Of a stretch of DNA of 30,960 nucleotides, positions 1 to 30,960 are shown piece after piece. The notes under the pieces are model-generated. The model searched no databases and had not been told where the DNA came from. It was given only the letters and a program-made list of their open reading frames with translations. The DNA comes from a virus: positions 1-30,960 of the IMG/VR virus record IMGVR_UViG_3300043419_000843. The stretch is one strand, 5' to 3'. The position numbers were made by a program, and so were the translations under genes. Each line of letters starts with the position of its first letter. The stretch's first letter is position 1.

Positions 1-538
1 AAATCGCCTGCTTATCCCGCAGCTCCTTGGCCGCCGCCTGCTCGACCGTCCGGGCCCGCCGCTCCTCCTCGAGCAGCATCGCCTTCGCGTTCTTCAGCAG
101 CTCCTTGCCATAGGCGACGTTCTTGCCGGCGCTGTTGCCGATCTCCACCTCGGCCCGCAGCAGCTTGGCCATCACATCGCTGTTGCCGTTCAGCAGCCGC
201 GCCCGCTCGCGCAGGATCTGAATCTGCCGCTGCATCTCCTGCGTGCGCTCGCGCTCCACCGCAGGGTTCCCCGCTGCAGCGGCGCGACTGCCGCCACTGC
301 TCCGGGCGACGCGCGAGACCGCCTGCGCCTGCTGGTTCAGCAGACGCGCGTTCTCCGTCAGCAGACGGTTCATCTGCTCCAGCGCCTTGATATGGCCCTG
401 GAACGGCGCCGTCACTCGGGCGGCCGCAGCGTTGATCTTCGTGAACTTGTCGTGGAGCTGCGATAGCCGCCCCTCGAGCACCTTCAGCTGGTTGAGGCCG
501 GCAACCTGAACAGCAATTTGCGCCGCGTAGGTTGCCAA
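1..538 (-). CDS. Tape measure protein, N-terminal part (runs off the window)
   Basis: The frame is open from a TTG at 538 to the left edge, about 179 residues. The TTG has an AGGT Shine-Dalgarno-like sequence about 8 nt upstream, and an in-frame TAG lies just before it, so no longer start is available in this frame. The visible protein starts LATYAAQIAVQVAGLNQL and continues as an alanine/glutamine-rich helical coiled coil (for example ERERTQEMQRQIQILRERA), typical of the N terminus of phage tape measure proteins, which set tail length and are packed inside the tail tube. It follows the frameshifted tail chaperone pair, the usual position for this gene. The assignment rests on position, composition and helical repeats; most of the gene is outside the window. 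Confidence 0.8.
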   Translation of the reverse strand, partial: MATYAAQIAVQVAGLNQLKVLEGRLSQLHDKFTKINAAAARVTAPFQGHIKALEQMNRLLTENARLLNQQAQAVSRVARSSGGSRAAAAGNPAVERERTQEMQRQIQILRERARLLNGNSDVMAKLLRAEVEIGNSAGKNVAYGKELLKNAKAMLLEEERRARTVEQAAAKELRDKQAI

Positions 539-564
539 GGCATCTACCTAGATCTCAGCCCAAT

Positions 565-756
565 CTATCGACGCTGCCTGGCTTTCCTCATGGCCTCCTC
601 TTGCTGCTCGTTGAGGATCGAGAAGTAGGCGGACCACCCGCACAACTCTTCGGGGGTGATGTTCTGGCGAAGTTGCTGGACAGTCATGCCCAGCTCCCGC
701 GCCACCCCGAAACACAGCATCAGCCAGCTATCAGCTTTCAGCTCTTGCTTTAGTGC
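565..756 (-). CDS. Tail assembly chaperone, frameshift extension (gpT-like)
   Basis: No good start codon opens this 63-codon frame, but it reads as a coherent helical protein: ALKQELKADSWLMLCFGVAR, then GMTVQQLRQNITPEELCGWS, ending in RKARQRR. The segment resembles the T part of lambda-type gpG-T fusions, in which a GMT...TPEEL...W pattern is common. It is offset by +1 (or -2) from the upstream chaperone and overlaps its end (731). The likely shift site is CCC AAA A at 763-757: a lysine tRNA on AAA can re-pair on the overlapping AAA after moving one base forward. The fusion chaperone would bind the tape measure protein encoded immediately downstream. The presence of the T frame is clear; the exact shift site is inferred. 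Confidence 0.75.
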   Translation of the reverse strand, partial: ALKQELKADSWLMLCFGVARELGMTVQQLRQNITPEELCGWSAYFSILNEQQEEAMRKARQRR

Positions 757-1099
757 TTTTGGGATCGAGAGGCTCCGCGTCTTCCTCGTTGGTGAGCAAT
801 GCGAGCATGAGCTGCTGCAAATCCGAGTCTTCCACCGAGTGCTTCAGCTCTGCGATGTCGCCGGGGGTGAACATGCGCTGGCCGTTCTCGTCGAGGGCCT
901 TGTTCACCAGCAGCTGCAGGGCATAGGCACCGGCGTCATCGGACTTGGTTTCACGCTGGGCACGCTCACGCTCGGCCATGGTGAGACGGCTGGCCCAGTA
1001 GGTGAACTCCTCGCCGTTGCGCAGCACAACGGTGCGCTTCACGGGCTTCAGGTCAGCGGCAGCGGTGAGGCGCTGGATCGCTTTGAGACCGATTGCCAT
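731..1099 (-). CDS. Tail assembly chaperone (gpG-like)
   Basis: A 122-residue acidic, helical protein starting MAIGLKAIQRL. The ATG at 1099 is preferred over a longer frame from 1138, because the longer version would begin inside the promoter and operator-like sequence at 1113-1129. No clear Shine-Dalgarno sequence precedes the ATG. The core VNKALDENGQRMFTPGDIAE and the location between tail tube and tape measure genes fit the G chaperone of long-tailed phages. Its end overlaps the T frame, as expected for a programmed frameshift pair. It sits behind the terminator at 1137-1160, so expression separate from the tail tube gene is likely. Confidence 0.75.
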   Translation of the reverse strand: MAIGLKAIQRLTAAADLKPVKRTVVLRNGEEFTYWASRLTMAERERAQRETKSDDAGAYALQLLVNKALDENGQRMFTPGDIAELKHSVEDSDLQQLMLALLTNEEDAEPLDPKSTKARAES

Positions 1100-1112
1100 G
1101 CAGTTAGTGAGG

Positions 1113-1129
1113 TAACTAGCTAGATCATA
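1113..1129 (-). promoter_or_regulatory. Promoter -10 with abutting CTAGCTAG palindrome
   Basis: On the minus strand TATGAT (1129-1124) is followed almost directly by CTAGCTAG, then 24 nt to the chaperone ATG. No good -35 is visible; the expected position falls in the terminator hairpin. The same geometry (a TAGGAT or TAGGGT hexamer next to a CTAGCTAG-type palindrome) is seen at 28345-28358 and 28626-28639. Confidence 0.5.
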
Positions 1130-1136
1130 ACGGCAC

Positions 1137-1160
1137 AAAAAAGCCCCGCCGAAGCGGGGC
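1137..1160 (-). terminator. Rho-independent terminator after the tail tube gene
   Basis: A perfect 7-bp GC stem (GCCCCGC with GCGGGGC) has a CGAA loop, and on the minus strand it is followed by six U. It lies 31 bp beyond the tail tube stop and upstream of the chaperone promoter, so it should isolate the abundant tail tube transcript. Confidence 0.85.
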
Positions 1161-1191
1161 CGTCGTCCTCACCCGGTCTAGCTCAGCTAGA

Positions 1192-2280
1192 TCAAGAGAG
1201 ATCAATTCCAAGAAGGTGCTTGGGCTGGCCGGCCAGGTTAAAGCTGATGCTGGCTGTGGTCACATCCTCGGGAGATACAGTCAAACTCATGCCGGCGATA
1301 GAAATCGGTGCTTCGATATAAAGCGAGGCCGAGTCATCCGGCTTCGAGGCGTTGGCGCCGGAACCGGCAATCGTCTCGATGTAGAGCTTGACCATCGCGC
1401 CCGACTGGGAGCGGAGCATGGAGTTAGCCAGCAGACGATTCGCCAGGCTGGTTTGATCGCTGGTAAAAATCACCTCCATACTGCCGGTGCCGCTGGCGTA
1501 GCCGGCTTGGGACACACGGAAGTTGGCGTACTTGCCGCCCTTGTTTCCAAGACCGCAAGGAAGCGTTGTGATGTCAATCTCTTCGCGCTCCAGCGAAATC
1601 TCAAAGGATTTCACAGCACAAACTGCCGCGTAATCCGCGTAAGTTAGCTTCACATGATTTGACGCACCTGGGGTGTCCTGCCGGGCCGTCAGGGTTGCTG
1701 TACCAGTAAAAGCTGTAGTGGGCGCAGCAGCATCAATCGCTGCGCCGCCAGAACCGCTGCCACCAGTCAACGTGATGGCGCCAGAAGATGTGGTGTAACC
1801 ACTGCCTGGCGTGGTGACCGCAGTAACGGTGGGAACGCCACCTGTCACGGTCACAGTGGCCTTAGCAGAGACGTTGGCCCCTTGCTTCAGCTGCACACCT
1901 GTAAAGGTGCCGTTGGTGTAACCAACGCCAGCAGTCGCCTGGGCAACGCTAGCAATACCACTGCCGGCTGCGCCGCCATCTCCCTTGGGGAGGATGGCAG
2001 CACCGCTAGCGGTAGCCGCAAGGCGAACCTTGCCTGCCACATTGGAAATCACGTAATACGTGGTCCCTGCTGTAAAGGCAGAATCCAAAGTGCCGGTGCC
2101 TTCAACCTTGAAAGTAACGGGGTCACCGAGTTTGTAATCAGAACTCGAAGGAACCGTGATGTCACCAGTTGTGGCATCAAAATCGGAGAAGTCTTCGAGG
2201 CAGCTGGCAGTGCCGGCCGGCGTGAAATAGATCGAGCCATCCTGCCCAGTAAGGCTGGTGGTGTTGCAAGCGATAGGCAC
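1192..2280 (-). CDS. Major tail tube protein with inserted glycine-rich domain
   Basis: The 362-residue product starts at a GTG (2280) with a perfect AGGAGG about 5 nt upstream. N-terminal (about 1-30) and C-terminal (about 225-362) parts resemble tail tube proteins, for example the C-terminal segment ending PEDVTTASISFNLAGQPKHL. Between them, about residues 40-200 form a low-complexity Thr/Gly/Ala-rich insertion containing two related segments, GVGYTNGTFTGV and GSGYTTSSGAITL, which suggest a surface-exposed beta domain. The position between the neck genes and the chaperone/tape measure genes, plus a private strong terminator, fits the main tail protein. The family is inferred mainly from context and composition. 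Confidence 0.75.
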   Translation of the reverse strand: MPIACNTTSLTGQDGSIYFTPAGTASCLEDFSDFDATTGDITVPSSSDYKLGDPVTFKVEGTGTLDSAFTAGTTYYVISNVAGKVRLAATASGAAILPKGDGGAAGSGIASVAQATAGVGYTNGTFTGVQLKQGANVSAKATVTVTGGVPTVTAVTTPGSGYTTSSGAITLTGGSGSGGAAIDAAAPTTAFTGTATLTARQDTPGASNHVKLTYADYAAVCAVKSFEISLEREEIDITTLPCGLGNKGGKYANFRVSQAGYASGTGSMEVIFTSDQTSLANRLLANSMLRSQSGAMVKLYIETIAGSGANASKPDDSASLYIEAPISIAGMSLTVSPEDVTTASISFNLAGQPKHLLGIDLS

Positions 2281-2331
2281 TTGGGCCTCCTATGTAGGGA
2301 ACAGCGGGGGCGTCACCAGCGGGGGCTCTGG

Positions 2332-2769
2332 CTACGGACCAGTGTAAGAAGCCTGAAAGCTGCAGCCCATGCGGGCGAAGAAGTGCGGCCGGCCTTCCAA
2401 CGTGTAGAAGTTGGGCCCGCTCAACGGCCGAACGCTGGCGCGCACGCCGTTGATCCCCTGATAGCGGGTGCGGTTGATCCCGTTCATGCTCTTGAGGATC
2501 TCGGTCGCGATCGTCTGGCAGCGCCCAGGCCCCTTGTTCTTCGGGGTGAAGACCTCCACCACGAACGTGCCGCGGATATTCTCAAGCAGATCACCCAGCA
2601 CCTCCTCGCTGCCGACGCCGAAATCGAGGCGCATCCTGATGTGCTCACCGATCGTGTCGCTGTCGGTGAACGGCTGGTTGTCCACAAACACCGGCACCGG
2701 CGGGGTCAGCAGTGCTGCAGCCGTGCGGACGTGATCTTCGTAGATGCGGCGGATCGCTTGAAGGCTCAT
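2332..2769 (-). CDS. Tail terminator (tail completion) protein
   Basis: 145 residues starting MSLQAIRRIYEDHVRTAAAL. The pattern of an N-terminal helix, a PVFVDNQPF strand region, a FVVEVFTPKNKG segment and a C-terminal strand pair fits the DUF4128/tail-terminator fold that caps the tail tube at the neck. It overlaps the preceding gene by 4 bp and is the last neck gene before the tail tube gene, the normal place for this protein. The family assignment is by pattern and synteny only. Confidence 0.6.
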   Translation of the reverse strand: MSLQAIRRIYEDHVRTAAALLTPPVPVFVDNQPFTDSDTIGEHIRMRLDFGVGSEEVLGDLLENIRGTFVVEVFTPKNKGPGRCQTIATEILKSMNGINRTRYQGINGVRASVRPLSGPNFYTLEGRPHFFARMGCSFQASYTGP

Positions 2770-3236
2770 CGTCTGAATCCTGCGAGACGGAGGGTTGCGT
2801 TGACGGCATTGCCGATGGTCTTGTCAGCCTCGCCGCCGCCCAGGTAGCGGTCAAACCAGTCGCGCTCGGCGCTGCTGCCGGCCCGCTCCCAGCGGTAGCC
2901 CTCGGGCCCGGGAACGTGATCCATCGCCACGTCGGCGTATTCCATGCGATTGCCGATCGTGTAGCCGAGCAACCGATCATCGGCAGGTGGCACCTGCGGC
3001 GGGGTGACTTGAGGATCCAGCGCTTCGGGCACATCGCGACGGCTCCGGCTGGGCACGTCCTGCTGGATCCGGGTCTGGCCGGTCTCGACCACCCAGTTCT
3101 CCTCGAAGTCGCCGGACCAGTAGGGCCCGCGCTTCTTGAGCTCCGTGGTGATGTCGATGGCCACGCGCTCGGTCGCGAGCGACAGGCCCGAGCGCAGATC
3201 CTGCCCTAGCTGCTTCAGTGGGCGGGCGCGTGCCAT
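2766..3236 (-). CDS. HK97 gp10-like neck/tail component
   Basis: 156 residues. An N-terminal basic helix (ARPLKQLGQDLRSGLSLATE) is followed by KKRGPYWSGDFEENW and later GYTIGNRMEYADVAMD. The 'tpvdtGrfrasW ... N..pYa' arrangement is the signature of the HK97 gp10 family, which joins head connector and tail. It overlaps both neighbouring genes by 1-4 bp, so it is translated with them. Confidence 0.7.
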   Translation of the reverse strand: MARARPLKQLGQDLRSGLSLATERVAIDITTELKKRGPYWSGDFEENWVVETGQTRIQQDVPSRSRRDVPEALDPQVTPPQVPPADDRLLGYTIGNRMEYADVAMDHVPGPEGYRWERAGSSAERDWFDRYLGGGEADKTIGNAVNATLRLAGFRR

Positions 3237-3613
3237 TACTGCGGCCTCGCAATGCAGACGAAGAACACCGGGTTGTCACCCCTGTAGGTGGTGACGTCCA
3301 CGACCTTCGCCTTCTGGGTTTTCCCGTTCTTCGGGATTTCGAACCAGTCTTGGGTGCTGATGTATTCGCCGCCCAGCTGGCCTGGGTCGATCATGATCTT
3401 CAGATCACCGACCTGATACACCCCCTGGTCTTCCTTCGGGTTGACCTTGGTGATCACCGCCAACACGTTGAGGCGGGTCTCGCTCTCGGTGACATCGCCG
3501 GTGGCGGGGTCATAGACGCCGGGCCCGCTCGAGCGCACAAAGACCACGCTCTGGCCCCACTCCTGAATCAAGGGGCCCGGGAGCCCGCCGAAAACCGCGT
3601 CGACCTTGCTCAT
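3236..3613 (-). CDS. Head-tail stopper-like protein
   Basis: 125 residues. A beta-rich middle (RLNVLAVITKVNPKEDQGVY, then VGDLKIMIDPGQLGG) and a C-terminal VVDVTTYRGDNPVFFVCIAR strand give the small beta-barrel profile of head closure/stopper proteins. It lies between the adaptor-like and gp10-like genes and overlaps the upstream gene by 4 bp. No motif proves the role; it follows from fold-like pattern and position. Confidence 0.55.
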   Translation of the reverse strand: MSKVDAVFGGLPGPLIQEWGQSVVFVRSSGPGVYDPATGDVTESETRLNVLAVITKVNPKEDQGVYQVGDLKIMIDPGQLGGEYISTQDWFEIPKNGKTQKAKVVDVTTYRGDNPVFFVCIARPQ

Positions 3614-4083
3614 GAGCGGACCCTATAGAGCAGCGAGCTGTAGGGGTTGCTGAGGAAGCAACCGATCATCTCCTTGAGCCAGGGGAAGGTGCGCAGGAGT
3701 AGCGGGCCGCGGGTGTTGCCTCCCGTGGTTGTCACCGCACCGCCGCTGCGGGGATCAAAGTATTCGATCTCAAGCGCATCAAGCTTCTGGCGCTTCACCG
3801 GACCGACGTTGCCGGTGGTTGCGGCAGCTGCTTTCGGAATCAGGGCATTGGGGTTGATAGAGAGCGCCAAGGCCAGCTCGCTGGCAGCTCGGGTGAACTG
3901 CGCGTTGAAATCATTGCCGCAACAATCAGCCTTCTCGTCCCAGCACAGCGCCTTCAGCCAGATCTGTCCCTCGCCGAGATACATGTCGCGGTCAGACGTG
4001 CTGAGTGCGATCCACTGAGGGTTACGGGTCGTTGTGGCGAAGTAGGTGTCCGCCATCGCCCTGGTGATGGTGGGGAGTGTCAT
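3610..4083 (-). CDS. Head-tail adaptor (connector) protein
   Basis: 157 residues, starting MTLPTITRAMADTYFATTTR. The N-terminal two thirds are helical (the segment around SDRDMYLGEGQIWLKAL, then FTRAASELALALSINPNAL), and the C terminus has LEIEYFDPRSGGAV followed by a conserved-looking FPWLKEMIGCFLSN. This agrees with head-tail adaptors of the gp6/gp15 type, which dock on the portal. The start overlaps the stop of the upstream short gene by one base (TGATG), so translation is probably coupled. Confidence 0.65.
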   Translation of the reverse strand: MTLPTITRAMADTYFATTTRNPQWIALSTSDRDMYLGEGQIWLKALCWDEKADCCGNDFNAQFTRAASELALALSINPNALIPKAAAATTGNVGPVKRQKLDALEIEYFDPRSGGAVTTTGGNTRGPLLLRTFPWLKEMIGCFLSNPYSSLLYRVRS

Positions 4084-4247
4084 CAGAGGGGCACAGCAAG
4101 GACGGAATAGCCGCGGCGCTGCAGTCGCCGTTTCAGCTCAGCAGCTTCTTGGGGGTGGCAGTCAATGATGGGCGTGGTGATGGGCGGACGGTGTTGGCTG
4201 GGAACGTCCTCCTTGACCTCCACGTAGAGGCGCACGCAACCCATCAT
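4083..4247 (-). CDS. Small neck-operon protein of unknown function
   Basis: A 54-residue protein from the ATG at 4247, preceded by AGAGG 4 nt upstream; a GTG at 4295 would add 16 residues. The sequence MMGCVRLYVEVKEDVP ... AAELKRRLQRRGYSVLAVPL has a strand region followed by an amphipathic basic helix. Its stop overlaps the adaptor start by one base, so it belongs to the neck operon and is the first gene after the capsid-side terminator. I do not recognise a family. Confidence 0.6.
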   Translation of the reverse strand: MMGCVRLYVEVKEDVPSQHRPPITTPIIDCHPQEAAELKRRLQRRGYSVLAVPL

Positions 4248-4304
4248 TGGCCTCTGACCGCTAACCACCACTGTAGGCAGACTGGTGGCAGTCACCCAGT
4301 TCTC

Positions 4305-4685
4305 ATGGCCCCTCGCAAGAAAGTCGAGACCCCGAAGGTCGCTATCTCTCCTGAGCCCGAAGCCAACGAAGGCGCGAAGAGTTCAGCTCCTGCTGATGTC
4401 GATGTCTTCGTCGCCGAAGTTGCCGACGCTGACCCCTCTGCTGGTGGTGGTGGTGCGCCTGCCGTGGCTGCTCCTTCAGCAGTTGCCGCTCCGGTGAACA
4501 AGCCGTCGTATGCCACCACCGTGGTGCCTGCTCCTGCTGCAGCAAGCGCCGCTCCGGTGGGCAGCTCGGGCCAGCTGATGGGCATTCAGCTCGGCGTTGA
4601 AACCAAGGCCCAACACGATGCACGCCTCGGTGCTCGTGCTGGCACCACGGGTGACATCGGCTGGCTGCTCGGCACCGTCGCCTGA
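4305..4685 (+). CDS. Plus-strand Ala/Pro-rich protein beside the capsid gene, unknown
   Basis: 126 residues from an ATG at 4305, starting MAPRKKVETPKVAISPEPEA. A charged N terminus leads into an Ala/Pro/Val-rich linker (about 50-85) and a less biased C terminus (SGQLMGIQLGVETKAQHDAR, then GTTGDIGWLLG). Codon choice (GCT, GCC, CTG, CTC, GGC, ATC) looks like real coding sequence rather than a shadow frame, and antisense frames look poorer. No Shine-Dalgarno sequence is visible. It is convergent with the capsid gene and divergent from the neck genes, unusual in an otherwise minus-strand head module. A capsid decoration or head-fibre role is possible but only a guess. Confidence 0.6.
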   Translation: MAPRKKVETPKVAISPEPEANEGAKSSAPADVDVFVAEVADADPSAGGGGAPAVAAPSAVAAPVNKPSYATTVVPAPAAASAAPVGSSGQLMGIQLGVETKAQHDARLGARAGTTGDIGWLLGTVA

Positions 4686-4687
4686 GC

Positions 4688-4713
4688 AATAAAAAGGGGG
4701 CCTTTCGGCCCCC
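4688..4713 (-). terminator. Rho-independent terminator after the capsid gene
   Basis: A 7-bp stem (GGGGGCC with GGCCCCC), loop TTTC, is followed on the minus strand by UUUUUAUU. It lies 22 bp after the capsid stop and directly after the stop of the plus-strand gene; the U-tract shows it acts for the capsid transcript. Confidence 0.85.
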
Positions 4714-4734
4714 AAACATTCCACCTGAATGATC

Positions 4735-5883
4735 TCAGGGGTTGACTGCGAACGGGCTGTTCACGGTCATCTTCACGATGGGGATCTGGTGGTGGTCGTA
4801 CTTCAGAGCCCAGGAACCAGCAGTAGCCAGCAAAGTGTTGTCGGGGTTGTCTGTGGCGGAAGCCCAAGACACGCCATCAACGTGCAGCAGCTGGTGGTAA
4901 TCGCAAGAAGCGATGTCCTGCTTGCTGAGGATGTTCCGCTCGTATTCAATGCGGAAGTCCTGCTGGATGCCCATCTGAATGGCCCCAGGGGCGAACAGGT
5001 ACACGGGGTACTTGTCGCCGTTGGTGGTGTCAGTGGTAGGAGCCAGCTGGTCGTCCACGATGACACGCAGGCCAGCGAAGTTGGCGATCTCAGTGGAAGA
5101 GATGCCCACGCCACCGCCGCCCCAGGCGATGTTGCCGCCGGTGCTCAAAGACGAGGTGCTGAAGGTCAGCATCCCGATGGTTTTGAGGTAGGCGTAGACG
5201 TGCGAGTGCATAGCAATCGCAGTCAGCTGGCTGGCATTTTCACCAAGGATTGTGGATGCCTTGATGACGTTGGAGGCCGACAGGAAGTTGGCCTCAGCGG
5301 AAGCAGTACCGCCGGTGCGGGACACATCCAGGATGTGGGTGGTGCCGCCGGCAGCGATAGCGCCCAGCACGCCGGTCAGCACCTGCACCATGGTGGTGGT
5401 GCGGATGCGCAGCATGGAGTCGGCCAGATAGCTCGCAATCGCGGCCATCGGGTCAGCACCAGCGCCCATCTTGCTGAGATCGTCAGCAGCCCACGCGAAG
5501 CCCCTGTGAGTTACAGCGGCAACTTGGGTGTCGGCGTTGATCTTCTGAGGCGAGAGATATCCCGCCGCAGATATACCCCACGTAGTATTCGATTGAATAA
5601 TTTCTTCCGTCGCTAAAAATGGACGAAAGTAGGGGACAGTGATGCGAGTTCCGCCGCTGGACATATCCAACGCGGTGTTGCGTTGGATGATGCCGGACTG
5701 TACCCATGCACAACGACCGTATACCTGCTCACGCACGTACTGGCCGAAGTTAACTTTGGTGATCAAGTCACCAAGGAAAGTGCTACCCCAGTTGGGATTG
5801 GCGCGAGTGCCGATCGCAACCGCGGTCGGTGTCGTTGAAGGGGGTACGACGGTGACGCCGTAGTTGTGTTGAACGGATGCCAT
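4735..5883 (-). CDS. Major capsid protein
   Basis: 382 residues, a usual length for an HK97-fold coat protein. The N terminus (NPNWGSTFLGDLITKVNFGQ, then VREQVYGRCAWVQSGII) and a C-terminal region with FRIEYERNILSKQDIASCDY agree with coat proteins that lie next to a scaffold gene. It directly follows the scaffold gene (24 bp gap) and is followed by a strong terminator, as expected for the most abundant virion protein. No Shine-Dalgarno sequence is evident before the ATG; a TTGACA upstream lies too close to the start to be a simple promoter for it. The fold is inferred from size, order and general resemblance. Confidence 0.85.
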   Translation of the reverse strand: MASVQHNYGVTVVPPSTTPTAVAIGTRANPNWGSTFLGDLITKVNFGQYVREQVYGRCAWVQSGIIQRNTALDMSSGGTRITVPYFRPFLATEEIIQSNTTWGISAAGYLSPQKINADTQVAAVTHRGFAWAADDLSKMGAGADPMAAIASYLADSMLRIRTTTMVQVLTGVLGAIAAGGTTHILDVSRTGGTASAEANFLSASNVIKASTILGENASQLTAIAMHSHVYAYLKTIGMLTFSTSSLSTGGNIAWGGGGVGISSTEIANFAGLRVIVDDQLAPTTDTTNGDKYPVYLFAPGAIQMGIQQDFRIEYERNILSKQDIASCDYHQLLHVDGVSWASATDNPDNTLLATAGSWALKYDHHQIPIVKMTVNSPFAVNP

Positions 5884-5907
5884 TTATCTAAAGGCTTGGT
5901 TGCCGTG

Positions 5908-6645
5908 TCAACCCCGCATTGCTTCGGCTTTGAGGGCAGCAGCGAGTTCCGGGTTCTGCGCCTCCAGTGCGAACTGGTCGGTGACGCTGAACGACTCCGC
6001 ACGCCAAGGATTCGCCATGCCCGGTGCCACTGAACCAGGGTTCACCGGAGCGGATCCCATGCCGCGGGAGGTGCTTGCAGAGAAGAAATGCTCGTACCCG
6101 CTGCCGGGGTTCTTCAGCTGAGCCAGATAGTCCGGTAGTGGCTGCTCGACGCCCCCGTTAAGCACCACGGCCTTTCCATCCACCTCACGCAGGTTCTGAC
6201 TCATCAGCTGGTACAGCTGGTCAGGGGCGATGACCCCCGACTGGCTCAGCTGCCCGAGAGCAGCGGCCCTGAGCTTCTCCTGCTGGGCTGATTGTTGAAC
6301 GTTCGACAGCTGATCACGCAGCTCCTGCAGTTCCAGCTCGCGCTGCGAGATGGTCTGCTTCGCCTCGTTCCACAAGCGTTCGTACTCGCCGGCTTCCTCA
6401 AGCCGTTGCGTTTTTCCTGAGAGCAGCTTCTTCTGCAGCTCGTCGTTCTGACGCTTGATCTCAGCAAGTTGCTCGTTGAGCTTCTTGTTGGTTTCGCCCT
6501 GTCGTTGCTTGTCTTGCTGGATCAACTCCAGCTTGGCCTTCAACGCAGCAGCGTCATCGGATTGAACTGCAGGTGCGTTGGGGGGCACCGCCACAGGCGG
6601 GGCCTGATCCATCACGGAAGGATCGCCCACTGCTAAGTCCGCCAT
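5908..6645 (-). CDS. Capsid scaffold protein
   Basis: 245 residues. After a Pro/Ala-rich N terminus, residues about 30-125 form a long coiled coil rich in Gln, Glu, Lys and Leu (for example QQDKQRQGETNKKLNEQLAE and EAKQTISQRELELQELRDQL). A C-terminal part has NPGSGYEHFFSASTSRGMG and a final helical LEAQNPELAAALKAEAMRG, a likely capsid-binding tail. This is the standard architecture of a phage scaffold, and the gene is immediately upstream of the capsid gene. Confidence 0.85.
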   Translation of the reverse strand: MADLAVGDPSVMDQAPPVAVPPNAPAVQSDDAAALKAKLELIQQDKQRQGETNKKLNEQLAEIKRQNDELQKKLLSGKTQRLEEAGEYERLWNEAKQTISQRELELQELRDQLSNVQQSAQQEKLRAAALGQLSQSGVIAPDQLYQLMSQNLREVDGKAVVLNGGVEQPLPDYLAQLKNPGSGYEHFFSASTSRGMGSAPVNPGSVAPGMANPWRAESFSVTDQFALEAQNPELAAALKAEAMRG

Positions 6646-6707
6646 TCAGGAATAAAGGGTTACGCCATTAGGTTAGATGATGTAACTGCAGTAGGTCAGC
6701 CCTGGCC

Positions 6708-6744
6708 TAAATTGAAAGGGCAGCGGTGCGTCAACACCCTGCCC
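6708..6744 (+). promoter_or_regulatory. 5'-end bulged-C hairpin leader of the HNH gene at 6771
   Basis: A -10-like TAAATT (6708-6713) is followed 4 nt later by a hairpin at 6718-6744: outer stem GGGCAG/CTGCCC, bulged C at 6724, inner stem GGTG/CACC, loop CGTCAA. GTGACCA follows at 6746 and the HNH ATG starts 26 nt after the hairpin. No good -35 is seen. The same layout precedes four other HNH genes. Confidence 0.75.
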
Positions 6745-6770
6745 CGTGACCAACCTGACAGCACAGGCTG

Positions 6771-7328
6771 ATGCCCTCATTAAAGCCCCTACCGCCCATC
6801 GAAGAGCTGGCGGCCGTCCTCGAAATTGCCGACGGAGGACTCCGGTGGAAGAAGAGCGGGAAGCCAGCAGGATCTCGTCGCAAGGACGGGTACTGGGATC
6901 TAAGGGCGATTGGGCGAAGGATGCTGCTGCATCGCGTGGTCTACGCGCTCGCTTACGGAGCTGATCCCTTCCCGCACTTTGTGGATCACGTGGACGGCGA
7001 CCCATCCAACAATGCTCCACACAATCTGCGGCTTGCTAGTCACACCGAGAACCTCAGAAACTCCCGCAGGTTGCGTCGCAACAATGTTTCCGGCACGCCA
7101 GGCGTCAGGCACTGCGAGGTGAACGGCGTCCTCTACTGGAAGGCGTTTATCGGTATCAATGGCAAAACGCTGTACCTAGGCGCGTACCAAAGCAAAGAGG
7201 CGGCGATTGCCGCCCGTGAAGTGGCTGAGCTGTTTGTGTTTGGACGCTTCAGCCGACTAGCGTCCTTGCCCTCGCAAAGCCTTCTTTCCTCGGCGTCGAG
7301 GACGGCTGTTGAGCCCTTGCCCATCTGA
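6771..7328 (+). CDS. HNH homing endonuclease with AP2 DNA-binding domain
   Basis: 185 residues. The HNH core has H54 in MLLHRVV, VDHVDGD at 71-77, NN at 80-81 and NLR at 85-87, and is followed by an AP2-like domain at about 108-155 (GVRHCEVNGV, then WKAFIGINGKTLYLGAY and SKEAAIAAREVAELF). HNH-AP2 proteins cut DNA and act as free-standing homing endonucleases in phages. It lies on the plus strand against the late operon. Relatives usually end shortly after the AP2 helix; here about 20 extra residues follow FSRLA, reading through a gene on the other strand (7257-7391), which suggests a lost stop at the insertion boundary. It has the conserved hairpin leader. Confidence 0.9.
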   Translation: MPSLKPLPPIEELAAVLEIADGGLRWKKSGKPAGSRRKDGYWDLRAIGRRMLLHRVVYALAYGADPFPHFVDHVDGDPSNNAPHNLRLASHTENLRNSRRLRRNNVSGTPGVRHCEVNGVLYWKAFIGINGKTLYLGAYQSKEAAIAAREVAELFVFGRFSRLASLPSQSLLSSASRTAVEPLPI

Positions 7329-7391
7329 TGTCTTCTTGGGCTTGCGCTCCAGCTTGATCGTCGAGGTCTGTGAGCCCTTGGGCTTGGCCAT
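7257..7391 (-). CDS. Small basic protein, unknown, overlapped by an HNH gene
   Basis: A 44-residue lysine/arginine-rich protein starting MAKPKGSQTSTIKLERKPKK and ending RRRGKKALRGQGR. It follows the small membrane protein gene by 30 bp on the same strand, and the last 72 bp overlap the 3' end of the HNH gene tail to tail. The composition is unlike a shadow frame and resembles short basic proteins in cyanophage virion regions, perhaps DNA-binding or structural. No clear ribosome-binding site is present. Confidence 0.5.
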   Translation of the reverse strand: MAKPKGSQTSTIKLERKPKKTSDGQGLNSRPRRRGKKALRGQGR

Positions 7392-7421
7392 CAGTTGTGC
7401 AGTTCGTGCCGCTCCAGTCTG

Positions 7422-7616
7422 TTACGGGTCTCGGCTGGGCGGATTAGCCATCCAGGCGAAGACGGTGGTGACCACCGCCTGCACCATCTCTGGCACCTGC
7501 CCGTCGGGGTCGCACATTTCGCGGGTCTTGTTATGTGCCCAGCAGTTCGCCACCATTTCCATGGCCAACACCAGCGGTGCGGCGACGGCAATGAGGACGA
7601 CGACGCTGGGCCTCAT
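7422..7616 (-). CDS. Small membrane or exported protein of the tail-fibre operon
   Basis: 64 residues. Residues 4-19 (SVVVLIAVAAPLVLAM) form a hydrophobic segment, signal peptide or membrane anchor, followed by a polar region with two Cys (NCWAHNKTREMCDPDGQ) and an amphipathic VPEMVQAVVTTVFAWM. Its start overlaps the preceding structural gene by one base (TGATG), good evidence that it is real and co-translated. A lysis role (small holin or spanin-like) is possible because of size, membrane segment and position, but no diagnostic motif is present. Confidence 0.65.
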   Translation of the reverse strand: MRPSVVVLIAVAAPLVLAMEMVANCWAHNKTREMCDPDGQVPEMVQAVVTTVFAWMANPPSRDP

Positions 7617-8656
7617 CAGTGGTCTGTATCAAACGTGAACGTGGGCAAGTCCTCCATTCGCATACCCGAAGGCAGAGCAATACCCAAATCCGTGAATACG
7701 TTGTAAGCAGGGTTAGCGGCGTCCGAATGGTAATCATGGATAAGTGAGCCGTGATGGCCGATTCTCGCGTAAAGCCATCTGTCCAAATCATTAAGAACCA
7801 AGCCCGCTGCGAAGTTGCTTGACCAGAGCGCCGACTTAGAGTCGTAATTCGTCTTTGTCGTTTGTCCGCCCCATCGAGGACCACGGGTCACCCATTGGTT
7901 ATTCACGCAGTCGATTGGACGCATTCCACTGGTCCACCACCTGCCCGCGATAGCCACATCAAGAGCCCAAGTGATTGTCGTAGGAGCCGCTGCAAGAGTG
8001 GAGTAAACGAATCTGTAGGTGCCGTCTGCATATCCTGTGATCTCTGGCAGCAGCGTGGCGTTCCCTTGGTTGATGTTCCGGTAGAGAATCGAAGGCAACG
8101 GCACGCCGCCGGGGGCCATTTGACCCGTAATGTCGATTGTGAGGTCCTGGTAAACCGTAGGCGTTGCAGGCAACTTGCGGAATGTTCCGTCTGCTGGCAG
8201 CCACTTGATCACCCCAAAAGGAATGGCACTTGCATCCGCAGGGGTAGTCATATACGCCTTAATCGTTGAGATGTCGCCGGCGGCAATCCCTGTTGCCGGG
8301 AATGTCCAGCTGCCCCCATAGCGTGTTTGAGTCTCACTCAGAGTGCCCAACACAGTGCCTGAGTCATCGCACACGCAGTAGTAATCAATAATTGGGTCGG
8401 CGTTAGCCTTCTGAGTGGTGGAGCCGGCAAAGGTGATGTTGCTCCCGAGCGGGATTTCATAGGCAGGGAGCGGCGGGCGCTGACCCTGCATCAGATTGAG
8501 CTGAGTTGCAACGTATGGGTAGCCGTCTTCCAGGTTGATGTTGACGGTTACGGCACCAGGGTGGGGCCACACCTGCACGTCTCCGGCATACACCTTGGAG
8601 AGGTTGGTTGCGCCCCACTTCACAGCGGTGACGCCGGTGAACTTAACGAGCGTCAT
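7616..8656 (-). CDS. Virion-associated protein of the tail-fibre cluster, unknown
   Basis: 346 residues. The N terminus (MTLVKFTGVTAVKWGATNLS, then KVYAGDVQVWP) resembles short beta segments of baseplate or fibre-attachment proteins; the rest is beta-rich with Ig-like character (FAGSTTQKANADPIIDYYCV, YGGSWTFPATG). The start overlaps the preceding collar-type fibre gene by 4 bp (ATGA), and the stop overlaps the next gene by one base, so it is an integral member of the fibre operon. I do not recognise a specific family. Confidence 0.6.
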   Translation of the reverse strand: MTLVKFTGVTAVKWGATNLSKVYAGDVQVWPHPGAVTVNINLEDGYPYVATQLNLMQGQRPPLPAYEIPLGSNITFAGSTTQKANADPIIDYYCVCDDSGTVLGTLSETQTRYGGSWTFPATGIAAGDISTIKAYMTTPADASAIPFGVIKWLPADGTFRKLPATPTVYQDLTIDITGQMAPGGVPLPSILYRNINQGNATLLPEITGYADGTYRFVYSTLAAAPTTITWALDVAIAGRWWTSGMRPIDCVNNQWVTRGPRWGGQTTKTNYDSKSALWSSNFAAGLVLNDLDRWLYARIGHHGSLIHDYHSDAANPAYNVFTDLGIALPSGMRMEDLPTFTFDTDH

Positions 8657-10524
8657 GCCGAGATCAGGTAGAGGGTGTTGGGATCCTTGGTGCCGATGGC
8701 GTCATACGCCGCCTGCGTCAGAACGCGGGTGGTGACCTTCGCGGGAACAGGGCCGTTCGTCCAGCTGCCGGTGGTGGCGTTGTAGACAATCACTTGGCCG
8801 TCGGCTGGGTTGTTGGCGATGAACGGTGCGCTGACCGATGCCACCTCGACGTGCGATGCCTTGATGCAATAGACGATCTTGACGTGATCGGGAGCGGTCT
8901 CAGTGTCACCGCCGCTGATGGTGTGACTGTGGCCGCCGTCGGCGTCCATGAAGCGACCATCGGTGTTGACCGCACCTCCGGCACTGATGCCTTCATGGAA
9001 CGTCCCTGGCACGGCGCTGTAGCCGACGCCGGAGTAGTTCGACATCCGGCGGCCCCAGATGTTGTGGGTGTGGCTGCCGTTGTTTGACGTGGCGAATGGA
9101 GTGTTTCGCGGGAAGCCTGTTGTCCACTGCACCTTGCCCAGCAGCGTGTCGGCTGCAGTGCCGCCGCGCAGGAATTGACCGCGCAGATCAGGAACGGTGG
9201 TGGTGCCCAGCAGTGTGCGCAGTGCGTTGTACTGGTTGCCCGCAGGAATGGCGCTGCCATCGCAGCGCAGCCAGCCCAGCGGAACAGATTGCGTGGGGAA
9301 CGCCATGATCGTGCCCACCGGGATTGGATCCCAGAAGCCGGTGTTCATCCCAACCCACGCACCACCTGCGCGGGCATAGACGGCGCGGCTGTCGTCAGCC
9401 CAGGCCAGCGTGCCGTCAGGCGGAGTTGCTGCCCGCAGCAGCGCATCCGTGGTGTAGTGCTGGATCGGCTCCTCTCGCCACACACCAGCAGCGGCGCCTT
9501 GCTTCACGAACACAAAGCGGCGGTCGGTGTCGGTGGCGATGGCCTCCTGACCGTTCAATGCCCAGGTCACTGCGCGGATGTTGGCCTCGGTGTCGGCAAA
9601 CACGGAGGTCGGCCGCCAGCCCTGCGTGGTCCGCACGTAGGTGACATCGGTATCGAGGGCCAGTGCCTGGTCGCCTACGTTCACGCCGAAGGCGGCGCGG
9701 GGTTTGCCTGGCGTTGGCGATGCCGCCGTCAAGTTGGTGGTGGCCGTGACGACGATGGGGGTGCCGTTGGCCAGACCCAGAATCACCACCACCGCCGATG
9801 TAGCAGCGTGGCTGAAGGTCAGCGTCGGGATGGCCGTCTGCGCTGCCACCTTGAACGCCTCGGCAACCTGCGCCGTTGTGTTGCCCGCCGTCGCGGTGAT
9901 ACGCACCGCCGTGCCATTGATGGTGGCCGCCACCACCTCGGTGCCCACTGCCGCAGCAGGGGTGGTGATCGTCAGCTGGGTAACGGCTTGGACTGGCGTT
10001 GCCGTCCACGCCGAGACCGCCGCGGTATTGGCCAGTTCGCGGGTGGTCAGGATGCGCCAGCCCAGCGTGGTGCGCTCCCACAGACCAGGCTCGTCATCGG
10101 CTGCGGCAAACGTGCCCACCGGCGGTGCATCAGCCAGCAGATTTACGGTGGTGTTGTAGTGAGCCATGCCCACCCGCACCCAGCCAGACGTTGCTCTTGC
10201 GTAGACGTTGCCGGTGGATTGGCTGATGGCATAGGAACCCGACGGCGGCCCCATGTCGGCCAGCAGTTGGGTGTCCGTCGGATAGGTCCGAATCGGACTC
10301 GGCGTCATCTTTGTCCACGCACTGCCCGTCCACACGTAGGTGTTGGAATCGGTCGAGTTGAAGATCGCCTCGCCAACAGTCGTGCCGACTGTGGGGACGG
10401 TTGTGGCGATCTTGAACGCAGGTAGGGCAATACCGCTGACTCCAGTTGGATCCAGCGCGAACATCTCCCCGTAATTGGTGTCGGTGGAGTCGTTCTCAAA
10501 TACAACGAGGCGGCGATCAGACAT
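8653..10524 (-). CDS. Tail fibre protein with phage collar domain (copy 1)
   Basis: 623 residues. A segmented N-terminal two thirds carries repeated short segments ending in W/G pairs (VWTGSAWTKM, VYARATSGWVRV, LWERTTLGWRIL, VRTTQGWRPT), a reiterated fibre-shaft motif. A tail collar-like domain begins around residue 396: PIPVGTIMAFPTQSVPLGWL, RCDGSAIPAG, VPDLRGQFLRGG, with a histidine-bearing SHTHNIWG. This domain is typical of short tail fibres that contact the host surface. A final DGQVIVYNATTGSWTNG segment repeats the shaft motif. It shares the collar layout with the next upstream gene (10557-12542), so the two are probably paralogues or alternative fibres. Confidence 0.8.
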   Translation of the reverse strand: MSDRRLVVFENDSTDTNYGEMFALDPTGVSGIALPAFKIATTVPTVGTTVGEAIFNSTDSNTYVWTGSAWTKMTPSPIRTYPTDTQLLADMGPPSGSYAISQSTGNVYARATSGWVRVGMAHYNTTVNLLADAPPVGTFAAADDEPGLWERTTLGWRILTTRELANTAAVSAWTATPVQAVTQLTITTPAAAVGTEVVAATINGTAVRITATAGNTTAQVAEAFKVAAQTAIPTLTFSHAATSAVVVILGLANGTPIVVTATTNLTAASPTPGKPRAAFGVNVGDQALALDTDVTYVRTTQGWRPTSVFADTEANIRAVTWALNGQEAIATDTDRRFVFVKQGAAAGVWREEPIQHYTTDALLRAATPPDGTLAWADDSRAVYARAGGAWVGMNTGFWDPIPVGTIMAFPTQSVPLGWLRCDGSAIPAGNQYNALRTLLGTTTVPDLRGQFLRGGTAADTLLGKVQWTTGFPRNTPFATSNNGSHTHNIWGRRMSNYSGVGYSAVPGTFHEGISAGGAVNTDGRFMDADGGHSHTISGGDTETAPDHVKIVYCIKASHVEVASVSAPFIANNPADGQVIVYNATTGSWTNGPVPAKVTTRVLTQAAYDAIGTKDPNTLYLISA

Positions 10525-10556
10525 GGCTCGAAGTCAAGGGTGTGCGGTGGATGGAA

Positions 10557-12542
10557 TCAGGGTGTTGCTGGCGTCGCCGCCGCTCGCTTGCGCACCCCGT
10601 GATCAATGGCCTTGATAATGAAGCCCAGCACGAAATGATCCGGCGCAGTCTCCGGGTCACCGCCACCGATCGTGTGGGTGTGGCCGCCGTTGTAAGCGGT
10701 TCGGCCACCCTGGCCACCATCTTTTTCTTCACCCCAGGTGCCACTGTTCTGCCGGTAAGCCTGAACCCAGATATTGCCGGTGCGAGGCACACCGCCGTGA
10801 TCGTGGTTGCCCGGATCGCTGGTGGTGAATCGACTGCGAGGCAGTGCTGTGGTGTATTGCTGCTTCGTCAGATTCAGCGGGCGGCCTGGACCCCACATCC
10901 GTGGGAATCCACCGCGCAGGTCTGGCAGGTTGCCGCCAGGGAACAGCGCCGCCAGTTCGGGGTAGGCAGTGGCGTTGATCGACTGACCGTTCAGCTCCAG
11001 CCAGCCCACCGGCATTGTGGTGCTAGCCCACATCACGATCGTGCCGATGGGACAGCCGATGCTGATCATCAGCTCCCCACCGCTGAGGTTCAGGCCCGTG
11101 CCGCCGCTGTTGCCGCCCAGCAATACCCAGGTGGTCGTGCCCACGTCGTAGCTGAACAGGCCAGGCTTGTTGCCTGCGATGGTGCTGTTCAGCACCAGAT
11201 ACACCTCGGACGGTGGTGCTGTGGCCGGCAGATCAGCGTCGGTTGGGACGTTATGGACGCCCGCCGTCAGCGGAATCTTCTCCCACGGTGCTGCGGTAAC
11301 AACCGGTGGGCCAGCGCTGGCGACTGTGCCGGGTGCAGTGTCAGTGGGTGTCACCGGACCAGTGGCCCGCCAAATGCTGCCCTGGTAGTTCACCAGGGAA
11401 TCCTGTTCGTAGTTGCCCGCCACCCAGGCTTTCAACCCGTAGAGCACATCCGCCCTGGATTTCGCCAGCAGGTCGCCGCCGATGTGTACATACACCAGAT
11501 TCGGTGCAGCAGCAGTGCCCCTGTTCGCCACCTGAATCCAGTCGCCGACTTGCATTACGGCCAAAACCAAGTCACGGCCAATGCCATTTGGGTCGCCCGC
11601 AACAATCGCCCGGCCAGCGGTACCCACATAGGTCCAGTAGTGCCCGACCTTCGCCAAGTTGGCCGCGGCCGTTGTGGCATCGGTTGCCGTCAGATCGGGC
11701 ATCGCATCAAACGCGATGGCACCCGGCACCGTGCCACCCACCTGCTGCGCCGTGCCTTCAAACAGCGACAAGCTGGCGATGGCCGCCTGCATCGTGTCGG
11801 TGCTGAACAGCGTGACCCAGCTGCTGCCGTTGTAGACCTTGATCGCTTCGTGGGTGCTCTCGGTGACGAACTCCAGGTCGCCCGCCTGCATCCCGTAGGG
11901 CTGGTCGCCCTCAGCAACCGTTGGCTTAATCCAGTCCTTGATGTTGACGATGCGGTAGCCGCCCATTGGGGCTGCTCCGCCTAGGCGCGTCACCGTGAAG
12001 GTGATGTTGCCCAGCAGGCCAGGGAACGCCAGCGAACTGCCGGCCACTGTTTCCTTGTCGCCGATTGCGTAGCCCGTGCCCGGCGTGGTCAGCGTGGCGG
12101 TGATCAGACCAGACGCTTGCGCCGTCAAATCGGCAATAGCGCCGATACCGTTTCCAGACAGCGCCATGGGGCGCCCGACATCCTGCGTGCCGGCCAGCGC
12201 GGTGATGGTGGCAGCATCTGCTGGGTTGTCGCTCTCGACCGTCAGCGCGGCGATCGGGCCGGTGTGGCCGATGCTGTCGTCAAAGGCGTAAAGACGATCA
12301 ATCCGGTTGCCAGCCAGATCGAACTTCACGAAATACAGCTGACCGTCTAACGGCCTGCGCGTTGGATCTGGATCCTGCACGCTGGGCAGATTGCTCAGAC
12401 GGGCAACAAAATGCACGCCGCTTTGAGCCTGCAGCGTGCGCAAGTTGACCGCATCGTCTGCAGCAACGGGGTCGGCAATCTTCATTACCCGCTGCCCGTC
12501 CGCGTTCAAACCGCCGCGAACGTGGAAAGGCTGCAGAGACAT
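10557..12542 (-). CDS. Tail fibre protein with phage collar domain (copy 2)
   Basis: 661 residues, starting MSLQPFHVRGGLNADGQRVM, a common phage fibre N terminus that includes KIADPVAADDAVNLRTLQ. A GTGYAIGDKETVAG segment near residue 140 resembles the glycine-tyrosine segments in the tail tube insertion. The collar domain sits near residues 500-570 (CPIGTIVMWASTTMPVGWLE, LNGQSINATAYPELAALFPG, NLPDLRGGFPRMWG). The C terminus has NHDHGGV and GGHTHTIGGGD histidine clusters, which in related fibres bind metal ions along the trimer axis. An unusual hairpin leader lies just upstream. Confidence 0.8.
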   Translation of the reverse strand: MSLQPFHVRGGLNADGQRVMKIADPVAADDAVNLRTLQAQSGVHFVARLSNLPSVQDPDPTRRPLDGQLYFVKFDLAGNRIDRLYAFDDSIGHTGPIAALTVESDNPADAATITALAGTQDVGRPMALSGNGIGAIADLTAQASGLITATLTTPGTGYAIGDKETVAGSSLAFPGLLGNITFTVTRLGGAAPMGGYRIVNIKDWIKPTVAEGDQPYGMQAGDLEFVTESTHEAIKVYNGSSWVTLFSTDTMQAAIASLSLFEGTAQQVGGTVPGAIAFDAMPDLTATDATTAAANLAKVGHYWTYVGTAGRAIVAGDPNGIGRDLVLAVMQVGDWIQVANRGTAAAPNLVYVHIGGDLLAKSRADVLYGLKAWVAGNYEQDSLVNYQGSIWRATGPVTPTDTAPGTVASAGPPVVTAAPWEKIPLTAGVHNVPTDADLPATAPPSEVYLVLNSTIAGNKPGLFSYDVGTTTWVLLGGNSGGTGLNLSGGELMISIGCPIGTIVMWASTTMPVGWLELNGQSINATAYPELAALFPGGNLPDLRGGFPRMWGPGRPLNLTKQQYTTALPRSRFTTSDPGNHDHGGVPRTGNIWVQAYRQNSGTWGEEKDGGQGGRTAYNGGHTHTIGGGDPETAPDHFVLGFIIKAIDHGVRKRAAATPATP

Positions 12543-12549
12543 AGCGATA

Positions 12550-12593
12550 GGGGCAGCCGAGCCACTTCGCCCCGACGCTGCCCCTTGAGTCTA
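12550..12593 (-). promoter_or_regulatory. Hairpin leader of the collar-fibre gene
   Basis: On the minus strand TAGACT (12593-12588) is followed 3 nt later by a perfect 8-bp stem, GGGGCAGC with GCTGCCCC (12584-12577 with 12557-12550), enclosing a 19-nt loop. The ATG follows 7 nt after the stem. Outer stem and spacing match the HNH leaders, but loop, bulge and the GTGACCA sequence are not conserved, so it is a relative rather than a full member. Confidence 0.5.
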
Positions 12594-12601
12594 TGAATGA
12601 C

Positions 12602-13582
12602 TCAGAGCAGTAACACTCGGCCCCGCAACGTAGTCAGGGCAAGGTTGCTGCTGATCGCAAGTTGCAAGCCACCAGTTGCTGTCACGCTCGGCGTGAAGGT
12701 CAACACCGGTGGTGCTGTGCCCATCTGCACCTCATACACCGACGAGTAGCCGGTGTCGGTGCCGTTGCCTTTGCTGACGGCGACCTCCACAAACAGCGTG
12801 CCCTGAGCGGCCTGCGCCCACAGATCCACCACCATCGCGTCGCCCTGCAGATCCACCGCCACGGTCTGCGGGGTGTTGGCGGGTACTGCAACGTCGTTCT
12901 GCAGGATTGGCTGCAGGTTGCCGTTGCCGCCACCACCGCCAGCGGCGATGCCCATCGAGGGGGCGCCCATCCCGAAGAACCGGCCGCCACCTCCACCACC
13001 GCCGTTGAAGCGGCGCACCGCTTGATCCAGGTTCTGCTTGGTGGCCAGCAGGTCTTGGCCTGGACCCCAGCCGATGCCGCTCTTCGGGCCGTAGATCCGC
13101 CAGTTGGCGTGGTCGATCGCGTAGTCGCCTTCCTCGCCTACGGCACCATCAGGTGCGCCGGTGAAGGAGTGGATGGTGCGGCCGTCAGCTCCTGTAGGGC
13201 CAGGAACACCAGGGCGGCCAGGAGCGCCCTGAGGACCAGTTGGCCCCACCACCTTGCCGGCATTGATCACCTCACCGTTGGTGAGCATCAAAGCCAGCGA
13301 GCCGTCTTTCAGCACCTGCGCGAAGGACACGCCGACACCGTTGGCGCCGTCGTTGCCGTTCAACCCGTCGCGGCCATCAAGGCCATCGGCCCCAGGGCTG
13401 CCCATCTCGCCCGGCTCGCCCTTTGGGCCGGTATCGCCTTTCGGGCCTTGCGGGCCAATACGACCCTCAGGCAGCGCTATCCGAAAAATGCGGTCGTCGG
13501 ACGTGACGAGCGTGAACCCCTCGGGATCCACCTGCCGGATGTCCCTGATTCCTCCGCCTTGGACTTCCTGGAGGTCAGCCAT
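12602..13582 (-). CDS. Collagen-like tail fibre/adhesin protein
   Basis: 326 residues. After an N-terminal head (ADLQEVQGGGIRDIRQVDPE), two Gly-X-Y tracts occur: about 42-78 (IGPQGPKGDTGPKGEPGEMG and onward) and about 112-136 (VGPTGPQGAPGRPGVPGP and onward), separated by a short globular linker. A glycine-rich run near 195-225 leads to a C-terminal beta domain (TFTPSVTATGGLQLAISSNL). Collagen-like tracts form trimeric rods in phage fibres. The gene lies upstream of two collar-type fibre genes and completes a three-gene receptor-binding cluster. Confidence 0.8.
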   Translation of the reverse strand: MADLQEVQGGGIRDIRQVDPEGFTLVTSDDRIFRIALPEGRIGPQGPKGDTGPKGEPGEMGSPGADGLDGRDGLNGNDGANGVGVSFAQVLKDGSLALMLTNGEVINAGKVVGPTGPQGAPGRPGVPGPTGADGRTIHSFTGAPDGAVGEEGDYAIDHANWRIYGPKSGIGWGPGQDLLATKQNLDQAVRRFNGGGGGGGRFFGMGAPSMGIAAGGGGGNGNLQPILQNDVAVPANTPQTVAVDLQGDAMVVDLWAQAAQGTLFVEVAVSKGNGTDTGYSSVYEVQMGTAPPVLTFTPSVTATGGLQLAISSNLALTTLRGRVLLL

Positions 13583-13640
13583 TCGTTTCGGACTCCTTGG
13601 TGGTGCGCTTACGGGCAGGATAAAGACGAGAGAGAACGCA

Positions 13641-13677
13641 TAAAATGTTGGGGCTGGGCAGGTTGCACCCTCCCAGC
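13641..13677 (+). promoter_or_regulatory. 5'-end bulged-C hairpin leader of the HNH gene at 13702
   Basis: TAAAAT (13641-13646) is followed by a hairpin at 13653-13677: outer stem GCTGGG/CCCAGC, bulged C at 13659, inner stem AGG/CCT, loop TTGCAC. GTGACCA follows immediately at 13678 and the HNH ATG starts 24 nt after the hairpin. Every stem pair is kept although the stem sequence differs from the 6718 copy. Confidence 0.75.
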
Positions 13678-13701
13678 GTGACCAGTCACCGTGAATGACC
13701 G

Positions 13702-14178
13702 ATGCCTGAAGTTTGGCAGCCCATCCCTGGGTGTGATGGCTATGAAGCCAGCAGCGAGGGAAGAATCCGAAGCCGCCGCAGCGTGGTGGGTGGATGGAAG
13801 GGCCATCGCTACATGGAAGTCAAAATCCACCGCCGAACCCGTCGCGTCCATCGTCTAGTGGCCGCGGCCTTTCACGGTCCAGCCCCTGAGGGAATGCAGT
13901 GCCTCCATCGCAACGACGACCCGATGGACAATCGCCCCGAGAACCTCTACTGGGGCACCCCAAAGCAGAACATGGCTGACCGTGCAGCCAACGGGAACAT
14001 GCCTGTCGGAGAAGGGCACAAGTCCAGCAAGCTCACGGCTCAGCAGGTGACTGAGATCCGCCAACGTGTCGCCAATGGTGAAACCCAGAACGCCTTAGCC
14101 AGAGAGCTGGGCATCAGCCAAGGTCACATCAGCGACCTGGTCAATCGGAAGCGGTGGTCTTCTTTGCCCGCTGCTTAG
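13702..14178 (+). CDS. NUMOD4-HNH homing endonuclease with C-terminal HTH
   Basis: 158 residues. The N terminus, WQPIPGCDGYEASSEGRIRS (5-24), is a clear NUMOD4 motif. An HNH core follows with VHRLVAAAFHG, then LHRNDDPMDNRPENLYWGT and KQNMADRA at about 68-97. The C terminus, KLTAQQVTEIRQRV to LARELGISQGHISDL, is a helix-turn-helix for target recognition. This is a standard free-standing HNH homing endonuclease. It lies on the plus strand between the collagen-like fibre and a small minus-strand gene, overlapping the latter's 3' end by 38 bp. It carries the hairpin leader even though its architecture differs from the HNH-AP2 proteins. Confidence 0.92.
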   Translation: MPEVWQPIPGCDGYEASSEGRIRSRRSVVGGWKGHRYMEVKIHRRTRRVHRLVAAAFHGPAPEGMQCLHRNDDPMDNRPENLYWGTPKQNMADRAANGNMPVGEGHKSSKLTAQQVTEIRQRVANGETQNALARELGISQGHISDLVNRKRWSSLPAA

Positions 14179-14320
14179 GAGCAGACTTCTCGCCCTTGTC
14201 CCAGTCGGGGTTGCTCGCTTGGTGGGGGCTGTCGGGTAACCCGTTGATCCGACGCTTGTACGCCTCCCAATCCACCTCGCCTACGGGAGACCACGGGCCA
14301 GGTATCCACACAGGAGACAT
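14141..14320 (-). CDS. Small acidic/basic protein after the MuF gene, unknown
   Basis: 59 residues starting MSPVWIPGPWSPVGEVDWEA and including YKRRINGLPDSPHQASNPDW, with a basic tail KQRAKKTTASD. The sequence reads as a real protein and fills the gap between the MuF gene and the HNH gene. Its last 38 bp overlap the 3' end of the HNH gene tail to tail. No clear Shine-Dalgarno sequence; the ATG lies 23 bp after the MuF stop. Function unknown. Confidence 0.65.
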   Translation of the reverse strand: MSPVWIPGPWSPVGEVDWEAYKRRINGLPDSPHQASNPDWDKGEKSAPKQRAKKTTASD

Positions 14321-14343
14321 GCAACTAAGTCGTTTGGTTCAGT

Positions 14344-15225
14344 CTATGTAAGCCCTCTCGGCAACAGAACACACCGGCAATTCGGGTGAACTGGTGGTGT
14401 CACCCCGAAGCCATTTCGACTGCTCCGCCGTTGCCCGCCGAGTGGCGCGCAGATCGGGCAGGTGGCTGGGTCCAACACCGCAATCCACTCCCACTCGATT
14501 GCCCCGCTGCTCGGGGGCTGTGCATTTGCACGGTTTGAGGGGGTATTCCGTGCATCTGCACTGGCCGCCGCTTCATCGAACACGTCGATCGTCTCGGTGT
14601 TCACCACGTCCCACACCGCGCCCGCGATGAAGTTGGTGACGCGGTTGAGCACGCGGCGCGCCATCGAGCTCGTGCGAACAACCGGCACCTCCTGGCCCGC
14701 CCTGGTTGTCACGCCGATCACGTCATCAGCGATCTGCTCGGTGGTCTTGTTCGCCAGCAGCCCTGACTGCACCGTTTTCTCCAGCTCGATCTGTTGCCGG
14801 CGGACGAATGGGCTAGTGCCGCGGCTGCGGTCGAATTCCTCGAACACGCTGGTGCCCAGCACCCGTGTGCGCTGTGCTGTGGCCACCATGTCGCGGCGGA
14901 TCGGTGTGGGCTCGATGCCCGCCTTGCGGCCGGCCCTGGCCCGCACCTTCGGGGCCAGTTCATGCAGCTCGTTGATCAGCTGGCCTCCCACTGCGTCGTT
15001 CAGCGGCACCAGCAACTCCGGCACCTGCGCCCGCAGCTGCTGCCACTGGTAGGCGCGGAAGATCGTGGCTGCCCCCAGGCCCAGCACCAGACGGCGGATG
15101 TTCAGAAAGCTGGTGTGCAGCGATCCGCGGATCCCAGCAGCAACAGATCGCTCAACCCGCCGCGCCAAGAGCAACAACGCAAAGACGTAGCTCTGGTCTT
15201 CCTCGTCAAGAGGCATCCTGTTCAC
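14344..15225 (-). CDS. MuF-like minor head protein
   Basis: 293 residues from GTG 15225 (an ATG at 15216 is an alternative). The N-terminal half is helical. The C-terminal signature is unmistakable: DPATCPIC at 252-259 followed by HPNCRC at 280-285, the Cys/His arrangement of the SPP1 gp7/Mu gpF minor head family, whose members bind the portal and assist DNA ejection or head assembly. It follows the portal gene with one small gene between, the classic order. It overlaps the preceding small gene by about 20 bp. Confidence 0.85.
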   Translation of the reverse strand: MNRMPLDEEDQSYVFALLLLARRVERSVAAGIRGSLHTSFLNIRRLVLGLGAATIFRAYQWQQLRAQVPELLVPLNDAVGGQLINELHELAPKVRARAGRKAGIEPTPIRRDMVATAQRTRVLGTSVFEEFDRSRGTSPFVRRQQIELEKTVQSGLLANKTTEQIADDVIGVTTRAGQEVPVVRTSSMARRVLNRVTNFIAGAVWDVVNTETIDVFDEAAASADARNTPSNRANAQPPSSGAIEWEWIAVLDPATCPICAPLGGQRRSSRNGFGVTPPVHPNCRCVLLPRGLT

Positions 15226-15427
15226 CCACCTGCTGATAAGTGCGTGTGACCGTCATCATCACGCCCTTGATTCGTTCCCAGTCCTCTGCGTCAGGAAGAA
15301 CCTTGGCGGTGACTTCCACCAGACGATCCGGGCAAAAACGAATCTCGATCTCCCGCGTCTTGTTGGCGTCGAGTCCGAGGATCTCGCAAAGCTCAGTTCC
15401 GGCGTGTCGAGCAGTAGGAAATGTCAT
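15206..15427 (-). CDS. Small protein between portal and MuF genes, unknown
   Basis: 73 residues from ATG 15427, 2 nt after the portal stop (TGACGATG); a TTG at 15433 would overlap the portal end. Sequence MTFPTARHAGTELCEILGLD ... IRFCPDRLVEVTAKVLPDAE has a helix followed by beta strands, resembling short phage proteins of unknown role. Tight spacing shows it is co-translated with the portal gene. Confidence 0.65.
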   Translation of the reverse strand: MTFPTARHAGTELCEILGLDANKTREIEIRFCPDRLVEVTAKVLPDAEDWERIKGVMMTVTRTYQQVGEQDAS

Positions 15428-15429
15428 CG

Positions 15430-17091
15430 TCAAGAGGCATGTTTGCCTGGGCGCATCGGGGTTGGCAGCGTCATCGAGCCCTTCGTGCTCCCGCCGCCTG
15501 CCTTGCCGCTGGTGGCCCCGCCTGACCCGCCGCCCGCTGCTGGAGCCGGCATGTGCTCGGCCTGCAGCGCCAGCTGGGCGTCCTGCTGCTCGAGCGCTAG
15601 AGCCATCTGCTCCTCCAGCTGGTCCTTCGTCTTGGTGAGCTCCTCCTCCATGTCGATGTAGGGCGGCAACACCTCGCCTTCCTGGAGGATGCGCAGCAAC
15701 GTCTCTTGGCTGATCACGTTCTGCATGTGCAGCTGCAACATCGCCGTGATCTGGTTGCCGTCCAGCAGGCGGTTCTCGTAGTCCTTCGGGATCGACACCG
15801 TGGGTGGCTCCTTGCCCGCATACTCAGCGGCCTGAACCAGCATCACCTCGATGGCGCGGGCCAAGTCCTCGCTGATGATCGACATGATCGAGTCGCTGTC
15901 GATCCGGTCCAGACGCTTCGCTTCGGCCGCGGCATTCGTCAGGTTCTGGCGGGCCAGGGTGCTGATGCCCAGGTTGCTGATCTGGTCCTCCATCGTCTGG
16001 AGACACTTCAGCTGCGACTCATACGCATCGGCGGTGGGCTCCACATACATGGCGTCGCCATCTGGTGGCAGCAGCACCGCGGTGTTGACCGACAGGCCGA
16101 TCGGGCGGCCGCTGTCCTCGTCAAAGCCCTTCAGCACCAGGATCGGCTGCGCGCCGACGTGAATTGCGTGGTGGTAGTCCGTAAATCGCTGGCAGTAGGC
16201 GATGTTCAGGTTCGCCACCTCCAGCAGCGGTGGGCGGCTCACCAGCGTCGATAGCCGGTTGCTGTAGACCGCCACCAGCGGGATCTCCTGCAGCGGGGTG
16301 GTGCCGCTGGCGTGCAGCTTCCAGCGACCTTCGATGGCGTCGTCGCGGCGCCACACTTCCCACCTACCGGGCTCCAGCACGCGGATCTGCTCGATCACGT
16401 CCTCGGCAAACTTGCCCTTGCGCTCCACCACCGTCTCGAAGTAGCGCACCTGATCCAGGCGGCCCTGTGAGCGGTTGCCGGCGGTGCGCCAGCCCAGCAC
16501 CTGCTGCGCACTGATCGGGATCAGATACGGCTGGCGATCCTTGCGCTGACGCTCCTCCAGCAGCGTGCGCGGCGCCTCGTCGTCCGGGTAATCGACCACC
16601 GCGCAGGTGTGGCCATAGAGCAGCGCATCCACCAGCAGGCGACGCGCAAATTCATTCAGCGGTGTGCCATCACCGGTGACATCTTTGACCCACTCGTTCC
16701 AATACTCCTGGTCGCCACCTTCAAGGTGAATGCCCTTGCGCAAGATGGTGCCCGCTGCTTGCGCTGCCAAGCGCTGCAGAAAAGGAGGCATCACCGCATG
16801 GAAGATGCGGCGCTGATAAGCGTCGTCTGGCTCTTCCGGTTCTCGCGGGATGATCGTTTCCGCGTTGGCGCGGATGGTCTTGGTGCCGCCGATGACCACA
16901 TTGATGGTCTGCCAGAACGGCATCATCCCCAGCACGGCGCCGCTGTAAACAGACGGGTCCGCACCCATCTCTTCACTGGCGGGTACGGGGTACGGGTACT
17001 TCGTGGGGGTGTCCCGACGACCGACGGGTACGCCGGGCAGCGGGGCGTTCCAGTCCGAGCCCTGGGGGTAGGTGGAGCCGGAAGTTTTCAT
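15430..17091 (-). CDS. Portal protein (DUF4055-like)
   Basis: 553 residues, a normal size for a portal. Features resembling the DUF4055 portal family include RRIFHAVMPPFLQRLAAQAA, YWNEWVKDVTGDGTPLNEFA, RRLLVDALLYGHTCAVVDYP and, later, TMEDQISNLGISTLARQN. The C terminus has a long helix (EEELTKTKDQLEEQMALALE) and a Gly/Ser/Lys tail. The portal forms the dodecameric channel through which the terminase packages DNA. It heads the late head operon, followed by a small gene and MuF. The upstream 48 bp are shared with a divergent small plus-strand gene, so a promoter may lie there, but no convincing -35/-10 pair is visible. Confidence 0.85.
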   Translation of the reverse strand: MKTSGSTYPQGSDWNAPLPGVPVGRRDTPTKYPYPVPASEEMGADPSVYSGAVLGMMPFWQTINVVIGGTKTIRANAETIIPREPEEPDDAYQRRIFHAVMPPFLQRLAAQAAGTILRKGIHLEGGDQEYWNEWVKDVTGDGTPLNEFARRLLVDALLYGHTCAVVDYPDDEAPRTLLEERQRKDRQPYLIPISAQQVLGWRTAGNRSQGRLDQVRYFETVVERKGKFAEDVIEQIRVLEPGRWEVWRRDDAIEGRWKLHASGTTPLQEIPLVAVYSNRLSTLVSRPPLLEVANLNIAYCQRFTDYHHAIHVGAQPILVLKGFDEDSGRPIGLSVNTAVLLPPDGDAMYVEPTADAYESQLKCLQTMEDQISNLGISTLARQNLTNAAAEAKRLDRIDSDSIMSIISEDLARAIEVMLVQAAEYAGKEPPTVSIPKDYENRLLDGNQITAMLQLHMQNVISQETLLRILQEGEVLPPYIDMEEELTKTKDQLEEQMALALEQQDAQLALQAEHMPAPAAGGGSGGATSGKAGGGSTKGSMTLPTPMRPGKHAS

Positions 17092-17139
17092 GGCTTCAGT
17101 TTATCGGCGTCGCTAAAAGGAAGTAATCGCGTTAGGTCA

Positions 17140-17301
17140 GTGCAAGACACCGCTCAAGCCTTCGCTGAGGAGCAGATCAAACGCTCCTTTCTCGAATGCA
17201 ACGACGTGACGGAGATGCGCCGGTTGACCCTGCAGGCGCTGGACCTGCTGAAGAACCAGCGCAAGGTGTTCGATGAACTGATGCGCCAACCACTGACCTA
17301 G
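17140..17301 (+). CDS. Small helical plus-strand protein, unknown
   Basis: 53 residues from a GTG at 17140 with AGG upstream. Sequence VQDTAQAFAEEQIKRSFLEC then MRRLTLQALDLLKNQRKVFD is strongly helical with good heptad-like spacing and ordinary codon use. It is divergent from the portal gene and its TAG overlaps the -10 hexamer of the next HNH leader. Similar short helical proteins occur in cyanobacteria and their phages, as I recall. Function unknown. Confidence 0.55.
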   Translation: MQDTAQAFAEEQIKRSFLECNDVTEMRRLTLQALDLLKNQRKVFDELMRQPLT

Positions 17302-17335
17302 ATTGGTGGCGGCAGCGAGTTCGAGCTCCTGCCGC
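17299..17335 (+). promoter_or_regulatory. 5'-end bulged-C hairpin leader of the HNH remnant at 17360
   Basis: TAGATT (17299-17304) precedes a hairpin at 17309-17335: outer stem GCGGCAG/CTGCCGC, bulged C at 17316, inner stem GAG/CTC, loop TTCGAG. GTGACCA follows at 17336 and ATG at 17360, 24 nt after the stem. Compared with the 6718 copy, stem changes are compensated. Confidence 0.75.
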
Positions 17336-17359
17336 GTGACCACCTACTTCAGATAGGCG

Positions 17360-17683
17360 ATGGCTTCGACATTACCGCCAGCCGAGAGGCTGTGGGACGA
17401 ACTCGAGTACAACCCCCTGACGGGCGAGATGTTCTGGAGAGTCCGCAAACAGGGACGGCAAATGGGCCGCCCCGCAGGAACGTGGGACAACGGATACCGC
17501 AAGGTGGTGATCGACCGCCAGCCGTGCCTGCTACACCGTGTTGTCTGGGTCTGGCTCACGGGGGAAGACCCGGGCGAGCTGATGGTCGATCACATCGACC
17601 GAACACGCTTCACCAGTGACCTACCAATTTGGGAAGAATTAGGGGTGGAGCTGGAGTTGGGCCGCAGCAATGCGTTTAACTGA
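17360..17683 (+). pseudogene. Truncated HNH endonuclease
   Basis: The 107-residue frame starts like the other HNH-AP2 proteins (LWDELEYNPLTGEMFWRVRK, later HRVVWVWLTGEDPGELMVDH, IDRT), so the first HNH half is intact to about residue 82. The expected NN..NLR segment and AP2 domain are absent: after VDHIDRT the frame continues with unrelated residues (RFTSDLPIWEELGVELELGR) that are antisense to the minus-strand gene at 17590-17952. The breakpoint is near 17600. The protein should lack nuclease activity because the second half of the HNH motif is lost. Its leader is perfectly preserved, which suggests recent truncation or a retained role of the leader. Confidence 0.8.
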
Positions 17684-17952
17684 TCTTGTTGTTTTGAAGT
17701 GAGTTTTAACGGTTTACTAATTTGGTAAACCTTTGATGTTTCACGTTCGGCGGCTTCCAGTGATTCGATCCGACTGGCCAATTTCAAGATGTTGTCGCTG
17801 GTTTCGACGATGTGCTTGTGAGCTGCAGCTTCCAGTGTCTCGACCCTGGCGCGGAGTTCAAGGATACAAGCATCACTGGCACCCACAACAGAACTTCTAA
17901 CCCAGTCTTCACACTGTGCCCACTGCTCGGGGGTTGCTTTGTAGTCAGTCAT
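17590..17952 (-). CDS. Coiled-coil protein, unknown, 3' end at a recombination junction
   Basis: 120 residues from ATG 17952, with GGAG about 9 nt upstream. The middle, about 30-75, is a coiled coil (ILELRARVETLEAAAHKHIV, LASRIESLEAAERETSK). The C terminus after LRPNSSSTPNSSQIGRSL runs antisense into the truncated HNH gene, so the final residues (VKRVRSM) may not be native. It overlaps the upstream gene by 8 bp (ATGACTGA). Function unknown. Confidence 0.6.
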   Translation of the reverse strand: MTDYKATPEQWAQCEDWVRSSVVGASDACILELRARVETLEAAAHKHIVETSDNILKLASRIESLEAAERETSKVYQISKPLKLTSKQQDQLNALLRPNSSSTPNSSQIGRSLVKRVRSM

Positions 17953-18304
17953 CGAGTTGCTCCAATGCGCGGCGGATGATGGAAAAATCATTGATGTCCC
18001 AAGAAGGATCCTCTGCTTTATCCAGAAGATCTAGCGCCTGCTCCTTCAAGCTCGGCGCCTTGGAGCGCATTGCTTCTACCAAACCCTTACCAGTCGGAGT
18101 GATTGTCAAATGTGGCGCATCCAAGGAATTTTGGTCTAACCACTGCGCGTCTGCTTCAAGTTGGCAGTCTGCACCCCATTGGGCGGCAGCTATAAGGACG
18201 CGCTGATCAAATGGGCTAATCACAGAAACTGGGCCGCCGTACAGCTCTTCCAGCCACTGCTCTACCAGCTCCGGCGGTGGGGTGATGGGATGTTGTTGTG
18301 TCAT
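17945..18304 (-). CDS. Cyanophage/cyanobacterial small protein (ITPPPELV family)
   Basis: 119 residues beginning MTQQHPITPPPELVEQWLEE. The start plus a C-terminal SLKEQALDLLDKAED and IIRRALEQLDD match a pattern I recall from many Synechococcus and cyanophage genomes, function unknown; this is recall, not a search. It lies in a run of small minus-strand genes. Its leader, CTAATCACCAATGAC, closely matches that of the next upstream gene, and neither has a Shine-Dalgarno sequence. Confidence 0.7.
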   Translation of the reverse strand: MTQQHPITPPPELVEQWLEELYGGPVSVISPFDQRVLIAAAQWGADCQLEADAQWLDQNSLDAPHLTITPTGKGLVEAMRSKAPSLKEQALDLLDKAEDPSWDINDFSIIRRALEQLDD

Positions 18305-18323
18305 TGGTGATTAGGGAAGATGA

Positions 18324-18572
18324 CTACTGGAGCAGAGCAGCGATTAACCGAGCAGTTTCTTTCGCTTGAGCTTCGGTGTCATTCATGTACACCATCTCAG
18401 CGTCAGCCAGCTTACAAGCAAGTTCATGGTCATCCATCCCCAAAGCATTAGCAATTTGCCGGCGGATCTGAGATGCGTCTGACCGTGATAGAACCACGCC
18501 GCCTTGAGCGACGGGCCCTGCACGACGAATGTAGTCACAGGCGTAGGTGTAGGGATAGCGGGAATCGGTCAT
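18324..18572 (-). CDS. Cyanophage/cyanobacterial small protein (SRYPYTYACD family)
   Basis: 82 residues beginning MTDSRYPYTYACDYIRRAGP, with a central LSRSDASQIRRQIANALGMD and DHELACKLADAEM. I recall the YPYTYACD...SRSDAS...MDDHELA pattern from small cyanobacterial and cyanophage proteins of unknown function. The mixed helical character suggests a nucleic-acid or protein-binding role, but no catalytic motif is seen. The start context CTAATCACCCATGAC lacks a Shine-Dalgarno sequence. Confidence 0.7.
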   Translation of the reverse strand: MTDSRYPYTYACDYIRRAGPVAQGGVVLSRSDASQIRRQIANALGMDDHELACKLADAEMVYMNDTEAQAKETARLIAALLQ

Positions 18573-18591
18573 GGGTGATTAGTGGTAATGA

Positions 18592-18768
18592 CTACTCGAT
18601 TACAGGCAGAGGCTCACCAAGCGACTCCAGCCAGCACAACTGGCACCAGTGGCCTTCGTGACCTGGGATAGTGCTTTCGATTGTGTGGCTATGAATTCCG
18701 TGCTTCGGACAATCAATCTTTGGCAACCGTCGCCCGATTGCCAACGTGGGGTAATCTTCTTGGGTCAT
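18592..18768 (-). CDS. Small Cys/His-rich protein (zinc-knuckle-like), unknown
   Basis: 58 residues from ATG 18768. A C-x2-H pair (DCPKHGIHSH) and, after ESTIPGHEGHW, a C-x2-C pair (CQLC) can form one zinc site; WLESLGEPLP follows. I recall similar proteins from cyanobacteria and their phages. A longer frame to 18840 is rejected because it runs through a leader hairpin almost identical in stem and loop to those of the HNH genes, with the ATG 22 nt after the hairpin. Confidence 0.7.
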   Translation of the reverse strand: MTQEDYPTLAIGRRLPKIDCPKHGIHSHTIESTIPGHEGHWCQLCWLESLGEPLPVIE

Positions 18769-18790
18769 GGTCTCTAGGGGATCGTGGCCA

Positions 18791-18827
18791 GGGCAGGGTG
18801 TTGACGCACGCCTGCCCACCCACCATA
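18791..18827 (-). promoter_or_regulatory. Leader hairpin of the small Cys/His-rich gene (HNH-type loop)
   Basis: TATGGT (18827-18822), then 4 nt, then a hairpin at 18817-18791: outer stem GGGCAG/CTGCCC, inner stem GTG/CAC, loop CGTCAA, as in the 6718 and 27383 copies. The bulged C is replaced by a small internal loop (GC opposite C), and GTGACCA has become TGGCCACG. It precedes a non-HNH gene, so the leader is not tied to the nuclease coding sequence. Confidence 0.65.
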
Positions 18828-18862
18828 CCACGCAGGTCAAGGAATTCGCCCAAGCACACCAA

Positions 18863-18884
18863 AGCCCCCGGTTTCCCAGGGGCT
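18863..18884 (-). terminator. Probable terminator
   Basis: An AGCCCC/GGGGCT stem continued by GG/CC across a mismatch, loop TTTC, is followed on the minus strand by UUGG. The U-tract is weak. It lies after the gene ending at 18973 and before the promoter of the gene at 18768. Confidence 0.5.
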
Positions 18885-18972
18885 CGGCTACCTCGGCAGT
18901 CTTGGCGAATCCGCGACCGCTGATCGGTTCAGTATAGCAAGCTAGACATCGAGGAGAGTAGGGCTAAGAGGT

Positions 18973-19251
18973 CTAGCAAGCCATCAGCACGCAGGGCACG
19001 CAGTAACTGCCATCGTCGTAGGTGCAGGTGATGTGAGTTGAAGTCACCTTGGCAATGGTCTTGCTGCGAACGATGTCATCGTCTTGAGGCTTAGCGGTGC
19101 CATCACCAGCAGACATCAGTAGATCGCCGCGCTGCACCGTTACGCCTTCGGCAATGCGGATGATGAAGTCACCCGTCATCGCACAGTAGAAGTCATCGGT
19201 GTAATAGAGGCAACAACCGCTGGTGGAACCTGCGCCTCGGCGACCAGGAGC
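18973..19251 (-). pseudogene. Fragment of a phage structural-protein C-terminal domain
   Basis: The segment around residues MTGDFIIRIAEGVTVQRGDL, SAGDGTAKPQDDDIVRSKTI and CTYDDGSYCVPCVLMAC is the type of C-terminal domain found at the end of larger virion proteins in cyanophages (a 'ErGDLL..aGdGtA..Q.dDivrSkTIaKVts' pattern). The sequence stays open and domain-like upstream of the ATG at 19179 (ending GCCLYYTDDFYCA) to a TGA at 19254-19252, so the ATG is probably an internal Met. The rest of the parent gene is missing, replaced by a plus-strand small gene. It could be a functional stand-alone domain, but 5' truncation is more likely. Confidence 0.55.
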
Positions 19252-19259
19252 TCAACAGC

Positions 19260-19454
19260 GTGAACAGGCCCGGGAAGGGCTACACAAAGCGTGATCGCAA
19301 ATCGCCGTGGCTGGTGACGCGGTATGTCGCGAAAGGAGTCAGAGCCGTGCAGTCTTTCGCCACTGAGGAAGAGGCAAAGGCGAGAGCCGAGGAGATCTCT
19401 ATCAATAGACTCGCCAAGTCGATCCTCCCGTTGTCCAACGACGCAGGGGTTTGA
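19260..19454 (+). CDS. Small AP2-like DNA-binding protein, tentative
   Basis: 64 residues from GTG 19260. Sequence KGYTKRDRKSPWLVTRYVAK, GVRAVQSFATEEEAKARAEE has the three-strand plus helix pattern of AP2-type DNA-binding domains, as in the C termini of HNH-AP2 proteins. Its 3' end overlaps the large terminase end by 53 bp tail to tail, like the other plus-strand genes here. A weak hairpin (GAGGC with GCCTC, large loop) and GGCGACCA precede it, loosely recalling the HNH leaders. It may be an AP2 remnant of a lost homing gene. Confidence 0.45.
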   Translation: MNRPGKGYTKRDRKSPWLVTRYVAKGVRAVQSFATEEEAKARAEEISINRLAKSILPLSNDAGV

Positions 19455-20757
19455 GATAAGTTGCGGCGTATCCTAAGGCGTCAACAGGGCCCGAAATGTC
19501 GTCGATACCACCGATGCCTTTTTCGGGCTTTCCAGCCTTATCGTAGCACTGTTGTTCTAACGCACGAATCAGATATTTGCAGTCATTGTGTACTTTTAGG
19601 TTGTTGGCTATAAATAGCACGTTGACGCAGTTAACCCTGTCTGCGACTTGGGGGTTGGCGCTTTGGGCCTTCACGACAAAGCCACCTTTCTTCAGCAGGG
19701 ACAGGTCAGATTCTGCTGCATTCGTGGTGGTGCGCTGGCGTGAAGCAGCGTCTGGAATCGCGATTAAATTCCCCTGCTCAAGCTGGTCTTTATACTTTTC
19801 ACGGAGTAACTCGACGACGGCGGGGGTGTCTTTCGGATAGTGCTCGGCGACCACATGCAGCTCATCGCCTCTACGAACGATGACCATACAGAAGCAAGAG
19901 TCAACGTTAAAGTCGATTCCAACGAACACACGATCGTCGGGCTTAACTGCCTCATCAGTCCAGTGAACATCACGGTCAAAGTGATGATAGACCGTCGAAT
20001 TCTCTAGGTTCGTGAACTCGCCATTGATGTAGCTGGCGATCAAATTTGTATCATAGTTCTGATACAGAGACTCGACGAAACCTGGGGGCAGGTGGGGATT
20101 GTCGGTGGTCTTGGCCTTGATCAGACGCCGATCGGGATTGTCACCTTGTTCTACGAACGTCCGATACAAGAACTTATAGCCCTCTGGCGTTGAGGCAATA
20201 GCAAACTGCGGCTTTTTACCACCACGAAGACGGGCGAGGATCATTTCGCTGGCTTTTTGCGCCACGTCGATGGGTGAGGTGTCCATCTCGTCGGCGAGGC
20301 AGAAAGCCAAGTTCTGGCCGCGGATCCTGTTCCACGTCTCCGTGGCGCGGCAAAGCAGGGTGGTGGAGCCGTTCGGCGTGTGAATGATGTATTCAGGCTG
20401 CGGAGAAACGCGGAATTCGTATTGAACGCCGTGCTCCTCGAGATAGCTGTCGAAACTTCTGCACCATACATCTCTCAAAAGGATGTGGGTGGGCTCGAAG
20501 ACTGCACCGACCTTGCCAGGGTTGGCCGCGGCCAGCATCACCGCTTTGGCGCATAGGGAGCGGGTTTTCCCGGCACCGAAGCCCGCGCAGAAACCGAGGA
20601 GCAGGTGATCGGTGTCTTCTACGAAGTCCCGCTGGGCCGGGAGGAGGCCGTCGAGGATCCGCTGGGTGAAGGTGGCGTAGTCGTCGGTGCAGCGGGTGCT
20701 CGTGCTGATCGGGGGCGACAGGCATGGGCCGGCCGGGATGCGATTCAGCAGCGACAT
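19402..20757 (-). CDS. terL: Terminase large subunit
   Basis: 451 residues. Walker A is AGFGAGKT (58-65), Walker B ends NLAFCLADE with D156 and E157, and a coupling-motif-like ASTPEG follows at 189. The C-terminal nuclease has VFVGIDFN (D282), IPDAAS (D336) and PVDALGYAA (D426), the three acidic positions of an RNase H-like terminase nuclease. It would power DNA packaging through the portal and cut concatemers. The ATG lies 2 bp after the stop of an HNH gene, a common neighbour of terminases. The 3' end is overlapped by a small plus-strand gene. Confidence 0.95.
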   Translation of the reverse strand: MSLLNRIPAGPCLSPPISTSTRCTDDYATFTQRILDGLLPAQRDFVEDTDHLLLGFCAGFGAGKTRSLCAKAVMLAAANPGKVGAVFEPTHILLRDVWCRSFDSYLEEHGVQYEFRVSPQPEYIIHTPNGSTTLLCRATETWNRIRGQNLAFCLADEMDTSPIDVAQKASEMILARLRGGKKPQFAIASTPEGYKFLYRTFVEQGDNPDRRLIKAKTTDNPHLPPGFVESLYQNYDTNLIASYINGEFTNLENSTVYHHFDRDVHWTDEAVKPDDRVFVGIDFNVDSCFCMVIVRRGDELHVVAEHYPKDTPAVVELLREKYKDQLEQGNLIAIPDAASRQRTTTNAAESDLSLLKKGGFVVKAQSANPQVADRVNCVNVLFIANNLKVHNDCKYLIRALEQQCYDKAGKPEKGIGGIDDISGPVDALGYAATYLKPLRRWTTGGSTWRVY

Positions 20758-20759
20758 AA

Positions 20760-21317
20760 CTAGGTGTGTCTAAGGAACAGTCTGCCCGAGTATCCGTAAC
20801 TAGCGAGGCGGGCCACCCAAGCTCGCTCATCCGCAGGCGACCAGCGCTCGGCCTTGGCCAAGTTCTCCGCCATGGGGAGCGGCTGGAGGTTCATCCAGCT
20901 GTGGCAGAGCGCTCGCTGCTCGTCATCGTCTAGGTCGAAGGTGGAGGTGGGGCGGACGTGATCGAGTGTCCAGGTCTCGCCGTAGGTCTCCCACGTCATC
21001 CCGGGGCGGAATTGGGCCGCCATGCGCTCTCTGAACTCATCGTTGGTGACACCGACGAGTTTGCGGGTGTGGCCCCAGGTGCGCGCATCGTCTCGAATCC
21101 GATTGCAGAGCAGGCGAAGGCTCTCGCCGTCGCGCGTGCGGCGTGACTCTCGCTTCTTGGCACGTCTGCGGTTCTCCTGCTTGCACACCTCGCACCACTC
21201 CATCGACGTGATCCGAGGGGCAATGTGCCCATGAGCGCAAGGCCAGCCGGTGAAATAGCGGGGTAGACCCCTCTCGCGGGCGATGTGGAGAGGGAGTAGG
21301 GGGCCGATCGTGCGCAT
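20760..21317 (-). CDS. HNH endonuclease adjacent to the large terminase
   Basis: 185 residues with a proper Shine-Dalgarno (AAAGGAG about 5 nt before ATG), unlike the leader-type HNH genes. A Cys pair (WCEVCKQ, 41-47) precedes a basic segment. The nuclease core is WTLDHVRPTSTFDLDDDEQR (DH at 119-120), then LCHSWMNLQPLPMAENLAKA (H139, N143, N152). The gene lies between small and large terminase, 2 bp before terL. HNH proteins here often take part in terminase cutting in cos-type phages; it could equally be a homing gene. No hairpin leader. Confidence 0.85.
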   Translation of the reverse strand: MRTIGPLLPLHIARERGLPRYFTGWPCAHGHIAPRITSMEWCEVCKQENRRRAKKRESRRTRDGESLRLLCNRIRDDARTWGHTRKLVGVTNDEFRERMAAQFRPGMTWETYGETWTLDHVRPTSTFDLDDDEQRALCHSWMNLQPLPMAENLAKAERWSPADERAWVARLASYGYSGRLFLRHT

Positions 21318-21766
21318 GGGACTCCTTTACCTACCCATTCTAACTCAGCTAAGTGGGGGTAGGGAACCTAGTCGGCATGGGCGCTCTGACGGCGAAGGGG
21401 GGCAGGGCTCCTACCTGTCGAGGTAGTCGTATCCCGAGGATTGGTCTGGCAGTTACCCCCCACCACGCGTTCCCCACCCACGCGCGCCGCCGTAGGGGTA
21501 GGTCTGCCCTGTCCAACCCGGCGTACCTGTCCACGTCACAGGTACGCAAGCTCGCATCCGTTGCGCCGCAACGCTTCTCGATTGTCCAGCTGTCCAGCGC
21601 CCCACTGTCCAGCGCTGGCCCCGCTGCCACGCGCCCCCACGCTGGCCTCGCCCCCCTGCAGGCCATGCCCCCCACGCGCCCCCGGGGCGCTACAGGGCCC
21701 GCGCCCCCATGGCCCCTAGGGGTGACGGGGGCCGCTCGCGGAGACCGAGCTCAGTCCGCGCCACAA
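21318..21766 (-). other. GC-rich gap between terminase genes with TGTCCA repeats
   Basis: About 450 bp without a convincing gene on either strand; a long plus-strand frame is low-complexity Ala/Pro/Arg. Five direct copies of TGTCCA lie at 21510, 21529, 21583, 21591 and 21606, the last three extended to TGTCCAGC. A C-rich stretch follows (21620-21740). Its location between small terminase and the HNH/large terminase genes is where cos or pac sites are often found, so a terminase binding/cutting site is plausible. The region would also be the leader of the HNH-terL transcript. Confidence 0.45.
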
Positions 21767-21797
21767 GAAAGCCCCGGGCCGACGGTGACTCGGGGCC
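21767..21797 (-). terminator. Probable terminator after the small terminase gene
   Basis: GCCCCG pairs with CGGGGC around a loop that can fold further; on the minus strand UUUCUUG follows. It lies 28 bp after the small terminase stop, so small and large terminase would be separate transcripts. Confidence 0.6.
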
Positions 21798-21824
21798 ATG
21801 GAGGCTATGGGCTGTATGGGCCGC

Positions 21825-22199
21825 CTAGTTGGAGCGGCCCGTTACTCCGAGGATCTCAGCCTGCAGGCGAAGTGCGCCTAGAGCATTCGAGAGCTGGCGT
21901 GACCCCTTGGCGTCCTTGAGGATCTCAGCTGCAGCTTCCACTAGCTGAGCGGCGAATTGTTGCCGGTCGATTCCTTGGATGTCGCGCACCATCTCCTGCC
22001 GCGCAACCATGATCCGGCTGTCAGCTACGCGGGTGCTCAGGCCCCACTGCTCAGAGCAATACTTTCGAATCAGCGCAGGTGAGTTGCCTTCTACTAGCCA
22101 TCCGCGGATCGCATAAACCTGCTCTGCAATTTCCAGGGCAGTGAAGGCGTTATTGCGTTTCTTTGTTTCTTTAGGTGCCTGATCTGGCACGGCCTGCAC
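21825..22199 (-). CDS. terS: Terminase small subunit
   Basis: 124 residues from GTG 22199 (a GTG at 22190 is possible). The helical segment IRGWLVEGNSPALIRKYCSE, then STRVADSRIMVARQEMVRDI looks like the helix-turn-helix DNA-binding domain of small terminases, and the C-terminal helices (QLVEAAAEILKDA) suit oligomerisation. A terminase-like HTH upstream of large terminase is the standard order. A CTAGCTAG palindrome lies directly against the start. Confidence 0.75.
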   Translation of the reverse strand: MQAVPDQAPKETKKRNNAFTALEIAEQVYAIRGWLVEGNSPALIRKYCSEQWGLSTRVADSRIMVARQEMVRDIQGIDRQQFAAQLVEAAAEILKDAKGSRQLSNALGALRLQAEILGVTGRSN

Positions 22200-22228
22200 C
22201 TAGCTAGCTGGCCCCATGATACGCAGAA

Positions 22229-22246
22229 AGGGCCCCGTAGGGCCCC
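22229..22246 (-). terminator. Probable terminator after the exported protein gene
   Basis: GGGCCC pairs with GGGCCC over a TACG loop, and UUUCUG follows on the minus strand. It lies about 28 bp after the stop at 22274. Confidence 0.55.
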
Positions 22247-22273
22247 ATTGCGGTTCGGGTTGCCGGTGATGGG

Positions 22274-22666
22274 TCAGAAAGAGAATGTGTCTTGCCTGAT
22301 GGTGTCGCCGTAGCGGTAGCGAAACTCGAATAGGTAGGCGGCAGGATCAGCGCCATCCGGCAACGTGATAGCGGGCCCTTCCGCGGTGACGCAATCAGTT
22401 TGCGTAAACGATGCAGCAGCACCCCGGCAAGCCCGGATAGCAACGGCAGGGTAGTCAGCCCAGCTACCGACAATGGCGCTAAAGGCTGAGGTTTGCTCAG
22501 TTCGGCGTGGCCGGAATGTCAGGCCGTCTTGCTCGACCACAACGCCTACCCAAGGACGGCCGCGCCAGCCATCGCCTGAATGCTTGAACTTGTGAGTGAC
22601 GGGCGCGGCCATGGCAGGCGATGCGGTGGCGAGCAGCAAAGCGGCGGCGGTGATGGTGCGGATCAT
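22274..22666 (-). CDS. Small exported protein, unknown
   Basis: 130 residues. A typical signal peptide (IRTITAAALLLATASPAMAA) with probable cleavage after AMA at about residue 20. The mature part contains two Cys (ACRGAAA, TDCVTAE) that may form a disulfide, and beta-rich ends (WVGVVVEQDGLTFRPRR, FEFRYRYGDTIRQDTFSF). It would act in the periplasm of the infected cell or a host membrane. The leader CTCGCTTCCCATG is one of a set of C-rich leaders lacking Shine-Dalgarno sequences. Family not recognised. Confidence 0.65.
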   Translation of the reverse strand: MIRTITAAALLLATASPAMAAPVTHKFKHSGDGWRGRPWVGVVVEQDGLTFRPRRTEQTSAFSAIVGSWADYPAVAIRACRGAAASFTQTDCVTAEGPAITLPDGADPAAYLFEFRYRYGDTIRQDTFSF

Positions 22667-22695
22667 GGGAAGCGAGGCGATGGGATGCGAGGGAA

Positions 22696-22872
22696 TCAGG
22701 CGAAAAGGCTGAGCTCTTCGATCTGCACGGCGGCAACGCGGCCGATGGCGGTGAGCTTGGCTGCGCAGCCGTCAGCGCTGGTTGCGGTGATGTGGATGCT
22801 GTTCGGCTCGAAGCTGTCAGAGCCCACAAGACGGACGGAAACCAGAAAGGCGTGATCCTGAACGATGGGCAT
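22696..22872 (-). CDS. Small beta-rich protein, unknown
   Basis: 58 residues from ATG 22872, MPIVQDHAFLVSVRLVGSDS and onward, ending QIEELSLFA. The longer frame to 22950 is rejected because it passes through the promoter at 22922-22950. The leader carries a hairpin (GGGGCC with GGCCCC) whose end is 22 nt before ATG. Alternating hydrophobic residues suggest a small beta barrel. Function unknown. Confidence 0.6.
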   Translation of the reverse strand: MPIVQDHAFLVSVRLVGSDSFEPNSIHITATSADGCAAKLTAIGRVAAVQIEELSLFA

Positions 22873-22921
22873 GGTCTGGGATGCGATGGGATGTGGGGCC
22901 GTGGTGGCCCCGTTGCTTTGA

Positions 22922-22950
22922 ATCATACCACCTAGGTAGCTAGGTGGCAA
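22922..22950 (-). promoter_or_regulatory. Sigma-70-like promoter with CTAG palindrome in the spacer
   Basis: TTGCCA (22950-22945), 17 bp, TATGAT (22927-22922). The spacer holds CCTAGCTACCTAGG, an almost palindromic CTAG-rich sequence, so a repressor bound there would cover the promoter. The transcript would start about 50 nt before the ATG at 22872 and include the GGGGCC hairpin. A near copy lies at 23240-23268. Confidence 0.75.
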
Positions 22951-22955
22951 AGGGA

Positions 22956-23189
22956 TCAGACGTTTTCAGTCAGGGTGACCCAGTAACAAGGGCCGTAGCC
23001 AGGTGCTGTGTCGTCGTCTTCGTGGCTGTGAACGAGACCCTTTTCGATCAAAGAGCCGAGCACACCGGCGGTGACGTGATCGTTGTTGAAAGGTGTGAGC
23101 TCGTGAAGCCAGCCGCAACCGGGCTCGTCCATGCCTTCAACGATCGAGTCGTAGAGGGCTTGTTCTTTGTCGGTGAGGGTGATGGTCAT
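22956..23189 (-). CDS. Small winged-helix-like protein
   Basis: 77 residues. MTITLTDKEQALYDSIVEGM, then HVTAGVLGSLIEKGLVHSHE, and a C-terminal PCYWVTLTENV give the helix-helix-helix-wing pattern of compact winged-helix DNA-binding proteins. A negatively charged wing (HEDDDTAPG) is unusual for DNA binding, so a protein partner is also possible. The leader ends ATCGCTTCCCAAACC before ATG, a C-rich context shared with three other genes. Confidence 0.6.
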   Translation of the reverse strand: MTITLTDKEQALYDSIVEGMDEPGCGWLHELTPFNNDHVTAGVLGSLIEKGLVHSHEDDDTAPGYGPCYWVTLTENV

Positions 23190-23239
23190 GGTTTGGGAAG
23201 CGATGTGATTGCCGGGAGGCTTGCCCCCTCGACTCCTTC

Positions 23240-23268
23240 AACATAAGACCTAGCTACCTAGGTGGCAA
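23240..23268 (-). promoter_or_regulatory. Second sigma-70-like promoter with CTAG palindrome in the spacer
   Basis: TTGCCA (23268-23263), 17 bp, TATGTT (23245-23240). The spacer CCTAGGTAGCTAGGTCT closely matches that of the promoter at 22922-22950, in a different order of the CTAG units. A short GGGGG...CCTCCC hairpin lies in the leader, 24 nt before the ATG at 23189. Confidence 0.75.
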
Positions 23269-23315
23269 GGGGTAGCCAGGCTATGTCACATCTCTTTACA
23301 AACGCATCTCGCCAG

Positions 23316-23537
23316 TCACGCCCCCAGGCCCACGCCCTGCAATGCCAGTCCCGCCTGCCATGCGTGCCCATAGGCGGCGGCCATTGCAGCTCCCAGGCTC
23401 CCGTAGATCCCCACAATCCCGACTCCCACCAGCTCCACACCACCGAGCTCCAGTGGGTGCAACGACAGCTGGTAGCGCCCGTCCTGTTGCCTCACCACAC
23501 ACGCCCGCACCAGGGGCTTCGAATCCTGGTTTGCCAT
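23316..23537 (-). CDS. Small hydrophobic protein, unknown
   Basis: 73 residues from ATG 23537, with GAGG upstream and 5 bp after the preceding stop. MANQDSKPLVRACVVRQQDG has a strand-rich start; the end is a Gly/Ala-rich hydrophobic stretch (VELVGVGIVGIYGSLGAAMA and AAAYGHAWQAGLALQGV), perhaps one membrane segment. Function unknown. Confidence 0.55.
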   Translation of the reverse strand: MANQDSKPLVRACVVRQQDGRYQLSLHPLELGGVELVGVGIVGIYGSLGAAMAAAYGHAWQAGLALQGVGLGA

Positions 23538-23542
23538 ATCCC

Positions 23543-23872
23543 TCAGTCCTCGAGCGGGCACATCCCCACCGCTTCGCGGGTGATCTGGCCACCCTCGAAA
23601 TACCGCACCACCTCGATGGGTGCATCCATGGACTTGCCGCGCATCTCGTCAATCAGGTCATCGAGGATTGCGTAGGACTCATGTTTCCCGAGGATGCGGT
23701 CGTAGTGATAGGTGCGACCCGAGCCATCCGAGAAGGCGAAATAGATGAGGGTTCTTTCAGCCACGGCCTCAAGGGTGAGCAGGTGAGTCAGGGTGCCCCG
23801 CACAGCACGGAGCCAGTCAGCTAGGGCCACTGCAGCCCCGATCAGCGAGAAGGTCAGACGGACTAGGCGCAT
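23543..23872 (-). CDS. Small membrane-anchored protein, unknown
   Basis: 109 residues. The N terminus (RLVRLTFSLIGAAVALADWL) can form a membrane or signal-anchor segment; the soluble part has FSDGSGRTYHYDRILGKHES, YAILDDLIDEMRG and a Cys near the end (AVGMCPLED). It follows the HNH stop by 3 bp and the next gene by 5 bp, so it belongs to one operon. No family recognised. Confidence 0.55.
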   Translation of the reverse strand: MRLVRLTFSLIGAAVALADWLRAVRGTLTHLLTLEAVAERTLIYFAFSDGSGRTYHYDRILGKHESYAILDDLIDEMRGKSMDAPIEVVRYFEGGQITREAVGMCPLED

Positions 23873-23875
23873 CGT

Positions 23876-24388
23876 TCACTCAGTCTGGCTGGGTTGGAGA
23901 TCGAGAGCTGCGAACTCGCCACGAAGCTCAACAGCCTTGGCGCAGTATGCAGCGTGGGCCTCCTCAGCAGTAGCAAAGTATCCGAGGTGATACTTCTGCC
24001 CGAGGTGTTTGATCTGGGCCCGCCAGCACTGTTGACGGCGATACCACGTAACCCCACGAAACCCGTGTGGATTCAGGTCCACCTTGTTCATCTGATTCTG
24101 CTGGTGGGTGGCGGTTCTGAGGTTCCAACCTCGATTGTCGAGCCGAACACCGTTGATATGGTCCACCTGCAGGTAAGGGCTCAGGGGCTGGCTAGATAGC
24201 CAGGAGAACACAATGCGGTGCTGCTGGTAGCTGTGGCACTGAAACTGCAGCCCCCAGTACCCGTTGCAGGTCTTGTACCCCGCCTGTCTGCCGGTTTCGC
24301 GCCAGTAGAGCAAGCCAGTCAGCGGGTTGTAGGAGAACGTCTCCCAGAGCAGCTCCTGTGCAGGTAGCTCCCTGTATCGTTGCTTCAT
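23876..24388 (-). CDS. HNH homing endonuclease with AP2 domain
   Basis: 170 residues from ATG 24388. A longer frame to 24448 is rejected because it would translate through the conserved hairpin leader. N-terminal LLWETFSYNPLTGLLYWRET is shared with the other HNH-AP2 proteins here. HNH core: QQHRIVFSWL (H57), LQVDHINGVRLDNRGWNLRT (74-92). AP2 domain at about 108-158: FRGVTWYRRQQCWRAQIKHL, then LGYFATAEEAHAAYCAKAVE. All expected HNH residues are present, so it is probably active. It lies inside the replication/accessory region on the same strand as its neighbours. Confidence 0.9.
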   Translation of the reverse strand: MKQRYRELPAQELLWETFSYNPLTGLLYWRETGRQAGYKTCNGYWGLQFQCHSYQQHRIVFSWLSSQPLSPYLQVDHINGVRLDNRGWNLRTATHQQNQMNKVDLNPHGFRGVTWYRRQQCWRAQIKHLGQKYHLGYFATAEEAHAAYCAKAVELRGEFAALDLQPSQTE

Positions 24389-24414
24389 CAGCTCAGTCCA
24401 AGTGAGTTGGTCAC

Positions 24415-24475
24415 GGCTCAGAGGCGGGAACCTGCTGAGCCACTCCATTCTATGCTGCGCAGCTAGCTCGGTCGA
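24415..24475 (-). promoter_or_regulatory. Promoter and bulged-C hairpin leader of the HNH gene at 24388
   Basis: This copy has a full promoter: TCGACC (24475-24470), 17 bp spacer with GAGCTAGCT, TAGAAT (24452-24447). The hairpin begins 5 nt later (24441-24415): outer stem GGCTCAG/CTGAGCC, bulged C at 24434, inner stem AGG/CCT, loop TTCCCG. GTGACCA follows; the ATG starts 26 nt after the stem. The predicted start of transcription falls at the hairpin. Confidence 0.75.
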
Positions 24476-25145
24476 GCGTTTCCAGGTAGCGATCTAGACG
24501 CTCGAGAAAGACCTGCTCCTGGGCGAGGAGGTCTTCGTGCTCCAAGATCCACACGTCAGGCCAGGAGCCCGTAGGTCTCCCGATCACGAGACAGGCTTTG
24601 GTTGGCTCAATGTCATAGGTGTGCTTGAGGCCGAGGCTGTAAGCACCGAGCTGGGCCATGTAGCCCGCCACGAGATCAGCCGAGCGGCGGCGCTTCGAGC
24701 TCTTCCAGTCGATGAGCGTGACATCTTGCCAGTGGGCGCAGTAGGCGAGCAGGTCAAATGTCCCTGCTGCACCCAGAGAGCCGTGGGGAAAGAACACGGG
24801 CATCTCCATGGCGAGAGGCTCAACAACGTTTTCCTTGACCCAGGGGAGGATGTTGCGGAGGTATCCCCCGAAGGCGAGGTGGTTCTCGGTGGCCTGGCCC
24901 ATCAGATGACGCTCCACCTGCTCGTGCATCCAGGTGCCACGCCTACAGGCCGCGGCGGATTCGCGTTGAGCTCCAGGTCGAGCCAGCCAGGTTTGTAGAG
25001 CGGCTTTGGATTCCGGGCTGGCGGTCTCCCCGATCACGCGGGTGATCGAGGGCATGGTGCCGGCACTGGTTTCATAGCCGGTGCGATCTTCCCGGCGTGC
25101 GATGACCTCTTGAGTGCCGGGAAAGGTCAAGCGCACGCCGCTCAT
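24450..25145 (-). CDS. PD-(D/E)XK exonuclease (RecB/Cas4-like)
   Basis: 231 residues. The nuclease motifs are in order: RGTWMHEQVE with H74, AMEMPVF with E114, GTFDLLA with D131, LIDWKSSK with D146 and K148, and YMAQLGAY with Q165. This is the single-domain RecB-type nuclease arrangement, which in phages usually acts in recombination or DNA end processing, probably with the ssDNA-binding protein at 27409-28017. The start overlaps the methyltransferase stop by 4 bp (ATGA), so translation is coupled. The 3' end contains the promoter of the downstream HNH gene. Confidence 0.85.
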   Translation of the reverse strand: MSGVRLTFPGTQEVIARREDRTGYETSAGTMPSITRVIGETASPESKAALQTWLARPGAQRESAAACRRGTWMHEQVERHLMGQATENHLAFGGYLRNILPWVKENVVEPLAMEMPVFFPHGSLGAAGTFDLLAYCAHWQDVTLIDWKSSKRRRSADLVAGYMAQLGAYSLGLKHTYDIEPTKACLVIGRPTGSWPDVWILEHEDLLAQEQVFLERLDRYLETLDRASCAA

Positions 25146-25981
25146 AGCCGAATTTGCGATAGCTCTAGCACCCGTTGCAGTGGCACAGCAGCTACATGGG
25201 GAACTACAGCGTTTCCGAGAGCTTTAAGGCGGTGTACCCGATCGGAAAGCCCATCATCTCCTCGACAAAGGACGGGTTCAGATACGTAGCTTCGCCAGTC
25301 GCTTGAGAGGCGATGACTACTACACCAGCGAGTTTCGACTTGGCTGCCACCTTCTCGTAGTTGACGTTCGGCCCCGTATCTTTGTGATCGCGGGTGGTCG
25401 GTGTCGGGAGCATCCGAGCGATAACGGTCTCCAGATTTGGATTTGGGTGCTTGGCCTGGGTACGTAGGTCGCAGGTCATCGCTGAGTTCGCTCTGGGCGT
25501 AGGCAACGAGCCACCAGCGGTCACGCTTGTGGCAGGCTCCCACATCACTTGCGCGGATACACGCCCATTCCGCATCGAACCCTGCCGCGGCCAACTCCCC
25601 GAGAACAATGTCGAGCCCCCGTGTTCTGATGGCTGCAACGTTCTCCAGGATGACGAAGCTAGGTCGAACTGCGCGAGCAACTCGCATGAGTTGGTGGAAG
25701 AGTCCCGAGCGTGTGCCATCGGCAATTCCTGCACCAAGGCCAGCGTAGGAGATGTCCTGGCAGGGGAATCCACCGCAAATAACGTCAGCTGCCCCGGCGA
25801 GAGGCTGATACGTCGAGATGTCATCGTGAATCGGAACGTCTGGCCAGTGCTGGCGAAGAACTCGCTGGCAGAAAGAGTCGATCTCAACGAACTGAACTGT
25901 TTCGTAGCCGCCGACAAGTTGTTCGGCGGCGTAACTAAAGCCGCCGATACCGCTGAACAGATCCAGGAGTTTCAGAACCAC
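25142..25981 (-). CDS. DNA (cytosine-5-)-methyltransferase
   Basis: 279 residues from GTG 25981. All core motifs are present: I, LDLFSGIGGF (6-15); IV, GGFPCQDIS with catalytic C74; VI, ENV (113-115); VIII, HKRDRWWLVAY (151-161); X, LKALGNAVVP (252-261). The target-recognition region between VIII and X is short. It would transfer methyl groups to cytosine in phage DNA, possibly to evade host restriction; no matching restriction enzyme is present. The same DNA is read in a second, +1-shifted frame (25204-25824) that looks like a separate conserved phage protein. The following exonuclease gene overlaps by ATGA. Confidence 0.95.
   Translation of the reverse strand: MVLKLLDLFSGIGGFSYAAEQLVGGYETVQFVEIDSFCQRVLRQHWPDVPIHDDISTYQPLAGAADVICGGFPCQDISYAGLGAGIADGTRSGLFHQLMRVARAVRPSFVILENVAAIRTRGLDIVLGELAAAGFDAEWACIRASDVGACHKRDRWWLVAYAQSELSDDLRPTYPGQAPKSKSGDRYRSDAPDTDHPRSQRYGAERQLREGGSQVETRWCSSHRLSSDWRSYVSEPVLCRGDDGLSDRVHRLKALGNAVVPHVAAVPLQRVLELSQIRL
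25204..25824 (-). CDS. Second reading frame within the methyltransferase gene, phage family protein
   Basis: A 206-residue frame from ATG 25824 (open to 25917), wholly inside the methyltransferase gene and shifted by one base. Several segments look like a known phage protein family rather than noise: GQLTLFAVDSPARTS, SSWRTLQPS, FSGSWPRQGSMRNGRV, SLPTPRANSAM, LPTPTTRDHKDTG and, near the end, LNPSFVEEMMGFPIGYTALK. The last (LNPxFVExxMGFPxGxT) recurs in many stand-alone phage proteins annotated as methyltransferase-associated, as I recall. Whether this frame is translated cannot be decided from the sequence; no Shine-Dalgarno sequence precedes the ATG. Confidence 0.55.
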   Translation of the reverse strand: MTSRRISLSPGQLTLFAVDSPARTSPTLALVQELPMAHARDSSTNSCELLAQFDLASSSWRTLQPSEHGGSTLFSGSWPRQGSMRNGRVSAQVMWEPATSVTAGGSLPTPRANSAMTCDLRTQAKHPNPNLETVIARMLPTPTTRDHKDTGPNVNYEKVAAKSKLAGVVVIASQATGEATYLNPSFVEEMMGFPIGYTALKLSETL

Positions 25982-25986
25982 GAGAT

Positions 25987-26238
25987 CTACCTACTAGTCT
26001 CGGCGACCTGCAGAACCTTGACCGGACGGGTGCGGGTGTTGCGGGGGACGGGGAGCCATTGCAGCTGCTGAGCTGGCAAGAAGACTTCGTTGGTTTGGAG
26101 GGTGTAGAAGCGATGGTCGCAGAACTCGCAGTGTCTGCGGCGGACCAGTTGACCTTCAGTGGAGCGGGTGGTGTTGACGACGCGGGTGGTGCGTGAGTCG
26201 CAGTTAGGGCAAGGGAGCCCGGTCTGATTGATCGGCAT
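25987..26238 (-). CDS. NrdR-like zinc-ribbon protein
   Basis: 83 residues. C10, C13, C37 and C40 in CPNC...CEFC with intervening TRVVNTTRSTEGQLVRRRH and following DHRFYTLQ closely match the N-terminal zinc ribbon of NrdR, which represses ribonucleotide reductase genes; the ATP-cone domain of true NrdR is absent. It is probably a phage DNA-binding regulator or accessory factor. The start overlaps the preceding stop by one base (TGATG). Confidence 0.75.
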   Translation of the reverse strand: MPINQTGLPCPNCDSRTTRVVNTTRSTEGQLVRRRHCEFCDHRFYTLQTNEVFLPAQQLQWLPVPRNTRTRPVKVLQVAETSR

Positions 26239-26546
26239 CAGAAGTTGGTCTGGATATTTGAGAAGGCAGTGCGGCCTTGGAGCTTGGCTGGCTTGAATTC
26301 GGGGCTCATGTGGCTGGCGGTGATGCTGCGGTCCTGCGGGTAGCGATCAGTGGATCGGTTGAGCTGCAGGAGGCGTTGTTCTGCCTTGCCGATAACGGTG
26401 ATGCCGGTGGCGTCGGGGTAACGCTCGAAGGCTTTTTTGCGGGCGTCGGTAGCGGTGAGAGCTTTGATGATTTGTCTCATGGGTCTGACACCAACGCCAA
26501 CAACCTCGATCTCAAACCACTTGTCCTTCTTGGGCTTAGCCGACAT
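26238..26546 (-). CDS. Unknown protein of the early operon
   Basis: 102 residues, MSAKPKKDKWFEIEVVGVGV then MRQIIKALTATDARKKAFER and YPDATGITVIGKAEQRLLQL. The beta-alpha-beta pattern with a basic helix suggests a small DNA- or RNA-binding fold of the double-psi or RRM size, but no family is recognised. It overlaps the preceding gene by 11 bp and the next by one base. Confidence 0.6.
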   Translation of the reverse strand: MSAKPKKDKWFEIEVVGVGVRPMRQIIKALTATDARKKAFERYPDATGITVIGKAEQRLLQLNRSTDRYPQDRSITASHMSPEFKPAKLQGRTAFSNIQTNF

Positions 26547-26808
26547 GGGTAACGCTCCCGAAGGTGGCTTGGCCCGGCAGGACGACCTGCCGAAAGTTCG
26601 GACCCTCGGCCATCTGCAGAACGGTGAGCTCCTCGCCTTTGATGTGCTGCCAGACCTTGGCAGCTGCAGCTGCGGCGGCTACATCAGTCCAGCGATGGGC
26701 CTGGCCGGGCTGGTCTGTCCATTCCCGGTTGTCCGGGCCATAGGGCCGAGCGAAGTATTGGCCGTCGTGACGCTGAAGGATGAAGCAGGTGATGGTGGTG
26801 TTGATCAT
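26536..26808 (-). CDS. Unknown small protein of the early operon
   Basis: 90 residues, MINTTITCFILQRHDGQYFA then an alanine-rich helix (VAAAAAAAKVWQHIKGEELT). A strand-loop-strand beginning and a central helix suggest a small alpha/beta protein. The leader TAATCGCTTCCCATGATC is shared with other small genes and replaces a Shine-Dalgarno sequence. Function unknown. Confidence 0.6.
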   Translation of the reverse strand: MINTTITCFILQRHDGQYFARPYGPDNREWTDQPGQAHRWTDVAAAAAAAKVWQHIKGEELTVLQMAEGPNFRQVVLPGQATFGSVTHVG

Positions 26809-26817
26809 GGGAAGCGA

Positions 26818-27330
26818 TTAGGCAGCTCGGTGAAATTCGCCACGCAACTCGGCTGAGGCGCGGCAGTAGGCAGCGTGGGCTTCCTCGGGGGTGTCGTGCA
26901 GCCCGAGGTAATAGCGCTTGCCCTCGTGCATCAGCAGCGCTTGGTAGCGCTTCTTGCGCTTGTGGAAGCAGACGCCGCGATAGCCCGTAGTGCCGTTAGA
27001 TGACGGGCCGCGATTGCCTTGCTGTTGCACGCCATCAGCAAGCCGCAGGTTGTGCCAGGCGTTGTTGCCCTTGTCTCGGTCGATGTGATCGACCTGGAGC
27101 TCGCCGGGGTCTTCGCCCGTCACATACATCCAGGCCAGACGCTGGACGTTGTATGGGTGAAAGTCGATCTTGACCCAGCGATAGCCGTCAGGGCGGTCGC
27201 TACCCGCTCGGCTGCCGGCGGGGATCACGTTGCTGCGCTTGACCTTCCAGTAGAACTCGCCGGTGATCACGGAATAGTCAAGAAGCGAATGAAGTCGCGC
27301 CTGCGTAGGCAGGGGGTTAGGTTTAGGCAT
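26818..27330 (-). CDS. HNH homing endonuclease with AP2 domain
   Basis: 170 residues from ATG 27330. N-terminal LLDYSVITGEFYWKVKRSN, HNH core VQRLAWMYVTGEDPGELQVD, HIDRDKGNNAWHNLRLADG (D81, H82, NN 89-90, NLR 94-96), then an AP2 domain (YRGVCFHKRKKRYQALLMHE, YLGLHDTPEEAHAAYCRASA). The GEDPGELxVDHIDR segment is nearly identical to the truncated HNH at 17360, so they share a recent ancestor. All catalytic positions are present. The leader hairpin is the same sequence as the copy at 6718. Confidence 0.92.
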   Translation of the reverse strand: MPKPNPLPTQARLHSLLDYSVITGEFYWKVKRSNVIPAGSRAGSDRPDGYRWVKIDFHPYNVQRLAWMYVTGEDPGELQVDHIDRDKGNNAWHNLRLADGVQQQGNRGPSSNGTTGYRGVCFHKRKKRYQALLMHEGKRYYLGLHDTPEEAHAAYCRASAELRGEFHRAA

Positions 27331-27354
27331 CGCCTGGTGGATTCAGGTGGTCAT

Positions 27355-27392
27355 GGGGCAGGGTGTTGACGCACCGCTGCCCCTTCAAACTA
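27355..27392 (-). promoter_or_regulatory. 5'-end bulged-C hairpin leader of the HNH gene at 27330
   Basis: TAGTTT (27392-27387), 3 nt, then a hairpin at 27383-27355: outer stem GGGGCAG/CTGCCCC, bulged C at 27376, inner stem GGTG/CACC, loop CGTCAA. ATGACCA follows directly. The ATG of the HNH gene starts 24 nt after the stem. Stem and loop match the 6718 copy, 20 kb away and on the other strand. Confidence 0.8.
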
Positions 27393-27408
27393 ACTGGGCT
27401 GGGTTAGC

Positions 27409-28017
27409 TCAGAAAGGCTTGCCCGAGAAAGGGTTGCCACCTGCAATAACCACGCTGAGATCGAAGCCGTCTTCGAGCACCTTTTGCCAAGCAGCGTCGA
27501 TGGCTTTGTCGGTAGCGGCTTGACGACGCTTACCAGGCATCGGCAACACCGAATATTTCTTATCGATTCCCTTGCCGGTGGCAGAGAGAACGAGGTCGAA
27601 CAGATGCGGCTCGCTTTCCACCTCTTCATCAGAGAGGAAGTCGATGATGGGCTCTGCCAGGCTGCGCTGAGAAAACTCAAATACCTGCACCGCCTCGTCG
27701 TTGTAGTTCCAAATTGCGAAGGTGAAGAACTGCTGAACGCGGAAGTCAGGCTGCACGACGGCGTTCTGCTCATCGGCGCGGGTGATCACGTCTTCCTTGG
27801 TGGGCTCGGAAGCGAAGATCAGCTTGACGCGCTTACCGGGGTCCGAGGCTGAGTCAGCCCAGACAATGAAGCCGGTGGCGGACTCGTCACCGAGGAAGGT
27901 GATGCGGGTCTTGGTGCCCTCGGTCAGATCTCTGGGATTCAGGTAGTTGCCGGAGCCGGTAGCGGTGCTCTTGCGAGCGGTGTAGGCGTCGGCGACGGAC
28001 TTGGTTAATAGGGGCAT
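27409..28017 (-). CDS. Probable single-stranded DNA-binding protein
   Basis: 202 residues from ATG 28017 (MPLLTKSVADAY). An ATG at 28053 is less likely because it lies inside the promoter. Segments NYLNPRDLTEGTKTRITFLG, ATGFIVWADS, FFTFAIWNYNDEAVQVFEFS and DLVLSATGKGIDKKYSVLPM give an OB-fold-like beta pattern matching a phage family often annotated as ssDNA-binding. The position beside helicase/primase and exonuclease genes agrees. The C terminus (NPFSGKPF) lacks a clear acidic tail, so it is unlike bacterial SSB; confidence in the exact role is moderate. Confidence 0.65.
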   Translation of the reverse strand: MPLLTKSVADAYTARKSTATGSGNYLNPRDLTEGTKTRITFLGDESATGFIVWADSASDPGKRVKLIFASEPTKEDVITRADEQNAVVQPDFRVQQFFTFAIWNYNDEAVQVFEFSQRSLAEPIIDFLSDEEVESEPHLFDLVLSATGKGIDKKYSVLPMPGKRRQAATDKAIDAAWQKVLEDGFDLSVVIAGGNPFSGKPF

Positions 28018-28051
28018 TGAGTCGAGTGGGCGAGGCCCTGTTGACTCCGCC

Positions 28052-28081
28052 ATCCTACAGCTACTGAGCTAGCTAGGTCAA
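28052..28081 (-). promoter_or_regulatory. Promoter of the ssDNA-binding protein gene
   Basis: TTGACC (28081-28076), 18 bp with TAGCTAGCTCAG, then TAGGAT (28057-28052). The -35 overlaps the stop of the ribbon-helix-helix gene. The spacer carries the CTAG palindrome found at other starts. Transcription would begin near 28045, which favours the ATG at 28017. Confidence 0.65.
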
Positions 28082-28326
28082 GACTCAAGCAGTTGTTGAC
28101 GAAGGTTCACGAAGTCCGCTTTGCCAAGCTCCGAGGCGAGCAGCCGGATCGCGACCTCGACAATCTCGCTCCGGTTGGTGGCTGTGGTTTCGGCCATCTC
28201 GCAGGCGATATCCCAACCCCGATCACTCATGGAGAGGGTGCGTTGCCGCTTAGGTGAGTTCCAGTGGGAAGAGGGCTGCTGCCCCCCGACAGGGCGGGTC
28301 TTGATGGCCGTGGATTCCTGGGTCAC
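28078..28326 (-). CDS. Ribbon-helix-helix DNA-binding protein, probable regulator
   Basis: 82 residues from GTG 28326. After a basic N terminus, residues 29-67 (RTLSMSDRGWDIACEMAETT, then NRSEIVEVAIRLLASEL) form a clear ribbon-helix-helix: one strand, a helix, an N-R/S turn and a second helix ending before LGKADF. Such dimers bind short palindromes through the strand pair. Genes on both sides have CTAG-rich palindromes at their promoters, including its own (28345-28358), so it could autoregulate and control several early genes; this is inference. Confidence 0.7.
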   Translation of the reverse strand: MTQESTAIKTRPVGGQQPSSHWNSPKRQRTLSMSDRGWDIACEMAETTATNRSEIVEVAIRLLASELGKADFVNLRQQLLES

Positions 28327-28344
28327 GAGATGGGAGCTATCGAA

Positions 28345-28358
28345 CTAGCTAGATCCTA
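28345..28358 (-). promoter_or_regulatory. -10 hexamer abutting CTAGCTAG before the regulator gene
   Basis: TAGGAT (28358-28353) followed directly by CTAGCTAG (28352-28345), then TTCGATAG. No good -35 is seen. The flanking GTTCGATAG is also present after the palindrome at 28626-28633. Confidence 0.5.
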
Positions 28359-28360
28359 AC

Positions 28361-28609
28361 TCAGTTCCCCAGCCACCTCGTTCCATAGCTCCTCGCTGAT
28401 CCTGCCGGTGCTGCTGACCTGCTGCAGTAGTTGCCCTGCCGATACGTGCCCAGCGGGCAAGACGAGCCATACAGCGGGACTGCTGGGCTCCTGTTGGCGC
28501 TACTGGGGATGCAGTAGCCCGCCTGCCGGTAATACCCCAGAGGGCAGGTCGATCCAATGCGCTCTATGGGCTGCTGGGTGGCGAGCAGCAAGGTGATCAG
28601 GATGGCCAA
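28361..28609 (-). CDS. Small exported protein with duplicated Cys motif
   Basis: 82 residues from TTG 28609 (AGGTG upstream). The N terminus (AILITLLLATQQP) is a short hydrophobic export signal. Two tandem units follow: STCPLGYYRQAGYCIPSSAN (about 20-39) and SSCPLGTYRQGNYCSRSAAP (about 49-68), each with two Cys 10 residues apart, probably a small disulfide loop. A basic/polar tail ends RWLGN. The duplicated CPLGxYRQxxYC unit is conspicuous; I recall similar Cys-Pro-Leu-Gly repeats from cyanobacterial exported proteins, function unknown. Confidence 0.6.
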   Translation of the reverse strand: MAILITLLLATQQPIERIGSTCPLGYYRQAGYCIPSSANRSPAVPLYGSSCPLGTYRQGNYCSRSAAPAGSARSYGTRWLGN

Positions 28610-28625
28610 GTGGGCACCTATCGAA

Positions 28626-28639
28626 CTAGCTACACCCTA
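28626..28639 (-). promoter_or_regulatory. -10 hexamer abutting a CTAG palindrome before the exported-protein gene
   Basis: TAGGGT (28639-28634) is followed by GTAGCTAG (28633-28626) and TTCGATAG, the same order as at 28345-28358. The TTG start lies 16 nt further on. Confidence 0.45.
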
Positions 28640-28688
28640 TGCCTGCTCGGGGGCAAAAGCGCGAATCCAAGAAAAGCGCGGGGGCTCG

Positions 28689-28937
28689 CCGCACTTTTGG
28701 CCGCACTTTTATTTCCAGTCATACCAAGGGTTCTAAGGGGGTAAAGAGAGAAAGTGCGGTGTTTTTTCAATTTTTACCCTTTCTCCCGATCTCCCCATAC
28801 CCCCTCCTCAATCCCCCATTTTTCACCTAGGCCGCACTTTCCTTTTCGCACTTTCTCCAAACCCCCTCCGCCCCAAGCGATCTCAGCGAAAAATGCCCAT
28901 AAAAAAAGTGCGGCCTGTTCTCACTTGCCGCACTTTC
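28689..28937. repeat. Cluster of seven GCCGCACTTT-type repeats (iteron-like)
   Basis: The 350 bp between the DUF3987 gene and the exported-protein gene hold no convincing gene but carry seven copies of CCGCACTTT or its complement: forward at 28689, 28701, 28832, 28848 (CGCACTTTC) and 28928, reverse at 28751 and 28905. Spacing is irregular (11-131 bp) and runs of A/T, C and T surround them. Such a cluster next to a replication gene could be an origin with iterons, or binding sites for a regulator. No DnaA-box pattern was found. Confidence 0.6.
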
Positions 28938-28963
28938 TAGCTTTTCTGCCCTACTCAGCCGAG

Positions 28964-30960
28964 CTAAGGCAGCTCCCACCACACCTGATTCGCCCTCGGG
29001 GCCGACACCATCCGTCCCATCCCGTATTCCTTCACCAGCGACTCCAACATCCCCTTCCGCTCCGTCATCGTCTCCCCCCACTTCCGCGCCCTCAAATCCC
29101 GAGCAGTCACCCTCCGGTCCTCCCGGCTCTGCGCCAGCTCCACCACCTTCACCACCCATCCAGGCAGATCCTCATTCCCTCCAACCTGCGGGCTCAACAC
29201 GTCGAACTGATTCAAGAAGAACTTCGACAGCACCAAAGCCCTCTCCATCACCTCCCGCGGGATCTCCTTGCTGATCGTCAGCAGCGTCTCCCCCGCCTTC
29301 AGCCGACTCGCATAATCCAGCGCGTGCAAAAACCCAGCAAACCGAGCCGTATAGCCCCGCAGCTTCCCGATAAACGCTGATCTCGCCGCATAGGTCCGGT
29401 CAGCCTCGGCGCTCCAGCGATCGCACTGCTCCGCAAAGATCTCCCATGCCTCTCGGCTCAACGACACCACCACCCGGTGGTTCTCCAGCGAATCGAACGC
29501 CACCGCCAGCTCCAGCAGCTGATCGTTGATCTCCGTCTCGTCGTCGTTCATCTTCGGGAACGGGTTACACGGCACGCACCACAGGAATCGCGCCCAGAAT
29601 CCGTCGCCGCTCTTGGCCGCGGCCTGCTCCCCATGCAGCAGCTCCGTCAACTTGTCCTGCTGCACGCACCCGAACAGACTCACCGCCGTCTCGGGAATAA
29701 AGATCGGGTCATGCCCCTTCCGCAGGATGTTGATCTCCTGCCCAGACCACATCGACAGCCAGTGGGCCCTGTCTTTGCTCGGCCCGCTCCTACCTCGATA
29801 GGCATCCATCGAAGCGATGAAGCTCACCAGCTCGTCGTGGTGGCTCACCATCCCGTAGTTCTTCTCGTTCTCCAGCGCTGCACACAGGCCCTCGAGCGTC
29901 GCGTCACCCGCCACACGCTTCCGCGGTGACTCCGGTGGAGCTCCACGCTCCTCTTTCGGCGCGGCCTTCCACGCCTGCAACTCCCGCTTGTACGCCACGT
30001 TGTCTCGGTGATCCATGTTCAGCAGCGGGTGCAGCACCTGATTCGCTACCGGCGTCTTCAGACTCGAGGCCGGGCCCACCGAGCCGAACCAGAACACCAT
30101 CGGCTCCTCCCAGCCCTTCTTGATCCGCACCCGATACCGCGTCCCCATCACTGATGCCATCGCCGCGATGAACGGCGGCAACATCGCCACCTCGTTCACC
30201 GGAAACGCTCTTGCTCGATCACCCAGCAGTGCCGCAATCTCCGGGGTCAGGGCATCAGCCAAGGTGAATGTCGACGCGCGGGCATCGAGCCATTCTGATA
30301 GCCGCATCCGCCGGAACATCCGGTTCTCTTCGGCCTCCTCGGGATCCACCTCCTCGGAGCGCACATCCTTGGTGATGCGCCACGGCCGGATCCAACCGTT
30401 GAATTCCGCGCTGTCGAACAGGTGGAAGATCGTGACCCGGCCCAGCGAATCTCGATCGCTGCTGTTCTCCTCGATCTTCTGGGCCTCGGCAACAATGTCC
30501 CAGTGCTCCTGGCTCCAGTTCGCAGCGTGGGCACAGGCCAGCGCATCGTTCGCGCCGTAGAGGTTCACCATCGCCGCCAACAGCTTGAAAGCGATCGGAT
30601 AGGTGTTGCTCCCCCCGGGCCCCCGCTCCACGCAGAACGGCAAAGCCGACACCACCAAATCCAGCTGAGCTGTCCGGGGAATGTCCCTGAAACTGGCGTA
30701 TTGCGGGGGGTGCGCCGCGTCGTTGGCCGGCTGCACGCTGGTGCGGAATGCCTTGTGCTCCGGCTCATCCCAGTCCGGCAGCGGCTTGAGCTCCCCGGGG
30801 GCGAGATGCGCTCCTACCTCCGTAGCTGGGCGCTGGGCCGGCGCGGGGGCATAGAACTGCCGCACCGCTTCCATCGCCTCAGCCGAGGGCATCGCGTCGT
30901 CGCCCGTCAGGTTCCACAGCTGCTCCAGGCTGTAGCGCTGCCCGCCCGCTGACACCAGCC
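28964..30960 (-). CDS. DUF3987-like helicase/primase protein (5' end may lie outside)
   Basis: About 663 residues visible from GTG 30955. No in-frame stop separates this start from the window edge, so the gene may begin further right. Residues about 95-160 (LDLVVSALPFCVERGPGGSN, then WSQEHWDIVAEAQK) resemble the C-terminal domain of phage primases. A P-loop-like GSVGPASSLKT (291-301) followed by HDELVSF and a long C-terminal helicase-like region (TFTLADALTPEIAALLGDRA, RGYTARFAGFLHALDYASRL) resembles the DUF3987 family, common in phage and plasmid replication modules. The Walker A is degenerate relative to GxxxxGKS. The catalytic primase part may be encoded upstream, outside the window. Confidence 0.8.
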   Translation of the reverse strand, partial: LVSAGGQRYSLEQLWNLTGDDAMPSAEAMEAVRQFYAPAPAQRPATEVGAHLAPGELKPLPDWDEPEHKAFRTSVQPANDAAHPPQYASFRDIPRTAQLDLVVSALPFCVERGPGGSNTYPIAFKLLAAMVNLYGANDALACAHAANWSQEHWDIVAEAQKIEENSSDRDSLGRVTIFHLFDSAEFNGWIRPWRITKDVRSEEVDPEEAEENRMFRRMRLSEWLDARASTFTLADALTPEIAALLGDRARAFPVNEVAMLPPFIAAMASVMGTRYRVRIKKGWEEPMVFWFGSVGPASSLKTPVANQVLHPLLNMDHRDNVAYKRELQAWKAAPKEERGAPPESPRKRVAGDATLEGLCAALENEKNYGMVSHHDELVSFIASMDAYRGRSGPSKDRAHWLSMWSGQEINILRKGHDPIFIPETAVSLFGCVQQDKLTELLHGEQAAAKSGDGFWARFLWCVPCNPFPKMNDDETEINDQLLELAVAFDSLENHRVVVSLSREAWEIFAEQCDRWSAEADRTYAARSAFIGKLRGYTARFAGFLHALDYASRLKAGETLLTISKEIPREVMERALVLSKFFLNQFDVLSPQVGGNEDLPGWVVKVVELAQSREDRRVTARDLRARKWGETMTERKGMLESLVKEYGMGRMVSAPRANQVWWELP

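Follow-up and report, generated by a model that had tools for sequence, protein, structure and literature searches.

Our analyses indicate that a phage locus with two overlapping reading frames very probably encodes a naturally split, heterodimeric C5-cytosine DNA methyltransferase of the M.EcoHK31I kind. The window, which is the whole stretch of 30,960 nucleotides that was analysed, is a virus record (IMG/VR IMGVR_UViG_3300043419_000843), and both frames lie on its minus strand. The outer one, alpha (positions 25142-25981, 279 amino acids from a GTG start), carries the large domain of a C5-methyltransferase with motifs I-VIII and X, and lacks motif IX. The inner one, beta (25204-25824, 206 amino acids from ATG 25824), is nested wholly within alpha in the +1 frame, as part of an open reading frame (25204-25917) that reaches 237 codons when counted from TTG 25917. 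Where alpha reads GLSDRVHRLKALGNA, the +1 frame of the same bases reads MGFPIGYTALKLSET. The coordinates and peptides that an earlier note on this DNA had reported for the two frames are all present and correct. To our knowledge, overlaps of more than 600 bp with conserved parts in both frames are rare, and the two products encoded here are probably halves of one enzyme. Alpha would provide the large domain (motifs I-VIII), which performs catalysis and binds AdoMet, followed by a flexible spacer and the helix of motif X. Beta, translated from an internal start codon, would provide the small domain, made of the target-recognition region (TRD) and motif IX. Assembled as one enzyme, beta would pick the DNA site and alpha would flip and methylate the cytosine. 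For the phage, the likely role would be the protection of its own DNA from host restriction, because no partner restriction endonuclease was recognised among the ten neighbouring proteins checked.

Alpha matches the methyltransferase family PF00145 (E 1e-36), including the catalytic PCQ of motif IV and ENV of motif VI, as well as phrog_363 (E 7e-71), and its profile matches M.HhaI over motifs I-VIII (E 7.5e-38). Foldseek searches with the AlphaFold2 model of alpha also retrieved M.HhaI as best matches. The model is confident at residues 1-175 and 248-278 and contains a predicted helix (248-257) in the region of motif X (RLKALGNAVVPHVAA, 25187-25231), a motif in which G256, N257, V259 and P261 are invariant in 59 alphas. 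M.HhaI and other single-chain C5-methyltransferases share with alpha the fold and motifs I-VIII, but they are monomers in which a single frame also supplies the TRD and motifs IX and X. Alpha is not a complete enzyme of this type: it has no motif IX, and the stretch between motifs VIII and X is predicted to be disordered, with pLDDT values below 50 at residues 182-218 and 220-226. This stretch (residues 163-240, positions 25262-25495), the bases of which encode the LPTP-containing recognition region in beta, evolves like a spacer. Within its codons, position 1 varies most, and this is the wobble position of beta, which implies that the protein selected there is mainly beta.

Beta matches phrog_1008, annotated as 'DNA methyltransferase' (E 8e-23), as do the betas of other lineages, and it had no match above cut-off to any Pfam family and none to any NCBIfam family. 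This family, phrog_1008, is the beta half annotated in its own right. It extends over 329 positions, more than beta, and towards its end there is also a likeness to motif X, which here is in the alpha frame. The conserved core of the betas comprises SSWRT, WPRSG, RNG and one or more LPTPxxxD units, and ends in LNPxFVEEMMGFPxGWT. The segment LNPSFVEEMMGFPIGYT (25231-25281), nearly invariant in 65 betas, resembles in its pattern KLHPRECARVMGYPDSYKV of M.HhaI, which we take to be the motif IX segment of that enzyme. One actinobacterial relative, in which the corresponding piece is in frame, aligns with this M.HhaI segment, the piece by itself not being significant. Profile searches of the PDB, first with beta and also with the motif IX segment alone, gave no matches or chance matches, and beta alone folded poorly in silico, with no structural match in a fold search. 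The assignment of motif IX to beta rests on pattern and position, and beta would also carry the target-recognition region. The end of the putative motif IX in beta and the start of motif X in alpha coincide at position 25231. The order VIII-TRD-IX-X of a single chain, with TRD and IX shifted into another frame, would yield just such a junction at this position.

Both frames are under selection, and the dual coding over more than 600 bp that the earlier note had proposed is real. The +1 frame of this alpha gene is open for 255 codons, whereas shuffling its synonymous codons with the protein kept fixed leaves 110 on average (p=0.0015), and the +2 frame is open for just 51. Of 104 distinct alpha homologues taken from IMG/VR, 101 have a +1 frame that stays open for 150 codons or more, and one has such a +2 frame; across homologues, the +1 open length is 239 codons, against ~117 in synonymously shuffled alpha genes. 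Four-fold third-base identity in viral loci is 0.76 within the overlap versus 0.39 outside (higher inside in 50 of 51 disjoint pairs), and in bacterial and archaeal loci 0.68 versus 0.49 (24 of 27 disjoint pairs), the Streptomyces loci being too similar for a firm synonymous-site result. Along alpha, this identity stays at about shuffle level at residues 1-50, is modestly raised at residues 61-100, rises strongly at residues 101-140 and 231-250, with values of 0.93-0.94 that extend across the bases of the motif IX-like segment of beta, and returns to about shuffle level at residues 251-279. The conservation ends where the overlap ends. Such strong third-base conservation inside the overlap, with values near background outside, implies selection on both frames, and the depression of synonymous change that the earlier note had suggested looking for is thus present.

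A beta profile trained on viral loci only scored a mean of 152 bits on the +1 frames of bacterial and archaeal loci, compared with 55 bits on synonymous shuffles, and each of the 79 loci outscored every one of its own shuffles. The conserved alpha protein forces part of this family likeness, especially where motif IV (GGFPCQDIS, 25748-25774) and VDSPARTS of beta are read from the same bases, and the shuffles still reach those 55 bits. The N-terminal LTLFAxDSPAKTS of the betas was rejected as proof of a shared family; much of it is dictated by the alpha codons for GGFPCQDIS, and third-base constraint is weak at alpha residues 71-100. One might suspect that the whole +1 frame is a by-product of codon usage and alpha conservation that yields no product, given that shuffled alpha genes keep +1 frames of ~117 codons with some likeness to beta. 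This is highly improbable: the observed frames exceed the shuffles both in length (239 versus 117 codons) and in score (152 versus 55 bits, in 79 of 79 loci), the third-base conservation is confined to the overlap, and the synonymous-site test contradicts such a reading.

Internal ATG codons offer candidate starts for the translation of beta. ATG 25824 has no Shine-Dalgarno sequence, whereas ATG 25719, which would give a shorter beta of 171 amino acids (25204-25719), is preceded at a suitable spacing of ~7 nt by AGGA; the calculated duplexes are -0.4 and -5.2 kcal/mol, respectively. Across the family, Shine-Dalgarno sequences at beta starts were not enriched over synonymous shuffles, a result that favours neither start, and start codons of beta gave no signal over synonymous shuffles or general Asp codon use. 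This lack of a family-wide initiation signal would also suit an alternative in which beta is not initiated separately and ribosomes that start on alpha undergo a programmed +1 shift after motif VIII, making a single chain with motifs I-VIII, TRD and IX. The order of the frames suits a +1 shift at the VIII/TRD boundary, and actinobacterial relatives carry the C-terminal part in differing frames. However, such a fused product would have no motif X, and good internal starts, complete with a Shine-Dalgarno sequence, are present in several relatives. Moreover, the constraint on the beta frame extends far upstream of motif VIII, over alpha residues 101-160, where a shift after VIII would have no need of it. 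Because of this upstream constraint, we regard the frameshifted fusion as unlikely compared with a separately initiated beta.

The nested arrangement is widespread. Searches with alpha or beta brought up 314 loci, some contigs being represented more than once, and in 311 of them beta is nested in the +1 frame of alpha. In two of the exceptions (L058 and L287), the beta frame begins at the contig edge. The third (L186, 3902-4261) is a lone beta-like fragment of 120 codons that spans LPTP to MGFPIGWT; its strand showed no catalytic domain, and it is either a remnant or the sole candidate for a stand-alone beta. A less biased test was provided by scanning whole genomes with a profile of beta only, which matched 18 of 299 genomes belonging to the same phylum as an Acinetobacter genome, and 4 of 199 in the phylum of a Paenibacillus genome. 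Every place fetched from these 22 genomes was the +1 frame of an open reading frame with matches to the methyltransferase catalytic domain, to motif X or to both. Thus, beta travels with alpha and not separately, and no stand-alone beta gene was established in the 314 loci or in the 299 and 199 genomes. The arrangement appears to be common in phages and to occur also in bacteria and archaea, nearly all of more than 300 fetched loci, some of them redundant, having it.

The earlier note had matched the +1 protein to a phage family known from separate genes; as an independent family it finds no support, every place fetched from the 22 genomes being in a methyltransferase +1 frame. It had also named two outcomes that would count against its reading: one came about, since the +1 frame found no matches outside methyltransferase loci, and the other did not, synonymous change being depressed in the overlap. 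A related possibility is that beta arose by overprinting as a functionally independent phage protein, for instance an anti-restriction factor, unrelated to methylation. Conservation of beta, together with its failure to match any fold or Pfam family, would suit such a protein, but motif IX and an ordered recognition domain are absent from alpha at just the place where beta provides them. In addition, other methyltransferases contain beta-like segments in frame, and no beta was established apart from a methyltransferase. We therefore find an independent function quite improbable, and beta as half of a methyltransferase by far the better reading.

Relatives with other layouts suggest how such split enzymes may have evolved. 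The family phrog_116 matches alpha at positions 208-390 and then beta at 424-499, so that elsewhere the catalytic part and the beta part follow each other in one chain. Genomes of Streptomyces and Actinomadura have the MGxxxGW segment in frame with motifs I-VIII, and those of Streptomyces also have LPTP units there. One Streptomyces locus (L192, 3989-4402 within 3163-5022) and others like it have the LPTP units, MGxxxGW and motif X in the alpha frame, and a beta-like N-terminal part (SSWKT, WPRSG) persists in their +1 frame up to a stop. The frame change in these loci seems to lie inside the recognition region. In Streptomyces phage Samy, a short alpha (1257-1793, 179 codons, motifs I-VIII) is overlapped by a beta frame of 372 codons (1489-2604), the phrog_1008 match of which reaches the end of the family; this layout looks closer to that of M.AquI. 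The suggestion of the earlier note that the two frames are related by overprinting holds for the N-terminal part of beta, which overprints codons of the catalytic domain; its C-terminal part looks instead like the displaced middle (TRD and motif IX) of the same enzyme. We lean towards a view in which two-frame C5-methyltransferases form a large, mostly unrecognised class across phages, bacteria and archaea, born when frame changes at the VIII/TRD and IX/X boundaries divided a single-chain enzyme, the N-terminus of beta being then overprinted on catalytic codons. The actinobacterial relatives would represent other stages, either AquI-like or with the TRD back in the alpha frame.

One two-frame split enzyme has long been known. 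This is M.EcoHK31I (Lee, Kam and Shaw 1995, NAR 23:103), which recognises YGGCCR. Its small subunit is encoded in another frame within the gene of the large one, and beta is likewise nested in the +1 frame inside alpha. The large polypeptide of M.EcoHK31I carries motifs I-VIII and X, and the small one motif IX (PMC3404938). Compared by description and not by sequence, our locus has the same partition between two polypeptides, motif IX being placed in beta by pattern and position and not by a significant profile match. The two differ in that the predicted TRD of M.EcoHK31I was placed in its large subunit (PMC3404938), whereas here we assign the TRD region to beta, and in that M.EcoHK31I is bacterial and the present gene comes from a phage. 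M.AquI, which recognises CYCGRG, is also a naturally split C5-methyltransferase; its alpha carries the catalytic motifs, and its beta carries motif IX and, in addition, motif X (PMC3404938). It resembles our locus in the first two respects but not in the third, motif X being here in the alpha frame.

The surroundings of the locus contain an exonuclease-like gene (24450-25145), a terminase large subunit and a DNA helicase. Two HNH endonucleases, both of phrog_99 (23876-24448 and 26818-27330), lie ~0.7 kb and ~0.8 kb from the methyltransferase region; homing-type genes often flank in this manner. Directly upstream of alpha (25987-26238) is encoded a protein of 83 amino acids with two CxxC pairs (CPNCDSRTTRV and CEFCDHRFYT), which by eye resembles an NrdR-type zinc ribbon and finds its only matches among PHROGs of unknown function.

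Public records are inconsistent in whether they annotate alpha, beta or both, and beta is often omitted. Two pieces are annotated in Streptomyces phage Samy (L315), alpha alone in Synechococcus phage S-H1, and part of beta, as a hypothetical protein, in Microcystis phage Mwe-JY08. In Paenibacillus phage Bloom (L354), two nested frames that are +1 apart (975-2030 and 1177-1881) are both annotated as 'DNA cytosine methyltransferase', so the nested pair has already been seen by annotators. Our literature search found no paper that explains the nested pair or describes a widespread nested class. The split kind itself is known, though little-known; what has been under-appreciated is its breadth and its uneven annotation. 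If the class is as common as our scans suggest, many C5-methyltransferases described as single-chain are annotated without half of their enzyme. Beta would then be destroyed whenever alpha alone is cloned or codon-optimised, and specificity would be credited to the wrong chain. The many homologous loci, and comparison with relatives that are AquI-like or in-frame, allow direct tests of how overprinted genes arise and are maintained.
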